This document shows positions 1 to 64,000 of a stretch of 64,000 nucleotides of DNA, piece after piece. Made by a program: the position numbers and the translations under genes. The DNA lies in NCBI RefSeq assembly GCF_000523515.1, contig NZ_AWRU01000008.1, positions 112,338 through 176,337 on the forward strand, written 5' to 3'. This stretch comes from Pedobacter sp. V48. Its GTDB lineage: Bacteria; Bacteroidota; Bacteroidia; Sphingobacteriales; Sphingobacteriaceae. The notes below the pieces were generated by a model that worked only from the letters and a program-made list of their open reading frames with translations, searched no databases and had not been told where the DNA came from. Every line of letters begins with the position of its first letter. Position 1 is the first letter of the stretch.

Positions 1-821
1 AGTTTTATTTGATTGACTGTGGCGAGGGTACTCAGCAGCAGTTGATCAAATACGGCTTTAAAGCTAGTAAGATAGATTATGTGTTTATAAGCCATTTACA
101 TGGCGATCACTACTTTGGTCTAATAGGTTTGCTTTCCAGTCTGCACTTAAACGGACGTGTTAAGCCTATTAAGATATTTGCACCAGAACCCTTACAGGAA
201 ATACTGGCCCTTCAATTTAAATACTCAGAAACGGTCATCAGGTATCCGATAGAGTTTGTGGTAACTCAGGCTAATGCATCTGTTCAGATTTTTGAAAATG
301 CGGATCTGGTTGTTGATAGCTTTGTTTTAAATCATAGAATTCCATGCACAGGATTTAAGTTCACTCAAAAGAAACGGCTGCGTAAGCTCATTGTTGAAAA
401 ACTTGAACAGGAGCAGATTGATATTGAGTATTATCCTTTGCTAAAAAGGGGTGTTGACCTTAATTTACCTGACGGCAGAGTTATCCTAAATAAGGATTAT
501 ACTACTGACTCTGATACCCCTAAAATATATGGGTATTGTTCTGATACATTGTTTGACGAAGGATACTTTGGCCACATTGCAGATTGTGATTTGCTATATC
601 ACGAGGCTACATTTTTACATGAAATGCTGGATAGAGCAAATATAACACATCACACAACGGCTTTACAGGCCGGTGAGATCGCTAAAATAACCGGAGCTGT
701 AAAATTGCTTATCGGACACTTTTCGTCAAGATACAAGACATTGCAGCCTCTTTTAGATGAAGCAAAATCTGTTTTTGAGAACACTGAACTTGCAATAGAA
801 GGTAATACTTATACTATTTGA
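1..821 (+). CDS. rnz: Ribonuclease Z, 3' part (partial at left edge)
   Basis: This is the larger 3' part of ribonuclease Z, the zinc-dependent metallo-beta-lactamase-fold endonuclease that trims tRNA 3' ends. The frame is already open at base 3 and begins FYLIDCGEGTQQQ, text that normally sits about 35 residues inside the family, so the true start lies outside the window; the TTG at base 9 is an internal Leu codon. The metal-binding HLHGDH motif is at bases 93-110. Further metal ligands are expected in LLYHEATFLHE and in IGHFSSRY near the C-terminus, both visible. The stop codon abuts the stop of the convergent mlaD-like gene with no spacer. Confidence 0.93.
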   Translation, partial: FYLIDCGEGTQQQLIKYGFKASKIDYVFISHLHGDHYFGLIGLLSSLHLNGRVKPIKIFAPEPLQEILALQFKYSETVIRYPIEFVVTQANASVQIFENADLVVDSFVLNHRIPCTGFKFTQKKRLRKLIVEKLEQEQIDIEYYPLLKRGVDLNLPDGRVILNKDYTTDSDTPKIYGYCSDTLFDEGYFGHIADCDLLYHEATFLHEMLDRANITHHTTALQAGEIAKITGAVKLLIGHFSSRYKTLQPLLDEAKSVFENTELAIEGNTYTI

Positions 822-1772
822 TTACTTATCCTTTTTACCACCACCAAATATGGAGAAGTGAACATAACGTTTTGGATTCGCTTTCAGATCTATCATCAGG
901 TTATCAAGACTTTTAGACGCGTTGTTTAGGTTGTCGTACATTTTCGTATCGTTAACTAACAGGCCTAGTGTTCCTTCACCATTATTGATTTTACCTACTA
1001 TGGTTTGAAGATCTACAACAGCTTTATTTGCATTGTCTATTGTTTGTTTGAAATTTGCTGCAGCTACCTGATCTGTAATTGAATTGATATTGTTCAATAT
1101 AGCAGATATTTTGGCATTGTTCTGTTTTAGATTGCCCGAAATTGCTTCTACATTAGCAAGAATTGCAGATATACGGGTGCCTTCTGAACCAACAAGATTA
1201 TCAACCTTTTTAGAGGTAGATTCTAAAGAAGAAAGGGTAGAGGCTATGCTGTTAAAGCTTTTATCCACATTCTTTTGGAAATTGGGATTCAAGATTGAGT
1301 TTACACTTGTTAATATGGAGTCCATTTTCCCAATAATCAACTCAGCCTTTTTCTGAACTGGCTGCACGGTTTCAAGAATTCCTTTTTGAACATTTGCATT
1401 CAATGTATCCCCATCCTGAGCAAAGTCATTTCCAGTGCCTAGGGCCATTACAATTGCTTTACTTCCTAAAAGGTCTGTGCTTTCCAGCTTGGCAATACTA
1501 TTTCTTGGAATCTCATATTTGCCTTTGATTTTCAGCGTGGCAACAATTGAACCGTCTGTTTGTAATTCCAATTTATCTACACGGCCAATTTGATAGCCAT
1601 TAATCAAGACCGGTTTCGATACCGCAAGACCATCAACACGCGAATATTTTGCATATAAAACAGTTTCACTTGAAAAAATGGCATTTCCCTTTAAAAAATT
1701 ATAGCCTATAATTAACAGGGCAATAGAAAAGGCAGCTAGTATGCCTACTTTGGTTTCATTTGCTATCTTCAT
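822..1772 (-). CDS. MlaD/MCE-family phospholipid transport protein
   Basis: A 316-residue MlaD-family protein. It has one N-terminal membrane segment (about residues 8-28), then an MCE domain (about 37-115, containing YSRVDGLAVSKPVLINGYQIG), then a long helical region typed by repeated Asn/Ser/Ile that probably forms the coiled stalk. MlaD proteins are the periplasmic substrate-binding part of lipid ABC transporters between inner and outer membranes. The permease and ATPase partners (MlaE, MlaF) are not in the window. It is the last gene of a leftward group with two cell-wall amidases, 28 bases after the nearer one, which suggests a shared envelope role. The substrate is not shown by the sequence. 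Confidence 0.85.
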   Translation of the reverse strand: MKIANETKVGILAAFSIALLIIGYNFLKGNAIFSSETVLYAKYSRVDGLAVSKPVLINGYQIGRVDKLELQTDGSIVATLKIKGKYEIPRNSIAKLESTDLLGSKAIVMALGTGNDFAQDGDTLNANVQKGILETVQPVQKKAELIIGKMDSILTSVNSILNPNFQKNVDKSFNSIASTLSSLESTSKKVDNLVGSEGTRISAILANVEAISGNLKQNNAKISAILNNINSITDQVAAANFKQTIDNANKAVVDLQTIVGKINNGEGTLGLLVNDTKMYDNLNNASKSLDNLMIDLKANPKRYVHFSIFGGGKKDK

Positions 1773-1800
1773 TCAGTGTATGTTCTTGGTATGTATTTAC

Positions 1801-2646
1801 TTAATTTGTTTCAGTTTCCTTTTTGTAGGTTTTTATTGCTTTGGAAATTGAATTAACAATTTCCTCTTGTCCATGCGCTGAATTCATATATTCTTCTTCG
1901 GTAGGGTTAGAAATAAATCCAATTTCTGTTAGTACCGCAGGCATTCCGCATCTTTGAAGAATTAAAAGTCCTTGTTCCTTTATTCCTCTGTTTACTCTAT
2001 TGTCATCGTGGGTGTAATTGTACTGAATCAATTTAGCTAATTTCAGACTCTTATCCCTAAATATATTTTTGAACAAAGATAGTATAATAAATGTTTCAGG
2101 ATCATTAGGATCGTAGCCATTATAATTTTGCTTGTAATTCTTTTCAAGCTTGATATCTTCATTTTCCCTAATTGCAGCATCTTGCTCATTTAAGCGGTGA
2201 GAACCTGCAACAAACGTTTCGGTGCCACTTGTAGATTTATTTTTTACATAGGAATACTTAGGCGTCTTTTTACCTCTTCTGTTTTTTGTATAACCGGTAA
2301 CGACCCTTTTATCGGGCATTGAGTTACAGTGAATGGAAATGAAGAGATCGGCTTTATTGTCATTTGCCAGGGCAGCTCTTTTATAGAAATCTACATCAAC
2401 ATCTGTTTTTCTGGTATAAAGGATTTTTACTCCAGGTAATTCTTCTTCCAGCTTTTTACCCAGTTTTAAAGCTACTTTTAGCGCAACATTTTTCTCTAAT
2501 GAAAAACTTCCTCTGGCACCAGGTTTCGTGCCACCATGCCCCGCGTCAATAACAATAGTTTTAACTTTATAAGTTTGGGAAAGTACCAGTTGTGAACTAA
2601 ATAAACATAGTAATAATAACAGGGCTGCATTTTTCTTTACACTCAT
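1801..2646 (-). CDS. N-acetylmuramoyl-L-alanine amidase (Amidase_3), copy 1
   Basis: A 281-residue secreted zinc amidase of the AmiC/Amidase_3 family, which cuts the bond between MurNAc and the stem peptide. A Sec signal peptide (about residues 1-23, ending SQLVLSQ) leads into VIDAGHGG with the first zinc His. The second ligand Glu lies in FSLEKNVAL, the third His in SIHCNS, and the catalytic Glu in LTEIGFISN near the C-terminus. The middle holds a region of about 80 residues (GTETFVAG...LNEQDAAIRENED) typical of Bacteroidota members. It is 26 bases downstream of a close paralog and upstream of mlaD. The pair looks like a tandem duplication. Confidence 0.9.
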   Translation of the reverse strand: MSVKKNAALLLLLCLFSSQLVLSQTYKVKTIVIDAGHGGTKPGARGSFSLEKNVALKVALKLGKKLEEELPGVKILYTRKTDVDVDFYKRAALANDNKADLFISIHCNSMPDKRVVTGYTKNRRGKKTPKYSYVKNKSTSGTETFVAGSHRLNEQDAAIRENEDIKLEKNYKQNYNGYDPNDPETFIILSLFKNIFRDKSLKLAKLIQYNYTHDDNRVNRGIKEQGLLILQRCGMPAVLTEIGFISNPTEEEYMNSAHGQEEIVNSISKAIKTYKKETETN

Positions 2647-2672
2647 CTAATAATAGTTATTGATTCAATTAT

Positions 2673-3551
2673 TTATCCTTCTATGCTTTTCTTGTAGTTT
2701 TCAATCGCCTTTAACAGGCAATTGGTGATTTCATTTTGTCCGGCTTCAGAATTCATATAATCCTCTTCATCGGGGTTACTTATGAAACCGATTTCTGTTA
2801 ATATGGCGGGCATGCCTGCACGGGCTAAAACTGCCAGACTTTTTTCCTGAACACCGCGATCGATGCGGCCAACATTAACGTATTGATCTTGTACCAGTTT
2901 CGCCAGTTTTAAACTTTGGGTTCTGAAAGTATTTTTCATTAGAGAAAGTATAATGAAGTTTTCAGGATTGTTCGGGTCGAAGCCTTCGTAATTTTCCTTA
3001 TAATTTTCCTCTAAGAATATTGATGCATTTTCTCTCTTAATAGCCTCGTCTTGTTCATTTACGCGTCCCATACCTGAAACGAATGTTTCAACTCCTCTTG
3101 TAGATGTACTTTTTCTGCTAACCGTACTGGTTATCGGAATTCTCTTCCCCCTGCTATTTTTCCTATATCCTGTTACCACAGTTGATCGGTATACAGGCAT
3201 ATCATTACAGTGAATTGAAATGAAAAGATCCGCTTTAGCATTGTTTGCAATAGCAATACGTTCGTAAAGAGGGATAAAAACATCTTCAGTTCTGGTATAA
3301 ATTACTTTTACATCCTTCATATTCGCTTCAATAGCCGCACCAAGATGTAAGGCTGTTTTAAGAGCTACGTCTTTTTCAGTAGAGTAGAGCCCTCTTGTAC
3401 TACCATCTTTTCCGCCATGACCAGCGTCAATAACAATAGTTTTTATTTTATATTCTTGCGTAAATGCCTGATAATTAGATATGGTAATAATAACTGCAGA
3501 AATAAATACAATCAAAATTGCATTTGGTCTGAGCAATGGTATATTTTTCAT
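2673..3551 (-). CDS. N-acetylmuramoyl-L-alanine amidase (Amidase_3), copy 2
   Basis: A 292-residue paralog of the next gene, with the same domain order: signal peptide, VIDAGHGG (zinc His), EKDVALK (Glu), SIHCND (His) and LTEIGFISN (catalytic Glu). I place the start at the ATG at 3551, directly before a clear signal peptide (MKNIPLLRPNAILIVFIS...). An in-frame TTG 48 bases upstream would add a charged stretch before the signal peptide. A Bacteroidota -7-like sequence, TATTTTTG, lies on this strand at 3584-3591, so it is probably the first gene of the amidase-amidase-mlaD operon. It diverges from the lptD-like gene across about 56 bases. Confidence 0.9.
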   Translation of the reverse strand: MKNIPLLRPNAILIVFISAVIITISNYQAFTQEYKIKTIVIDAGHGGKDGSTRGLYSTEKDVALKTALHLGAAIEANMKDVKVIYTRTEDVFIPLYERIAIANNAKADLFISIHCNDMPVYRSTVVTGYRKNSRGKRIPITSTVSRKSTSTRGVETFVSGMGRVNEQDEAIKRENASIFLEENYKENYEGFDPNNPENFIILSLMKNTFRTQSLKLAKLVQDQYVNVGRIDRGVQEKSLAVLARAGMPAILTEIGFISNPDEEDYMNSEAGQNEITNCLLKAIENYKKSIEG

Positions 3552-3607
3552 TAATTTTGAACGTTTTGGATTAAACATTAATGCAAAAATAACATTCACA
3601 CACGAAT

Positions 3608-6262
3608 TTGAAACTTTTACGGTACATCATTTTTTTAAACTTCATTGTTTTATTAACATCTGTTGGTAATCGAGCCCTCGCTTTGAACAATTTTTCATGG
3701 CAGCAAGTAATTAAACAAGCAGACACTACTAAGAAAGGTAACGCACAAACTGCGCCAAAAGATACGATTGCCAGTGAGAAAATAGAATACTCTGCTCAAG
3801 ATTCCAGTTTTGTTGATAAGGAAAAAGAAATGGTTTATCTATATGGAAAAGCCAGAGTTAAGTACCAGGGCTTTGAACTTGATGCGGACTATATTACTTA
3901 CAATTCAAAAACTAAAGAGATTTATGCCAGTGGAAGAACTGATGCTAAAGGAAAATATGTAGGTAGGCCTATTGTTAAAATGACCGGGGAATCTACCTCC
4001 CTCGCAGATTCACTATTTTATAATACAGAAACCAGTATTGGTCGTATATGGGGAGTATATACAGAACAGGAGGGTGGATTCTTTACCGGAGGTAAAGCAA
4101 AGAAGCAACCGGATGATGAAATTCATAGTAAAGGCCAGACCTATAGTACCTGTAATTTGCCACATCCACACTTTGGTATTTATATTACAAAGGGTATTGT
4201 TACCGAAAATCAGATTATTACCGGTCCTGTATATTTGAAAATAGAGGACATTCCTTTGCCTATTGGCTTACCCTTTGCATTTTTTCCCAAGCCGAACAAG
4301 AAGTCGTCTGGAGTCATCTTGCCCAGTCCGGGTGAAGATTATACAAGGGGTTTCTTCCTGCGGGATGGAGGGTATTACCTTGGCCTAAATGATTACTGGG
4401 ATGCGAAAATGCTGGCTACAATTTATACCAGAGGTTCATATGAGGGCTCATTGCTCTCTAATTATACAAAGAGGTACAAGTACAATGGTAACATAAATTT
4501 CCGATATTCAAATTCAAGGTACGGTCTGGAAGGTACACCTGAATATACACCAAGAAAGGATTTTAACCTGCAGTGGACACATAGTCAGAATGCAAATGCC
4601 AAACCCGGAACAACATTTTCTGCTTCGGTAGATGCCGGTACAAGTTCATTTAATCAAAACACAGCCGGGGGAGCTAGTTATGATTATAGCCAGTTTACTA
4701 AAAATACCTTAAGATCATCAATATCTTATGGCCGTGTTTTTGGTAATGGTATAACCCTCGGTGTTGCGGCAGACGGCTCGCAGGAAACACAAAACAAGTC
4801 TGTCAGCTTAAGATTACCCGACATAAGTTTAAGTGTTCCAACCTTTAATCCATTTGATTCAAAGGATAGGTTAGGAGAGCAAAAATGGTATCAAAAGATA
4901 ACAGTTGGTTATAGTATGCAAGCTAGTAATACCATTACAACAACTGAGGATCAGTTGTTTAAAAGAGAGTCGCTTAATAAATTTAAAAATGGGGTTAGTC
5001 ACCAGATTCCCGTAAATATGGCCTTTAATATATTGGAATATTTTAATTTCAATACAGGTGTATCTTATACTGAGCGATGGCAATTCCAAACGGTACGTAA
5101 ATCTTACTTAAAGGTTTTAAATAACAGTGACCAGGAGATAATTGACACGGTTGCAGGGTTTAAACGCAATGGTGAGTATAGCTTAAACATGGGCGTGTCT
5201 ACAAAGGTTTATAGTACAGCTCAGTTTAACAAGTTTGGTAATTTCAAAGCATTGAGGCATGTGATGACCCCTCAGGTAAGCTTTAGCTACAGACCAGATT
5301 TTTCTGAGCTAGCTAAAGGATATTATAAACTCGCTTACTATACTGACGGAACTCCAAAAATTGGATCGGACGGACAGCAGCAAAAATATTCAATCTTTGA
5401 AGGCTCACCTTATGGGTTTCCAGGGGCTGGTCGCTCTGCGTCAATTTCATTCAGCTTAGACAATACGGTTGAAGCAAAGGTGCTTACTCCAAATGACACT
5501 ACGGGAAAAGGCAATAAAAAAATTCCTATTATCCAGGGCTTAAGTATTAGCGGTTCATACAATTTTCTAGCCCCAAGCTTTAAACTATCAACACTTGGCT
5601 TTAGTGGACGTTCACAGTTTACAGATAAATTAGGCGTAAATTATTACGGTACTTTAGATCCCTATAGATATACCGATACTGTAGATGTTTTAACAGGAAG
5701 GGTAAGCAGGAAGCTGATCGATGATTACGTTTGGAATGTGGGTAAATTACCTCGTCTAACTAATTTTGGTTTCTCCTTTAATTATAGCTTAAATCCTGAA
5801 GCTTTGAAAAAGAAGAATGAGAACGAACAGAATTTAAAGGATAAAGCTGCTAAAACAGGTATGACACCTGAGCAGTCAGAGGAACTTGCTAAAGTAAGCA
5901 GGGACCCTAATGCATTTGTGGATTTTAAAATTCCATGGAACTTCGCCTTTAGCTATACTTTTAATTACAATACAGACCGGGTGGGGCAAAATTCAACGAT
6001 CACCAATACATTGAATTTTAATGGTGATGCCAACATCACCCCGAAATGGAAAGTCCAGTTTAACTCCGGTTGGGATTTTAAGGCGAGTACCTTCTCGCAA
6101 ACCTCTCTGGCTATATACCGAGATTTACATTGCTGGGATATGAGCGTTAGCTGGATCCCTTTTGGTGCTTATCAGTTTTATTCTGTAGACATCAAAGTAA
6201 AAGCATCAGTGCTTCAGGATTTAAAACTGAGCAAGAGAAAGAATTACTATACCCGATTCTAA
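3608..6262 (+). CDS. lptD: LptD/OstA-like outer-membrane LPS assembly protein
   Basis: An 884-residue outer-membrane protein. A signal peptide (about 1-25) is followed by an LptA/OstA-type beta-jellyroll (about residues 65-155, with DADYITYNSKTKEIYASG), and then a long beta-barrel rich in aromatic and Asn/Ser residues, ending in Phe. LptD inserts lipopolysaccharide into the outer leaflet; Bacteroidota versions are long and divergent. The start is a TTG: an in-frame stop lies 18 bases upstream, and no ATG precedes the signal peptide, so TTG is the only start that keeps it. It diverges from the amidase operon and is followed 11 bases later by cinA. Confidence 0.85.
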   Translation: MKLLRYIIFLNFIVLLTSVGNRALALNNFSWQQVIKQADTTKKGNAQTAPKDTIASEKIEYSAQDSSFVDKEKEMVYLYGKARVKYQGFELDADYITYNSKTKEIYASGRTDAKGKYVGRPIVKMTGESTSLADSLFYNTETSIGRIWGVYTEQEGGFFTGGKAKKQPDDEIHSKGQTYSTCNLPHPHFGIYITKGIVTENQIITGPVYLKIEDIPLPIGLPFAFFPKPNKKSSGVILPSPGEDYTRGFFLRDGGYYLGLNDYWDAKMLATIYTRGSYEGSLLSNYTKRYKYNGNINFRYSNSRYGLEGTPEYTPRKDFNLQWTHSQNANAKPGTTFSASVDAGTSSFNQNTAGGASYDYSQFTKNTLRSSISYGRVFGNGITLGVAADGSQETQNKSVSLRLPDISLSVPTFNPFDSKDRLGEQKWYQKITVGYSMQASNTITTTEDQLFKRESLNKFKNGVSHQIPVNMAFNILEYFNFNTGVSYTERWQFQTVRKSYLKVLNNSDQEIIDTVAGFKRNGEYSLNMGVSTKVYSTAQFNKFGNFKALRHVMTPQVSFSYRPDFSELAKGYYKLAYYTDGTPKIGSDGQQQKYSIFEGSPYGFPGAGRSASISFSLDNTVEAKVLTPNDTTGKGNKKIPIIQGLSISGSYNFLAPSFKLSTLGFSGRSQFTDKLGVNYYGTLDPYRYTDTVDVLTGRVSRKLIDDYVWNVGKLPRLTNFGFSFNYSLNPEALKKKNENEQNLKDKAAKTGMTPEQSEELAKVSRDPNAFVDFKIPWNFAFSYTFNYNTDRVGQNSTITNTLNFNGDANITPKWKVQFNSGWDFKASTFSQTSLAIYRDLHCWDMSVSWIPFGAYQFYSVDIKVKASVLQDLKLSKRKNYYTRF

Positions 6263-6273
6263 TATTTGAATTT

Positions 6274-7521
6274 ATGCTAGCTGAAATAATAACGATAGGA
6301 GATGAGATTCTTATTGGTCAGATTGTCGATACCAATTCTGCCTGGATGGCCAAAGAACTTAATCTAATAGGAATTAAAGTAAAACAAATTACCTCAGTAT
6401 CTGACGATGCTGATCATATAACTGAAGCTTTAGCGCTTGCTGAAAAAAGAGCTAAAGTGATTCTGATTACTGGTGGGTTAGGCCCCACTAAAGATGATAT
6501 TACCAAAATAACACTCGCCAAATATTTTAATATGGGGCTTAGGAGGGATGAGGCGACATTGGCGCACATTACTGAGATCTTTAAGCGGCATAACAGGCCA
6601 ATGATTGAATCTAATATAAAACAGGCTGATGTGCCGGAGGGTTGCACTGTTATTAAAAATGAGAACGGAACAGCGCCTTGCATGTGGTTTGAGCATAATG
6701 GAAACATCATTGTATCTATGCCAGGTGTTCCGTTTGAAATGATGTATTTAATGCAGGAACAGATTCTTCCTCGTTTAAAGGGGGCATTTAAACTTCCGTT
6801 CATTGTTCATAAAACCATACTTACCGCTAATATAGGCGAGTCGTTCTTAGCGGCTGAAATTGAGGATATTGAAAATAGCTTACCTGAGCATATTAAACTT
6901 GCCTACCTGCCAAGACTAGGACAGGTACGTTTAAGACTGAGCAGTACAGGAACTAATGAGGCAATATTGAAAGATGAGGTAGAACTTTATGCTCAGCAGA
7001 TTATTGCTAAAGTAAAGAAAAACGTTGTCGTAGAAGAGGATATTGCCCTTGAAAAGGCAATTCTAAATATAATGGATGAGCGAAAGCTCACGCTTTCGAC
7101 CGCCGAAAGTTGCACCGGTGGATACATTGCCCACTTGATTACGCAACATCCCGGATGTTCCTCTGTTTATGTTGGAGGGGCAGTTGTCTATTCTTATGAA
7201 CTTAAGGAATCAGTTTTAGGTGTTAGCCCTCAAACCCTAAATACTTATGGTGCAGTGAGCGAACAGACCGTAAAAGAAATGGCTCAGGGAGCAATAGATC
7301 ATTTTAAAACAGATTATGCTGTAGCGATAAGTGGAATTGCCGGTCCGGATGGTGGTATGCCAGGTAAACCCGTTGGTACAGTGTGGATTGCGGTAGCGAG
7401 TAGTAAGCGTGTTGTGGCAAGGCTTTATAGTTTTGGAAATAAAAGAGCGCAAAACATAGAACGTTCAGCCATAGCGGCTTTGACCATGATTTTGAATGAA
7501 CTTAACCAATATGGGGATTAA
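6274..7521 (+). CDS. cinA: CinA-family protein (MoCF-like domain plus NMN deamidase)
   Basis: A 415-residue two-domain CinA protein. The N-terminal molybdopterin-binding-like domain (about 1-170) shows GDEILIGQIVDTNSAWMA and TGGLGPTKDDIT. The C-terminal domain (about 255-410) shows STAESCTGGYIAHLIT, GAVVYSYELKESVLGV and ISGIAGPDGG, the pattern of PncC nicotinamide-nucleotide amidase. The family is linked to pyridine-nucleotide repair and, in some bacteria, to competence. Length and both domains are normal. It is 11 bases downstream of the lptD-like gene and probably co-transcribed. Whether it has a role in competence here cannot be told from the sequence. Confidence 0.93.
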   Translation: MLAEIITIGDEILIGQIVDTNSAWMAKELNLIGIKVKQITSVSDDADHITEALALAEKRAKVILITGGLGPTKDDITKITLAKYFNMGLRRDEATLAHITEIFKRHNRPMIESNIKQADVPEGCTVIKNENGTAPCMWFEHNGNIIVSMPGVPFEMMYLMQEQILPRLKGAFKLPFIVHKTILTANIGESFLAAEIEDIENSLPEHIKLAYLPRLGQVRLRLSSTGTNEAILKDEVELYAQQIIAKVKKNVVVEEDIALEKAILNIMDERKLTLSTAESCTGGYIAHLITQHPGCSSVYVGGAVVYSYELKESVLGVSPQTLNTYGAVSEQTVKEMAQGAIDHFKTDYAVAISGIAGPDGGMPGKPVGTVWIAVASSKRVVARLYSFGNKRAQNIERSAIAALTMILNELNQYGD

Positions 7522-7571
7522 GTGTTCAAAATACTTTACTTTTGCATCCGATATCAATCATGAAATAAAAA

Positions 7572-8903
7572 ATGGCTCAATACGAATTATTGTTACCTAA
7601 AATGGGGGAAAGTGTTGCAGAAGCAACCATCATTAAATGGGTTAAACAACCCGGAGATATGATAGAGATGGATGATACGGTTCTGGAAATTGCTACAGAT
7701 AAGGTTGATTCTGAAGTTCCATCACCAATAGCAGGTAAGCTAATTAAACAATTGTTCAAGGAAGATGAAATTGTACAGGTAGGTACAGTAATTGCAATTA
7801 TAGAAACCGAGGCTGAGACAACAGAAGAAGTCCCAGTTGCCATGCCAGCAGTGGAACAGCCTTTTATTGAAAGTATTCCGGGAACAGAACAATTGGCGTC
7901 AAATGATGCAAGAGGCGCAGTGAAAGAAGAGAGTGGCTCTGATCGTTTTTATTCTCCTTTAGTAAAAAACATAGCCGCACAGGAAAATATTGAAACAAGT
8001 GAATTAGATGCTATATCTGGTACAGGTGCTGATGGACGCTTGACTAAAGATGACTTGTTAAATTATATTCAAAATAAAAAAGGTGAAGCACCTTCAATAG
8101 CCCCTGTTTCGCAAACAGCTAAAATTGAAGCATCTGTTAAAGAAGAAGCAGTTAAGCCTGCATCTGTATCTCAGCCATTGACAAGTGTAAGTGGTGGTGA
8201 TGAGATTATCGAGATGGATAGGATGCGTAAGTTAATTGCCGAACATATGGTAATGAGTAAGCACACTTCGCCTCACGTAACATCATTTGTTGAAGCGGAT
8301 GTGACTAATCTGGTCTTATGGCGTGATAAAGTGAAAAGCAGCTTTGAAAAACGCGAAAATGAAAAGATTACTTTTACCCCTTTATTTATAGAAGCTGTTG
8401 CCAAGGCAATAAAAGATTATCCAATGATCAACGTTTCTATAAATGGAAACCAGATTATCAAAAAGAGAGACATTAACATTGGCATGGCAGCCGCTTTACC
8501 TAGCGGCAACCTGATTGTGCCTGTTATTAAAAATGCAGATCAGTTTAATTTGGTTGGATTAACTAAATCGGTAAACGATTTGGCAAAACGTGCACGTATT
8601 TCTAAGCTTAAGCCTGATGAAACGCAAAATGGAACGTTTACATTAACTAACGTAGGTTCTTTTGGTAATGTAATGGGTACACCTATTATTAATCAACCTC
8701 AGGTAGCTATTTTAGCCGTAGGTGCAATTAAAAAGAAACCCGCAGTATTAGAAACAGAATTTGGTGATGTGATCGCTATACGCCATATGATGTTCCTTTC
8801 GCTTTCATATGACCACAGGGTTGTAGACGGAGCGTTGGGGGGGTCCTTTGTAAGAAGGGTAGCTGATTATCTTGAGAATTGGGATTTGAACAGAGAAATA
8901 TAA
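7572..8903 (+). CDS. 2-oxoacid dehydrogenase E2 (lipoyl acyltransferase)
   Basis: A 443-residue dihydrolipoamide acyltransferase, the core (E2) subunit of a 2-oxoacid dehydrogenase complex. It has one lipoyl domain with the lipoyl-Lys in ATDKVDSEVPSP (Lys about 44), a flexible linker, a peripheral-subunit-binding domain (about 128-168, YSPLVKNIAAQENI) and the catalytic domain (about 210-440) with the active-site DHRVVDGA. No E1 or E3 gene is adjacent, so the substrate (branched-chain, 2-oxoglutarate or pyruvate) cannot be decided; the single lipoyl domain and sequence type lean to a branched-chain enzyme. A -7-like TACTTTTG at 7537-7544 suggests its own promoter. A strong terminator follows. 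Confidence 0.88.
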   Translation: MAQYELLLPKMGESVAEATIIKWVKQPGDMIEMDDTVLEIATDKVDSEVPSPIAGKLIKQLFKEDEIVQVGTVIAIIETEAETTEEVPVAMPAVEQPFIESIPGTEQLASNDARGAVKEESGSDRFYSPLVKNIAAQENIETSELDAISGTGADGRLTKDDLLNYIQNKKGEAPSIAPVSQTAKIEASVKEEAVKPASVSQPLTSVSGGDEIIEMDRMRKLIAEHMVMSKHTSPHVTSFVEADVTNLVLWRDKVKSSFEKRENEKITFTPLFIEAVAKAIKDYPMINVSINGNQIIKKRDINIGMAAALPSGNLIVPVIKNADQFNLVGLTKSVNDLAKRARISKLKPDETQNGTFTLTNVGSFGNVMGTPIINQPQVAILAVGAIKKKPAVLETEFGDVIAIRHMMFLSLSYDHRVVDGALGGSFVRRVADYLENWDLNREI

Positions 8904-8916
8904 AATAACATAAAGT

Positions 8917-8940
8917 AAAAGGCCCCATTAGGGGCCTTTT
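8917..8940. terminator. Bidirectional rho-independent terminator
   Basis: A perfect 10-bp inverted repeat (AAAAGGCCCC / GGGGCCTTTT) with a 4-base loop ATTA. The A-run on one side and T-run on the other let it work for both the E2 gene on the left and the convergent hom gene on the right. Confidence 0.9.
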
Positions 8941-8968
8941 CACTATCAAAACAAAGCAAAAATAATAA

Positions 8969-10210
8969 CTAGTTAAATATCACTTCCTCTTCAGAAACCT
9001 TTAGGATTTGCTGTTCGGTGTAAGTGTACCTACCAGTATGAGCAATAAAAACATCCTTTTGCTCAAGAAGGTCGCGGTTAGCCAATAGAGTTTTCAGGCT
9101 TACATTTCCAATTACATATTTGTAATCATTACGGGAGAACCGCTCAATAATATTATCTATCTGAAGCTTTTCCAATGTGTACTCATGGGTGTATCGCAGA
9201 TAAACTTCAATGTTTACGTTATCCGTATGAACTAATCCGTTGTGCTGGTGATATTTTTTATACTCATAGCGGTAATCATATCTTAAGGCAGCTATATCTG
9301 ATAAAACAGCTGCTCCGGTAGGGTGTCCACCGGCACCTTTTCCAAAGAAAAACTGCTTATCAGCAAAGGCCGCCTGAACCGTTACGCCATTATATTCGTT
9401 TTCTACATTGAACAGGAAGTCATCAGATTTTACAAACTTTGGCAATACATACGTAATGATTTGCTTGGTACTTATTTTACGGGCAGTAGGCACAAGTTTA
9501 ATTTTAAAGTTCTTCTCCCTGGCATACTTAATGTCGTGCTCCGATAAGTTTTGAATACCTACATTAAGTATCTTATTAGGGTCAATAAATAACCCGTAAG
9601 CATGAGCAGTTGCAATAGCCAGCTTAAATTTAGGATCATAGCCTCCAACATCCAGAATGGGATTAGATTCAGCAAAACCAAGATCTTGCGCCTGCTTTAA
9701 TGCAACGCCATATTCAAGATTTTCATTAAATATTTTAGAGAGGATGTAGTTAGATGAACCGTTGAATATTCCACTTATACCGTGTAGTAATTCATTGTCG
9801 TAATATTCTTCCAGATTACGGATGATAGGTATACTGCCACAAACTGCACCTTCATATAATAGAGAAGCATTGTGTTTTTCTTGCAATTCCACCAGTTCGG
9901 CCAGATGAGTGGCAATCATTTTTTTATTGGCAGACACTACATTTTTGCCGCTAATTAATGCTCTTTTAACGATGTTGTACGCAATCTCTGCGTTATCAAT
10001 TAATTCAACTACCGTGTTGATTTCACTATTGTCTAATATTTCATCATGATTTGTGGTGAAAAGATGTGCCTCAAGGCTACGTTTTTTCTCAGGATTTTTA
10101 ATAGCTATTTTAACGATCTCAAGGTTCAGGTCCTGACCGCGAATAATATCATGCAATCCTTGTCCAACAACTCCAAAACCAAATAAACCGATCTTAAGTT
10201 TCTTACTCAT
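8969..10210 (-). CDS. hom: Homoserine dehydrogenase
   Basis: A 413-residue NAD(P)-dependent homoserine dehydrogenase, which reduces aspartate semialdehyde to homoserine. The Rossmann motif GLFGFGVVGQGL is at the N-terminus. The family signature is SANKKMIA followed by YEGAVCGSIPIIRNLEEYY and GIFNGSSNYILSKI (about residues 140-160). The C-terminal ~90 residues do not show a clear ACT domain, so feedback control may differ from classical enzymes. It is the third gene of metY-metX-hom, 7 bases after metX, and should lie under the SAM-I riboswitch ahead of metY, which feeds homoserine straight to MetX. Confidence 0.93.
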   Translation of the reverse strand: MSKKLKIGLFGFGVVGQGLHDIIRGQDLNLEIVKIAIKNPEKKRSLEAHLFTTNHDEILDNSEINTVVELIDNAEIAYNIVKRALISGKNVVSANKKMIATHLAELVELQEKHNASLLYEGAVCGSIPIIRNLEEYYDNELLHGISGIFNGSSNYILSKIFNENLEYGVALKQAQDLGFAESNPILDVGGYDPKFKLAIATAHAYGLFIDPNKILNVGIQNLSEHDIKYAREKNFKIKLVPTARKISTKQIITYVLPKFVKSDDFLFNVENEYNGVTVQAAFADKQFFFGKGAGGHPTGAAVLSDIAALRYDYRYEYKKYHQHNGLVHTDNVNIEVYLRYTHEYTLEKLQIDNIIERFSRNDYKYVIGNVSLKTLLANRDLLEQKDVFIAHTGRYTYTEQQILKVSEEEVIFN

Positions 10211-10217
10211 CTAAATA

Positions 10218-11276
10218 CTATGCTGTTTTATGTAATTTAATTATTTTCTTATTGGCACTTTCTTTTAAGAATGTGCCAATTATGTTGGTTAATATATCTG
10301 TCTCAATTAAAAAACCATCGTGGCCATAAGCAGAGTTAATACTTTGGAGTACCGCTCCTTGAATATGCTTTGCTAAGAACTCTTGTTCACAAAGCGGGAA
10401 TAGCACATCGTTTTCAATTCCTATTACCAGCGTATTTGCTTTAACTAATGCTAAGGCATCAACAATGCTTTTTCTGCTCCGTCCTACATTATGGCTGTCC
10501 ATAGCTTTACTTAGGTACCAATAACTATAGGCATTAAAGCGTTTACACAGTTTTTCGCCCTGATAATTCTGGTAAGAGGCAGCTCGGAATGAACCCGTTT
10601 TGTCATTTACACTTTCTAATTGTGTAGCTGAATAGGCCTCATAAGTGCGATAAGACAATAAAGCAATGCTTCTTGCAGCCTTTAATCCTTTTAAGCCACC
10701 ATCTGGCTGCTGTGCATAAAATGTACGATCAGTACTGATTGCTAAACGCTGACTCTCATTAAATGCAATTCCCCATGGTGAGTGTACTGCATTTGTAGCT
10801 ACAAGAATTAGATTGTCTACGCTTTTGCTATCTGTAATGGCCCATTCCAATGCTTGTTGGCCGCCTAAAGAACCTCCGATTAACACCTTAATGTGTTGAA
10901 TGCCAAGATGTGTGGCAAGCAGGCGGTGAGCAGCAACCAAATCTCTAATGGTAAATTCTGGAAAAGCAAGGTAATATGGTTGTCCTGTTACCGGATTTAT
11001 ACTTAGCGGGTTGGTTGTACCGTAATTAGAACCTAATACATTTGCACAAATGATAAAGTGTTCCTCGGGGTTAAACAGATCGTTATTGCCGAAAAGTCCT
11101 TTCCACCAGTCTAAAACATCAGCATTGGCTGTAAGTGCATGGCATACCCAGATCACATTATCTTTCTTCGCATTTAGTTTGCCATAAGTTTGATAAGCAA
11201 TTTCTAATTTGCGTAGTTTTTTCCCGTTCTCCAGTTTAAATAACTTTGTATGCGTATATGTGGCAGTAGTGCTCAT
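10218..11276 (-). CDS. metX: Homoserine O-acetyltransferase
   Basis: A 352-residue alpha/beta-hydrolase-fold acyltransferase of the MetX family, which makes O-acetylhomoserine from homoserine and acetyl-CoA. The nucleophile elbow GGSLGGQ puts Ser at about residue 136. The catalytic Asp is in IENDVLFPLCEQE and the His in YGHDGFLIE near the C-terminus. The family markers TANADVLDWWKGLFG and ANVLGSNYGTTNP are present. Acetyl rather than succinyl specificity is inferred from family type. It sits 25 bases after metY and 7 bases before hom in one operon. Confidence 0.93.
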   Translation of the reverse strand: MSTTATYTHTKLFKLENGKKLRKLEIAYQTYGKLNAKKDNVIWVCHALTANADVLDWWKGLFGNNDLFNPEEHFIICANVLGSNYGTTNPLSINPVTGQPYYLAFPEFTIRDLVAAHRLLATHLGIQHIKVLIGGSLGGQQALEWAITDSKSVDNLILVATNAVHSPWGIAFNESQRLAISTDRTFYAQQPDGGLKGLKAARSIALLSYRTYEAYSATQLESVNDKTGSFRAASYQNYQGEKLCKRFNAYSYWYLSKAMDSHNVGRSRKSIVDALALVKANTLVIGIENDVLFPLCEQEFLAKHIQGAVLQSINSAYGHDGFLIETDILTNIIGTFLKESANKKIIKLHKTA

Positions 11277-11301
11277 TCTTTAGATCTTGTAACGTTTTAT
11301 T

Positions 11302-12633
<1,332 letters not shown>

Positions 12634-12672
12634 TTATGTTTTTGATTAGATACGTTGTAAAGATTTTTAGCT

Positions 12673-12744
12673 CCGGAAACGTATACGGTTGTTAAGCGTA
12701 CCCCTGCAAGGGGCCTTCCGTATGAATGTGAAATGCAAAAGGAA
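12673..12744 (-). promoter_or_regulatory. Competing hairpins in the metY leader (possible attenuator)
   Basis: Downstream of the short Cys-rich ORF, the leader RNA can pair in several exclusive ways. An outer stem AUACGG/CCGUAU encloses an inner CCCC-UUGCA-GGGG hairpin. The same CGGAA segment (rc of 12716-12720) could instead pair with UUCCG (rc of 12673-12677), and GGAAG could pair with CUUCC just after the short ORF's stop. Overlapping exclusive pairings are usual in attenuators, but no U-tract follows, so termination is not shown. The call is inference. Confidence 0.35.
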
Positions 12745-12754
12745 GATTTGTAAA

Positions 12755-12838
12755 TTATAGAATGCAACAGCACATGCAATTCGCCTGCTGAGGATAACAA
12801 TAATTTAACAGATTTGAAGTAATTCTTACAGTTTTCAT
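12755..12838 (-). CDS. Putative 27-residue Cys-rich leader peptide
   Basis: An ATG-to-TAA reading frame of 28 codons on the metY sense strand. It starts with MKTVRITSNLLNYC and ends with CMCCCIL before the stop: five Cys codons in total, four of them in a five-codon run shared with one Met codon. It begins 9 bases after the 3' strand of the riboswitch P1 helix, with the A-rich upstream sequence (TGAAACAAA) that precedes real starts in this window. Position and composition suggest a leader peptide whose translation senses Cys (and Met) supply for the metY operon, in the manner of trp or his leaders. It could be chance; no conservation data are available here. Confidence 0.5.
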   Translation of the reverse strand: MKTVRITSNLLNYCYPQQANCMCCCIL

Positions 12839-12847
12839 TTTGTTTCA

Positions 12848-12959
12848 ATTTATCTTTCCAAACGACACCATGTCTTTTGGTCAGGAATTGGCACCTTCTC
12901 CATCTTGGGAGGGTTGCCAGTGGGTCAAAGAGCCTGTCTCTCGCCACTTCTTTATAAAT
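12848..12959 (-). ncRNA. SAM-I (S-box) riboswitch aptamer
   Basis: On the minus strand the P1 helix is formed by AUUUAU (rc of 12954-12959) and AUAAAU (rc of 12848-12853). Between them lie the S-box landmarks in order: AAGUGGCGAGAGACAGGCUC, then CACUGGCAACCCUCC, then GAAGGUGCCAAUUCCUG, then GGAAAGAUAAA. SAM-I riboswitches bind S-adenosylmethionine and lower expression of methionine genes. It lies about 240 bases ahead of metY and about 50 bases after the predicted transcription start. No classical U-tract terminator follows the aptamer, so the output may act on translation of the short ORF or on a later structure. Confidence 0.88.
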
Positions 12960-13013
12960 CAAACCTTTTTATTAAGGAAGGTTGACTTGATTAGCTTTCG
13001 CTAAATGATACTG

Positions 13014-13046
13014 CAAATGTAGATTTAAGTTAATAAATATCCAAAA
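13014..13046 (-). promoter_or_regulatory. Bacteroidota-type promoter of the metY operon
   Basis: On the minus strand, TTTTG (rc of 13042-13046) is followed after exactly 20 bases by TACATTTG (rc of 13014-13021). This matches the -33 TTTG / -7 TAnnTTTG promoter of the primary sigma factor in this phylum. Transcription would begin near 13008, about 50 bases before the riboswitch. The -33 box sits inside a 21-bp inverted repeat. Confidence 0.75.
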
Positions 13047-13071
13047 TTATATTTTGGATATTTATTAACTT
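13027..13071. repeat. Perfect 21-bp inverted repeat with 3-base centre
   Basis: Arms 13027-13047 and 13051-13071 are perfect reverse complements around TAT. They are AT-rich apart from a TCC/GGA step. The repeat covers the -33 box of the metY promoter and lies between that promoter and the end of the upstream trans-sulfuration gene. It may be an operator, or a weak terminator for the upstream gene; the low GC content and the exact overlap with the -33 box favour an operator. Inference. Confidence 0.8.
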
Positions 13072-13119
13072 ATTGTATTTCAGTGTTGTAAATTGGTTTT
13101 GCAATAGGGTATCTCGATT

Positions 13120-14238
13120 TTACCCTCCAAGTGCCTGATCTAAATCCGCTATTAAATCATCTATATGCTCTAGTCCAACAGATATCCGAATTAAATTTTG
13201 TGGGGTTTTAGTGTCCGGTCCTTCAACAGATGCACGGTGCTCTATTAAACTTTCAACTCCACCTAAACTTGTAGCCTGTGCAAAGAGTTTAACTTTATTA
13301 ACCACTTTTCTGGCCTCATCGGCTCCTCCTTTAACCAACACAGATAACATTCCTCCAAAGCCAGTCATTTGCTTTTTTGCTATATCGTGCTGAGGGTGAG
13401 TTGTTAATCCGGGATAATAAACTGCTTCAATAGCAGGATGTTTTTCCAGGTGTAAGGCTAAAGCCATTCCGTTAGTGCAATGGCCGCGCATACGGTATGC
13501 CAATGTTTTGATGCTTCTTACCAACAGGAAACAATCGAAAGGAGAGGGTACTGCTCCACCAACTTGCTGTATGTTTCTGATCTTTTCCCAAAATTCATTT
13601 TTTTCTGCGGTGATCAGCACACCACCAAGAACATCACTATGGCCTCCAATGTATTTTGTTGAAGAGTGCATTACAATATCAGCCCCAAAATCAATAGGAT
13701 TTTGTAGACATGGCGAAGCAAAAGTGCTATCACAGGCAAGGATAAGGTTGTTTTCTTTGGCCATTTTAGAAACTCCGGCAATGTCTGTAATTTTTAATAG
13801 TGGATTAGAGGGCGTTTCTATCCATATCAGTACGGTATTCTTTTTAATGAATTTTGCTATATTATCAAGGTTCGTGAGATCTATAAAATCAATTTCAAGA
13901 GTATCTTTAAAAATGGTCTGCAATTGTTTTTTAAAACCCCAGTACATGTCGTCAGGAGCAATGATATGGCTTCCTGGTTTTAAAGCTTGAAAAACTGCCA
14001 TCCCCGCTGTATTTCCTGAAGAAAATGCACAGGCTTCTACACCTTTTTCCAATTCTGAAAGCGTACTTTCTAATGCTGATCTGTTTGGATTACTCACTCT
14101 GCTATACATGTGTCCACCAGAGTAGCCACCGTCTTCACCTCTCAGGAATGTGGTAGATAGATTTATAGGGGGGGTGACATCGTTAGTGCTGACTTTGTAT
14201 AAATTTCCAGCATGTATTGCAAGTGTTTCAGGCTTCAT
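13120..14238 (-). CDS. Trans-sulfuration PLP enzyme (cystathionine gamma-synthase/lyase-like)
   Basis: A 372-residue enzyme of the Cys/Met metabolism PLP family. The PLP Lys is at about 195 in HSSTKYIGGHSDVLGG; YSRVSNPNRSALE and SSGNTAGMAVFQAL are typical. Length fits MetB, MetC or a gamma-lyase rather than MetY. The usual gamma-lyase text after SLGGVESLIEH is replaced by RASVEGPDTKTPQNL, a variant seen in less-studied members, so the reaction is uncertain. A -7-like TAACTTTG at 14279-14286 suggests its own promoter, so it need not be under the SAM-I riboswitch, which lies downstream of it. Confidence 0.85.
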   Translation of the reverse strand: MKPETLAIHAGNLYKVSTNDVTPPINLSTTFLRGEDGGYSGGHMYSRVSNPNRSALESTLSELEKGVEACAFSSGNTAGMAVFQALKPGSHIIAPDDMYWGFKKQLQTIFKDTLEIDFIDLTNLDNIAKFIKKNTVLIWIETPSNPLLKITDIAGVSKMAKENNLILACDSTFASPCLQNPIDFGADIVMHSSTKYIGGHSDVLGGVLITAEKNEFWEKIRNIQQVGGAVPSPFDCFLLVRSIKTLAYRMRGHCTNGMALALHLEKHPAIEAVYYPGLTTHPQHDIAKKQMTGFGGMLSVLVKGGADEARKVVNKVKLFAQATSLGGVESLIEHRASVEGPDTKTPQNLIRISVGLEHIDDLIADLDQALGG

Positions 14239-14278
14239 TATTACGGGGTTAAAAGTTAAGATTGGGCATAAGGTGTAA

Positions 14279-14310
14279 CAAAGTTAAGGGTATAATATTA
14301 TACACCTTAA
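14279..14310 (-). promoter_or_regulatory. -7-like box and near-palindrome between divergent genes
   Basis: TAACTTTG (rc of 14279-14286) fits the TAnnTTTG -7 element for the trans-sulfuration gene, about 35 bases before its ATG. Just upstream, 14284-14296 and 14297-14310 form an inverted repeat (TTAAGG-GTATAAT / ATTATAC-CCTTAA) broken by one extra base. No good -33 box is seen. It may be an operator for the divergent pair. Confidence 0.35.
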
Positions 14311-14356
14311 GTTTTGGCAAGATTTATGTAATTGAATTATCAAATTAAAGAAGAAT

Positions 14357-14845
14357 ATGAAAAGAATATTACTGATAGCAGCCATTTTATGCAGTTCGTT
14401 AATGGTTTTGCAAAGTTGTTCACCTAAAGGCGGTGCAACTCAAAGTTTAAAGAAAGGTAATGTAACTGGTAATTGGGTTTTAAATGATATTACATTTGAA
14501 GGCTTGCCGCAATCAGCAGTAAAATCATTATTTGATGAAGGTTCTTACACTTGTTTTCAAGGAAGTACCTGGAGTCTGACCAACAGCGGTAATGGAAGTT
14601 ATACCTTGCCGGGTGGCGGAGCGTGTACTGCAAAAACCCAGAAAATATACTGGTCGGTAAGTCCTGCTGATGAGACCTTCCAATTCAAAAAGATCTTTGA
14701 GGGTGAAAAAGCCAAAAACGTAACTTCTGGTTACAGATCGGTATTGTCTTCTACAGATGGCAATAGCATGGTTATTAAATCACCTGTAGAATACGGAGCA
14801 AAAACGGCTTACATTGTATTGAATTTTACAAAAGCAGCGAAATAA
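14357..14845 (+). CDS. Small lipocalin-like lipoprotein
   Basis: A 162-residue predicted lipoprotein: the signal peptide ends in a lipobox (LQSC, Cys 21). The mature part starts near GNWVLNDITFEG and carries short beta-type segments (GSTWSLTNSGNGSYTL) resembling the lipocalin-like families common in Bacteroidota. A CFQGS/GACTAK Cys pair could form a disulfide. The ligand is unknown. It is transcribed away from the trans-sulfuration gene and is followed by a terminator, so it is probably monocistronic. Confidence 0.75.
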   Translation: MKRILLIAAILCSSLMVLQSCSPKGGATQSLKKGNVTGNWVLNDITFEGLPQSAVKSLFDEGSYTCFQGSTWSLTNSGNGSYTLPGGGACTAKTQKIYWSVSPADETFQFKKIFEGEKAKNVTSGYRSVLSSTDGNSMVIKSPVEYGAKTAYIVLNFTKAAK

Positions 14846-14868
14846 GAATAAAATAGCTTGGTTTAGGG

Positions 14869-14901
14869 AAAAGGGTTCAATTAGTTTTGAGCCCTTTTTT
14901 T
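14869..14901 (+). terminator. Rho-independent terminator of the lipoprotein gene
   Basis: Stem 14869-14880 (AAAAGGGTTCAA) pairs with 14887-14898 (TTGAGCCCTTTT) with one G-T wobble and a six-base loop, followed by a T-run. Confidence 0.85.
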
Positions 14902-14912
14902 ATTGATTTCTT

Positions 14913-14942
14913 TTGTTTGATATCTTTTAATATCTATATTTG
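14913..14942 (+). promoter_or_regulatory. Bacteroidota-type promoter of the FadR-type regulator
   Basis: TTG at 14913-14915 (in TTTTG) and TATATTTG at 14935-14942 are 19 bases apart, a near-ideal -33/-7 pair. The predicted transcription start falls within or beside the palindromic operator at 14946-14956. Confidence 0.65.
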
Positions 14943-14945
14943 GAT

Positions 14946-14956
14946 TCATCTGATGA
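14946..14956. promoter_or_regulatory. Operator copy 1 (TCATCTGATGA)
   Basis: An 11-base perfect palindrome, TCATC-T-GATGA, immediately after the -7 box of the regulator's own promoter. The same palindrome, with A in the centre, occurs at 15651-15661 before the transporter gene. It is a likely binding site for the regulator in between. A further GATGAA follows at 14959-14964. Confidence 0.6.
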
Positions 14957-14970
14957 TATGATGAATTAAT

Positions 14971-15636
14971 ATGAAAAATCTTATACAAAAAAAGTCTTTA
15001 GCGGATGAAGTAGCCGCACGATTAAGTGAACAGATTTCTCTTGGACAATACAAAGTGAATGAGCAGCTGCCGATAGAGCCTGAGTTGATGAAGAACTTTG
15101 GTGTTGGGCGTTCAACTATAAGGGAAGCCATAAAAATATTAGCCAACTCAGGATTGCTTAGGGTTCAACAAGGAGTTGGAACTTTTGTAGATCAGCTAAC
15201 CGCAAACAGGGAGCCTATGGATTTGCGGTTAAAGCGTGCTAACGTTAAAGATCTGGATGAGGTTAGGCAATTACTTGAAATGAAAATTGCAGAGAAAGCG
15301 GCACTTAACAGAACTGAAAGTGATATTTTGACAATAAGGACTCATCTCGAAAACAGAAGAAGGGCAGCAAAACAGGGGCTGTTAGAAGAGTGTATTGAAG
15401 CAGACGTGCAATTTCATATCTCAATTGCCGAAGCTTCAAAGAATGAAATACTGGCCGATTTATATAAATCAGCCTCCATTCATTTAAAAAATTGGTTCCT
15501 TCAAACACATTCAGATGCCAGAGCCTTCGAAGAAACTTACATATATCATGAGCAGTTGCTAAAAAGCATTATTGCTGGAGACCCAAAAAAGGCCTGGAAT
15601 ATTGCAGCAAAAATATTAGGACACGTATCTCAATAA
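14971..15636 (+). CDS. GntR/FadR-family transcriptional regulator
   Basis: A 221-residue regulator with an N-terminal GntR winged helix (about 10-75, LPIEPELMKNFGVGRSTIREAIKIL and GVGTFV) and a C-terminal all-helical FCD effector domain (about 90-215). FCD domains bind metal plus small carboxylic acids or sugar acids; the effector is unknown. It lies 40 bases upstream of an MFS transporter and is flanked on both sides by the palindrome TCATC(T/A)GATGA. It therefore probably represses both itself and the transporter. The first site overlaps the predicted start of transcription, as expected for a repressor. Confidence 0.9.
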   Translation: MKNLIQKKSLADEVAARLSEQISLGQYKVNEQLPIEPELMKNFGVGRSTIREAIKILANSGLLRVQQGVGTFVDQLTANREPMDLRLKRANVKDLDEVRQLLEMKIAEKAALNRTESDILTIRTHLENRRRAAKQGLLEECIEADVQFHISIAEASKNEILADLYKSASIHLKNWFLQTHSDARAFEETYIYHEQLLKSIIAGDPKKAWNIAAKILGHVSQ

Positions 15637-15650
15637 AAATTTATTAAAAT

Positions 15651-15661
15651 TCATCAGATGA
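15651..15661. promoter_or_regulatory. Operator copy 2 (TCATCAGATGA)
   Basis: An 11-base perfect palindrome in the 40-base gap between the regulator and the transporter. It overlaps a second palindrome ATCAGA-TGA-TCTGAT (15653-15667). It shares 10 of 11 bases with the site before the regulator gene. Confidence 0.6.
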
Positions 15662-15676
15662 TCTGATCTGAAAAAT

Positions 15677-16909
15677 ATGGAAAAAACATCTTTTACAAAC
15701 ACTGCCGTTATCGACACAAAGAGGATTACGCAACAAACAGTATTCTCTATTTTATTCACAATTAGTTTTACGCATTTACTTAATGATATGCTTCAGGCAG
15801 TAATTCCTGCTGTATATCCTGTAATCAAAGAAAAGTTCAATCTTACTTTTGCCCAAATTGGTCTGATCACTTTAACTTATCAGCTAACAGCATCAATATT
15901 GCAGCCCTTTATTGGTTTTTACACGGATAAGAAGCCTCGTCCGTATTCACTTGCTATTGCCATGGGCTTTACACTCTGTGGACTTGTAGCCGTGTCTTTT
16001 GCTTCCAGCTTTTTAAATATCCTTCTTGCGGTAAGTTTAATAGGAGTAGGGTCCTCAATATTTCATCCGGAATCTTCGAGGGTGGCCCATTTAGCTTCCG
16101 GAGGTAAAAAGGGGCTTGCACAATCTATTTTTCAGCTGGGTGGAAATGCAGGTAGTGCTATAGGCCCACTTTTGGCAGCAATTATAGTTGTCCCTTACGG
16201 GCAATTTTACATTATATGGTTTTCATTAGCTGCAATTTTAGGTATTGTAGTACTGTCTAGAGTGGCAAAATGGTATCAGGAACAATTGGCATTAAAGGCA
16301 TTAAATAAAAGCATTGCTAAAGAAGAGGTTCATCATAATTTATCTAAGAACCGAGTGGTACTTTCCTTAGGTATTTTAATGGTACTTATCTTTTCAAAAT
16401 ACTTCTATATGGCTAGTATGACTAGCTATTACACATTCTACCTAATGGATAAATTTAATGTGTCGGTGCAGCAGTCTCAAGTCTACCTATTTGCTTTTTT
16501 AGGGGCTGTTGCTGCCGGTACGTTAATTGGAGGGCCATTAGGAGACAAATTTGGCCGTAAGTATATCATCTGGATTTCGATTCTAGGTGCAGCGCCATTC
16601 ACATTACTGCTGCCGTATGTTTCTTTATTCTGGACAGGTGCTTTATCTGTTATTATTGGCTTAATTATTTCTTCCGCATTTTCTGCAATACTGGTCTATG
16701 CAACCGAATTGGTACCCGGAAAGGTGGGTATGATTGCGGGGCTGTTCTTCGGTTTTGCCTTTGGAATGGGTGGATTGGGCTCTGCGGTTTTGGGTAAGCT
16801 GGCTGATCAGACCAGTATTGAATATGTATTTAAAATTTGTGCTTTTCTTCCTTTAATTGGGATTTTTACGGGATTCCTCCCAAATATAGAAGGTAGTAAA
16901 AAAAGATAA
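15677..16909 (+). CDS. MFS transporter, fosmidomycin-resistance (Fsr) type
   Basis: A 410-residue inner-membrane protein with about twelve hydrophobic segments. The text FTHLLNDMLQAVIPAVYPVIKEKFNLTFAQIGLI, FIGFYTDKKPRPYSLAIAMG and GVGSSIFHPESSRVAHLASGGKKGLAQSIFQLGGNAGSAIGPL is characteristic of the fosmidomycin-resistance MFS family. These are drug/proton antiporters, though natural substrates are mostly unknown. It is downstream of a FadR-type regulator with a shared operator. That pairing suggests the natural substrate or inducer is a small metabolite rather than fosmidomycin itself. Confidence 0.88.
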   Translation: MEKTSFTNTAVIDTKRITQQTVFSILFTISFTHLLNDMLQAVIPAVYPVIKEKFNLTFAQIGLITLTYQLTASILQPFIGFYTDKKPRPYSLAIAMGFTLCGLVAVSFASSFLNILLAVSLIGVGSSIFHPESSRVAHLASGGKKGLAQSIFQLGGNAGSAIGPLLAAIIVVPYGQFYIIWFSLAAILGIVVLSRVAKWYQEQLALKALNKSIAKEEVHHNLSKNRVVLSLGILMVLIFSKYFYMASMTSYYTFYLMDKFNVSVQQSQVYLFAFLGAVAAGTLIGGPLGDKFGRKYIIWISILGAAPFTLLLPYVSLFWTGALSVIIGLIISSAFSAILVYATELVPGKVGMIAGLFFGFAFGMGGLGSAVLGKLADQTSIEYVFKICAFLPLIGIFTGFLPNIEGSKKR

Positions 16910-16925
16910 TTTTTTGCGCTCGATT

Positions 16926-16970
16926 GTACTCCTTTATTCATTAGATAGCAGTGGATTGGGAGTACTTTTT
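16926..16970. terminator. Probable terminator between convergent genes
   Basis: GTACTCC at 16926-16932 and GGAGTAC at 16959-16965 pair around a 26-base loop, followed by a run of T. The loop is long, so the call is moderate. It lies between the MFS transporter and the convergent SusD gene. Confidence 0.5.
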
Positions 16971-18568
16971 TATTTATCCCACCACACCCTTGATGTCAAA
17001 GTATCACCACCATTTAATCGAGCAACTGCAGCTCTATAGTTCACAGGATTATTCAAGGCCTCAGATGAGAGGTATATCATTCTTCTGGGGATGGTTCCAT
17101 TGGTTACGTTACTGGTATAATTAACAGGTATCAATTTAGGGTAGTCTGATCTTTTCCAATTTAACCACGATTCAATAAAATTAAAGTTGGTGCCTGTAGC
17201 CACCCAGTACTGGGTGTTAATTTGACTAAGGGCCATTTCCAGGCCAGATTGCGTTAGTGGATGCTCATTTACATAGGTGTTGATGATTTCAGGGGCTATT
17301 TTTGCTTGTACATCCTGTTGTTCCATTGATTGCAATGCGCCTCTAAGGCCATTTGAATAATGTTGGGCCGCAGTGCCCGAAATATCCCAGCCCCTCAGTT
17401 TTGCCTCAGATAGTAAAAATTCGATTTCGGCATAGGTTATAATAAAAATCGGCCCTCCAAGTTTCAAGTATACAGCGGTTCTTGGTCTGGAATATTTACC
17501 CAGAGGAGCAAAATCAGCACCTGAACCCGTTCCTCCAGGATACATTGGATGTTTGCTGATATCTGTATTTCCCCCAAGCAGGTCATATCCGTTCGGCAAT
17601 CCCATTTGAATTGATGCATCTGTATTTCCTGAGAGTGTTTGATTTATATTTTTTGCAAGTCCATCCTGAGGTACTTCAGCTATGACGCCCAATCTTGGAT
17701 CTCCAGTATTTCTTAGGTAATCAATTAAGGTTTTGCTCCATTTAACTTCAATATAATCTGAAAACACACGTAATGCAGCCGAAGAGCTATTTTGGCTACC
17801 TGAACTCGTAGCATCAGTCATTAGAATTGCATTGTCGTTTGCATCGGAAAAAGCATGGTCCGAGGCTTTTTCAACCCAGAGTCGGGCTATATCTGGTCGA
17901 ACTTTGCTCAGTCTCATTGCCACTCGTACCATTAAAGCGTAGCCGAACTTTTGCCATTTATGAATGTCACCGTTGTAAAGCAGATCCGCCGTTGGTCCGG
18001 GCTTGTCAGGATTCAAATTTGCAATGGCTTTTTCCAGATCTAATAACATGGAATTGTAGATGTCTTCCTGTTTATCATACAAAGGATATTTAATCCCTTG
18101 CCTGGCTTTAGCGGCTTCACTATAAGGTATATCCCCATAAGTATCGGTTATTCTTTGTAAAATTAGTACGAACATAATATCTCCAATACTGATCAGATTG
18201 GAATATTTATCAGCATCTTTTTCAGTTGCGAGTCGCTGCATTTCTCTTATCGTGGAGGCTTCTGCATAGCCCTCTTCAAAAATTCGCCCTTGATAATCCG
18301 TAAAGCTCGCTACATTTATATATTTATCCCCGTTATTATAATAATAATAGGTAGACGCGAGTAACTGCGTCATTGTGCTTTGATAAAGCAACTGATAATA
18401 ACCTTTATTTGCGAATTTTAACTGTGCCGTTGAAAGTAGACTATTCGGGTCAAAGTTTGAAGAATTGGATTTTGTAGGATCATTATTTATTTTATCCAGT
18501 TGTTCTTTACTACAGCTAAACATAATGGCCGTTATTAAAATCAATGGAAGAATAATTATTTTTTTCAT
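16970..18568 (-). CDS. SusD/RagB-family nutrient-binding lipoprotein (locus 1)
   Basis: A 532-residue lipoprotein: lipobox ending at Cys 19 (MFSC), then KINNDPTKS, the start typical of the SusD-like group often found with non-glycan SusC proteins. SusD proteins sit as a lid on SusC at the cell surface and capture substrate. The TPR-like core is suggested by DTYGDIPYSEAAK and the C-terminal half. It is 9 bases after susC in the sigma-fecR-susC-susD operon. No glycosidase or sulfatase follows, so the substrate cannot be named. Confidence 0.9.
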   Translation of the reverse strand: MKKIIILPLILITAIMFSCSKEQLDKINNDPTKSNSSNFDPNSLLSTAQLKFANKGYYQLLYQSTMTQLLASTYYYYNNGDKYINVASFTDYQGRIFEEGYAEASTIREMQRLATEKDADKYSNLISIGDIMFVLILQRITDTYGDIPYSEAAKARQGIKYPLYDKQEDIYNSMLLDLEKAIANLNPDKPGPTADLLYNGDIHKWQKFGYALMVRVAMRLSKVRPDIARLWVEKASDHAFSDANDNAILMTDATSSGSQNSSSAALRVFSDYIEVKWSKTLIDYLRNTGDPRLGVIAEVPQDGLAKNINQTLSGNTDASIQMGLPNGYDLLGGNTDISKHPMYPGGTGSGADFAPLGKYSRPRTAVYLKLGGPIFIITYAEIEFLLSEAKLRGWDISGTAAQHYSNGLRGALQSMEQQDVQAKIAPEIINTYVNEHPLTQSGLEMALSQINTQYWVATGTNFNFIESWLNWKRSDYPKLIPVNYTSNVTNGTIPRRMIYLSSEALNNPVNYRAAVARLNGGDTLTSRVWWDK

Positions 18569-18577
18569 AGCGTGCAG

Positions 18578-21500
18578 TTATTTAAACTTCAGATTCAGAT
18601 TTATACCAAAAGTTCTTGTTGCGGGTAATGATGCGCCCTCTATTCCTGCATAAGCAAAGCTGGGAGAGAACTGTGATTCCGGATCTATATTCTTAGTATA
18701 CTTCAGGATAGTTAATAAATTCCTTCCTATTAAATCAATTGAGGCATTTTTAAAAGGCGTTTTATTTAATATTTTGGACGAGAATGTGTAGCCAAATACA
18801 ACTTGTCTTAATTTTATAAAACTGCCATTTAAAACAGAAAGTGCAGAGATGTTTGTAGCCAATGCTGGGTAGTAGTTGTAGGCTGGAACATTTGTGGTAT
18901 TTGTTTCTCCATTTTCATACACGCCGTTAGCAACTATACCTGTTTCACGACCATAAAGCGTTGCTTTATTAAGGCCAAGAACATAGGAGTAATCTTCTGT
19001 AGCCGACAGAATTTTGTTTCCAAATTTATAATCTATTAGGAAGCTTAAACTGAAGCTTTTATATTGAAAGTTATTGCTGAACCCTCCGTAGAAAGATGGA
19101 AGGACACTGCCCATTGGTTTCATCTCTCCTCGCTTTGGAACCCCATCTGAACCAATAATAACGTTTCCATTCTTGTCACGTTCATAATCATAGGCCATAA
19201 TCTGAGTTATCGACTTGCCAACAACCAGTGCTGTGTTCGCGTTTAATGGTCGATAAGTGCCGCCAAATGCATAACTGCTGATGCCATCTATTGATATCAA
19301 TAAGTTATTTATATGACTGGCATTAATTCCTGCCTTCCAATAAAAGTTCTTATTGGTTATTAAATTGGTTTGTATAGAAGTTTCAATACCTGTATTACGG
19401 GTTTTGCCTAAATTTACATATGCAGATGTGAATCCCGTAGTTACAGATTGTCCGGCATTAATAATTTCCTTATTGGTAATCCTGTGGAAGTAAGTGAAAT
19501 CAAGATCTATTTTGTTGCCGAAAAGTTTTAAATTAATACCTGTTTCAAATTCATTTAAAGTGAATGGCTTTAGGTTGTAATTTGGTAAATCCCTCGAAAA
19601 ATTTCCTAAAGGAACGCCGTTTACAGACTTGTCTGAAGAATAATAGATTTGTGTGGTATAAGGTACTGCCGGTTCTCCACTTGTTTGCGCAAAACTGGCT
19701 CTTACTTTACCAAAATCCAGACCTTTTATCTTTAAAAAGTTAGAGAATATAAAGCTACCTGATACACTTGGCACAAAAATACCCCTGTTGTTTCTGGGAA
19801 GTGTAGAGTATACATCGTATCGTCCGGTAGATGATAGGGTAAGGTACTTTTTGAAATCAAGGTCGACCGTATAGTATGCTGACTGGGTAACAATTCTTGA
19901 AAGTGCATTTCTACTACTAACGGCCGATAGATTATCGACGGTGTACAAATAAGGTATGATAAATTGGGTTCCGGTTAACTCATTGGATTTTGTTCTTCTA
20001 TTGCGAAAGCTTGCACCTGCAGATATATCTATGTTTAGGTCTTTAGTAATGTCCCGGTTTCCAGAAAGAAGAATATCGGTATTTAATTCTGATGTTTTGG
20101 ATTGATTTAAGGTATTTATACCACCCTGACCATTTATAGAAAAAGCCGTTCCTGTTGGCACTATGCTTATAATGTGGTCATTACTAATATCGTAGCCAAA
20201 TCTTCCCTGTACGAACAGCCTGTTGCTCAAATCGTATTTGAAAAGCGCTGAGGATATAAACCTGTCGCGTGTAGCCTTGTCTTCTTTTTTATTGATGGTG
20301 AAATATGGATTGGTTTTATATTCATCCGCATTCCACCTGGTTTCGGCTCCGGTATTTACATCATATCCCGGAGCCAACAAGGCCTGATCTGCACTTGTAG
20401 CGATGGCATTGATGCCATAATTTGGATTGATAGGGCCATCGCTAAGGTACGATCTGTTTTTACCCCGCTCATAAATGTAATTGCCATTTAAAGTGAGTGT
20501 GAGTTTTTTGGTTAGGTCATATGAAGTAAATATGTTTGAAGTTTTTCTGTTCAGATCGCTGTTTCTTAAAATAGATTGATAATCGAGAATTGAAGCAGAT
20601 GCGTGATAGCTGCTTTTATCCGATCCGCCATTTAGAGAAATGGTATTTGTAAATGCCGGCGCTGTTCTATAGAATTTTTTTATGTTGTCTTTTACTGTCA
20701 CATAGGGGCGGGTTTCTCCATTAATTTGCACACTTGGCTGTCCATCCATCTTTTCTCCCCAACTAAGTATACCGGTTGCAATTGCTCCTGCAACGCTTTG
20801 TGGTCTTAAGTTCTGTGTGCCCTGACCATATATGTATTGGTAATCCGTATTATTTACAGGATTGTCAAATGAGAAATTAGAATTGTATTCAACAGAATTA
20901 TCCGATTTCTTTTTTCCACTTTTAATTGTAATTATGATCACACCGTTTGCAGCACGTGCACCGTATAAGGCGGAAGCGGAAGATCCTTTTAATACCGTAA
21001 TAGTCTCTATATCATCGGGGTTGATGTTACTAATTCCATCCCCATAATCTACACCTCCATATTCATTTGCACTCCCTCGCTGAGTATTATCTATAGGTAT
21101 CCCATTAATGATAAAAAGAGGTGGCCCTGCATCTTTGCTTGCCGCACCTCTTAGCAGTATTCTGGCAGACGAGCCCGGTCCTCCATTCACACCACTAACA
21201 TTTAATCCCGCTACCAGTCCTTCTAATGCCATAGCAAGGTTGGATTCCCTCGCCTTTGTTAGTAAGGATCCGTCAATAGTGGATACAGCATAACCTATCT
21301 TTCTGTTCTCTTTTTTAATATTTAAGGCTGTTACTATTACTTCATCCAGCAGCTTAACTGAATCAATATCCTCATCTTCGGTTGATCTCGGTTTTATAAC
21401 AATAAGGTTATTGGGAAGTAATTTATAGTTGTAATTGGTGTGAATCAGAATCTGGTCAAGAACTTTAAAGGTTTCCTCATTCTTTACATTAATGGTAATT

Positions 21501-21682
21501 TTCTTATCAGGAATTTTACGTTCACTAAAGACAAATCGATAACCGGTCTGATTTTGTATCTCATTAATAACTTGATTAAAACTTGCCGATTCGAGCTTTA
21601 ATGTCACTTTCGTTTGCGAATGGACATTAACTGCTATCATAAGGAAGCAGAAAATCAATACCTGTCGCATCGTCTTCATCAT
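18578..21682 (-). CDS. SusC/RagA TonB-dependent transporter with STN domain (locus 1)
   Basis: A 1034-residue outer-membrane transporter. After a signal peptide (to about residue 22) comes an STN signalling domain (about 25-97, VTLKLESASFNQVINEIQNQTGYRFVF...). The plug (about 130-245, ALEGLVAGLNVSG, LRGAASKDAGPPLFIINGIPI, ITVLKGSSASALYGARAANGVIIITIK) and the 22-strand barrel follow. Unusually, the carboxypeptidase-regulatory-like domain that normally lies between STN and plug is absent: the sequence goes from NLIVIKPRSTEDEDIDSV directly to the LLDEVIVTAL segment before the plug. The STN domain is the contact for FecR, encoded next to it. Confidence 0.93.
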   Translation of the reverse strand: MMKTMRQVLIFCFLMIAVNVHSQTKVTLKLESASFNQVINEIQNQTGYRFVFSERKIPDKKITINVKNEETFKVLDQILIHTNYNYKLLPNNLIVIKPRSTEDEDIDSVKLLDEVIVTALNIKKENRKIGYAVSTIDGSLLTKARESNLAMALEGLVAGLNVSGVNGGPGSSARILLRGAASKDAGPPLFIINGIPIDNTQRGSANEYGGVDYGDGISNINPDDIETITVLKGSSASALYGARAANGVIIITIKSGKKKSDNSVEYNSNFSFDNPVNNTDYQYIYGQGTQNLRPQSVAGAIATGILSWGEKMDGQPSVQINGETRPYVTVKDNIKKFYRTAPAFTNTISLNGGSDKSSYHASASILDYQSILRNSDLNRKTSNIFTSYDLTKKLTLTLNGNYIYERGKNRSYLSDGPINPNYGINAIATSADQALLAPGYDVNTGAETRWNADEYKTNPYFTINKKEDKATRDRFISSALFKYDLSNRLFVQGRFGYDISNDHIISIVPTGTAFSINGQGGINTLNQSKTSELNTDILLSGNRDITKDLNIDISAGASFRNRRTKSNELTGTQFIIPYLYTVDNLSAVSSRNALSRIVTQSAYYTVDLDFKKYLTLSSTGRYDVYSTLPRNNRGIFVPSVSGSFIFSNFLKIKGLDFGKVRASFAQTSGEPAVPYTTQIYYSSDKSVNGVPLGNFSRDLPNYNLKPFTLNEFETGINLKLFGNKIDLDFTYFHRITNKEIINAGQSVTTGFTSAYVNLGKTRNTGIETSIQTNLITNKNFYWKAGINASHINNLLISIDGISSYAFGGTYRPLNANTALVVGKSITQIMAYDYERDKNGNVIIGSDGVPKRGEMKPMGSVLPSFYGGFSNNFQYKSFSLSFLIDYKFGNKILSATEDYSYVLGLNKATLYGRETGIVANGVYENGETNTTNVPAYNYYPALATNISALSVLNGSFIKLRQVVFGYTFSSKILNKTPFKNASIDLIGRNLLTILKYTKNIDPESQFSPSFAYAGIEGASLPATRTFGINLNLKFK

Positions 21683-21726
21683 AAGCTTCGTACTCGGGTC
21701 TTGATGGTAATTTTGTTAGAGGGATT

Positions 21727-22767
21727 TTAATAAATATATATAATATTCCCCTCTTTTTTATAGCTGAAATTTTCTATATAACTCAAAGCATTTAATAGTT
21801 CATCAATGCTTTCTTTTTCAAACTTTCCTGTGAAGGTATAATCTTTCTTTTTCTCATCATTAAATCTTATCTCAACACCATATTTTCTTTCAGCATCTCG
21901 GGCAATAGAAATGAATGTTTGATTCTTGAATACTAATCTGTCATTTAACCAGGAAGTTTCCATTATGCTGTTGCTGCTGCTATCCTTTGAATTGTAATAA
22001 GTCAATGGGACTATCGTATAATTAACACTGTTTTTGTCGGCAAGCGTAAACTTATGGTTCGGTTTTAATATGATCTTTTCAGCAGGTTTGTTATTCAATG
22101 TGACCTGAACAAGCCCTCTTACCAAAGTGGTTTCAATAAATGAATCATCCTCATAAGCTTTTACATCAAAGGCAGTTCCCAAAACCTTTATCCTCATATG
22201 TTTCGTATGAATAATGAAAGGATGTTCAGGGTCTTTTTTGACATCAAAAAAAGCTTCCCCATTAAGATATACTTCCCTGGTTTTTCCGCTAAAGGATGCT
22301 GGATATTTTAATTGACTTTTAGCGTTTAAGTTCACCTCAGTACCATCTTCAAGTATGATTTTTGATTTATCCCGGCTTGGCGTTTGCAAGACTTTCCATT
22401 CTTTAATATCATTGTTCCCGGCAGAGTTATCTGGAATAAAAAAATGATATGCTGCAAAAGAACAGATACAAAAGGCAATAACAGCCGCAATTCGGTACCA
22501 GCTAACAAAGTTTCTTTTTATCGGTTCTTCAATATTTTGAATAGACTTAGGTTCTGTAACAGCTATTTGTTGTTTAATCTTTTCAAAAACGGAATCAATA
22601 TTGTTGGTGGTTGGTTTTTCGTCGTTAAAATAACCGGTTAGATTTTCGTACTCACTCCTGTGTTCCGCACTTTTTGAAAGCAGTTCTTTAAGCTCAATAA
22701 GCTCTTTGGGTGAAATTTCACCGGCTAATCTTTTACCCAATAACTCCGTAAATCTTTGATCAGTCAT
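21727..22767 (-). CDS. FecR-family anti-sigma factor
   Basis: A 346-residue FecR protein. The N-terminal cytoplasmic part (about 1-85) is the sigma-binding region. One membrane span (about 88-110, WYRIAAVIAFCICSFAAYHFF) is followed by the periplasmic FecR domain (about 125-225, PSRDKSKIILEDGTEVNLNAKS and REVYLNGEAFFDV) and the C-terminal STN-binding DUF4974 region (about 270-346, DRLVFKNQTFISIARDAERKYG). It sits between the ECF sigma gene and the STN-bearing SusC and should pass the 'substrate bound' signal from SusC to the sigma factor. Confidence 0.93.
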   Translation of the reverse strand: MTDQRFTELLGKRLAGEISPKELIELKELLSKSAEHRSEYENLTGYFNDEKPTTNNIDSVFEKIKQQIAVTEPKSIQNIEEPIKRNFVSWYRIAAVIAFCICSFAAYHFFIPDNSAGNNDIKEWKVLQTPSRDKSKIILEDGTEVNLNAKSQLKYPASFSGKTREVYLNGEAFFDVKKDPEHPFIIHTKHMRIKVLGTAFDVKAYEDDSFIETTLVRGLVQVTLNNKPAEKIILKPNHKFTLADKNSVNYTIVPLTYYNSKDSSSNSIMETSWLNDRLVFKNQTFISIARDAERKYGVEIRFNDEKKKDYTFTGKFEKESIDELLNALSYIENFSYKKEGNIIYIY

Positions 22768-22807
22768 TTGTGTTTTTGTTGTGTTACTATTATAGTACTG
22801 TTTTTAC

Positions 22808-23479
22808 TTAAAAATGCCTACAATACTCTAAAAAATAGTTTGTTATGCTTATTAAAAAAATAAGACTTATAATTTTTCCGCTAATGTTTTGTGTATCATT
22901 ATTGCCGCATTGATACTTAGCTTCTTTATAGGAAAGCAATGTAATCCTTAGTTTATCGATAGCCCTGAAAAGCTGTGTTTGCACCGTTCTTGGAGATATA
23001 TTTAGAATTTCTGCTACCTCTTTATATCTCATTCCATTTTCTTTAATCAACCTAAAAACCATTTTTGCCTGCAATGGGAGTTTTTCAATTGCATTATCCA
23101 GTTTAATGTGCAATTCTTTGCGCTCCAGCTCTTTCTCAGGGTTATTGTTGTCCGAGAATGGATATTCGCCCGACAATTCTAATTCAGTCATGTGGACTCC
23201 TGAATATTTTTTAAGATGTTTTAAGGATTGATTTCTAACCGCAACAAACAGATATGTTTCAGGGTTAATTACATGTAGGCTTACTTTTCTGTTTTCCCAA
23301 CATTTTATGAATATTTCTGAAATAATATCTTCTGCAACCTCTTTTTGACTTACATAATAACAACAGAATTTAAAAAGTTTATTAAATAGTGCATAGTATA
23401 AAGCCTCAAAGGATTTAACATCGTCTTCAACGGACATTCTGGTCCACAGACTGGATAAGTCGGGCTTTACTGTTTTCAA
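22808..23479 (-). CDS. ECF RNA polymerase sigma factor (SusC-linked)
   Basis: A 223-residue ECF sigma factor. Region 2 is in LFKFCCYYVSQKEVAEDIISEIFIKCWENR and region 4 in KLPLQAKMVFRLIKENGMRYKEVAEILNISPRTVQTQL. It is first in a leftward operon with fecR, susC and susD and probably directs their transcription when the anti-sigma is relieved. After region 4 there is an extra tail of about 35 residues ending in a hydrophobic stretch (IISLIFLISITNYFLEYC) that could sit in or on the membrane. It starts at the ATG at 23479 and diverges from a second susC. Confidence 0.92.
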   Translation of the reverse strand: MKTVKPDLSSLWTRMSVEDDVKSFEALYYALFNKLFKFCCYYVSQKEVAEDIISEIFIKCWENRKVSLHVINPETYLFVAVRNQSLKHLKKYSGVHMTELELSGEYPFSDNNNPEKELERKELHIKLDNAIEKLPLQAKMVFRLIKENGMRYKEVAEILNISPRTVQTQLFRAIDKLRITLLSYKEAKYQCGNNDTQNISGKIISLIFLISITNYFLEYCRHF

Positions 23480-23607
23480 TTGCTAAATAGATTGGTTTTT
23501 TTCCACTGCAATGTAGCGAATTAAAATAATTTCAAAAAAAATGAATTCGTTGTAGGCAATTTCTTTCCAAAACTGATCTCTTCTCTAAATACTGGTCATT
23601 GTGTGCC

Positions 23608-23680
23608 GTCAATTGCTTTGAGCCATCGAAGAATTCGCTAACCAAGCTCGGTTACAATTAACCATTTGTAAGCAATTGAC
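23608..23680. repeat. 11-bp inverted repeat upstream of the second susC
   Basis: GTCAATTGCTT (23608-23618) and AAGCAATTGAC (23670-23680) are perfect reverse complements 51 bases apart, in the 240-base gap between the sigma gene and the rightward susC. They could be paired sites for a regulator or the base of a long stem in the susC leader. No clear -33/-7 pair was found in this gap. Confidence 0.55.
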
Positions 23681-23719
23681 TGTATTAATGAAAATTATTA
23701 ACCTAAACTAAACAAATGT

Positions 23720-26700
23720 ATGAAAATGAGGAAAGTTCATTCCACAACCAGTGCCCTAGAAATTACATTTTCTAGCACAACCAGAGGCTTGCGGAAGCTA
23801 GTGCTCCTAGCAGTTGCTGCGCTTGGCTTACAGAATACCGCTAAAGCAGAAGGTATTGTAGCAAACAAAAATTTATTTCCAAATCGCTCAAAGGAGGTAA
23901 AATATTCACTTAATGTAAGTGAGACAGTCGCTAAGACGGTAACCGGATTGGTAATCGACGATACCGGATTACCACTTCCTGGTGCAACTGTTGCCGCTAA
24001 AGGTACCAGTGCTATAACAGTTACTGGCAGTGATGGGAAGTTTACGTTAAATGTTCCTGATAATGTCGCCATACTGGTAGTTTCCTATATTGGCATGGAA
24101 TCTCAGGAAGTAAACATCAGTAATTTAACCAACGTTACTATAAAGTTAAAACCTTCCGGTAATGCAAATTTAACAGAGGTAGTAGTTACCGCTTTAGGTG
24201 TAAAGCGTGAGAAAAAAGCGCTGACCTTCGCTGCGCAGCAACTTGCAGGCACGGAACTTACAAAAGCTGGAAGTCCGAATTTCATGGAGGCTTTAAGCGG
24301 TAAGGCTGCTGGTATTGACATCGGCATCAGTAACTCAGGTGTTGGAGGTTCAACAAAAACAGTATTAAGGGGCTCAAAATCAATTGCAGGAAATAGTGAA
24401 GCACTTTTTGTAATCGATGGAGTGCCTGTAGTAAATAACAAAGGTGGGCAGCCGGGTTCTTATGGTGGAACAGATGGTGGCGATGGTCTTTCTGCATTAA
24501 ATCAAGACGATTTTGAATCAGTTACCATTTTAAGGGGAGCCAATGGAGCTATTTTATATGGTAGCCAGGGAGCGAATGGCGTAATTCTAATCAATACTAA
24601 GAAAGGTCAGGACGGCAAAATTGCTATCGCTTTAAATTCTACAATAAATTTCAGCAATGCTGCAACATTACCCGAGTTTCAATTTGATTATGGCGCAATA
24701 GGCGGTAGCGATTACAGTTGGTCCAAAACAAAGGGGGATTACCAACGTAACTATATTGATGATTTTTTTCAGACCGGAGTAAATACCATTAATTCACTTT
24801 CAGTATCAGGTGGAAACGAAAGAACAACTACTTATTTCTCCTATGGAAATAACAATGCATCGGGCATTGTACCAACCAGCACCTACAACAAGCATAATGT
24901 TACCTTGAGTCAGGAAACAAAATTATTTGATGATAAGCTTACTTTGAGTGGAAATGTGAGGTTTTCTAACGAAAAATCAAAAAATCGCCCTGGAGCCGGT
25001 TATTACAATAATCCATTAACAGGATTATATTTATTTGCCAGGGAAAGAGATTTTAATGATTACAAAGCCAATTATCAAGTTTTTAATACTGAACGAAATC
25101 TGTATAAACAAAACTGGTATTCTACTGAAGAAAAACAAAACAACCCGTATTGGGAATTATATAATGACCCAAAACTTTCTACTAGTAACAGAGTAATTGC
25201 TTCAGCAAAAGCTTCATATTCATTTTTACCACATTTTAAATTTGATGTACGTGGGAACATTGATTATAATGACAGATTATTAGACTATCGTTATGCTGCA
25301 GGGGGCAATTCGGTAAGCGTAAGTTCTAACGGAACATGGAATTATGCCAAGTATAATGACAAGGCATTATATGGTGATGCCATCTTAAGCTACGACAACA
25401 CTTTTGGTAAATTCAGTTTGAATGGCGTATTGGGGGGAAGTATCCAGGATTACACGTTTAATGACGGGATGACTTTTGCCAACGGTACAACACCACTTCA
25501 GTACCCGAACTTTTTCAGTTTCGCAAACCTGCCTTATAATCTGGTTATCAATCAGACCTACAGCAGAGTTCAGAAACAGGGCTTATTTGCCAATGCCTCT
25601 CTGGGATTCAAAGATATGATCTATGTAGATCTGGCTGGGCGCAACGATTATGCATCTACCCTGGCAACGACCGGAAATGATTCCTATTTTTATTATTCGG
25701 CAGGACTATCCGCTATAATCAGCCAGATGGTAACCATGCCCAAAGAAATCAATTTCTTAAAACTAAGGGCATCTACCTCGCAGGTCGGAAATGAAGTGCC
25801 ATACAATATCGTAAACCCTGGTAATGTTATCGGTGGCGCAGGTGGACCTAACGGCATAGGGGGAATTACCAGAAATACACAGACACCTTTCGCGACATTG
25901 GTGCCTGAAAAAATAATCAGTAATGAGATTGGCCTGGAAAGCCGTTTTCTAAACGATAGATTAACGCTTGATTTTACCTATTATAAAAACACAAGTACCA
26001 ACCAATTTTTATCTTTGCCAGCTCCTTCGGGTTCTGGTTACACCTTTTACTACGTGAATGCGGGTAAGGTTACCAACCAGGGTTTTGAGTTGACATTGGG
26101 CGGAGACCCCATAAGAAACGAAAACTTCCAGTGGAACACATCTGTTAACCTATCGCGGAACAAAAACAAGATTGTGGAGTTGATTGCCGATAATCCCGGT
26201 TATCAGGTAGGTAGCGATAGCGAAGGTTTTAATTCAATAATCAAAGCTGGTGGGTCTTTTAACGACCTATACATTTTCAAATTTGCACGCAATGCTTCAG
26301 GTCAGATTATATTGGATGATGCTGGAAAACCGAGTAAAGCTGCAACGCAGGAATATGTTGGAAATTTAAATCCAAATTTGATAACCGGATGGAATAACAC
26401 ATTTACATATAAAAAATTGAGTTTAAGTGCTCTGGTAACGGCTAAGTTCGGCGGTGTTGCTTTCTCTAAAACTGAGGCTTTTCTGGATTCTTACGGAGTA
26501 AGTAAAAGAACTGGTGAAGCACGAGATGCTGGAAATATCCCGATTAATGCCATAATGGGTACTACCCCTCAAAGTTCAATTGACCCTGCGCTGTACTATT
26601 CAACAATCGGTGATAGGAATGGGATTATGGAGCCTTATGTATTCTCCCGGACCAATGTCCGTTTGGCACAGGTATCTTTAGCTTATAATTTGCCTGTTAA

Positions 26701-26881
26701 AGGTTCGGCTATTAAATCAGCTTCTATTTCGCTAATCGGGCGTAACCTGTTTTTCTTCTATAAAAAATCACCTTTCGATCCAGAGCAGGCGATGAGTACC
26801 AACAATAGCATGCAGGCTAATGATATTTTTGCGGTACCTGGTACACGTTCTTACGGGCTAAATCTTAAGTTAAACTTTTAA
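23720..26881 (+). CDS. SusC/RagA TonB-linked outer-membrane protein (locus 2)
   Basis: A 1053-residue SusC-type transporter without an STN domain. An unusually long N-terminal region (about residues 1-43, with the hydrophobic core LVLLAVAALGLQNTAKA) serves as signal. Next is a carboxypeptidase-regulatory-like domain (about 73-145, VTGLVIDDTGLPLPGATVAAKGTSAITVTGS...), the TonB-box region (LTEVVVTALGV) and the plug and barrel, ending in NLKLNF. Lack of STN implies it is not read by a FecR. It is transcribed away from the sigma-fecR-susCD operon and is followed by its own susD. Confidence 0.93.
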   Translation: MKMRKVHSTTSALEITFSSTTRGLRKLVLLAVAALGLQNTAKAEGIVANKNLFPNRSKEVKYSLNVSETVAKTVTGLVIDDTGLPLPGATVAAKGTSAITVTGSDGKFTLNVPDNVAILVVSYIGMESQEVNISNLTNVTIKLKPSGNANLTEVVVTALGVKREKKALTFAAQQLAGTELTKAGSPNFMEALSGKAAGIDIGISNSGVGGSTKTVLRGSKSIAGNSEALFVIDGVPVVNNKGGQPGSYGGTDGGDGLSALNQDDFESVTILRGANGAILYGSQGANGVILINTKKGQDGKIAIALNSTINFSNAATLPEFQFDYGAIGGSDYSWSKTKGDYQRNYIDDFFQTGVNTINSLSVSGGNERTTTYFSYGNNNASGIVPTSTYNKHNVTLSQETKLFDDKLTLSGNVRFSNEKSKNRPGAGYYNNPLTGLYLFARERDFNDYKANYQVFNTERNLYKQNWYSTEEKQNNPYWELYNDPKLSTSNRVIASAKASYSFLPHFKFDVRGNIDYNDRLLDYRYAAGGNSVSVSSNGTWNYAKYNDKALYGDAILSYDNTFGKFSLNGVLGGSIQDYTFNDGMTFANGTTPLQYPNFFSFANLPYNLVINQTYSRVQKQGLFANASLGFKDMIYVDLAGRNDYASTLATTGNDSYFYYSAGLSAIISQMVTMPKEINFLKLRASTSQVGNEVPYNIVNPGNVIGGAGGPNGIGGITRNTQTPFATLVPEKIISNEIGLESRFLNDRLTLDFTYYKNTSTNQFLSLPAPSGSGYTFYYVNAGKVTNQGFELTLGGDPIRNENFQWNTSVNLSRNKNKIVELIADNPGYQVGSDSEGFNSIIKAGGSFNDLYIFKFARNASGQIILDDAGKPSKAATQEYVGNLNPNLITGWNNTFTYKKLSLSALVTAKFGGVAFSKTEAFLDSYGVSKRTGEARDAGNIPINAIMGTTPQSSIDPALYYSTIGDRNGIMEPYVFSRTNVRLAQVSLAYNLPVKGSAIKSASISLIGRNLFFFYKKSPFDPEQAMSTNNSMQANDIFAVPGTRSYGLNLKLNF

Positions 26882-26893
26882 TGTCTTAAAATA

Positions 26894-28471
26894 ATGAAAA
26901 AAATATTTTTAATGGTGTTTGCTTTGATCGTACTCAACTCCTGCACCAAGAATTTCGAAGAGATAAATACAAATCCAAATCAAATAACAGATAAAATGTT
27001 GGAGCAGGACTTTAATCTGGTTGGATCTTCCTTCTCAGTGATGTTATTTAACCTGATGGGCCACCAAATTGAAGAAGACCTGTGTTATGACAACTGGATG
27101 GGATATATGGGCTCTCCAACCCCTTATGTTGCAGGTGTAAACAATACCACTTATTACCTGCGCTGGATTGATGCCTATTGGAATCGTATATATGGTAGCG
27201 TAATGTCTCCCTCAAAACAGGTAATACAGCTTGCTGAAGAAAAAGAATTGCCATTATTCGGAGATTGGGCAAAATTGGTCAGGATATTAGCCATATCGAA
27301 ATTAACGGCTATCTATGGTCCTGTGATCTATTCGAATTATGGCACTTCGGGCTTAGGTTCGATCAAATACGACAAGGAGTCGGATCTATATAACAATCTG
27401 TTTACACAGTTAGATGAGATTGAAACAAATTTCAAAGCCAACACATCGTACACCGGATTTACCAAATTCGACCCAAGCTATAAAGGCAACATCGCTTCCT
27501 GGTTAAAATTACTTAATTCAGTACGTTTCCGCCTGGCCATGCGTTTGGTTAAGGTTAGCCCTATAGTTGCTAAAACACAGGGAGAAAAAGCCCTGGCTGA
27601 CCCAGTTGGGTTAATCAATACCAATGCAGAGAATTTCCTTATTTCGTTAAATGGAGAGGTAATGCCTGTTTCGATGATTTCTTTTGACTGGAATGATACC
27701 CGTATGGGTGCAACCATGGAATCTTTTATGGTGGGTTTAAAAGATGGACGTATGAATAAATACTTTGCTGAAGTAAGTGATGCCAGTTTAGTTACTGACC
27801 ATCCTGCATACAAATATAAAGGTATTCGCAGCGGCGCTTTCATAAATGCCAAAGATGACAGAGTTTCCTATTCTACAGTGAGTACAGATTTCAAATCAGT
27901 GCAAAACAGAAGAGGGTTTACTGCATCGGAAATAGCTTTTTTGAAAGCCGAAGCAGCATTAAGAGGATGGGCAAACGCAGGAGATGCTAAAACAAACTAT
28001 GAAAATGGAGTACGCCTTTCTTTTGCCGACTGGGGAGCCGCAGGTGTTGATGCCTATTTGGCTGATGCAACAAGTAAACCAATCAACTATATTGACCCAA
28101 AAGACAGTAAAAATAATTTCACAGCACTTTCTACCATTACCATAGCCTGGGATGCTGGTGACGCTAATGAACTGAAACTGGAAAAAATCATCACACAAAA
28201 ATACTTGGCTACTTTTACCAATACGTTAGAAGCATGGGTAGATTTTAGAAGGACAGGCTATCCTAAAATTCCACATGTTGCTAAAAATGACAGTAGCCCG
28301 GATTGGGGTGTAATAACAGCCGACCAATGGATAAAACGACTCGTATTTGTGCCCGCAGAAAGGACCGGTAATACTGCTGCTGTTGCCGAAGCTGCGACTT
28401 TTTTAAGCTCCGGTAAAGACGATATTGCATCACGCTTATGGTGGGATACTACCACTCCAGGTAATTTCTAG
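26894..28471 (+). CDS. SusD/RagB-family lipoprotein (locus 2)
   Basis: A 525-residue lipoprotein with a lipobox at Cys 17 (LNSC) and the FEEINTNPNQIT start shared in type with the SusD of the neighbouring locus. KLTAIYGPVIYS corresponds to DTYGDIPYS there. It should form a SusCD lid complex with the preceding transporter, 12 bases upstream. No enzyme gene follows; a terminator closes the two-gene unit. The substrate is not known. Confidence 0.9.
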   Translation: MKKIFLMVFALIVLNSCTKNFEEINTNPNQITDKMLEQDFNLVGSSFSVMLFNLMGHQIEEDLCYDNWMGYMGSPTPYVAGVNNTTYYLRWIDAYWNRIYGSVMSPSKQVIQLAEEKELPLFGDWAKLVRILAISKLTAIYGPVIYSNYGTSGLGSIKYDKESDLYNNLFTQLDEIETNFKANTSYTGFTKFDPSYKGNIASWLKLLNSVRFRLAMRLVKVSPIVAKTQGEKALADPVGLINTNAENFLISLNGEVMPVSMISFDWNDTRMGATMESFMVGLKDGRMNKYFAEVSDASLVTDHPAYKYKGIRSGAFINAKDDRVSYSTVSTDFKSVQNRRGFTASEIAFLKAEAALRGWANAGDAKTNYENGVRLSFADWGAAGVDAYLADATSKPINYIDPKDSKNNFTALSTITIAWDAGDANELKLEKIITQKYLATFTNTLEAWVDFRRTGYPKIPHVAKNDSSPDWGVITADQWIKRLVFVPAERTGNTAAVAEAATFLSSGKDDIASRLWWDTTTPGNF

Positions 28472-28492
28472 ACTTTTTCCAATAACAATTCC

Positions 28493-28520
28493 AAATGGCT
28501 GCCTTATGGCGGCCATTTTT
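28493..28520 (+). terminator. Rho-independent terminator after susCD locus 2
   Basis: Stem AAATGGCTGCC (28493-28503) pairs with GGCGGCCATTT (28508-28518) with one wobble and loop TTAT, followed by T residues. Confidence 0.85.
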
Positions 28521-28643
28521 GTAACCCGGCTAATTGCCAGAAGATCAGGAAATAGCGCTCTTGACATAATACTGACAGGTAAAATCCCTTAAAAAAGGGT
28601 TATCTGTTGATTTTATGTTACTTTTGTTCATTATACGTTATAA

Positions 28644-29837
28644 ATGGATACTACTTCAAAACTAGCTCTGATTTTAAACGATCCAGATCTGCCTGAGGCA
28701 CTTAAAGCAATTGCACAAAAGGTACAAAATCAAGAAAGGATTACTTTTGACGAGGGTGTTTACCTTTATGAACATGCCGAACTTGGATACCTTGGTACTT
28801 TAGCTAATCACATAAGAGAGCAAAAGCACGGTGATAAAACTTATTTCAACCGTAATTTTCATTTAGAGCCGACTAACCTTTGTGTTTATGACTGTAAATT
28901 CTGTTCATATTCTCGCTTAATTAAGCAGAAAGAAGAGGGCTGGGCCCTAACGATGGAGGAAATGCTCGACGTGGTTAAAAAGTATGACAACGAACCTGTT
29001 ACCGAAGTGCATATTGTAGGCGGGGTTTTACCTCAATACGATGTTGCCTTTTATTCTGCGTTGTTTACTGCAATTAAAAAACACCGTCCTGAGCTTCATG
29101 TTAAAGCATTAACACCCGTAGAATATCATTATATATTTAAAAAAGCTAAAATTGACTATGCCACCGGTATGAAGTTAATGAAAGAGGCCGGGTTAGAGTC
29201 AATTCCAGGAGGAGGGGCAGAGATCTTTCATCCTGAGGTAAGAGAGCTGATATCTAAAGATAAATGTACAGGCGAACAATGGCTTGCCATACACGAAGAA
29301 TGGCATAAGCTGGGGATGCGTTCCAATGCAACAATGTTATATGGTCATATCGAAAAATATGAACATCGTGTAGATCACATGGAACAATTACGTCAGTTAC
29401 AAGATAAGACAGGAGGTTTTCAGACTTTTATTCCACTTAAATTCAGGAATCAGCACAACCAGATGAGCAATGTGCCGGAAGTATCTGTAATTGAAGATCT
29501 GAGGAACTACGCAATTGCGCGTATTTACATGGATAACTTTGACCATATTAAAGCCTATTGGGCAATGATCAGCAGGCAAACTGCTCAACTTTCATTAAAT
29601 TTTGGAGTAGACGATATAGATGGTACGTTGGATGATACCACTAAAATCTATTCAATGGCCGGTGCCGAAGAGCAAACTCCTGCAATGAGTACACAAGACC
29701 TCGTTAATCTGATAAAACAGGTGAAACGTCAACCTATTGAAAGAGATACTTTATATAATGTGGTAACCGATTACACTGATTTCGTTTTTGAGGATGAAGT
29801 GAAACCTCAATACTACAAATTACCCGTAATTAACTAA
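28644..29837 (+). CDS. mqnE: Aminofutalosine synthase (radical SAM)
   Basis: A 397-residue radical SAM enzyme of the futalosine menaquinone pathway. The Fe-S motif is CVYDCKFCSY (CxxxCxxC) at about residues 78-87; HIVGGVLP, ESIPGGGAEIF and SNATMLYGHIE are typical of MqnE, which joins the MqnA product with SAM to make aminofutalosine. MqnC is a close relative, but its length and adjacency to mqnA favour MqnE. A -7-like TACTTTTG lies at 28619-28626. Its stop overlaps the start of the next gene by one base (TAATG). Confidence 0.9.
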   Translation: MDTTSKLALILNDPDLPEALKAIAQKVQNQERITFDEGVYLYEHAELGYLGTLANHIREQKHGDKTYFNRNFHLEPTNLCVYDCKFCSYSRLIKQKEEGWALTMEEMLDVVKKYDNEPVTEVHIVGGVLPQYDVAFYSALFTAIKKHRPELHVKALTPVEYHYIFKKAKIDYATGMKLMKEAGLESIPGGGAEIFHPEVRELISKDKCTGEQWLAIHEEWHKLGMRSNATMLYGHIEKYEHRVDHMEQLRQLQDKTGGFQTFIPLKFRNQHNQMSNVPEVSVIEDLRNYAIARIYMDNFDHIKAYWAMISRQTAQLSLNFGVDDIDGTLDDTTKIYSMAGAEEQTPAMSTQDLVNLIKQVKRQPIERDTLYNVVTDYTDFVFEDEVKPQYYKLPVIN

Positions 29838-30448
29838 TGGATAAGGAAATATACATCATCAGGCATGGTGAAACAGAATTAAATAAACTAGGAATTGTAC
29901 AGGGCAGGGGAATAAACAGCGATCTTAATGATACCGGACGGAGTCAGGCTGCTGCTTTTTATGCCAGGTATAAAAATGTCCCCTTTGAAAAGATTTATAC
30001 TTCAAAACTAAAACGTACACATCAAACGGTTCAGGGATTTATTGATGCCGGAATTCCATGGGAACAGGTAGCAGGTTTAGATGAGCTTGCATGGGGCAAG
30101 TGGGAAGGGAAGCCTAATGATGATAATGCAATAGCAGCGTTTAAAGCTATAGTTACGGCCTGGGATGAAGGCGATTATGATGCACAATTTGAAGGTGGAG
30201 AAAGCCCTAATCAGGTTTTGGCCAGACTTAAAGAAGCGGTAGACCTTATCAAATCCAAAAAAGAAGAAAAGCTGATCTTGATTTGTATGCATGGTCGTGC
30301 AATGCGTTTATTGCTGTGCTTGCTGATGAATAAACCTTTGTCCGAAATGGGAGATTTTCCACACCAAAATACAACACTTTATAAAGTTGAACTTACTGGC
30401 GATGAATTTAACATCGTTGAGTTTAATAATACCGACCATTTAAAATAA
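29837..30448 (+). CDS. Histidine phosphatase family protein
   Basis: A 203-residue branch of the phosphoglycerate-mutase-like phosphatases. The phosphorylated His is in IIRHGETELN near the N-terminus, a second Arg in TSKLKRTHQT, and the second His in ICMHGRAMRLLLC. It overlaps mqnE by one base and ends 5 bases before mqnA, so all three are one operon. The substrate is unknown. Its place between mqnE and mqnA suggests a role in menaquinone precursor metabolism or salvage, but that is inference from position only. Confidence 0.85.
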   Translation: MDKEIYIIRHGETELNKLGIVQGRGINSDLNDTGRSQAAAFYARYKNVPFEKIYTSKLKRTHQTVQGFIDAGIPWEQVAGLDELAWGKWEGKPNDDNAIAAFKAIVTAWDEGDYDAQFEGGESPNQVLARLKEAVDLIKSKKEEKLILICMHGRAMRLLLCLLMNKPLSEMGDFPHQNTTLYKVELTGDEFNIVEFNNTDHLK

Positions 30449-30453
30449 TTCCT

Positions 30454-31179
30454 TTGAGTAATATTAAAATATCTGCAGTTTCCTATACAAATACTAAGCC
30501 CTTCATTTACGGAATTGAGCATTCGGAAATTTTAAATAAGATAGATCTAAGTTTAGATATACCCTCAGATTGTGCTGCTAAACTAATTAATAACCAGGTT
30601 GATATAGGGTTAATTCCTGTTGCTGCCATACCGCATGTACCTAATGCTAATATCGTTGCAGATTACTGTATTGGATCAATTGGCGCAGTAAATTCTGTGT
30701 TTATTTTTAGCGATGTTGAAGTTTCAGAAATTAAAACGGTAAGATTAGATAGTCATTCCCGTACCTCAAATAATCTTGCAAAAGTATTGTTGAAATTTCA
30801 CTGGAAACTGGATGTAGAATTTATTACAGATATCGATGCAAAAACTGATGCAATAGTGTTAATAGGCGACAGAACTTTTGGTAAAAAGGCTGATTATGCT
30901 TTTGCTTATGATATGGGTCAGCAATGGATGGATTTTACAGGCCTGCCATTTGTTTATGCCGCCTGGGTTGCCAACAAAACTATTCCTCAATCTTTTATTG
31001 ATGAATTTAATGAAGCACTGGCTTTTGGGTTAGGTCATCGTGCAGAGCTGTTAAAAGACTTGCCTGCTCGCGATGATTTTGATTTGAATGATTACCTTTT
31101 TCATAAGCTCGATTTTGATCTTACCGAAAAGAAAAGAGAAGCACTGGACTTATTCCTTTCTTACATTGCCAGGCTTTAA
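30454..31179 (+). CDS. mqnA: Chorismate dehydratase (menaquinone pathway)
   Basis: A 241-residue MqnA, a periplasmic-binding-protein-fold enzyme that dehydrates chorismate to 3-[(1-carboxyvinyl)oxy]benzoate. Typical segments are SAVSYTNTKPFIYGIE, DIGLIPVAAIPHVPNA, LDSHSRTSNNLAKVLL and FVYAAWVANK. It starts at a TTG 5 bases after the phosphatase stop; no ATG is available before the conserved text. It supplies the substrate of MqnE in the same operon. Confidence 0.9.
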   Translation: MSNIKISAVSYTNTKPFIYGIEHSEILNKIDLSLDIPSDCAAKLINNQVDIGLIPVAAIPHVPNANIVADYCIGSIGAVNSVFIFSDVEVSEIKTVRLDSHSRTSNNLAKVLLKFHWKLDVEFITDIDAKTDAIVLIGDRTFGKKADYAFAYDMGQQWMDFTGLPFVYAAWVANKTIPQSFIDEFNEALAFGLGHRAELLKDLPARDDFDLNDYLFHKLDFDLTEKKREALDLFLSYIARL

Positions 31180-31265
31180 ACCTATAAACATTTTTTAAAT
31201 TTTCAACAAATCATAAAGCCTACACATCAAGATAGTATCTTTACGATTTTGTAAACAGAATCATT

Positions 31266-33875
31266 TTGGCTAAAGATAATACTAAAGAAACCCCGTTAAT
31301 GCAACAATACAATGCTATCAAAGCAAAGTATCCCGGAGCATTATTACTATTTAGGGTTGGCGATTTCTATGAAACATTTGGCGAGGATGCAGTTAAAACA
31401 GCGCAGATATTAGGTATCGTACTTACCAGAAGAGGTACAGGGCCAAATGGTGCTTTGGAATTAGCTGGTTTTCCTCATCATTCATTAGATAATTATCTTT
31501 CAAAGTTAGTTAGGGCAGGCCAGAGGGTGGCTATTTGCGACCAGCTGGAAGATCCCAAAACAACAAAAACAATTGTTAAAAGAGGGGTTACAGAACTGGT
31601 TACACCGGGGGTAGCTTACAATGACAATATATTAAGCCAGAAATCTAACAATTATCTGGCTGCCGTTTATTTCGATAAGAATTCAATAGGTGTATCTTTT
31701 GCAGATATCTCAACTGGCGAATTCCTGGTTGCACAGGGCGATGCCGAATACATAGATAAGCTTTTGCAAGGTTTTAAGCCAAATGAAGTAGTTTTTCAGA
31801 AAAGCAAAAGAAAAGAGTTCCTGGAGAATTTTGGCGACAAGTTTTATACTTTTCAGCTAGACGACTGGGCATTTACCAGTGATTACGCTAATGAAATTTT
31901 AACCAAACACTTTGAAGTAACTTCTTTAAAAGGATTTGGTGTTGATAAACTGCAAACCGGTATTGTAGCTGCGGGAGTTGTTCTTCATTATTTAAATGAA
32001 ACTGAGCACCGCAATTTAAAACACATTTCTTCCATCTCTCGTTTAGAAGAGGATAAATATGTGTGGTTAGATCGCTTTACCATCAGAAACCTGGAATTGG
32101 TTAGTTCTACAAATGATAATGCCATTACGCTTTTCGAAGTGCTTGATCAAACATCGACCCCAATGGGTGCCCGTTTGCTGCACAAATGGATCATAATGCC
32201 ATTGAAGGAATTAAAACCTATCGAGGAGCGTTTAGGCGTGGTGGGCTTCCTGATTAAAAAAGAAGCGCTTTTAGAAGAATTCTTAACCCATATTAAGCAG
32301 ATTGGTGATTTAGAAAGATTGATTTCTAAAGTAGGGTTACAAAAAGTAGGTCCAAGGGAACTTTGTCAGCTAAAAAAAGCACTATATCATATAGAATCTG
32401 TTAAAAAGATAGCAGAAGAGGTCAAAAATCCATTCTTGTCTGTTCTTGCAGATCAGCTAAACCCATGTTTAACCATCAGAGAAAAGCTGGAAAGAGAATT
32501 GCAGGAAGATCCTCCCGCTTTATTAATCAAAGGGAATGTAATAGCTGATGGGATTGATGAGAATCTAGACAGGCTTAGAAAAATAGCCTTTGGTGGTAAA
32601 GATTACCTGGTTGAAATTCAAAAGAGAGAAGCTGCCGCTACTGGTATCCCGTCTTTAAAAGTAGCTTTTAATAATGTTTTCGGTTATTACCTTGAGGTTA
32701 CCCATACCCATAAAGATAAAGTACCTGCAGACTGGATCAGAAAACAAACACTAGTAAATGCGGAAAGATACATTACACCCGAACTAAAGCAATACGAAGA
32801 GCAGATACTTGGTGCTGAAGAAAAAATTCAGCAGATAGAGATTCGTTTGTACAGTGAATTGGTGTATCAGGTAGCTGCATACATTAAGCAGATTCAGTTA
32901 AATGCCTTCCAGATTGCTCAATTAGATGTGTTATTGTGCTTTGCCCAGCTGGCCATTAAAAATCACTACGTTAAGCCCGAAATTACTACAGGAAAAGCAT
33001 TAGATATTAAAGGCGGAAGGCATCCTGTAATAGAAAAAAGGTTGCCTGTAGGCGAGGAGTACATCACCAATGATGTGTTTTTAGATAACGATACCCAGCA
33101 GATCATCATCATTACCGGTCCCAATATGTCTGGTAAGTCCGCTATATTAAGGCAAACTGGTCTCATTGTTCTGATGGCTCAAATGGGTTGTTTTGTGCCT
33201 GCAAAAGCAGCAAGCATAGGACTAATAGATAAGATATTTACCCGTGTAGGTGCTTCTGATAATCTTTCTTCAGGCGAAAGTACGTTCATGGTAGAAATGA
33301 ATGAAACTGCAAGTATCCTAAACAATATATCAGATAACAGTTTAATTCTGCTTGACGAAATTGGTAGGGGAACAAGTACTTACGATGGTATTTCTATTGC
33401 ATGGGCAATCGCAGAATTTTTGCATACGCATCCAACCGCACGCCCAAAAACATTGTTTGCTACCCACTATCATGAGTTAAATGAACTTGCAAATACCATG
33501 AGTCGCGTTAAAAACTTTAATGTATCCATTAAAGAGGTCTCAAATAAAGTGATCTTCCTGCGTAAACTAGTGCCTGGGGGAAGTGAACACAGTTTTGGTA
33601 TACATGTTGCTAAAATGGCTGGTATGCCTCCTAAACTGATTAATAGGGCAAATGAGATCCTTAAAAAACTTGAAATAGACAGAACTGAAGGGCAAAGTAT
33701 TAAAGATAGCATTAAGAAGGTTCAGAATCAGGCTTATCAGCTGCAGATGTTTGCTATTGATGATCCTGTTTTAGTCAAGATAAGAGATACACTTAATAAC
33801 CTGGATGTGAATATACTTACTCCGGTTGAAGCACTTTTAAAGCTCGATGAAATACAACGAATAATAAAACAATAA
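31266..33875 (+). CDS. mutS: DNA mismatch repair protein MutS
   Basis: An 869-residue MutS. The mismatch-reading motif [11 protein letters not shown] is near residues 32-42, with the connector, lever and clamp domains following. The ATPase domain holds Walker [16 protein letters not shown], the [11 protein letters not shown] loop and Walker [17 protein letters not shown], and ends with the FATHYHEL His switch. Full-length for MutS1. The start is TTG ([15 protein letters not shown]), the only start before the conserved N-terminus. It is followed 5 bases later by an NlpC/P60 lipoprotein. Confidence 0.96.
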
Positions 33876-33880
33876 AGGCT

Positions 33881-34399
33881 ATGATGATTTTGGATACGCA
33901 GAAAAACAATATTAAAGCTGTACTATTTGTACTTATGTTAATCGTGTTGTCTTCTTGCGGTTCAAGAAAAGCAAGTGTAAAGCCTAACCCAAATTCAGCC
34001 TCTAAGATTGCTTATGCTATGTCTCATTTAAAAAGCAAGCAATTGTATCGCTTTATTAACGACTGGACAGGGGTAAGGTATCGTTTGGGTGGACTAGATA
34101 AACGTGGTATAGATTGTTCAGGCTTTGCTTTCTTATTGCAGAAAGATATTTATGGCAATAGCCTGCCGAGAAGGTCCCGTGATCAGGCCGAAACAATTAA
34201 AGAAAAAAATATTAGCCAATTAAAAGAAGGAGATCTTATTTTTTTCTCTTTCGGCGGTGGTGCGGTAGATCATGTTGGAATATATCTTAACGACACTTAT
34301 TTTGTTCATGCATCTACAACCCGTGGGGTAGTAGTTGATGACTTAACACTTCCTGCTTATCAAAAAGCGATGGTTAAAGCAGGTTCTTTTAGAAACTAA
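33881..34399 (+). CDS. NlpC/P60 (C40) cell-wall peptidase lipoprotein
   Basis: A 172-residue predicted lipoprotein (lipobox LSSC, Cys 26) with an NlpC/P60 domain. The catalytic Cys is in GIDCSGFAFLLQ, the His in VDHVGIYL and the third polar residue in FVHAS. These enzymes cut D-Glu-mDAP bonds in peptidoglycan stem peptides. It is tightly linked to mutS upstream (5 bases) and to a 39-residue membrane protein downstream (3 bases). Confidence 0.9.
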   Translation: MMILDTQKNNIKAVLFVLMLIVLSSCGSRKASVKPNPNSASKIAYAMSHLKSKQLYRFINDWTGVRYRLGGLDKRGIDCSGFAFLLQKDIYGNSLPRRSRDQAETIKEKNISQLKEGDLIFFSFGGGAVDHVGIYLNDTYFVHASTTRGVVVDDLTLPAYQKAMVKAGSFRN

Positions 34400-34402
34400 A
34401 CT

Positions 34403-34522
34403 ATGTCAGAACAGAAACAAGATTCTTTTTGGAATAAGTATAAACGCTTTGCCACAACCGAAATTCTGATGTACCTCATCATGATTATCGGAATCGCCCT
34501 TGGAATTATATTTCTAAGTTAA
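34403..34522 (+). CDS. 39-residue single-span membrane protein
   Basis: A short frame starting 3 bases after the NlpC/P60 gene. It has a charged, aromatic N-terminal half (QDSFWNKYKRFATTE) and a hydrophobic C-terminal half (MYLIMIIGIALGIIFLS) that makes one membrane helix. The clean amphipathic layout and tight spacing argue that it is a real gene in the mutS operon. Its stop codon overlaps the stop of the convergent DUF3857 gene. Function unknown. Confidence 0.65.
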   Translation: MSEQKQDSFWNKYKRFATTEILMYLIMIIGIALGIIFLS

Positions 34523-36426
34523 TTTGTTTTAAAAATCACCTTACTATTATCTGAACTACTTACATCACTAAAGAAACGCATAAAGCTTTCATATTTATCA
34601 GCAGGATATGTTCCATTGTTTAAAATAAATTTTCTGTTATATATCAACTTTTTACCCTCCATTGTAACTTTTACAGCATAGCTGCCAAATGGCGATTTAA
34701 TTTCCCTGTCGTTAGGTTTAGCCTCAATACTATACCCCTCAGGCAGGTTGTATATGATTTCATCCTCATCTGTAAAACCTCTGTTTACATATACGGGTAA
34801 TGTTCTGTTTCTAACCTCAGGAATGGAGTTGGTTTTGTTAAATGCATTAAGTACCATATAAATTCTGTCATTTGTACGGGGTGCATACTTCTGAATAGTT
34901 AGATCTAAGGATTCTGAGGTAACAGGATTACTATCTTTTCTTTGGGCAAGTTTAAGATTGCTAAAATCAATATTGTCAATGTCATACTCTTCTTTTAGCA
35001 ATTTTAACTGCTCAGATGAAGGCTTACTAATGATACGACGATAATTGTCATACTGGGAGCCACTAAAGTCGGTGTGCAGCTTGCCATTAATATTACCATC
35101 CTTATCTAAATTAAGCTCTGCCTTACGTTTTAGTAGGCTCGCAGCAGTAGTTAAGGCTGGTGTTTTTATTAATTTACCACCTTCTTCTGTGCAGGCCAAT
35201 ACCACACGGTCGTCAGTAAAACTTCCTAAATATCCAAATGGACTATCCTGACTGGTACACTCTAACCAGGTGGTATCACTTTTAAGTGGTACACATAAAA
35301 TGATATGGTTTCCCTGATCCATACTTGCAAACTCAGCATCCATACTTTTTTTATAGCTATCGCCATATACCACACAATAAAGACTGTTTATGCCAACGGC
35401 CTTTAATAAACTTTGTGTGTAGTTTACCAGGGCTTTACAGTCGCCATAAGAAACACGGTGTACTTCTGCTGCTTCAAAAGGCTGGAAGCCTCCTATACCA
35501 ATCTGAACACTAATGTATCTTGTTTTCTTCTGCACATACTCATAGATCTTTTTTGCCTTCTCTTTATCACTGTCTAATCCTTTTACCAGGTTGTTCATCT
35601 CCTGTATAATATCTGGCGATAGTGTTTGTCTCGTTTTTACAAGGTCATCATAAACCCATTTTCCTAATTCCTGCCAGTTACTATAACTTCCTTTATGTCC
35701 ATAATAAGTAAACTGTTCAGGCGCTATTTTCACGTAGGTAAGGTAATTGTCAGGATCAGGAGCATAGGGTTCACGCTTAATCGCGTTTAGGTTAGTCACC
35801 TTCCACGTCCGACTAACAACCTTATCTGATTTTACTACCTCTGCATTCCCTTTGTAGTTGTATTCTTTTATACGTATTTTATCATCAGGTTTCGAGATAA
35901 ACGTGTAGCTGGTGTTCTCTACAGAAACATCAGAATAGGGTGTAGCGTACCAATCAGGGATGATAAGATTTTGTTTAAACCTAATTTCATATTCGTACGA
36001 GATCGTATAAGGATAAGTTAAAACATTAGGACTATACCTCTTAATCCGGGCATCTTCAAACAAAGAAAAATCACTAACAGCACTTTCATCCAGAAAGTTA
36101 CTTAAAGAAAACTTCCCGCTTGGCTTTCCAAAAGAATCCATAATAATTCCCTTTACACCTTTAATGGAGGTGGCTTTGTTGTAAAAAAGCACCAAAGCTG
36201 CCGCCTGGTCTCCATTCTTATTCAGAACAGTAACGGTTTTTTTAACATTAAGGATAACATTCTCTGGAGCACGCATATCTATGGTCGTCTCCATATATCT
36301 GATTACAGCATTAGCACGACTTTTTAATGCAGAAGGAATATTTTCTACATTATAATCGGGTTGCTCCTGAGCGTATCCTTTAAAGGTAACAGCAATAAAA
36401 ATCAGAAGTAATAATCTCTTCAGCAT
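34519..36426 (-). CDS. DUF3857/transglutaminase-like exported protein with catalytic triad
   Basis: A 635-residue exported protein: signal peptide to about residue 19, an N-terminal DUF3857 beta-rich domain (about 50-230), then a transglutaminase-like domain with the Cys in SYGDCKALVNYTQ (about 330), His in DQGNHIILCV and Asp/Glu in the TTWLECTSQ strand. The triad appears intact, so it could act as a peptidase or amide-transfer enzyme in the periplasm or at the surface. It starts immediately after its paralog's stop, so the two are co-expressed. The substrate is not known. Confidence 0.85.
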   Translation of the reverse strand: MLKRLLLLIFIAVTFKGYAQEQPDYNVENIPSALKSRANAVIRYMETTIDMRAPENVILNVKKTVTVLNKNGDQAAALVLFYNKATSIKGVKGIIMDSFGKPSGKFSLSNFLDESAVSDFSLFEDARIKRYSPNVLTYPYTISYEYEIRFKQNLIIPDWYATPYSDVSVENTSYTFISKPDDKIRIKEYNYKGNAEVVKSDKVVSRTWKVTNLNAIKREPYAPDPDNYLTYVKIAPEQFTYYGHKGSYSNWQELGKWVYDDLVKTRQTLSPDIIQEMNNLVKGLDSDKEKAKKIYEYVQKKTRYISVQIGIGGFQPFEAAEVHRVSYGDCKALVNYTQSLLKAVGINSLYCVVYGDSYKKSMDAEFASMDQGNHIILCVPLKSDTTWLECTSQDSPFGYLGSFTDDRVVLACTEEGGKLIKTPALTTAASLLKRKAELNLDKDGNINGKLHTDFSGSQYDNYRRIISKPSSEQLKLLKEEYDIDNIDFSNLKLAQRKDSNPVTSESLDLTIQKYAPRTNDRIYMVLNAFNKTNSIPEVRNRTLPVYVNRGFTDEDEIIYNLPEGYSIEAKPNDREIKSPFGSYAVKVTMEGKKLIYNRKFILNNGTYPADKYESFMRFFSDVSSSDNSKVIFKTN

Positions 36427-38403
36427 TTACTTGGTTTTTTTAAATACAATATCTGTTTTTTGTGATTGTATAATCCGGCTATAAAATTCTTTTAGTGATA
36501 AGTATTCCTCAGATTCGTAAATAGGTTTATTGAATTGAAGCATCTCATTGAAAACAAAGGAATCGTCTTGCATTGATGTTGAGGCAAGATATTTTCCGCC
36601 ATTATCTGTCAGAGCCATCGACATATCTTTCGGTTTGTCAATTATAGAAATATTAGCAGGAAGTTTAATGATCATAGTGATCCTTTCTTCGCTTGCCGCC
36701 CCCATATCAACTGGATAAGTTCTTTCATTTAAATTGAATGGGTTTTTAGTAATACGGTTAATAAAGAATGGATTAAAGTATGATTGATCGGCATTTAAAT
36801 TGTCAAAAACCTTCATTTCAATCTCGTAGTCTTCTACTAGCGTGTTGTCCAGGCTATCCACATTTTCTATCGAATGTTTTAGTATGCTTATTCCGGGCAT
36901 TTGTTCGTCTAACTTTTCTACGTATTCATCTACAGAGTTAGCCGCTACAATGCGCTGGCGTTTTTTAAGTGCGGCATATCCTAATGAGTAAGTGGTTAGT
37001 TTGCCCTTTAGTTTTCCATCTGCAGTTAATTCAGCATTAAGAATATACTTTGTTGACTCTTTTTGACTGGCTTTTAAATCCTGCCAGTAAGATGGTTTCT
37101 TTAAATTAATGACCCTGCCATTTCCATTTATACAATGTAACGGTAGCAGGCCAAATGGTAATAGGGGCTCTGTTGCATCCAATAAATAGCTTTTATCGCC
37201 AATATTAACCTTTGCAACCACATAATTGAAATCGCTGATCACCGGATAAAGATTGTTAACTACCCCATTTGCCCGGGTTGATAATATTACGGCTTCAGCA
37301 TCCAGATCCGCGGCACTTAAAGCAGCAATTAATGCTAAATTTATATCTCCGGTATTTCCTGAATGCTTTTCAAGAGCGCTTTTAATGTTGTTCTCACTGT
37401 AAATGCCGATGAAGCCATTCATTTTTATATTCTTTCCAATGTAATTGTAAATGGCTTTTGCCTTGCTTAAATCATCGCTGGCTTTGCCCAATATTTGAGG
37501 CATCAACTCTTTAAATACATCTTTTCGCTTCATTTGAGTGCCAAATGATTTGTCTGAATTTAATTCATAATCAACATCTTTCCAGGTTTTAGTGATGCTT
37601 TTTTTGCCACCATTAAGCATAACATAATCAGAAAGCTCATAGTAAATAGCCGATCTGAAGTTACCTGGGGCAGTCATGTAATCCTCTTCAATCAATGCTG
37701 GAACGTCCTTCATAATATAGGTCATTTTTGAGCAGTCGATCTTATTTCCTGCAATCATCAGGCATTCCTTCTTTATTTCTGCATTCTGCTTGGCAAGTTT
37801 CTGTGCTCCTCTTAACGAAACATTGTAATTATAGATGGCAGGAATATTGGCTATATACTCACTGTGCAACTTAGGTATGTCCGATTGAAATTCCCAGGTT
37901 TTAAAGTTGAAGATATAAGGCGAATGCAGTCGGTAGCTATATTCAATAATGCTTCCGTCCATTAGGTTGGGCATCGTAAATTTTGTTAGCAAAACGTATT
38001 TGTTCTTTTTCTCATTAAATACTTTTTTCTTATCCAGCTCAGTTTTAACGAGCTGACCGTTTACAAAATTTATCGTAGTGGCTTTTAGTTCTTTAATTTC
38101 ATCTTCCTCATCGCGATATATCCTCAATGGAATTACAATATTTCCATGATTAAAACCTTCTTTATTAAATATTTTAATGCGTACATGATATTCAAAATCA
38201 ATGTAGGTTTTGCCGGTTGTATTATCCAGTTGAACAGCAGCAGTGCCAAATTCTCTGATAACCATAGCATTGGCATTGCTATCTAGTTGGGAGTTTTTTA
38301 ATTCAATATCACTTCCTGTAATTCTTGCATACTCAAAATCCTGAGCATAAGAAGAACTAACCGAAAAAAACGATAAAAGAAGCGCAATGGAAAGAAGTTT
38401 CAT
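36427..38403 (-). CDS. DUF3857/transglutaminase-like exported protein lacking the triad
   Basis: A 658-residue paralog of the downstream gene with the same order: signal peptide (to about 20), DUF3857 domain, transglutaminase-like domain and C-terminal beta region. At the place of the catalytic Cys it reads NTGDINLALIAAL instead of YGDCKALVNY, and the His position reads DFNYVVAKV instead of GNHIILCV. So Cys is replaced by Ile and His by Tyr, while LLDATEP keeps the Asp region. It is predicted to be catalytically inactive, perhaps a binding or scaffold partner of the active paralog. Confidence 0.85.
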   Translation of the reverse strand: MKLLSIALLLSFFSVSSSYAQDFEYARITGSDIELKNSQLDSNANAMVIREFGTAAVQLDNTTGKTYIDFEYHVRIKIFNKEGFNHGNIVIPLRIYRDEEDEIKELKATTINFVNGQLVKTELDKKKVFNEKKNKYVLLTKFTMPNLMDGSIIEYSYRLHSPYIFNFKTWEFQSDIPKLHSEYIANIPAIYNYNVSLRGAQKLAKQNAEIKKECLMIAGNKIDCSKMTYIMKDVPALIEEDYMTAPGNFRSAIYYELSDYVMLNGGKKSITKTWKDVDYELNSDKSFGTQMKRKDVFKELMPQILGKASDDLSKAKAIYNYIGKNIKMNGFIGIYSENNIKSALEKHSGNTGDINLALIAALSAADLDAEAVILSTRANGVVNNLYPVISDFNYVVAKVNIGDKSYLLDATEPLLPFGLLPLHCINGNGRVINLKKPSYWQDLKASQKESTKYILNAELTADGKLKGKLTTYSLGYAALKKRQRIVAANSVDEYVEKLDEQMPGISILKHSIENVDSLDNTLVEDYEIEMKVFDNLNADQSYFNPFFINRITKNPFNLNERTYPVDMGAASEERITMIIKLPANISIIDKPKDMSMALTDNGGKYLASTSMQDDSFVFNEMLQFNKPIYESEEYLSLKEFYSRIIQSQKTDIVFKKTK

Positions 38404-38545
38404 AATGGAGCGATATTATATAGCAGTATTGATACCGCAAAGGAAATAAAAATATACATTAAAACCATTTGTTTCCGTATTTAATGCATTATCAAATAAG
38501 TTAAGGTTTAATGAATGATTTTTACGACTTTTGAAGAGCTACAAA

Positions 38546-39559
38546 ATGTTAGAAATGAAATTATATTTAAATCGTCCGCTTGCTTTTTTTGATTTAGAAA
38601 CTACCGGAGTTAATGTTGGTGCCGATCGTATAGTAGAAATTGCCATACTAAAAGCTATGCCTGATGGCTCAGAACTGATTAAAACGCTTCGTATTAATCC
38701 TGAAATGCCTATTCCATTACAATCGTCATTAATTCATGGAATTTATGATAAAGATATCGCCAGCGAGCCAACATTTAAAGATGTAGCACAAGAACTTTCT
38801 GATTTTATTGGCGATGCTGATTTAGCAGGATATAACTCAAACAGATTTGATATTCCTGTATTACTTGAAGAATTTCTAAGAGCAGGAGTAGATTTTGATA
38901 TGTCTGACCGAAAGTTTGTAGATGTTCAGAATATATTCCACCAAATGGAGCAGCGTACCTTACGTGCTGCTTATAAATTCTACTGCAATAAAGATATTGT
39001 AAATGCGCATTCTGCAGAAGCAGATATCACTGCTACTTATCATGTTTTATTGGCTCAAATTGAACGTTATAAGGACACAGAATTTGAAGACAAACAAGGT
39101 AATATATCAAAACCGGTTCAGAATAATGTAGAAGCGCTTCATACTTTTACAAATATGAATAAACCTGTGGATTTTGCAGGTCGCATGGTTTTTAACGAAG
39201 ATAACGAAGAGATTTTCAATTTTGGAAAACACAAAGGTAAAACTGTGGAGCAGGTTTTTGATACTGAACCTAGCTACTATGCCTGGATGAAACAAGGCGA
39301 TTTTCCTTTATACACTAAGAAAAAACTAGGTGAAATTTGGGATAGATGGAATAAAAAGAAGGAAAAACTTAAGCTTGAGAAACAGCAGCAACAAGGGCAG
39401 CAGTCGCAGGCTCCTAAGCAGGTACAACCGCATGTAGCAAATAAGCCTAACCCAAGTCAATCAAAGCCGGCCTTTAAACCTCAGCCTAAAAAGGAAAAAC
39501 CTGCGGTTGATGTGACCAATGATATGCTGGAGCAACTAAAAATGAAGTTCGGGAAATAG
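38546..39559 (+). CDS. DEDDh 3'-5' exonuclease (epsilon/ExoX-like)
   Basis: A 337-residue exonuclease. ExoI is AFFDLETTGVN near residue 15, ExoII is AGYNSNRFDIPVLLEEF, and ExoIII is NAHSAEADITATY with the catalytic His. After the nuclease domain comes a short FGKHKGKTVEQVFDTEPSYYAWM segment like the C-terminal domain of exonuclease X, then a Gln/Pro/Lys-rich tail that is probably disordered. The start is put at the ATG 38546 (MLEMKLYLNRP); a TTG 15 bases upstream is less likely. It may act in replication proofreading or repair. Confidence 0.87.
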   Translation: MLEMKLYLNRPLAFFDLETTGVNVGADRIVEIAILKAMPDGSELIKTLRINPEMPIPLQSSLIHGIYDKDIASEPTFKDVAQELSDFIGDADLAGYNSNRFDIPVLLEEFLRAGVDFDMSDRKFVDVQNIFHQMEQRTLRAAYKFYCNKDIVNAHSAEADITATYHVLLAQIERYKDTEFEDKQGNISKPVQNNVEALHTFTNMNKPVDFAGRMVFNEDNEEIFNFGKHKGKTVEQVFDTEPSYYAWMKQGDFPLYTKKKLGEIWDRWNKKKEKLKLEKQQQQGQQSQAPKQVQPHVANKPNPSQSKPAFKPQPKKEKPAVDVTNDMLEQLKMKFGK

Positions 39560-39590
39560 ATACGAGATTCGAAAAATATAAACCATTAAG

Positions 39591-39624
39591 AACTACCCGG
39601 AGTAACTATTCGGGTAGTTTTTTT
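39591..39624. terminator. Terminator between convergent exonuclease and queG genes
   Basis: AACTACCCG (39591-39599) pairs with CGGGTAGTT (39611-39619), followed by a T-run. The queG stop codon lies inside the loop, so the hairpin overlaps the 3' end of queG. Confidence 0.8.
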
Positions 39625-40547
39625 ATGAAATCTATATTCCTGGTAAGTCCCTTAAATTTAGTCCTTTTAACCGCCGAGTTCTTAAATATATTCTTGAACA
39701 CATCTTCGGTAATGTCAAGCCAGTCTTGCCGTTTCATGTTTAGCAGATTTTCTTTAGGCTGAAACTTAGGCTCAGTGTGAGGAACAGAGAATCTGTTCCA
39801 GGGGCACACATCCTGACAAATATCACATCCGAACATCCAGTTTTCCATCTTATCATTAAATGTATTAGGAATTTCATCTCTTAACTCGATCGTTAAATAA
39901 GAAATGCACTTTTTGGCATCAATAATAAATGGCGATAAGATCGCATCAGTAGGGCAGGCATCTATACATTTGGTACATGTTCCGCAATGGTCGGTCTCAA
40001 AAGCACTATCATATTCCAGGTCTAAGTCTACAATAAGTTCTGCCAGAAAGAAGAACGAACCACTTTTTTTACTGATCAAATTACTGTTTTTTCCGATCCA
40101 TCCAATGCCTGCACGTTTTGCCCATGCACGATCCAGAACAGGAGCCGAATCTACAAAAGCACGCCCATTGACCTCACCAATTTCTTCTGAAATAAAATGG
40201 AGCAATTGAAACAGCTTGTCTTTAATTACCAGATGGTAATCAGTACCATAAGCATACTTGGATATTTTTGGTGCATCAGGATCAGTCTGCTGCTCTTCCG
40301 GGAAATAGTTTAGTGTTAGCGATATCACAGATTTTGAATCGTCTACCAGTAACCTTGGATCCAGTCGTTTATCAAAATGATTCTCCATATAGGCCATTTC
40401 CCCATGGTAATTATTTTTTAACCATTTCTCAAGCCTTGGTGCCTCCTCTTCAAGGAATTCAGCTTTGGCAATACCGCATTGCATGAAGCCTAACCGAAGG
40501 GCTTCATCCTTAATCATCTTGCTATATCTTGCTGAACTACTATTCAT
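39606..40547 (-). CDS. queG: Epoxyqueuosine reductase
   Basis: A 313-residue QueG, the cobalamin-dependent enzyme that reduces epoxyqueuosine to queuosine in tRNA. The 4Fe-4S ferredoxin motifs are [16 protein letters not shown] and [13 protein letters not shown], and the N-terminal part has the family text [24 protein letters not shown]. The C-terminal HEAT-like extension of longer homologs is short, as often in this phylum. The ATG at 40547 ([10 protein letters not shown]) is preferred to a TTG 9 bases upstream. Confidence 0.93.
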
Positions 40548-40623
40548 GAACTGCAAAGATAATCTTTGCTAATCAAACCTTTAAGCTCTTTAATTGTTTA
40601 TTAAATAACCAAAACTTAATATT

Positions 40624-40833
40624 ATGGATAATGCAGATGTTAAACATTCAGAGGATCCACTAAAGCCTCATAAACCAATTGAGACGAATTACTCAAAGCA
40701 TCAGGATGATCCGGGACCTTCACCTCAGGCGGTACACGAACAGGATAAAAACGGGGCGGCTCCAGTATTAAAATGGATAATTCCTATTCTTGTTGTTGCT
40801 TTGTTAATCTATTGGCTGTTTTTTAAAGGCTAA
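40624..40833 (+). CDS. Small tail-anchored-type protein, unknown function
   Basis: A 69-residue protein with a polar, Pro/His/Asp-rich N-terminal 45 residues and a single C-terminal hydrophobic helix (WIIPILVVALLIYWLFF) ending in KG. I do not recognise a family. The layout suggests the soluble part faces the cytoplasm. It sits alone between queG and ruvB, on the opposite strand to both. Its own ATG is preceded by A-rich sequence. Confidence 0.6.
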   Translation: MDNADVKHSEDPLKPHKPIETNYSKHQDDPGPSPQAVHEQDKNGAAPVLKWIIPILVVALLIYWLFFKG

Positions 40834-40846
40834 TGAAGTATAGTGA

Positions 40847-41869
40847 TCAGAACAATTTACCTGTTTGGCCAGGAAAATTTCTTTTCAGATGCTTGTATGC
40901 TGCTTCGGTTGCTTCACGGCCACGAGAGGTACGCATTAAAAACCCTTCTTGTATCAGAAAAGGTTCATAAACCTCCTCAATGGTTCCTTCGTCATCGCCA
41001 ACTGCGGTAGCAATTGTCTTTAAGCCAACAGGCCCACCCTTAAACTTATCTATAATGGTGGTAAGAATTTTGTTGTCCATTTCGTCCAAACCATGCTCAT
41101 CAACATTTAGGGCATGAAGTGCATAGCGCGCAATCTCTGTATCAATCTTACCGTTTCCTTTAATCTGGGCAAAATCCCTTGTCCGCCTTAATAGTGCATT
41201 GGCAATACGCGGTGTACCCCGGCTTCTGCGAGCTATTTCATAAGCCCCTTCCTCAGTAATTGGCGTTTTTAAAATATCAGATGACCTTAATACTATGGTT
41301 GTAAGCAACTTGGCGTCGTAATAGGCCAGCCTGGAATTAATTCCAAACCTTGCTCTTAAAGGTGCAGTTAGTAGACCGGAACGGGTAGTTGCCCCTACTA
41401 ATGTAAAAGGATTTAGACTTATTTGGACTGAACGGGCATTGGGCCCGCTTTCGAGCATGATATCAATCTTATAGTCTTCCATTGCGGAGTATAAATACTC
41501 TTCAACCAGTGGACTTAATCTGTGAATCTCATCAATAAACAGAATATCGCCTGTATCCAGATTTGTAAGTAGTCCGGCAAGGTCACCCGGTTTATCCAAA
41601 ACTGGTCCCGAAGTTATTTTAATGCCTACACCCATCTCATTTGCAATGATGTGAGAAAGTGTAGTTTTACCTAAACCCGGCGGGCCGTGCAATAAAACAT
41701 GGTCTAATGGTTCTCCTCTTAACTTTGCAGCTTTTACAAATATTTTGAGGTTTTCCATAATTTTCTCTTGCCCTGTAAAGTCCTCAAAAATTTGCGGACG
41801 CAGCACTTTCTCTATATCACGTTCAATAGGAGATAGGCTTTCAGAAGAAGGATCAAGATTTTCGTTCAT
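40847..41869 (-). CDS. ruvB: Holliday junction helicase RuvB
   Basis: A 340-residue RuvB, the AAA+ motor that drives branch migration with RuvA. Walker A is [20 protein letters not shown], Walker B is [13 protein letters not shown], sensor 1 and the arginine finger lie in [10 protein letters not shown] and LRARFG, and the C-terminal winged helix ends with the family text [19 protein letters not shown]. Length is standard. ruvA and ruvC are not in the window, so it is a split locus. Confidence 0.97.
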
Positions 41870-41921
41870 TTATTACAGTATAATATTATGTTCTTCGAGG
41901 TCAGGATGACGTGACGTTTTA

Positions 41922-41945
41922 GTATAGATACTATCATATCTATAC
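41922..41945. repeat. 8-bp inverted repeat between ruvB and 3-hydroxyacyl-CoA dehydrogenase genes
   Basis: GTATAGAT (41922-41929) and ATCTATAC (41938-41945) pair around an 8-base loop in the 121-base gap. It may be a weak terminator for the dehydrogenase gene or an operator for ruvB. Just to the left, 41901-41911 reads TCAGGATGACG, the same 11 bases that form one arm of the hairpin at 44164-44200. Confidence 0.5.
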
Positions 41946-41990
41946 GATTCAAAAATACATTTAAAATTACATATATGAAATTCAATTCAG

Positions 41991-42884
41991 TTACTGCCTA
42001 CTAAACTTGGCTGCAACTTTGGCTTCTTTAACACCTTCGGAATAATTATAGAAGCCTTCACCAGATTTAATTCCTTTATTTCCGGCAGTAACCATATTTA
42101 CCAATAATGGACATGGAGCATACTTCGGATTCCCAAATCCGTCATGCAGTACGCGTAATATAGCCAGGCACACATCCAGACCTATAAAATCAGCGAGCTG
42201 CAATGGACCCATCGGATGCGCCATTCCTAACTTCATTACCGTATCAATCTCTTTAACACCTGCAACGTTTTCATAAAGTGTATAAATGGCCTCATTTATC
42301 ATGGGCATTAATATTCTATTGGCAACAAATCCCGGGTAGTCATTTACCTCTACAGGAGCCTTTTCAATCTTTTTGGAAAGATCCATTATGGTAGCAGTAG
42401 TTTCGTTGCTGGTTGCATAACCGCGAATCACCTCAACCAGTTTCATCACCGGTACGGGATTCATAAAATGCATTCCAATAACGTCGGCGCCTCTATTGGT
42501 AACAGATGCTATTTTGGTAATGGAGATAGAAGAAGTGTTACTTGCTAAAATCGCCTCTGGTTTTGCAAAAGCATCCAGATCTTTAAATATTTTCAGCTTC
42601 AGATCAAGGTTTTCAGTCGCAGCCTCAACAACTAGATCGGCATTTGAAACACCCGACTGCATATCGGTAAATACAGTAATATTTTTAAGCGTTTCAGCTT
42701 TATGTGCCTGTGTAATTGTACCTTTTGCAACCTGTCGATCAAGGTTTTTTCCAATCGTATTGATTGCCTTTTCAAGTGCTTCCTTGTTAATGTCAATCAG
42801 GTTTACCTGATATCCGAATTGCGCAAAAACATGCGCAATCCCATTGCCCATAGTACCTGATCCTATTACTGAGATGTTTTTCAT
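41991..42884 (-). CDS. 3-hydroxyacyl-CoA (3-hydroxybutyryl-CoA) dehydrogenase
   Basis: A 297-residue NAD-dependent dehydrogenase. The Rossmann motif GSGTMGNGIAHVFAQFG opens the protein; ILASNTSSISIT, GMHFMNPVPVMKLVEV (catalytic His region) and the C-terminal GFVANRILMPMINEA and HPMGPLQLADFIGLD follow. It oxidises or reduces short-chain 3-hydroxyacyl-CoA in beta-oxidation or butyrate-type metabolism. It stands 10 bases downstream of pdxH. No acyl-CoA partner genes are adjacent. Confidence 0.92.
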   Translation of the reverse strand: MKNISVIGSGTMGNGIAHVFAQFGYQVNLIDINKEALEKAINTIGKNLDRQVAKGTITQAHKAETLKNITVFTDMQSGVSNADLVVEAATENLDLKLKIFKDLDAFAKPEAILASNTSSISITKIASVTNRGADVIGMHFMNPVPVMKLVEVIRGYATSNETTATIMDLSKKIEKAPVEVNDYPGFVANRILMPMINEAIYTLYENVAGVKEIDTVMKLGMAHPMGPLQLADFIGLDVCLAILRVLHDGFGNPKYAPCPLLVNMVTAGNKGIKSGEGFYNYSEGVKEAKVAAKFSRQ

Positions 42885-42894
42885 TTAAGTTTTT

Positions 42895-43545
42895 TTACGG
42901 AGCTAATCTATTGATAATCCACGAACCTTCCACCAAATCGTAAACAATCCTGTCATGTAGCCTGCTTGGTCTGCCTTGCCAGAATTCTATATGAGTAGGC
43001 TCCACTAAATAACCGCCCCAATGTAACGGACGTGGGATTTCTTGATCAGCATATTGGGTAGTAAGTTGCTCAACTTTACGCTCTAGCGATTCCCTATCGC
43101 TAATTACTTTACTCTGAGGAGATGCCATTGCTCCAATTTGACTGCCTATTGGACGCGAGTGAAAATATTCGGAAGAAGTCTCCTCACTAACCTTACTTAC
43201 CACACCTTCTATACGTACTTGTCGTTCTAACTCAGGCCAAAAGAAAACAAGGGCAGCTTGCGGGTTTTCTACGAGATCATGGCCCTTTTTACTCTCGTAA
43301 TTGGTGTAAAATACAAAACCGTCCTCATCAATACCTTTCAATAATACTATTCTTGCCGTGGGCTTTCCAAACCTATCGGAGGTAGCGATCGTCATCACAT
43401 TGGGTTCATATAGCTGTGAACTGACAGCTTCCTGAAACCATTTTTTAAATTGAAGAATTGGATTGCGGTCAACATCATTTTCAGAAAGACTTGCCGAGCG
43501 ATAATCTTGGCGTAGGTTTTGTATATTTTCTTTAGTAAGGTCCAT
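42895..43545 (-). CDS. pdxH: Pyridoxamine/pyridoxine 5'-phosphate oxidase
   Basis: A 216-residue FMN-dependent PdxH, which makes pyridoxal 5'-phosphate. Typical text is ATSDRFGKPTARIVLLKGIDEDGFVFYTNYESKKG, FFWPELERQVRIEG and the C-terminal EFWQGRPSRLHDR with active-site residues. The ATG at 43545 (MDLTKENIQN) is chosen over a TTG two codons upstream. PLP is the cofactor of MetY and of other enzymes in the window, but no regulatory tie is visible. Confidence 0.94.
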   Translation of the reverse strand: MDLTKENIQNLRQDYRSASLSENDVDRNPILQFKKWFQEAVSSQLYEPNVMTIATSDRFGKPTARIVLLKGIDEDGFVFYTNYESKKGHDLVENPQAALVFFWPELERQVRIEGVVSKVSEETSSEYFHSRPIGSQIGAMASPQSKVISDRESLERKVEQLTTQYADQEIPRPLHWGGYLVEPTHIEFWQGRPSRLHDRIVYDLVEGSWIINRLAP

Positions 43546-43592
43546 ACACAAAAATAGGGTTAGTTTAGTTAATTTTGTTTTAAATTTCTAAA

Positions 43593-44156
43593 ATGTTAAG
43601 TCGCTTAGAGCCATCTGTAGGTAAATTATTAATTTCTGAACCATTTTTAATGGATCCTAATTTTAAACGTTCTGTGGTTTTAATTACCGAGCATCAGGAT
43701 GAGGGAACTGTTGGTTTTATTTTAAACCAAAGAAGCGCTCTTGTGTTAAGTGATTTAATTCCCGAATTAGATAAAGCAGATTTTCCGGTTTACATCGGCG
43801 GTCCTGTTGGAACAGATACCGTTCATTTCATGCACCGTTGTTATGATAAGCTTAATGACGGAGAAGAAATTGCAAAAGGCGTTTATTGGGGAGGTAATTT
43901 TGAAGCACTAAAAATTCTCATCAGCAATGGATTTATCCAACCTGGCGAAATCAAGTTTTTTATTGGCTATTCTGGCTGGGGCGTAGAGCAGCTTAAAGAT
44001 GAGCTTAAAGAAAATACATGGATTGTATCAGATACCTACCAGGCAGATGTGGTTTTTTCTAACGATGAAGAAGACTTATGGAGAGAGGTGATCATTAACC
44101 TTGGACCAAAATATGCGCATGTTAGTAATTTTCCAAGTAATCCTAATTTAAATTAA
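43593..44156 (+). CDS. YqgE/AlgH family protein (UPF0301)
   Basis: A 187-residue AlgH-family protein. The family starts are seen in GKLLISEPFLMDPNFKRSVVLI and HQDEGTVGFILNQ, with PVYIGGPVG and FIGYSGWGVEQL further on. The biochemical role of this widespread family is unsettled. It starts 47 bases from the divergent pdxH; TAATTTTG at 43570-43577 may be its -7 element. It is followed by a strong hairpin. Confidence 0.9.
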   Translation: MLSRLEPSVGKLLISEPFLMDPNFKRSVVLITEHQDEGTVGFILNQRSALVLSDLIPELDKADFPVYIGGPVGTDTVHFMHRCYDKLNDGEEIAKGVYWGGNFEALKILISNGFIQPGEIKFFIGYSGWGVEQLKDELKENTWIVSDTYQADVVFSNDEEDLWREVIINLGPKYAHVSNFPSNPNLN

Positions 44157-44163
44157 TGTAATG

Positions 44164-44200
44164 CACTCGTCGTCCTGAATTTATTTCAGGATGACGAGTG
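44164..44200. repeat. 16-bp hairpin between convergent algH-like and purE genes
   Basis: CACTCGTCGTCCTGAA (44164-44179) pairs with TTCAGGATGACGAGTG (44185-44200) with one wobble and a 5-base loop. There is no T-run on either side, so it resembles a REP-like intergenic hairpin more than a terminator. The 11-base core TCAGGATGACG recurs at 41901-41911. Confidence 0.75.
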
Positions 44201-44218
44201 TATCAAAATACGAATGTA

Positions 44219-44707
44219 TTACCCTTCCAGCTCTGCCGCGCTTTCTTCAACTTTCTTTCTAAGCTCATCCTTGTAAGCCTGCATTTTAACAGCAAGACTT
44301 GCATCAGCAGTAGAAAGTATCTGAACAGCAAGCAAACCAGCATTTTTTGCAGCATTCAGTGCAACAGTAGCAACAGGGATACCATTAGGCATTTGTAAAA
44401 TAGAAAGGATGGAATCCCATCCGTCAATAGAATTTGAAGATTTTACAGGAACTCCAATTACCGGTAAAACAGTAATAGAAGCTACCATTCCAGGTAAATG
44501 TGCTGCACCACCGGCACCGGCAATAATTACCTTTAAACCACGGTCAGCAGCCTGTTTTGCATAATCAAACATCCTTTCAGGAGTACGGTGAGCAGAAACA
44601 ACTGTCATTTCGAATTCGACCCCGAATTCTTTAAAAACATCAGCAGCATCCTTCATAATATGAAGATCCGATTTGCTACCCATTATAATGCCAACTTGTA
44701 CGCTCAT
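44219..44707 (-). CDS. purE: N5-carboxyaminoimidazole ribonucleotide mutase
   Basis: A 162-residue class I PurE. The phosphate-binding start [32 protein letters not shown] and [15 protein letters not shown] are diagnostic. It converts N5-CAIR to CAIR in purine synthesis. Its start overlaps the last base of purK, the gene that makes its substrate, so the two are translationally coupled. Confidence 0.97.
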
Positions 44708-45846
44708 TAGGAAATAACTTTTAATGTATTTTTAATATAATTTGCTTTTTCTATTGCACTTTCGCGGTTTTGGTCAACAACAGTAATGTGACCCATTTTA
44801 CGGAAAGGCTTGGTATATTTTTTTCCGTACAAGTGTACATATACACCATCAATTGCCATGATTTTTTCTAATCCATGGTATTTTGCTACCCCATTATGGT
44901 TTTTTTCACCAAGCAGGTTAATCATCACCGCGTTGTTTATTGCACGGGTGTCGCCCAGAGGTAAGTTAAAGATAGCCCTTAAATGCTGCTCAAACTGAGA
45001 TACATAATTGCCTTCTATAGTATGGTGGCCGCTATTATGAGGGCGAGGAGCAAGCTCATTTACCAAAATGTTGCCATCCCTGGTAATAAACATTTCAACA
45101 GCCAATAATCCGGTAATATTTAATGATGACGCGATGTTTTTAGCAATAACTTCAGCTCTTTCCTGAATCGCTTCCGGATAGGTAGAAGGGGAGATTAGAA
45201 ATTCAACCAGGTTTGCTTCAGCATTGAATTCCATTTCAACCAAAGGAAAAGTTTTTACGTCTCCGTTCGGGTTTCTTGCCACAATAACAGCAATTTCCTT
45301 TTCAAAATCTACAAGTTCCTCAATTAAACAGGGCCCTTCAAAAGCATTCTCAATGTCTGCGGCGTGGTTTATTTTCATTACCCCTTTACCATCGTAGCCA
45401 TCTTTGCGCTGTTTAAGCATATAAGGGAAAGGAATGTTGCTGTTTAACATTTCTGCCTTACTGTTTACCAGTTGAAACGGGGCGGTAGGAATATCATTTT
45501 CTTTAAAAAACTGTTTTTGAACACCTTTATCCTGAATTAAACGAATTACCCTCGATTGTGGATAAACATGTTTTCCTTCTTTTTCCAATTGTTCAAGCGC
45601 CTCAATATTTACTTTTTCTATTTCAATAGTAATGATGTCGGCCTTTTTTCCAAAATTATAAACGGTATCGAAATCAGTAATTGAGCCGCACTCAAAATAG
45701 TTCGCTATATGTTTACAAGGTGCGTCTGTGTCGGGATCTAAAATTAAAGTGGTTAAGTTATAATTGATAGCCTCTTGTATTAGCATTCTGCCCAATTGTC
45801 CGCCTCCAAGTATGCCCAATTTTAAATCACTTATCTGTTTTGCCAT
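44707..45846 (-). CDS. purK: N5-carboxyaminoimidazole ribonucleotide synthase
   Basis: A 379-residue ATP-grasp enzyme. [16 protein letters not shown] opens the protein; the ATP-grasp core shows [18 protein letters not shown] and [17 protein letters not shown]. It makes N5-CAIR from AIR, ATP and bicarbonate. It is first in the purKE operon and its start lies within about 60 bases of the divergent flavoprotein start. Confidence 0.97.
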
Positions 45847-45902
45847 ATCTATATGAAAAAGTTATGCTTATTTTGCACAAAAATAACAATATAAACGGAT
45901 TG

Positions 45903-47096
45903 ATGGATGCAGATGCTATAATTATTGGAGCCGGAGCGTGTGGTTTGATGTGCGCCGTACAGGCAGGTTACCTTGGTAAAAAGGTTATCTTGCTCGAAAA
46001 AAGCGATAAACCGGGAGCTAAAATCCTGATCTCAGGTGGTGGAAGGTGTAATTATACCAACCTGTTTGCTACTGATGAACAGTTTATATCTAACAATAAA
46101 CATTTCAGCAAATCGGCATTTACACAATGGACTGTTGACGATACCGTCAGTTTTTTTGAAACCTACGGCATCACAGGAAAAGAAAAAACTTTGGGTCAGC
46201 TTTTTCCGGATGGCAAAAATGCTAAAGATGTTGTAGACGTTTTTACCTCTGTATGTGCTGATTTTGAACAACAGATCATCTGCAATGCCCAGGTGTCAGA
46301 AATAGAGTTTCTCAACGATAGCTCCTTTACCATAAAATATGAAAAAGGAGGGAGGCAACGTACTTTAAAGGCTCCCAAACTGGTAATAACCACGGGTGGC
46401 TTGCCAATACCTAAAATGGGTGCAACAGATTTTGCGCTTCGTTTTGCCAGAAAACATGCTTTAAATATTATCGAAACTGCACCTGCTCTGGTGCCATTAA
46501 CCATTACCGGAAAGGACGAAGACTGGTACGCTCAACTATCCGGAAACAGTGTTTTCTGCGAAGTAAGCAACGATCGTATCTCTTTTGAAGAAAACATTTT
46601 GTTTACCCATTGGGGACTTAGCGGGCCAGCTATTTTGCAGATTTCTTCTTATTGGAGAAGAGGAGAAGAAATAAACATAGATCTGTTACCTGGCAAAGAC
46701 ATTACCCACCTAATTGAAGAGGAAAGAAGAATGAACGGGAAATCTTTGCTTTCAACCCTGTTTAACCGGTTTTACCCTAAAAAACTTACCGATGCAATGA
46801 GCAAGTTTTTGCCAATAGAGAAACAGGTTGCATCATTAACCAAAGCAGAGCTTGAATTGATCCATAAAACCATCCACCTGTTCAAGGTAAAACCTGCTGG
46901 CGATAAGGGGTATGATAAAGCTGAAGTAATGAGGGGGGGGATTGATACCAATGAGCTTTCTTCTAAAACACTTGAATGTAAAAACATACCCGGACTGTAT
47001 TTTGGTGGCGAATGTATAGATGTAACCGGTTGGCTTGGTGGTTATAACTTTCAGTGGGCCTGGGCAAATGGTTATGTAATTGCTCAGAATTTGTAA
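45903..47096 (+). CDS. BaiN/HI0933-family FAD-dependent oxidoreductase
   Basis: A 397-residue flavoprotein. The dinucleotide-binding motif IIIGAGACGLMCAVQAGYLGKKVILLEK and the family mark GAKILISGGGRCNYTN are present, as are LVITTGGLPIPKMGATD and the C-terminal GLYFGGECIDVTGWLGGYNFQWAWANG. The ATG at 45903 just before the FAD motif is chosen; upstream starts would add residues not typical of the family. Members have been linked to flavin or quinone chemistry; the exact reaction here is unknown. Confidence 0.88.
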   Translation: MDADAIIIGAGACGLMCAVQAGYLGKKVILLEKSDKPGAKILISGGGRCNYTNLFATDEQFISNNKHFSKSAFTQWTVDDTVSFFETYGITGKEKTLGQLFPDGKNAKDVVDVFTSVCADFEQQIICNAQVSEIEFLNDSSFTIKYEKGGRQRTLKAPKLVITTGGLPIPKMGATDFALRFARKHALNIIETAPALVPLTITGKDEDWYAQLSGNSVFCEVSNDRISFEENILFTHWGLSGPAILQISSYWRRGEEINIDLLPGKDITHLIEEERRMNGKSLLSTLFNRFYPKKLTDAMSKFLPIEKQVASLTKAELELIHKTIHLFKVKPAGDKGYDKAEVMRGGIDTNELSSKTLECKNIPGLYFGGECIDVTGWLGGYNFQWAWANGYVIAQNL

Positions 47097-47109
47097 GACA
47101 GTATTTTTC

Positions 47110-47940
47110 TTAAAATGATAGCTGAGGAATCGTTGCGGTGAATTTAGCTGGGGTGGCTACAGCTTTCATTAAGTTTATCCTGTATTCTTCTTTTTCAACA
47201 TTAACCATTCCATACTGTGTAAACCAGGAGTTAGCTGCCCCACTAAGGTGTAAAGCGAATCCATCGTCTTTAAGTTTAACCAGTAAATAATAGAAGGCAA
47301 TTTTACTGGCATTGTCAACCGTATGAAATAAGCTTAAAGAGGTGAAATATCCATTTATAGCAAGGCCAATTACGCCACCAACAAGAATGCCATTTTGATA
47401 AGCCTCTACACTATGTGCTATGCCCATTTCATGCAGTTCTAAAGCCGATTTTATAAAATCAGGAGTTAGCCAAACCCTGTTCTTTTTGCCACTTGTACGG
47501 GAACAGCCAATTATTGTTTCTTTAAAATTGGTATTTACCTTTATTTGTAGTTGTGTTTCTGGTGGTAATGTTTTTTCTTTTTTTAAGCGACGTAATAAAT
47601 CTTTTTGTACTTTAAAATCCTGTATTGGGATAATACCCCTTAATTCCGGATCTTCCCAAATGGAGTGTTTACCGCCATACAAATTGGGTAGAAGGTTTTT
47701 ACCCTGAGAAAATCCTTGAAATATAGTAAAGGGCGTCAGTTCAAAGTGACCATAAGACCAAAGCATCGCGTTGCTTTTACCTCCGGATACTTTTGTTAAT
47801 CCAGATTGAAAGAATCCCTGCAAAGATCGCTTAACAGATTGTCGTGCATTTTCCGGAATAATTGCAGCTACTTGTTTTGGTAGTATCCCCATAGCTTTTT
47901 TTACTAATAAAGCTAATAAATAGATACGACATAATATCAT
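47110..47940 (-). CDS. Divergent leucyl/phenylalanyl-tRNA-protein transferase-like protein
   Basis: A 276-residue protein whose second half follows the Aat (L/F-transferase) family: HSIWEDPELRGIIPIQDFKVQKDLLRRLKK, then WLTPDFIKSALELHEMGIAHSVEAYQNGILVGGVIGLAI, then FHTVDNASKIAFYYLLVKL. Canonical Aat reads GESMFS before the NASK segment and DCQ after it. Here these are SLSLFH and LSG, so key active-site text has changed. It also lacks the usual N-terminal FPWY region and has about 60 extra residues. It may be an acyl- or aminoacyl-transferase with a different substrate. The start could also be an ATG 48 bases further in. Confidence 0.6.
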   Translation of the reverse strand: MILCRIYLLALLVKKAMGILPKQVAAIIPENARQSVKRSLQGFFQSGLTKVSGGKSNAMLWSYGHFELTPFTIFQGFSQGKNLLPNLYGGKHSIWEDPELRGIIPIQDFKVQKDLLRRLKKEKTLPPETQLQIKVNTNFKETIIGCSRTSGKKNRVWLTPDFIKSALELHEMGIAHSVEAYQNGILVGGVIGLAINGYFTSLSLFHTVDNASKIAFYYLLVKLKDDGFALHLSGAANSWFTQYGMVNVEKEEYRINLMKAVATPAKFTATIPQLSF

Positions 47941-47974
47941 ATGTACTTCTTAAAATTTAATAAGGTTTTAATAT

Positions 47975-48048
47975 GGCCTTGACAGCGCCTTAGTAGGGTT
48001 TTAGCCCTATCCAGGCCCTAGGAACGCCCTGTTAACGCCTCAATAACC
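47975..48048. other. GC-rich segment with degenerate repeats
   Basis: Within an AT-rich gap between the Aat-like gene and the serpin, this stretch is GC-rich and carries several GCCC/CGCC units. CCTTGACAGCGCCTTA (47978-47993) and CCCTGTTAACGCCTCA match at 11 of 16 bases. A small hairpin TAGGG/CCCTA lies between. Function unknown; it could be the remains of a repeat element. Confidence 0.35.
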
Positions 48049-48154
48049 AAAATTTTCATACGGCTTGTAAAAAAAAGCATTGTGAGAATTCTAACAGGCT
48101 GTAGCGAAATGGTAGGTTTATACGTATAATGAAGTAAACCAAACCATTAACCAG

Positions 48155-49402
48155 ATGAAAAAGAATTACACGATGCTTTTAGCCATTGCCGCTTTAATGA
48201 TCACCACCACATCTTGTAAAAAGGATAACAAACCAATAGATCAGGGAAAAGACCTAATACTAACGGCAAGAGAGCAACAAAAGGTAGAAGCAGATAATGC
48301 ATTTACTTTTAAGCTGTTTAAAGAAGCTTTGTTAAAACCATTGGCAGGTAAAAACCTGATGCTATCGCCTTTAAGTGTAAGTATAGCATTGGGTATGACC
48401 AGCAACGGAAGTAACGGTACGACATTGGAAGCCATAAGAAACACAATGGAATTTAAAGATTTTACTGAAGCAGAAGTAAACAGTTATTACCATAAAATAA
48501 CAACTGAATTACCCCAGCTTGATCCTAAGGCTACATTAGAAATTGCCAACTCAATCTGGTATACAAATAACTTTACACCATTACCTGCTTTTCTTAAAGT
48601 GAATGCGGATAATTACAATGCCGAAGTTCAGGGGTTAGACTTTGCCAATCCGACAGCAAAAGACAAAATTAATAATTGGGTAAATAGCAGTACACATGGA
48701 AAGATTCCAACTATAATTGATGCGATTGGCCAGGATATTGTAATGTATCTGATTAATGCCGTTTACTTTAAAAGCGACTGGAAATATAAGTTCGATAAAA
48801 ATAAAACTGCTAAATCAGACTTTAATCTGGATGCTAATAATAAGATTCAAACAGATTTTATGGTTGCGCAAGCCTCAGTTAATTATTTAAGTTCACAGGA
48901 GGCAAATGTTTACGAACTTCCTTATGGGAACGAGAAATATAGTATGGTAATTGTATTGCCTAATGGCGCCAATACTACAATTAATGAATTTGCAGGAACA
49001 ATTACTTCTGCAAAATGGAAAGGGTGGATGGCAGGCTTAAAGAAAACCGGTATCGAAATAAAAATGCCTAAGTTCAAATTTAGCTATGAGATTACACTAA
49101 ATGATCAATTAGAACATCTGGGTATGGAAGTGGCTTTTGGTAAAAATAGCTTTGCCGATTTTACAAGAATTAATCCAGCAGGGCATTTGCAAATAGACGA
49201 GGTGAAACATAAAACTTTTATTGAAGTAAATGAAAGCGGCACTGAAGCTGCAGCCGTTACCTCTGTAGGAATTGAACTCACCTCGGTACAACAGCCCTCT
49301 GCTGTGCTTATTAACCGCCCGTTTTTATACGCTATCCGCGAAATGAAAACCGGATTGATTTTGTTTGCCGGTATCTTAAATAACCCGCTGCTTGATAAGT
49401 AA
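48155..49402 (+). CDS. Serpin-family protease inhibitor lipoprotein
   Basis: A 415-residue serpin with a lipoprotein signal (lipobox TTSC, Cys 21). Serpin landmarks run through the length: NLMLSPLSVSIALGM, IWYTNNF, LINAVYFKSDWKYKFD, and the hinge EVNESGTEAAAVTS before the reactive loop GIELTSVQQ, ending RPFLYAIREMKTGLILFAGILNNP. The small-residue hinge suggests it can trap proteases. Counting 15 residues from the hinge Gly puts P1 at Thr in ELTSV, but the loop is two residues longer than antitrypsin, so P1 is uncertain. It is probably surface-anchored, guarding against outside proteases. Confidence 0.93.
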   Translation: MKKNYTMLLAIAALMITTTSCKKDNKPIDQGKDLILTAREQQKVEADNAFTFKLFKEALLKPLAGKNLMLSPLSVSIALGMTSNGSNGTTLEAIRNTMEFKDFTEAEVNSYYHKITTELPQLDPKATLEIANSIWYTNNFTPLPAFLKVNADNYNAEVQGLDFANPTAKDKINNWVNSSTHGKIPTIIDAIGQDIVMYLINAVYFKSDWKYKFDKNKTAKSDFNLDANNKIQTDFMVAQASVNYLSSQEANVYELPYGNEKYSMVIVLPNGANTTINEFAGTITSAKWKGWMAGLKKTGIEIKMPKFKFSYEITLNDQLEHLGMEVAFGKNSFADFTRINPAGHLQIDEVKHKTFIEVNESGTEAAAVTSVGIELTSVQQPSAVLINRPFLYAIREMKTGLILFAGILNNPLLDK

Positions 49403-49412
49403 CGGGTTATTT
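49378..49412 (+). terminator. Terminator overlapping the serpin stop codon
   Basis: AAATAACCCG (49378-49387) pairs with CGGGTTATTT (49403-49412) around a 15-base loop that contains the serpin's stop codon; a short T-rich tail follows. Confidence 0.6.
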
Positions 49413-49416
49413 GATT

Positions 49417-52400
49417 TTACTCGCAATTAGGGACGGTAAAGGTCCAGGTTTCAGCATTTCCCGTTGGGAAACTGTAAACCATACCTTTGCCCATCTCAAA
49501 CCATAGTTTGCCACGTAATTTTTCGCGACCGCCAATTTCATTCATAGATAAGCTGTCATAAATGCGACCGTTTACCATTACATATTTAATTTTTTCTGAA
49601 TTTCTGATATCGTCCAATGGATTGGCATCCATAATTACCAGATCAGCAAGTTTGCCGTTTTCCAAGGAACCTATTTCTTTATCCATACCCAGATAAGAAG
49701 CGCCGTTTACCGTGGCCGATCTGATGGCTTGTAAAGGAGTCATGCCGCCTTGTACCAGCATCCATAGCTCCCAATGCGCTCCCAGACCCTGGATTTGTCC
49801 ATGGGCTCCTAAGTTTACTTTAGTGCCGCCATCAGCAATTTGCTTAACCGCTTTTGATACTTCAATGTGGCCGTAATCTCCATATTCAGAGGTAGTTCTC
49901 CTTCTTGAACGTGAATCTACGATCGGGCGAGGCGTAAATGCCATTAATCGTTCATTTTCCCATACATTGGTTCTGTCGTACCAATAGTTTTCGCCCCACT
50001 GACTGCCGTAACTTACAATAAGTGTAGGGGTGTATGCTACTTTAGTATTGTTCCAAAATGAAACTACATCCTTATAGACAGGAGCAACTGGGATGCTGTG
50101 CTCAATGCCGGTATGCCCATCAGAAATCATGTTCATGTTGGTGAAGAAGGTAGAACCACCTTCTGGAACTACTTCCATTTTTAATAGTCGGGCGGCTTCT
50201 AAAATCTGCTGACGCTGATCACGACGAGGCTGATTGTACGATTTAACAGAGAAAGCACCCACAGCTTTTAATCTTCTAAGGTGAGATAAGGCATCGTCTA
50301 AGCTGTTAATGACTACCTTGAAATCACCATCGGCACCATATAATATAGAACCGGTTGAGTATAATCTTGGCCCTACCATGCGACCAGATCTGATCATCTC
50401 TGATTGGCTAAATACCATTTCTGTATTACTAGATGGATCGTGCGAAGTAGTTACACCGAAAGCAAGATTAGCAAGATACGACCAATCTTGTTGCGGACTA
50501 ATGCCATCCGGACTGGTGCGTAAATGTGCGTGTACATCTATAATACCTGGCATTATAGTTTTTCCTGTTACATCAATCACTTTAGCGTTCTGAGGTACAC
50601 TTACTTCGCTTGCTTTACCTACTGCTACAATTTTATTATGATCTACTATAATGGTTCCTTCTTCAATCACTTCGTCACTCTTCATGGTAATTATTCTGGC
50701 TCCTTTTAAAGCAGTTATACCATCCGGTACATCCGTTTTAAGACGCAGGCCAATAGAAACACCTGTAGAATCTGGCGGCGGAATGGTTTGTGGTGCACCC
50801 TCTACAAAATTAAAGCTGTTTTTAATTTCGCGGCTAAAGTATTGCTCCCCTAATGTCCATTGTAATTTGCTGCCATCATTACTCCAGTGCAAATAAGTTC
50901 CGGCATCTTTAGTTACCCTAGTAAGTGGAATGGATTTGTTTGTTGATGAAAGTTCTAAAGGCGATCCCGTGGTAACCATAGGGGTGATGTATACATTGAA
51001 TAACTCCGTAAATGCCATCCATTTGCCATCAGGGCTTGGGCAAAACTGGGTAACATAGGTAGAGGTGTAATGTGTGCGTGGGTTACCGCCATTTAGATCT
51101 ACACTTTTAAATGCCTTTTTGCCATCCTCATTTCCTTGAAAAAAGATGCGGGTATCGTCTTTGTTAAACTGTGGTTTTATGCCGTTTTCAGAGATCAATG
51201 TTTTTGCTGATCCATCTGCCGACATGGTAAATATACCTGTACCACGGCCATAAGCATATCCTAAAACATCGTTTCCAACACCTTTACGGTAAACAATTTT
51301 ATCTCCTTTGGTAGAGTACGATGGAGAATAATAGAGACCCTTTTCATCAGTAAGTGGTATTGTTTTGCCAGATTTCAGATCAGCTCTTTTAATGGAGCCT
51401 TTAAACTCATCGCTCCATGTGGTGTAAATTACAAATTTTCCATCCGGACTAATGTCTGGCTCAAATTCAAAATCAATACCGTTGGTAACCCTCTCGGGAG
51501 TGCCATTTGGCAGCTCTTTTTTATATAAAAACCCTGCTGCATTAAATACGACAAACTTACCATCGGGCGAGGTGGTTAACTGCCTGATCATTTTTGAGGT
51601 GAACTCAGCACTGAATACTTGTTTCGGGAAATGCAGCGATTCTTGTATGGTCTGCGTGCTTGTTACTTTAAAAGGGATATCGGAAATAACCAATGAGCTG
51701 AGCTCTATCTTTTTGATTTTTCCTTTAGCATAAAAAATGATGTTTTTGGAATCGGGAGTCCAAGCAAAATTAGGGTAGACACCAAATATAGCCCATGTTT
51801 CCTGTTGATCGTGAGTAAGGTCTTCTGTTAGTGTCCATTCTTCGCCCGAATTAATATTCTGTACAACAAGCACCGATTTTAATCTGACGCGTTTAACATA
51901 AGCCATCATTTTGCCATCGGGCGAGATCTGAGGACGAGCGGAGCCCCCAGGTTGCTCTATCAAATCTGTTAATTTGCCGGTAGTCATGTCTAGCTGACGG
52001 ATCGCATATATTACACCGTTTGGATCTTTGCTGTACTCGAAATTAGGGCCCGGCGATACATCTTCACTAAAGTATAAATATCTGCCATCAGGCGATACGT
52101 TAGGCTCACCCGCATCTTGCTGGTCGTTTTTTCTTTTGGTTAATTGTACACCGTCGCCACCATATATACTATACATCCACATTTCTCCGGCACCTAGTGA
52201 GCGGCTGCCGGTAAAATGCTTGCGGGCAATCAGGTAGTCGCTGTTTGGCATCCATGTGGCATTGTTTAGCAGCCTGAATGTTTCTTTGGTAATTTGTCTT
52301 TTATTCGATCCGTCGCGGTTCATAATCCAAATGTTATCCGCTCCGGTTTTATCGCTGGTGTAGGATATGTATTTGCCATTCGGACTAAAGCGCGGTTGAA

Positions 52401-52656
52401 CATCCCAGGCAACACCTCCGCTCAACAGCGCGGCCGTGCCACCTGTAACGGGCATGGTATAAATATCACCCAAAAGATCAAAAACGATGTCTTTACCATC
52501 GGCGCTTACATCTAAATTCATCCATGTACCCTCATCTGTGCTGATATTAAACGTTTTAGTAGGTCCATGAAATTTTTCAACATCCCATTTTTTTTCCTGG
52601 GCGTAGCTGAAATGCAGTATAGGAAGGAAACATAATAGTAGTAATGATGTTCTCAT
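49417..52656 (-). CDS. Beta-propeller (TolB/PD40) amidohydrolase fusion, exported
   Basis: A 1079-residue exported protein. After a signal peptide (about 1-19) the first ~630 residues are repeated PD40/TolB-like blades (ISPDGKMMAYV, TSPDGKFVVFN, DISPDGKFVIY, PSPDGKWMAFT). The C-terminal ~400 residues are a metal-dependent amidohydrolase: PGIIDVHAHLRTSP with the HxH metal pair, DGHTGIEHSIP, LGAHGQIQGLG and the late LADLVIMDANP. The propeller may control entry of oligopeptide or cyclic amide substrates, as in tricorn-like proteases. The substrate is unknown; relatives are usually annotated as Xaa-Pro or imidazolonepropionase-like. Confidence 0.88.
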   Translation of the reverse strand: MRTSLLLLCFLPILHFSYAQEKKWDVEKFHGPTKTFNISTDEGTWMNLDVSADGKDIVFDLLGDIYTMPVTGGTAALLSGGVAWDVQPRFSPNGKYISYTSDKTGADNIWIMNRDGSNKRQITKETFRLLNNATWMPNSDYLIARKHFTGSRSLGAGEMWMYSIYGGDGVQLTKRKNDQQDAGEPNVSPDGRYLYFSEDVSPGPNFEYSKDPNGVIYAIRQLDMTTGKLTDLIEQPGGSARPQISPDGKMMAYVKRVRLKSVLVVQNINSGEEWTLTEDLTHDQQETWAIFGVYPNFAWTPDSKNIIFYAKGKIKKIELSSLVISDIPFKVTSTQTIQESLHFPKQVFSAEFTSKMIRQLTTSPDGKFVVFNAAGFLYKKELPNGTPERVTNGIDFEFEPDISPDGKFVIYTTWSDEFKGSIKRADLKSGKTIPLTDEKGLYYSPSYSTKGDKIVYRKGVGNDVLGYAYGRGTGIFTMSADGSAKTLISENGIKPQFNKDDTRIFFQGNEDGKKAFKSVDLNGGNPRTHYTSTYVTQFCPSPDGKWMAFTELFNVYITPMVTTGSPLELSSTNKSIPLTRVTKDAGTYLHWSNDGSKLQWTLGEQYFSREIKNSFNFVEGAPQTIPPPDSTGVSIGLRLKTDVPDGITALKGARIITMKSDEVIEEGTIIVDHNKIVAVGKASEVSVPQNAKVIDVTGKTIMPGIIDVHAHLRTSPDGISPQQDWSYLANLAFGVTTSHDPSSNTEMVFSQSEMIRSGRMVGPRLYSTGSILYGADGDFKVVINSLDDALSHLRRLKAVGAFSVKSYNQPRRDQRQQILEAARLLKMEVVPEGGSTFFTNMNMISDGHTGIEHSIPVAPVYKDVVSFWNNTKVAYTPTLIVSYGSQWGENYWYDRTNVWENERLMAFTPRPIVDSRSRRRTTSEYGDYGHIEVSKAVKQIADGGTKVNLGAHGQIQGLGAHWELWMLVQGGMTPLQAIRSATVNGASYLGMDKEIGSLENGKLADLVIMDANPLDDIRNSEKIKYVMVNGRIYDSLSMNEIGGREKLRGKLWFEMGKGMVYSFPTGNAETWTFTVPNCE

Positions 52657-52729
52657 AAGCGACGGGTGTTAATTAGCCCGCAATTTAGTAATATCAGTTC
52701 ATTTTTATAGTTTTGGGCTTAACCTTTTT

Positions 52730-54622
52730 ATGAGTGAAGTAGAGATATTAAAACGATACTGGGGATTTGATAGTTTCAGGCCATCACAGGATGAAATTAT
52801 TGCATCGGTTTTAAACGGAAATGACACGTTAGCATTATTGCCAACTGGAGGGGGCAAATCGCTTTGCTTTCAGGTACCTGCAATGGTTATGGAGGGAATA
52901 TGTATTGTTATTTCGCCGCTGGTAGCATTAATGAAAGATCAGGTTGAGGGGTTAAAAGACAAGGGGATCAATGCAGTGGCCATTTATGCAGGCATGGGTA
53001 AAAGAGAGATCGATATCCTTTTAGACAATTGCATTTATGGCAATATTAAGTTTCTTTACTTGTCTCCGGAGCGGTTGCTTTCTGAATTGGTTAGAGAACG
53101 CATCTCTTACATGAATGTAAATCTTATAGCAGTTGATGAAGCGCATTGCGTTTCTCAATGGGGTTATGATTTCAGACCACCATATCTATTGGTTAGTGCC
53201 ATCAGAGAGATTCATCCAAAGGTGCCGGTTTTGGCTTTAACAGCTACCGCCACTCAGTTTGTGCGAAATGATATTGTAGAGAAATTACAGTTTAAAAATG
53301 CGAAGATTTTTGTACAGAGTTTCGCCCGTAAAAACCTAAGCTATGTGGTTTTAAACGATGAGGACAAGCACAGAAAGCTGATAGATATTGTTAAAAATGT
53401 AAAGGGTAGTGGACTGGTGTATGTGCGGAACCGACGAGAAACCTCGGAAATAGCATTGTTTTTAAAACGAAATGGTGTTGTTGCTGATTTTTACCATGCG
53501 GGGGTTGAAAAGGAAGAACGCTTTAAAAGGCAGGAAAACTGGAAGCAGAACATCATTCGCGTAATGGTGGCCACCAATGCTTTTGGAATGGGAATAGATA
53601 AACCTGATGTTCGTTTTGTAGTTCACCTGGATTTACCCGAAAGTTTAGAAGCATATTATCAGGAAGCTGGCAGGGCAGGCAGGGATGGTAAAAGATCATA
53701 TGGCGTTTTATTGTCCAATAAGTCAGATCAGATGGCCCTGCAGGCTAAGTACGCCAATAGTTTTCCTACGTTAGACGAGATTAAAAAGATATATCATTAT
53801 TTGGGCAATTACTTTCAACTGGCATTTGGTGCTGGTGAAGGCTTAAGTTTTAACTTCGATATTGCCGATTTCTGTAAACGGTTTAATGTGGGCGTGGTAA
53901 AAACAATTGCCGCCCTTAAATTTTTGGAACGTGATGGATATATCACCTTGTCGGAAAATATTTTTTTACAGTCCAGGGTGCTGTTTACAATTGGCAACGA
54001 AGATGTTTATCGCTTTCAGATAGAAAATGCGGGGTATGATCCGCTTATTAAGGCAATTTTAAGGTCATATGGAGGTGCTTTTGATCAATATGTGAAAATT
54101 CAGGAAGCGGATATTGCCAAGATAGTAAGGATGTCATTTAATGATGTGGTACGGCTGCTGAACAATTTACAGGATCAGGGTATTTTGTCTTATCTGCCCC
54201 AAAGCGATCAGCCCCAGCTGCAATATATACGCGCCAGAGTTGATTTGCTCCATATAGACATTGATGTTAAGTATATTGAACTGAGAAAGAAAATTCAAAC
54301 AGATCAGATAAATGCGGTACTGGCTTATGCCGGAAAAGCGGAATGCAGAAGCATCCAGCTGCTGACTTATTTTGACGAGCCTGATTCTGATAAATGTGGG
54401 GTATGCGACATCTGCCTTGCAGAGAAAAAAGCTGAAGATCTGGAGCAGTTATCTGATAAGATAGATTTTGAGATTGTTACTTTATTACAGAGTCAGGCGC
54501 ATGCATTGGACGACCTGGTGAACGCCATAAAAGTTGGCGCTGAAAATGAGATACTAGACCGGATAAGAGAGTTGCTTGATGCCGGGAAAATTAAAACGGA
54601 CGGGAAAAATTATTACCTTTAA
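52730..54622 (+). CDS. RecQ-family ATP-dependent DNA helicase (short form)
   Basis: A 630-residue RecQ helicase: Walker A LPTGGGKSLCFQVP, DEAH box VDEAHCVSQWGYDFRP, motif VI QEAGRAGRDGKRSYG, and the RecQ zinc site with CRSIQLLTYF and CGVCDIC (four Cys). The winged-helix region follows, but no HRDC domain is seen, making it shorter than the longer RecQ (about 700 or more) that this phylum usually also carries. A -7-like TAGTTTTG at 52708-52715 lies close to the ATG, giving a very short leader. Confidence 0.92.
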   Translation: MSEVEILKRYWGFDSFRPSQDEIIASVLNGNDTLALLPTGGGKSLCFQVPAMVMEGICIVISPLVALMKDQVEGLKDKGINAVAIYAGMGKREIDILLDNCIYGNIKFLYLSPERLLSELVRERISYMNVNLIAVDEAHCVSQWGYDFRPPYLLVSAIREIHPKVPVLALTATATQFVRNDIVEKLQFKNAKIFVQSFARKNLSYVVLNDEDKHRKLIDIVKNVKGSGLVYVRNRRETSEIALFLKRNGVVADFYHAGVEKEERFKRQENWKQNIIRVMVATNAFGMGIDKPDVRFVVHLDLPESLEAYYQEAGRAGRDGKRSYGVLLSNKSDQMALQAKYANSFPTLDEIKKIYHYLGNYFQLAFGAGEGLSFNFDIADFCKRFNVGVVKTIAALKFLERDGYITLSENIFLQSRVLFTIGNEDVYRFQIENAGYDPLIKAILRSYGGAFDQYVKIQEADIAKIVRMSFNDVVRLLNNLQDQGILSYLPQSDQPQLQYIRARVDLLHIDIDVKYIELRKKIQTDQINAVLAYAGKAECRSIQLLTYFDEPDSDKCGVCDICLAEKKAEDLEQLSDKIDFEIVTLLQSQAHALDDLVNAIKVGAENEILDRIRELLDAGKIKTDGKNYYL

Positions 54623-54626
54623 TATT

Positions 54627-55337
54627 ATGAGAAAGATTATCGCTATTGTTTGTGCTATGCCTGCTCTTTTAGCAGGATGTTCCTCTGAATGTATACAGGA
54701 TTCTGGTAAACATGTTGTTAAGGATGCTGTTGTAAAGAATTTTGATCAGATAAAAATTACCGGAGCTATTAAACTTGTGATCAAACAAGATAGTTCTTAT
54801 GCTATAAAAATTGATGCAGATTCTAGTATTGTTAACATGGTAAGGACTGATGTGAGCAGTGGCGAACTTAGGGTGAAACTAGACGATGGAATATATTGCG
54901 GTACAGACTCTGTAGTTGTTTATGCAGGGATTGGTGAATTGAAAAAGCTAAATACTGTAGGGGCAGTGAAAGTTGTTAGTGAGGGTCGTATTTATGCAAC
55001 AGATGTTGATTTAAAACTTGAAGGTACATCTGATGTTTCCCTGGACTTGAGTGCATCTAAACTAATTACCAGGATTGATGGGATTGGTAAGCTTGCCCTG
55101 ACTGGCCAGACCGGTGTACACAATTTAACAGCTAAAGGAACATCCACTGTTAATGCATTTGATTTTGTAGCAGGTATTTACGATATCAATATCGATGGAA
55201 CCGGAAAGGCCAACATAAATGTCCTGAACGATCTGAAAATTAAAACTTCAGGTTCAAGCGAGGTATATTATAAAGGGAACCCGAAAAACGTTGATGAGAA
55301 AAAATCAGGAGCTACCAAATTGGAGAAAGTAAATTAA
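54627..55337 (+). CDS. GIN-domain (DUF2807) lipoprotein
   Basis: A 236-residue lipoprotein (lipobox LLAGC, Cys 18) with the repeated beta-strand layout of the GIN/DUF2807 'head' domain: FDQIKITGAIKLVIKQDSS, LKKLNTVGAVKVVSEG, LEGTSDVSLDLSAS, GTSTVNAF and DGTGKANINV. These proteins look like auto-transporter-type beta helices; the role is unknown. I use the ATG at 54627, 4 bases after recQ, because the signal peptide starts there; an upstream ATG would overlap recQ. Confidence 0.85.
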   Translation: MRKIIAIVCAMPALLAGCSSECIQDSGKHVVKDAVVKNFDQIKITGAIKLVIKQDSSYAIKIDADSSIVNMVRTDVSSGELRVKLDDGIYCGTDSVVVYAGIGELKKLNTVGAVKVVSEGRIYATDVDLKLEGTSDVSLDLSASKLITRIDGIGKLALTGQTGVHNLTAKGTSTVNAFDFVAGIYDINIDGTGKANINVLNDLKIKTSGSSEVYYKGNPKNVDEKKSGATKLEKVN

Positions 55338-55382
55338 TACCGAATGCTATTTTTTTAGTTACTTTAGTGGCTCATTTAATAC

Positions 55383-56684
55383 ATGGAACAAAAAAACGAT
55401 AAAAAAGTTATCCGCTCCTGGGCGTTCTTTGACTGGGCTAATTCAGCATATAATCTAGTTATTACTTCTACCATTTTTCCTGCTTATTATACCATAATAA
55501 CTACCACCCAGGAACATGGTGATAAAGTTTCTTTTTTTGGAAGAACTTTTACCAATACAGCCCTGTCGAACTATGCGCTATCTGTGGCCTATCTGATAAT
55601 GGCTTTGTTGTTGCCTATCCTTTCGTCGATTGCAGATTACAGGGGTAACAAAAAGATTTTCATGAAAATCTTTACCTACATAGGCGGTATTGCCTGCATG
55701 GGGTTGTACTTTTTTAAGCTTGATACACTGGAGCTGGGCATTATCTGTTTTGCTATAGCTGCCATGGGGTACATAGGAGGGGTGTTGTTTAATAATTCAT
55801 ATCTGCCGGAAATAGCTACCGTAGATCAGCAAGATGCGGTAAGCGCAAAAGGCTTTGCTTATGGTTATGTAGGTAGTGTTTTGCTTCAGATCATTTGTTT
55901 TGTTTTTGTGTTGAAACCTCAACTGTTTGGTATTACAGATTTATCATTCCCGCCAAGGTTATCATTCTTGCTGGTGGGGATATGGTGGATCGCCTTTGCA
56001 CAGATCCCGTTTAAAAAACTTCCGGCAGGTAGCCCAAATTACTCGTCGATTAATAAAAGTGTTGTACGGAGTGGCTTCCAGGAGTTGTCTAAAGTTTGGA
56101 ACCAGTTACGCCATATGAGGGTGCTTAAAATGTTTTTACTGGCATTTTTCTTTTATTCAATGGGTGTACAAACCATTATGCTCGCAGCGGCGGGTTTTGG
56201 AGAAAAGACTTTAAAGCTGGGAACTTCTAAACTTATTGTAACCATTTTAATTATACAGTTGGTAGCCATATTGGGTGCCATGATGATGTCTCATTTTGCA
56301 AAGAAAATTGGAAATGTTCGTGTATTGATCTATGTGGTACTCATTTGGATTGCCACTTGTGTTTGTGCATATTACATCACCAATGAATACCAATTTTATG
56401 GACTGGCCGCTATTGTTGGTTTAATTATGGGAGGTATTCAATCCTTGTCAAGATCAACGTATTCAAAATATTTGCCTGCCAATACCCCTGATACAGCCTC
56501 TTTCTTTAGCTTTTATGATGTAACCGAAAAGATGGCCATTGTAATTGGTTTGTTTAGTTTTGCTTACATTGAGGAAGTAACAGGAAATATGCGGAACTCG
56601 ATAATAGCTTTGGCATCATTTTTTATAATTGGTTTGTTATTTTTGGTGGTGCTAAGAGGTGTTGAAAAGAAATCTCTTTTATAA
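55383..56684 (+). CDS. MFS transporter, UMF1/Atg22-like
   Basis: A 433-residue membrane protein with about twelve hydrophobic segments. The opening text RSWAFFDWANSAYNLVITSTIFPAYY is the signature of the UMF1 branch of the major facilitator superfamily, related to the yeast vacuolar amino-acid effluxer Atg22. IADYRGNKK and GGIQSLSRSTYSKYLPANTPDTASFFSFYDV also fit. The substrate is unknown. It is 45 bases after the GIN-domain gene. Confidence 0.88.
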   Translation: MEQKNDKKVIRSWAFFDWANSAYNLVITSTIFPAYYTIITTTQEHGDKVSFFGRTFTNTALSNYALSVAYLIMALLLPILSSIADYRGNKKIFMKIFTYIGGIACMGLYFFKLDTLELGIICFAIAAMGYIGGVLFNNSYLPEIATVDQQDAVSAKGFAYGYVGSVLLQIICFVFVLKPQLFGITDLSFPPRLSFLLVGIWWIAFAQIPFKKLPAGSPNYSSINKSVVRSGFQELSKVWNQLRHMRVLKMFLLAFFFYSMGVQTIMLAAAGFGEKTLKLGTSKLIVTILIIQLVAILGAMMMSHFAKKIGNVRVLIYVVLIWIATCVCAYYITNEYQFYGLAAIVGLIMGGIQSLSRSTYSKYLPANTPDTASFFSFYDVTEKMAIVIGLFSFAYIEEVTGNMRNSIIALASFFIIGLLFLVVLRGVEKKSLL

Positions 56685-56807
56685 AATACTTACCATAAAT
56701 GCTTGACGTTATAGCACACATCGCGTTAAAATAAATGCGTGATAGTGTTCGTTTTATATTAAATAAAATGGTCACTTTTAACCTAAATAATAGAGAATAT
56801 AATATTA

Positions 56808-57545
56808 ATGAAAGTAGAATTATTTGTACCCTGTTTTGTAGATCAGTTATATCCGGAAACGGCATTTAATACCATAAAGTTATTGGAGAAGGCTGGTTGT
56901 GAGGTGTTCTATAATTCTAATCAGACCTGTTGCGGTCAGCCTGCCTATAACGCTGGTTATTGGGAGCAGGCAAAGGAAACAGGCACTAAATTCCTTAGTG
57001 ATTTTTCGGAAACAGATTATATAGTAGCCCCATCTGCATCATGTGTTGGTATGGTTAAAAGTGGTTATAGCGACCTGTTTACCAATAGTACTGTGCATAA
57101 TAAATGTAGAAATATCCAATCCAATATTTTTGAACTTTCAGATTTTCTGGTAAACGTTCTTAAAAGAGACTATTTTGGGGCAGAACTAGACGGAAAGGCC
57201 GTTTATCATGATTCATGCAGCGGACTCCGTGAATGTAAAATCAAAGAAGAGCCAAGGTTACTTTTGTCTAAGGTGCACGGATTGGAAATGGTAGAGATGA
57301 AGGATACCGATATGTGCTGTGGCTTTGGCGGTACTTTTGCTGTTAAATTTGATGCCATTTCATCGGCAATGGCTGAGCAGAAGGTGAATAATGCTTTGGA
57401 GCAAGGTGCTGAGTATGTGATTTCTACCGATTTATCATGCCTGATGCATTTACAGGGTTACATCGACAAAAATAATATTCCGCTTAAAACGATGCATTTA
57501 GCCGATGTATTGGCAAATGGATGGTTAGAAAGTACGGAATATTAG
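56808..57545 (+). CDS. LutA/YkgE-like (Fe-S)-binding protein
   Basis: A 245-residue protein with two cysteine-rich CCG domains: QTCCGQPAYNAGYW (about residue 40) and MCCGFGGTFAVKF (about 165-177). This is the LutA/YkgE type, one of three parts of L-lactate oxidase (LutABC). No lutB or lutC gene is adjacent, so the lactate role is only a family-based guess. It lies alone between the UMF1 transporter and thrS. Confidence 0.88.
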   Translation: MKVELFVPCFVDQLYPETAFNTIKLLEKAGCEVFYNSNQTCCGQPAYNAGYWEQAKETGTKFLSDFSETDYIVAPSASCVGMVKSGYSDLFTNSTVHNKCRNIQSNIFELSDFLVNVLKRDYFGAELDGKAVYHDSCSGLRECKIKEEPRLLLSKVHGLEMVEMKDTDMCCGFGGTFAVKFDAISSAMAEQKVNNALEQGAEYVISTDLSCLMHLQGYIDKNNIPLKTMHLADVLANGWLESTEY

Positions 57546-57546
57546 T

Positions 57547-57554
57547 TAACTTTG
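57547..57554 (+). promoter_or_regulatory. Possible -7 box upstream of thrS
   Basis: TAACTTTG fits TAnnTTTG and stands about 70 bases before thrS, just past the lutA-like stop. No good -33 TTG is seen at 19-21 bases, so this is weak. Confidence 0.35.
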
Positions 57555-57621
57555 TAATTCAGGATCACATTGTAGGTGATTTATAACACAAATTTTATTA
57601 ATTTTTAAATCATAGTTGTAG

Positions 57622-59547
57622 ATGATTAACATTACACTGCCTGATGGCTCTAGCCGTCAGTACGAAAAGGGCACAACTGCCCATCAAATTGCATTATCAA
57701 TTTCTGAGGGTTTAGCCCGGAATGTTTTGGCCGCCGAAGTAAACGGCGAAGTTTGGGATTCATCCAGGCCAATAGAGTCTGATGCTTCTTTGAAACTTTT
57801 AACCTGGAACGATACTGCGGGTAAAGCCACATTCTGGCATTCATCGGCCCACATTATGGCTGAGGCATTGGAAGCATTGTACCCAGGTACAAAGTTTGGT
57901 ATTGGACCAGCTATTGAAACCGGATTTTACTATGATGTAGATTTTGGCGACAGAGAGTTTTCTTCTGATGATTTTAAGGCTATCGAAGCAAAAATCATTG
58001 AATTGGCAAAACAGAAAGAGATTTTTGTTAGAGAATCAGTTTCAAAAGCTGATGCGGTTAAGTATTTTACTGAAAAAGGAGATGAATATAAGTTAGATCT
58101 TATTGACGGCCTTGAAGATGGCAAAATTACTTTTTATACCCAGGGTCAATTTACCGATCTCTGTCGTGGTCCGCATATCCCTAATACAGGGTTTATTAAA
58201 GCTGTTAAATTGATGAACGTTGCCGGCGCTTACTGGCGTGGTGATGAAACGAAAAAACAGCTTACACGTATTTATGGTGTTACATTTCCTAAAGCAAGTG
58301 AGCTTACTGAATATCTTCATATGATTGAAGAAGCTAAGAAGAGAGATCACAGAAAGTTAGGTAAGGAGCTTGAACTGTTTGCTTTTTCCGAAAAAGTAGG
58401 GATGGGATTGCCATTGTGGTTACCTAAAGGTGCAGCATTGCGCGAGCGTTTGGTGCAGTTTCTAACAAAAGCACAAGGTAAGGCAGGGTATGAGCAGGTT
58501 GTAACTCCACATATTGGCCACAAGAATTTATACATTACTTCGGGGCACTACGAGAAATACGGTAAAGATGCATTTCAACCAATAAAGACACCCCAGGAAG
58601 GAGAGGAGTTTTTCCTTAAACCGATGAACTGTCCGCACCATTGCGAGATCTATAAAGTGAAACCACGTTCGTATAAGGACCTTCCTTTACGTTTTGCTGA
58701 ATTTGGGACCGTATATCGTTATGAGCAAAGCGGAGAGTTGCATGGCCTAACAAGGGTTCGTGGATTTACTCAGGACGATGCGCATTTATTCTGCCGGCCA
58801 GACCAGGTAAAAGAGGAGTTTAAGAAAGTAATTGATCTTGTACTATATGTATTTAAATCATTAGGCTTCAATGATTATATCGCTCAGGTTTCTTTAAGAG
58901 ATCCTGAGAACAGAGCAAAATACATTGGTAGTGATGAGAACTGGCATCTGGCAGAAACGGCCATTATTGAAGCAGCTGCAGAAAAAGGCTTACCAACAGT
59001 TGTGGAGTATGGCGAAGCAGCATTTTATGGCCCGAAATTGGATTTCATGGTTAAGGATGCATTAGGTAGAAAATGGCAGCTTGGAACTATTCAGGTTGAT
59101 TATAATTTACCAGAGCGCTTTGAGTTGGAATATACTGGCAGCGATAATCAAAAACATAGACCGGTGATGATTCATAGAGCTCCATTTGGGTCTCTTGAGC
59201 GTTTTATCGCGGTTTTGATTGAACATTGTGCTGGTAATTTCCCATTGTGGCTTTCTCCTGAACAATTTATTATTCTTCCTATCTCAGAAAAGTATGAAGA
59301 ATATGCAAAAAAAGTTTCAGATGAACTAAATAATTCCGATATTCGCGGGCTGATTGACTTTCGTGATGAGAAGATTGGAAGGAAAATCAGAGACGCAGAG
59401 GTTAAAAAAATACCTTATATGTTGATTATTGGTGAGAAGGAAATGGCTGAAGGAAAGGTTTCTGTAAGGAAACATGGCGAAGGAGATTTAGGTGAAATGA
59501 CCCTGCAAGAGTTTAGTGAATTATTAATTAAAGAAATAACAGTTTAA
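57622..59547 (+). CDS. thrS: Threonyl-tRNA synthetase
   Basis: A 641-residue ThrRS with TGS domain (about 1-60), editing domain with [17 protein letters not shown], class II catalytic core with [47 protein letters not shown], and anticodon-binding domain at the C-terminus. All parts are of normal length. It leads a translation operon with infC, rpmI and rplT, the usual order in many bacteria; infC starts 13 bases after its stop. Confidence 0.97.
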
Positions 59548-59560
59548 ATAAGATACAAAT

Positions 59561-60130
59561 TTGGCATTAGGCAGACCAGGATTTAATAGGGGACCACGTC
59601 CTCCTTTTAAGAAAAAAGAAGCAGAACATAATATTAATCAGTTTATCAGGGCACAAGAGGTAAGATTAGCTGGAGATAATGTTGAACCGGGGATCTATCC
59701 TTTGGCAAAAGCTTTGGCCCTTGCCGATGAGTTAGAATTGGATTTAGTGGAGATTTCTCCGAATGCAGTTCCTCCAGTATGTAGAATAATCGATTACAGC
59801 AAGTTTGTTTACGAGCAAAAGAAAAAGCAGAAAGAGATTAAAGCTAACGCAAAACAAACTGTTATTAAGGAGATTAGATTCGGACCTAACACTAACGATC
59901 ACGATTTTCAATTTAAACTAAAGCATGCTGTTAGTTTCCTTGAAAATGGTGAGAAAGTTAGAGCTTATGTTCACTTTAAAGGTAGAGCAATCGTTTATAA
60001 AGAACAAGGAGAGATTCTTCTTCTGAAATTTGCTCAGGCTCTTGAGGATATAGGTAAGGTAGAATTGCTACCTAAATTAGAGGGTAAGCGTATGTTTTTA
60101 ACACTTGCTCCAAAAGTTGCTAAGAAATAA
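59561..60130 (+). CDS. infC: Translation initiation factor IF-3
   Basis: A 189-residue IF-3. The N-domain begins after a basic lead ([17 protein letters not shown]) with [17 protein letters not shown]; the C-domain shows [25 protein letters not shown]. The start is a TTG: an in-frame stop is 12 bases upstream and no ATG or GTG precedes the conserved text. Rare starts on infC are known to matter for its self-regulation in other bacteria, where IF-3 discriminates against them. Confidence 0.95.
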
Positions 60131-60157
60131 ATAAATTACATATAATAAAAACAGGTT

Positions 60158-60358
60158 ATGCCAAAAATGAAAACCAATTCCAGTGCTAAAAAGCGTTTTT
60201 CGCTTACTGGAACAGGTAAAATCGCAAGAAAGAACGCATACAAAAGCCACATCTTAACTAAGATGTCGACAAAACGTAAGCGTAACTTAGGTCAAACATC
60301 AATGGTGTCTGATGCTGATATGGGCAACGTTAAACGTATGCTTGCAATCGGTAAATAA
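60158..60358 (+). CDS. rpmI: Ribosomal protein bL35
   Basis: A 66-residue basic protein opening [31 protein letters not shown], the standard L35 text. It lies 27 bases after infC and 74 bases before rplT. Confidence 0.97.
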
Positions 60359-60432
60359 TTAAATTTTTAACCAGGTAACCGGTAGTAAGTTTGCTGTAAT
60401 ACGCAACACCGTTTATCAAAAACAACAAAAAC

Positions 60433-60777
60433 ATGCCACGTTCGGTAAACGCAGTAGCTTCGAGAAGAAGAAGGAAAAAAGTCCTAAATTTAGCCAAAGG
60501 CTATTGGGGATCAAGAAGCAAGGTTTTCACCATTGCTAAAAATACGGTAGAAAAAGGTTTGCAATATGCATACCGTGACCGTAAAGTTAAGAAAAGAGAA
60601 TTTCGTGGATTGTGGATTCAACGTATCAACGCTGGAGCACGTCAACACGGTATATCTTACTCTCAATTAATTGGTAAATTAGCCACTAAAAATATCGGTT
60701 TAAACCGTAAAGTTTTAGCTGACTTAGCTATGAACCACCCAGAAGCTTTTAAAGCTGTAATTGACGCAGTAAAATAG
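60433..60777 (+). CDS. rplT: Ribosomal protein bL20
   Basis: A 114-residue L20: [31 protein letters not shown], then [26 protein letters not shown]. It is the last gene of the thrS operon. In other bacteria L20 represses this operon by binding its leader; the 74-base spacer before rplT (60359-60432) shows no clear mimic by eye. A strong terminator follows. Confidence 0.97.
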
Positions 60778-60793
60778 ATATAACTTAAGTTAT

Positions 60794-60823
60794 AAAAAAA
60801 GGGAGCATTAGCTCCCTTTTTTT
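60794..60823. terminator. Bidirectional terminator after rplT
   Basis: A-run plus GGGAGC (60794-60806) pairs with GCTCCC plus T-run (60811-60823) around ATTA. It serves both rplT and the convergent bioD gene. Confidence 0.92.
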
Positions 60824-60835
60824 ATGTCGTATATT

Positions 60836-61447
60836 TTATAAGTTAATGTGTTGACCGGCACTGATGATATGTTCTTTGTCGATTCTACTCATAAAAGGAA
60901 TTTTTCCAATTACCTTAACCCCACTATAATTCTGGATGTAATCTTCTGTCTCCGGATTTGCAGTGCCGTTGAATATCAGCCCTTCTATTGAGATCTTGTT
61001 TGCTTTAAGGACTGCTAGAGTAAGTAATGTATGGTTAATGCTGCCAAGGTAGTTCTGAGAAACTACAATAACCTTTACAGCAAGTGATTTGATTAGGTCG
61101 CATATAAGTTCCTTATCGTTCAATGGTACCATTAAACCTCCCGCACCTTCAATAATCAGACTGTTATCTGTTATCGGTTTTTTTATGGAATCAGTGGTAA
61201 TGTGAACACCATCTATTTTGGCCGACAAGTGGGGAGAAAGGGGCTGGCCAAGTCTGTATCGTTCAGGATGTATCACCGTTTTGGAATTGCTTATCAGGTT
61301 TCCAACAAATAAGCTATCGCTTATTTCCAGATCTCCTGACTGGATGGGCTTCCAATAATCTGCCTGTAGTTTTTCTGTTAATATTGAGCTTACAATTGTT
61401 TTACCAATACCGGTTCCTATTCCGGTAACGAAATATGCATTATTCAT
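60836..61447 (-). CDS. bioD: Dethiobiotin synthase
   Basis: A 203-residue BioD. The P-loop is VTGIGTGIGKTIVSSIL at the N-terminus; EGAGGLMVPL and VIVVSQNYLGSINHTLLTL follow. It closes the ureido ring of dethiobiotin. Its start overlaps the end of bioF by 8 bases, so they are translationally coupled. bioA and bioB are not in the window. Confidence 0.95.
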   Translation of the reverse strand: MNNAYFVTGIGTGIGKTIVSSILTEKLQADYWKPIQSGDLEISDSLFVGNLISNSKTVIHPERYRLGQPLSPHLSAKIDGVHITTDSIKKPITDNSLIIEGAGGLMVPLNDKELICDLIKSLAVKVIVVSQNYLGSINHTLLTLAVLKANKISIEGLIFNGTANPETEDYIQNYSGVKVIGKIPFMSRIDKEHIISAGQHINL

Positions 61448-62576
61448 GTTCTTTTAATAATATAAGTTGGTCTACGAGCATTTTAATTTCTTCATCGGTA
61501 TTAAATAGATGTAAGCATATTCTTAGCCGCTCTTTACCTTCTGCAACGGTAGGGCTTAAGATAGCACGCACATCTATACCTTTATTTTGCAATGCTTCGG
61601 CAGCAAATTTAGCTTTTTGGTTGCTGTTGTATATAATGGTCTGTATTGTACTTGGGCTTTGTTGAATATTCTGGATGCCTGAGTTATTAATTAAGCGTGA
61701 ATACAAGGCTATTTTTTCTGCAACTAAAGAGCTATAATCTGTTTCGGTTAGCATTTGGTAAGCACTTCTTATAGCTGCAATAGCATGCATAGGAGCTGCT
61801 GTAGAGTAGATGAAAGAACGTGCAAAATTGATGAGGTAGTTGCGTAATGCAATGCTTCCTAATACAATTGCCCCATGGCAGCCCAATGCCTTGCCAAAAG
61901 TAACGATGCGTGCAAATACTTTATCTTCCAGGCCTGCCTGCTGCACTAACCCCCGTCCATAATTCCCAAAAATACCCAAAGCATGCGCTTCATCAACAAT
62001 CAGGTTTGCCTCATATCTTTCACACAGGCTATTTATTTCAGTAAGTGGCGCAACGTCACCATCCATAGAGTAAACACTTTCTATAATCACATAAACGTTT
62101 CCCCTTGCAACTTTTAGTTTGGCTTCAAGGTCGTTAAGATTATTATGTTTAAAAGAATATCGGTTGGCATAGGTTAGTCGGGCACCATCAATAAGACTGG
62201 CATGAATCAATTCATCAGATATAATGGTATCACCACGCTGTGCTAAGCTTGAAATAAGACCTACGTTGGCATCGTATCCCGAATTAAAGATAAGACCCTG
62301 TTCTGCGTTATGGAAGTCAGCAATAAAGGCTTCAGTCTGTTCAGTAAAAGCATGATTGCCACTTAGTAAACGAGAACCTGCAGCGCCATTGCCATAATGC
62401 GGGACATGCAATAAAGTCTTATGGGTTGCATTTTTTAATTGAGGCGATCTTGCAAAGCCCAGATAATCATTAGAGCAAAAATCCACAGGAAAAACTTTTG
62501 CAGACAATTTCCTTAATGAGCCTTTTTCTGTCCTGTTGAGTAGTCTGTCGTTTATGAATTGCTCAGCTTTATTCAT
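61440..62576 (-). CDS. bioF: 8-amino-7-oxononanoate synthase (BioF-like)
   Basis: A 378-residue PLP enzyme of the alpha-oxoamine synthase family. FCSNDYLGFARSPQ, GNGAAGSRLLSGNH, the Asp motif IVDEAHALGIFGNYGRGL and the PLP-Lys region IVTFGKALGCHG are present. Coupling to bioD supports BioF rather than 2-amino-3-ketobutyrate ligase. It starts 21 bases after the XRE regulator, which may be in the same transcript. Confidence 0.93.
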   Translation of the reverse strand: MNKAEQFINDRLLNRTEKGSLRKLSAKVFPVDFCSNDYLGFARSPQLKNATHKTLLHVPHYGNGAAGSRLLSGNHAFTEQTEAFIADFHNAEQGLIFNSGYDANVGLISSLAQRGDTIISDELIHASLIDGARLTYANRYSFKHNNLNDLEAKLKVARGNVYVIIESVYSMDGDVAPLTEINSLCERYEANLIVDEAHALGIFGNYGRGLVQQAGLEDKVFARIVTFGKALGCHGAIVLGSIALRNYLINFARSFIYSTAAPMHAIAAIRSAYQMLTETDYSSLVAEKIALYSRLINNSGIQNIQQSPSTIQTIIYNSNQKAKFAAEALQNKGIDVRAILSPTVAEGKERLRICLHLFNTDEEIKMLVDQLILLKEHE

Positions 62577-62597
62577 TTAGTGCTGTTCTGTAGCGTA

Positions 62598-63374
62598 TTA
62601 GTTTTTGTTTAGCTGTGATATGGATTTCTGCATTTGAGACATCATATTTGTTAGCGTTTCAATAGTAGGCTCAGGTGTCGGGTCAGGCAGGGTAGATGAA
62701 ATATAAGCTTTTGCTTTCCAGATTTCAAGAATATCTTCTGCTGCTATAGTGTAAGGATCATATACTTTATTGTCTGAGATTAACTTCAGTTCTTTGTTTT
62801 CCTTAAAGCGATTGCCAGCTCTTTTATAAACTACACCTTCATTCTTGCTCACAATAACATAGGTTTCGCCAGTTTTTACATCATTCCAATTGTCCATATA
62901 TTCTCCCAATATTACGCTTCCCGATTGGATAGGTAACATAGAATCGCCAACGATTTCGAAGGCTCTGAACGTTCCTTGTTTTAGGAAAGGCAGAGGCAAT
63001 TGAAATTTGGGTAGGTCTTTAATATACTGTGGATCTGCGAAGCCATTTAAATATCCGGCGCTTGCTTTAACAGGAACCATCTCGATGTTCTCATTGTCGT
63101 CTTTGTCGACAGATATACTTAGTATCCTAAGGTTCGAACCCTGGCTTTTTGGTTTAGGTTTCCAGCTGTCGTTTATATTTTCATTGATAAATTCATCTAT
63201 AGTCAGTTCAAAATATTCTGCTATTTTTTTTAGTAAATCATATTTTGGTTCCGCTCTGTCCTCTTCGTAAGCACCAATCAATGATCTTTTAATTCCCATT
63301 GCATCAGCGAATTGCTGCTGTGTGTGGCCTTTTTTCTTTCTTAAGTACTTAAGGTTGGATGAAATATTTGACAT
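62598..63374 (-). CDS. XRE-family LexA/CI-like repressor with S24 peptidase domain
   Basis: A 258-residue regulator. An N-terminal XRE helix-turn-helix (about 5-62, LKYLRKKKGHTQQQFADAMGIKRSLIGAYE) is followed by a linker and an S24 domain. The candidate cleavage Ala-Gly is in KASAGYLNGF, the catalytic Ser in VGDSMLPIQSG, and the Lys in VVYKRAGNRF. The full triad suggests it can self-cleave like LexA or CI. It faces a GIY-YIG-like gene across a gap with three similar operators. It may control itself, that gene and perhaps bioFD. Confidence 0.9.
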   Translation of the reverse strand: MSNISSNLKYLRKKKGHTQQQFADAMGIKRSLIGAYEEDRAEPKYDLLKKIAEYFELTIDEFINENINDSWKPKPKSQGSNLRILSISVDKDDNENIEMVPVKASAGYLNGFADPQYIKDLPKFQLPLPFLKQGTFRAFEIVGDSMLPIQSGSVILGEYMDNWNDVKTGETYVIVSKNEGVVYKRAGNRFKENKELKLISDNKVYDPYTIAAEDILEIWKAKAYISSTLPDPTPEPTIETLTNMMSQMQKSISQLNKN

Positions 63375-63403
63375 AAAATAAAAATTTAAAATTTATTTGT
63401 TTT

Positions 63404-63420
63404 TACTAAAATAGTTAGTA
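63404..63420. promoter_or_regulatory. Operator 1 (TACTAA-N5-TTAGTA)
   Basis: A perfect 6+6 palindrome with a 5-base centre, 30 bases before the XRE gene's start. It is the best of three sites in this gap. Confidence 0.65.
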
Positions 63421-63426
63421 TTATTG

Positions 63427-63443
63427 TGCCAATAAAGTTAGTA
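63427..63443. promoter_or_regulatory. Operator 2 (TGCCAA-N5-TTAGTA)
   Basis: Same spacing as operator 1, with one exact half and one 4-of-6 half. It lies 23 bases from operator 1, and the two are joined by a 13-base direct repeat AGTTAGTATTATT (63413-63425 and 63436-63448). On the minus strand it overlaps TAACTTTA, a possible -7 box of the XRE gene. Confidence 0.5.
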
Positions 63444-63469
63444 TTATTTATTTGAATATCCAAAAGGAG

Positions 63470-63486
63470 TACTAATTAATTTAGTT
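63470..63486. promoter_or_regulatory. Operator 3 (TACTAA-N5-TTAGTT)
   Basis: Same spacing, with one base different from operator 1. It stands 23 bases before the GIY-YIG-like gene and is well placed to block its transcription. Confidence 0.55.
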
Positions 63487-63509
63487 TATAATAATTTAAG
63501 CTTAAGGCC

Positions 63510-63860
63510 ATGAAAAAGTTCGTATACATTGTAACAGACAGAAACCGTACTAGTTTACACGTTGGAATGAGTTCTGATTTAATTAAGACGCTGGATTTCT
63601 ACAAGCAAATGCCTTGCTTGTTTTTTGATAGCAGTCAACAACTTACTAGATTGGTGTATTTTGAAGAATTTAAAACGGAAGCACAGGCTTTAAGCAGATT
63701 TAAAATAATGAGCAGATTCACCAGAATGCAAAAGGAGCGGGTTGTGAGGTCATGTAACCCTGATTGGGTAGATTTAACTATAGGATTGGATTTTGAACAT
63801 ATCATTTCCAGCAAGAAGCTGATCAATCAGGTTAACCTGCCATTTAATATGTACTCTTAA
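63510..63860 (+). CDS. GIY-YIG-like protein with degenerate motifs
   Basis: A 116-residue protein like the small single-domain GIY-YIG nucleases (UPF0213 type). The GIY and YIG positions read VYI and LHVG in VYIVTDRNRTSLHVGMSSDL. The late text RFKIMSRFTRMQKERVVRSCNPDWVDLT matches the KI..I...NP.W.DL end of that family. With Gly and Tyr changed, the nuclease activity is doubtful. It faces the XRE-S24 repressor across three operators and is followed by a perfect palindromic terminator. Confidence 0.75.
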   Translation: MKKFVYIVTDRNRTSLHVGMSSDLIKTLDFYKQMPCLFFDSSQQLTRLVYFEEFKTEAQALSRFKIMSRFTRMQKERVVRSCNPDWVDLTIGLDFEHIISSKKLINQVNLPFNMYS

Positions 63861-63865
63861 AAACA

Positions 63866-63901
63866 AAAAAGGTTCAAATAGATATCTATTTGAACCTTTT
63901 T
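63866..63901. terminator. Perfect 18+18 palindromic terminator
   Basis: A fully symmetrical 36-base palindrome centred on GATATC, starting with an A-run and ending with a T-run. It lies between the GIY-YIG-like gene and the convergent partial gene and probably works in both directions. Confidence 0.85.
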
Positions 63902-63923
63902 ATCATATTATTAAATAATAACC

Positions 63924-64000
63924 TTACCAACCAGGGGCAAATGTCAACCCAAATACACCTGCTTTAACATCTTTACGCTGGAATGGGAAAGCATAATAAG
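63924..64000 (-). CDS. 3' end of a leftward gene, function unresolved
   Basis: Only the last 24 codons are in the window. They read YYAFPFQRKDVKAGV then FGLTFAPGW before TAA. The end in an aromatic residue and the FPFQRKDV.AG text suggest an outer-membrane or surface protein of the SusC/SusD sphere, but it is too short to name. The gene continues to the right of the window. Confidence 0.55.
   Translation of the reverse strand, partial: YYAFPFQRKDVKAGVFGLTFAPGW

Follow-up and report, generated by a model that had tools for sequence, protein, structure and literature searches.

What does a Cys-rich short reading frame do between a SAM-I riboswitch and the metY-metX-hom operon of Pedobacter sp. 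V48? The original prediction, made from the sequence, proposed that the frame encodes a leader peptide, so that SAM sensing by the aptamer and Cys-tRNA sensing by the ribosome would be joined in one leader. We analyzed this locus in a 64,000-nucleotide stretch of the genome (the window, whose positions are used throughout) and compared it with the corresponding leaders of related bacteria. The locus lies on the minus strand, which the prediction had left unstated, and reads 5' to 3' as promoter motif, SAM-I aptamer, 27-codon frame with its stop codon, and metY-metX-hom:

13014-13021, minus: predicted -7 element TACATTTG (TAnnTTTG) of the leader promoter, by motif
12847-12960, minus: SAM-I riboswitch aptamer RF00162 (cmscan, 75.2 bits, E 7.9e-16)
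end at 12847, minus: P1 3' strand of the SAM-I aptamer
12755-12838, minus: leader ORF of 27 aa, MKTVRITSNLLNYCYPQQANCMCCCIL, plus TAA (28 codons)
12764-12778, minus: conserved tail C-M-C-C-C (TGC ATG TGC TGT TGC)
12760-12777, minus: hairpin H1 over the Cys codons, with one mismatch in the window species by alignment reading
12715-12745, minus: hairpin H2, CTTCC (12745-12741) with GGAAG (12719-12715), its 5' part pyrimidine-rich
12696-12714, minus: hairpin H3, GCCCC-TTGCA-GGGGT, with a conserved TACGC flank and no U-tract after it
11302-12606, minus: metY, O-acetylhomoserine sulfhydrylase (NCBIfam TIGR01326, 680.6 bits, cut-off 495.1)
10218-11276, minus: metX-like homoserine O-acetyltransferase (TIGR01392, 343 bits, under the cut-off of 500)
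8969-10210, minus: hom, homoserine dehydrogenase (NF004976, 307.6 bits, cut-off 205)

The predicted layout was borne out. The RF00162 match covers the full length of the model (1-108 of 108; gathering score 44.4), and the 28-codon frame ending C-M-C-C-C-I-L occupies 12838-12755, 9 bases past P1; the last aptamer base (12847) is separated by 8 bases from the A of the ATG (12838), in the context GAAACAAAATG. The downstream operon was recognized as metY-metX-hom by NCBIfam matches, with metX below the cut-off of its model as listed. Among the matches listed, the closest named metY was that of P. foliorum (98% identical; the window's own record was possibly excluded). The leader peptide of 27 residues had no NCBIfam match.

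We take TTG at 13044-13042 (minus strand) to be the -33 element of the predicted leader promoter. Of 96 leaders, a set that includes repeats, 78 had a TAnnTTTG motif between 60 and 190 nt ahead of the aptamer core, compared to 13 of 96 in shuffled sequence, and in 49 of these 78 the motif lay at 123-126 nt. The motif corresponds to a promoter consensus given in the available part of PMC9723704, and the promoter is predicted from this motif. Its position 5' of the aptamer in most leaders suggests that aptamer and short ORF are probably carried on one transcript. A perfect inverted repeat with 22-nt arms and a 3-nt spacer (13026-13072) overlaps the predicted -33 region; it is kept with few changes in the close relatives L036-L039, is absent in L040, and might serve as an operator or as a terminator for the gene upstream.

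Conservation and coding character of the short frame

Within Pedobacter, leader DNA was matched in 142 of 145 genomes, and 110 of the 142, including the window's own, were taken as a genus set. Exclusion of one leader that ends at a contig edge (L109) and one that escaped the aptamer pattern (L124) left 108 leaders, all distinct. A short ATG frame of 24 to 49 aa was found in all 108, the window's own included, beginning 45-61 nt past the aptamer core in every case and 5-9 nt past the TAAATT of P1 in 104 (TAAATT was not found in the other 4). The start of metY was recognized downstream in 101 of the 108; in L079 a metX-like gene, named by eye, directly follows the leader.

The body of the frame drifts across Pedobacter, and its tail, the last ~8 codons, is conserved and rich in Cys and Met. 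Cys occupies codon -7 in 86, codon -5 in 97, codon -4 in 85 and codon -3 in 79 of the 108 leaders, and Met occupies codon -6 in 94. Cys accounts for 29.0% of the tail compared to 5.3% of the body, and Met for 17.2% compared to 0.7%. All 108 frames have at least two Cys in their last 14 codons and 101 have at least three. At the metY locus L233 the frame tail reads RMCCCIYNF; upstream of its SAM-I aptamer, this locus also has a cobalamin riboswitch (RF00174, 110 bits) in the opposite orientation.

Frameshifts between close relatives, named in the original prediction as evidence that would count against it, were not seen when fixed anchors were used: in all 89 leaders with the H1 motif the distance from the ATG to H1 is divisible by 3, over 13 values from 57 to 123 nt (the remaining 19 of the 108, without the H1 motif as written, were left out). 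Three adjoining spacers are out of phase, with remainders 0/1/2 of 45/41/12, 37/28/31 and 17/56/21. In 21 equal-length pairs of 52, substitutions at codon positions 1/2/3 numbered 49/38/84, and single-change codons comprised 49 synonymous and 74 nonsynonymous cases. The other two reading frames across the same span are closed in 108 and 97 of the 108 leaders. Gap lengths modulo 3 (1/2/0) in pairwise alignments, 67/47/27 in the frame and 104/62/31 downstream, showed no in-frame bias; we judged this test uninformative, since the aligner places small compensating gaps, and used the fixed anchors instead. A short ATG frame with at least three Cys in its last 14 codons occurred in 55 of 9200 dinucleotide shuffles, compared to 88 of the 92 real leaders that were shuffled, 29 of which are identical to a genus-set leader. 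Of all short ATG frames on both strands of the same loci, 193 of 4391 satisfied this definition, a count that includes the leader frames and their nested starts. Frame conservation and codon-position bias therefore indicate the translated short ORF expected of an attenuator, and support the view that its tail is selected for Cys and Met.

Beyond the genus set, 113 metY loci were collected (19 from the family, 80 named and 14 from the class), of which 92 were readable with an aptamer, 18 lacked an aptamer and 3 were not parsed (L183 and L186, which have both aptamer and Cys run, and L301). A second class-wide draw added 14 metY loci with an aptamer. Among the resulting 108 aptamer-bearing rows, 29 duplicate a genus-set leader and two pairs are repeats, giving 77 distinct leaders, or 76 once the mis-registered L240 (its frame ends CMCCCIQ) is omitted from the counts. 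At least three Cys in the last 14 codons were found in 69 of these 76. The Pedobacter H2 motif is present in 8 of the 69 and absent in 61, such that 61 of 68 SAM-I metY leaders without Pedobacter H2 carry the Cys-run frame; a small number of the 61 are named Pedobacter at NCBI (L257, L259 = L187, and L280). The labelled positives span nine families (f1, f2, f15, f29, f31, f40, f41, f48, f49), so that the conservation in relatives called for by the original prediction extends well past the genus. Aptamers were located by Infernal scans of 20, 12, 4 and 18 loci and at the other loci by pattern alone; among nine loci with an Infernal-found aptamer, eight have the Cys frame and L193 has none. In some loci, e.g. 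L285, L342 and L351, a gene intervenes between leader and metY.

Outside Pedobacter the frame is 19 to 53 aa long and typically ends in CICMCCCC in Mucilaginibacter and in CCMCICCPCC or CCCCCC elsewhere, with up to six consecutive Cys at the C-terminus (L296). In 66 of these other frames, a set chosen for at least two tail Cys and holding three repeats (L254, L259, L290), Cys accounts for 44.7% of the tail and 0.9% of the body and Met for 11.2% and 1.2%, and 64 have at least three tail Cys. The tail is in both groups a run of codons for amino acids of the pathway, as attenuators have. The assignment of Cys as the leader codon thus held insofar as the Cys run is conserved, also where the Pedobacter hairpins are lacking; the prediction had noted neither the Met enrichment beside Cys nor the three hairpins and the missing conserved U-tract terminator behind them. 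A clear Cys run was not seen at seven distinct aptamer-bearing loci (L193, L195, L276, L345, L346, L349, L352): L193 leaves too little space for a frame, L195 and L276 have two Cys each, and L345, L349 and L352 belong to one genus (g96).

The frame was also found without the aptamer. Among 22 metY loci with no SAM-I match (the 18 above and 4 of the second draw, some of them distant homologues), a frame with three or more tail Cys lies in the 470 nt upstream of 6 and is lacking in 16, so that aptamer and frame are separable. Three of the six are convincing by eye, L297 (MCMHMCCCMCS), L344 (CMCMCCMCM) and L353 (two Cys-rich frames), and three are weak (L299, L302, L354). No SAM-binding RNA was detected at Rfam gathering scores in L344 and L353, nor in L297 and L299, for which a looser threshold also gave none. 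L297 and L353 each contain two Cys/Met-rich short frames, and L344 has an apparent second frame whose Cys codon is covered by a hairpin, GTTGCTC-GAGCAAC.

Helices following the tail in Pedobacter

In Pedobacter leaders H1 over the Cys codons is followed by H2 (CTTCC/GGAAG), H3 (GYCCC/GGGRT) and then TACGC. Of the 108 leaders, 100 were put to a structure model and 95 matched. In these 95, 97.7% of all cells are paired (H1 95.4%, H2 99.6%, H3 98.9%), and sliding the partner strand lowers the pairing of H1-H3 to 24-59%. H2 changes from CG to GU in 3 leaders and from CG to UA in 1, and one pair of H3 is CG in 59 leaders and UA in 33. Two-sided changes in H1-H3 affect 62 cells compared to 26.5 +/- 3.7 in shuffles, and 6 pairs compared to 3.9 +/- 0.6, in an alignment fitted to the structure, which favours covariation; pair types showed no excess (12 compared to 11.2 in shuffles). 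A 171-nt piece of the window, running from past the aptamer to past H3, folded no more stably than shuffles (z -0.52), and its minimum free energy structure has neither H1 nor H2 as drawn, so that the helices rest on covariation. Folds of shorter pieces gave H2 and H3 in L035 and H1-H3 in five of the other relatives shown. These data support H1-H3 as RNA helices in Pedobacter.

An Rfam search of the window found no known family at H1-H3. A model of the three hairpins (R1) matched the window at 12696-12778 and 56 of 60 Pedobacter genomes, once each. In a family-wide draw it matched 35 of 201 genomes, all Pedobacter, with one Pedobacter (G009) unmatched; the other 165 are other genera by listing, 19 of them among those listed. 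The hairpins therefore appear to be a Pedobacter feature, whereas the Cys tail is shared more widely. In 11 leaders, mostly Mucilaginibacter-like and selected by this very pattern, an alternative hairpin ACACGT/ACGTGT can be drawn after the stop codon; its consensus energy is weak.

H1 itself varies in strength (-5.3 kcal/mol in L035, -9.3 in L120) and is weak or lost in L076, L082, L083, L089, L090 and L104 (-0.3 to -4.2 kcal/mol), where the Cys run stays. Codon -3 is NGC in 96 of the 108 leaders, which suits H1. In L061, L065, L091 and L099, H1 has a cUUCGg loop, with Phe-Gly in place of Cys-Cys; in these four, H1 structure and Cys run seem to be traded off against each other.

A candidate two-input sulfur sensor

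We hypothesize, and consider it quite likely on the comparative data, that the leader is a two-input sulfur sensor in which a SAM aptamer is combined with a ribosome that senses the charging of Cys tRNA, and perhaps of Met tRNA. Transcription would start just upstream of the aptamer. With SAM bound, P1 would be formed and its end, 5-9 nt before the start codon, would hamper ribosome loading; this action of P1 is suggested by the short and nearly fixed distance from P1 to the start. At low SAM the short ORF would be translated. If charged tRNA-Cys is short, the ribosome would stall in the tail, as the Cys/Met codons beside the stop suggest for a shortage of either amino acid, and would keep H1 open and shield the pyrimidine-rich H2 region, allowing RNA polymerase to continue into metY. 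With sufficient charged tRNA-Cys, the ribosome would leave at the stop codon and the transcript would be stopped, probably by Rho, in view of the lack of a conserved U-tract terminator. Four elements of this scheme are inferred from sequence comparison: ribosome stalling, the influence of SAM on loading, the sign of the response and the role of Rho. It counts against the shielding step that a ribosome of the usual footprint, halted on the Cys codons, would open H1 but may not reach H2. In the 95 nt after the stop, C exceeds G (2301 compared to 1542), which would weakly fit Rho.

A further point against this reading is that the genome has a cysK/M gene (348.2 bits, model cut-off 344.15), so that metY is not the sole route to Cys. 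The gene immediately upstream of the leader is assigned to the cystathionine gamma-synthase/lyase group, with scores under the cut-offs of its best models; with both genes present, sulfide assimilation by MetY could feed Cys via homocysteine.

The most serious alternative is classical attenuation independent of Rho, in which the stalled ribosome would open H1 and the strand thus released would pair anew with H2, H3 or the aptamer. In trp leaders helix 1:2 covers the leader codons as H1 does here, and H1-H3 covary. The uORFC-8-2 motif, a Cys-codon uORF ahead of cysS in Rhodobacterales, likewise holds its tandem Cys codons in the first stem; as described in the accessible part of that report, it differs in having two Cys codons, cysS as its gene, a U-run terminator and no aptamer mentioned (PMC8632094). 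The window's ATCTTCC could moreover pair with both the P1 3' strand and GGAAG. For 54 Pedobacter leaders (alternate ones of the 108) and 43 others, duplexes of the P1 3' strand with post-stop sequence reached p<=0.05 in 10 and 6 leaders, respectively, with a mean z of -0.36 and -0.57, a weak excess among leaders that are related to each other. Against such a mechanism, no intrinsic terminator or antiterminator was recognized, without use of a terminator program: H3 is followed by TACGC and no U-tract, and from TACG to metY a run of five T is missing in 84 of 95 leaders and scattered at differing places in the other 11. No conserved alternative pairing was seen, and other genera keep the Cys run without H1-H3. 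We therefore regard classical attenuation as unlikely. Two specific pairings form no part of our scheme. An antiterminator of the P1 3' strand (GGAAAGAT) and ATCTTCC showed the same weak excess over the 5% expected, and L068, L087 and L094 (CTTCGG/CTGAAG) by eye keep H2 and lose the pairing with P1; a pairing of TACGC with the tail's TGTA, also found by eye, is broken without compensation in lineages with TGC at codon -7.

The peptide itself might act: either the finished Cys-rich product or the nascent chain might sense metal, sulfide or redox state, or function in trans. A C-terminal run of as many as six Cys (L296) and a Cys chemistry that could read redox state would suit this, but the body drifts, the length varies over the ranges given above in Pedobacter and elsewhere, no NCBIfam family matches, and conservation falls on the codons before the stop, as in known leader peptides. 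We consider this improbable. Still less credible is selection on the hairpins alone with the frame as a by-product of a conserved RNA element: the NGC preference at codon -3 and the UUCG loops that replace Cys-Cys point that way, but the frame is kept through 13 lengths with third-position bias, and the Cys run persists where H1 is weak or lost and in leaders without H2, so that hairpin selection is refuted as a complete explanation. A chance frame without function, although a 27-codon frame in one leader is not rare, is already refuted by its presence in all Pedobacter leaders, its kept phase and the shuffle control.

The sensor reading combines elements known separately. Leaderless Cys ORFs of mycobacteria are reportedly Cys-responsive attenuators, to judge by the title of a 2020 study by Canestrari; here the ORF is preceded by an aptamer. 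Short ORFs with Cys runs by the stop, no terminator and a proposed role of Rho were predicted in 2005 for Actinobacteria, upstream of the cys operons in Mycobacterium and Propionibacterium acnes and of Bifidobacterium cbs (PMC1262725). In the portion of that paper available, the shared features are these: Cys codons near the stop of a short ORF, sulfur amino acid genes behind it, no conserved terminator, and Rho suggested. Our leaders differ in phylum, in the gene (metY), in the SAM-I aptamer that comes first, in the admixture of Met and, in the Pedobacter branch, in three covarying hairpins. Riboswitch and uORF share a leader in M. tuberculosis at Mbox/pe20, with Rho-dependent termination (PMC12810186), and at B12/metE and ppe2 (PMC11260477); as in our leaders, an aptamer and a short translated ORF occur together, whereas the ligands are others and the uORFs are not described as amino-acid sensors in the sections of these reports at hand. 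A SAM-I riboswitch of Xanthomonas also binds uncharged initiator tRNA, and therefore likewise joins SAM and a tRNA signal in one met-operon leader, but there the tRNA binds the RNA directly and no leader peptide is named in the available text (PMC7270179).

In Bacteroidota, amino acid operons of Flavobacterium psychrophilum have been proposed to be under leader-peptide attenuation (PMC9723704, in part available), and long 5' UTRs of Bacteroides thetaiotaomicron contain short ORFs reminiscent of leader peptides (PMC7366714, likewise). The open-licence literature, among the matches listed and as far as these sources were available, holds Cys-run leaders and riboswitch-plus-uORF leaders each on their own and, for Bacteroidota, no leader in which a SAM riboswitch is joined to a Cys-run ORF, so that the novelty claimed for the SAM-I pairing stands uncontradicted there. 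Control by an S-box together with a Cys T-box is found at ubiG in Clostridium. Tandem T-box and SAM riboswitches of Bacillota (PMC12452182), like ubiG, in principle take SAM and tRNA charging as inputs; in the accessible part of that source, the tRNA is read by the T-box RNA and not by a ribosome on a short ORF.

On the sequence comparisons, the interpretation offered in the original prediction was likely right in kind. Whether the sensor reading extends to a widespread gate of Bacteroidia, in which SAM would control ribosome loading, the ribosome would read tRNA-Cys (and tRNA-Met) charging, and the aptamer would have been added in front of an older Cys/Met leader, is a more tentative matter; we find this possible but would not yet call it probable. 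If true, the two-input sensor would be a natural logic element that combines a metabolite aptamer with ribosomal amino-acid sensing in one short leader, conserved over several families of a phylum with little-studied RNA regulation. It would bear on the balance of Cys and Met synthesis in Bacteroidota and provide a test bed for riboswitches that act by way of a leader ORF where no U-tract terminator is conserved. The metY leaders would also gain a short coding frame.

Other SAM-I leaders

The Pedobacter sp. V48 genome has four SAM-I aptamers. Two of them, L002 before a gene resembling cysteine desulfurase and L004 before one resembling metH, both genes named by eye from their N-termini, have no Cys-run frame in the leader, and in the third (L001), before a TonB-type receptor gene, the frame is a different one with two Cys and the ending RMHCCSI. 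A search of the genome for TGYTGYTGYN{0,6}TRA gave 341 matches compared to 93 for the reversed pattern, too many for specificity.

A SAM-I riboswitch directly before a desulfurase-like gene, named by eye, was also seen in L013, L015, L017, L021-L023 and L027, as in L002, with the N-terminus MRIYLDNAATT following the riboswitch. At 23 Pedobacter loci (L005-L012, L014, L016, L018-L020, L024-L026, L028-L034) a SAM-I leader precedes a TonB-type receptor gene, again named by eye. In these leaders a U-tract terminator is followed by a further conserved short frame, with FRMRxPC or RMCxxC as a frequent ending, and in many of them, by eye, the stop codon of this frame lies in the arm of a second hairpin that is followed by T's (CCTGTTAAAA...TTTTAACAGGCTTTTTT). 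The TonB-receptor leader looks like a second, different leader-peptide attenuator.
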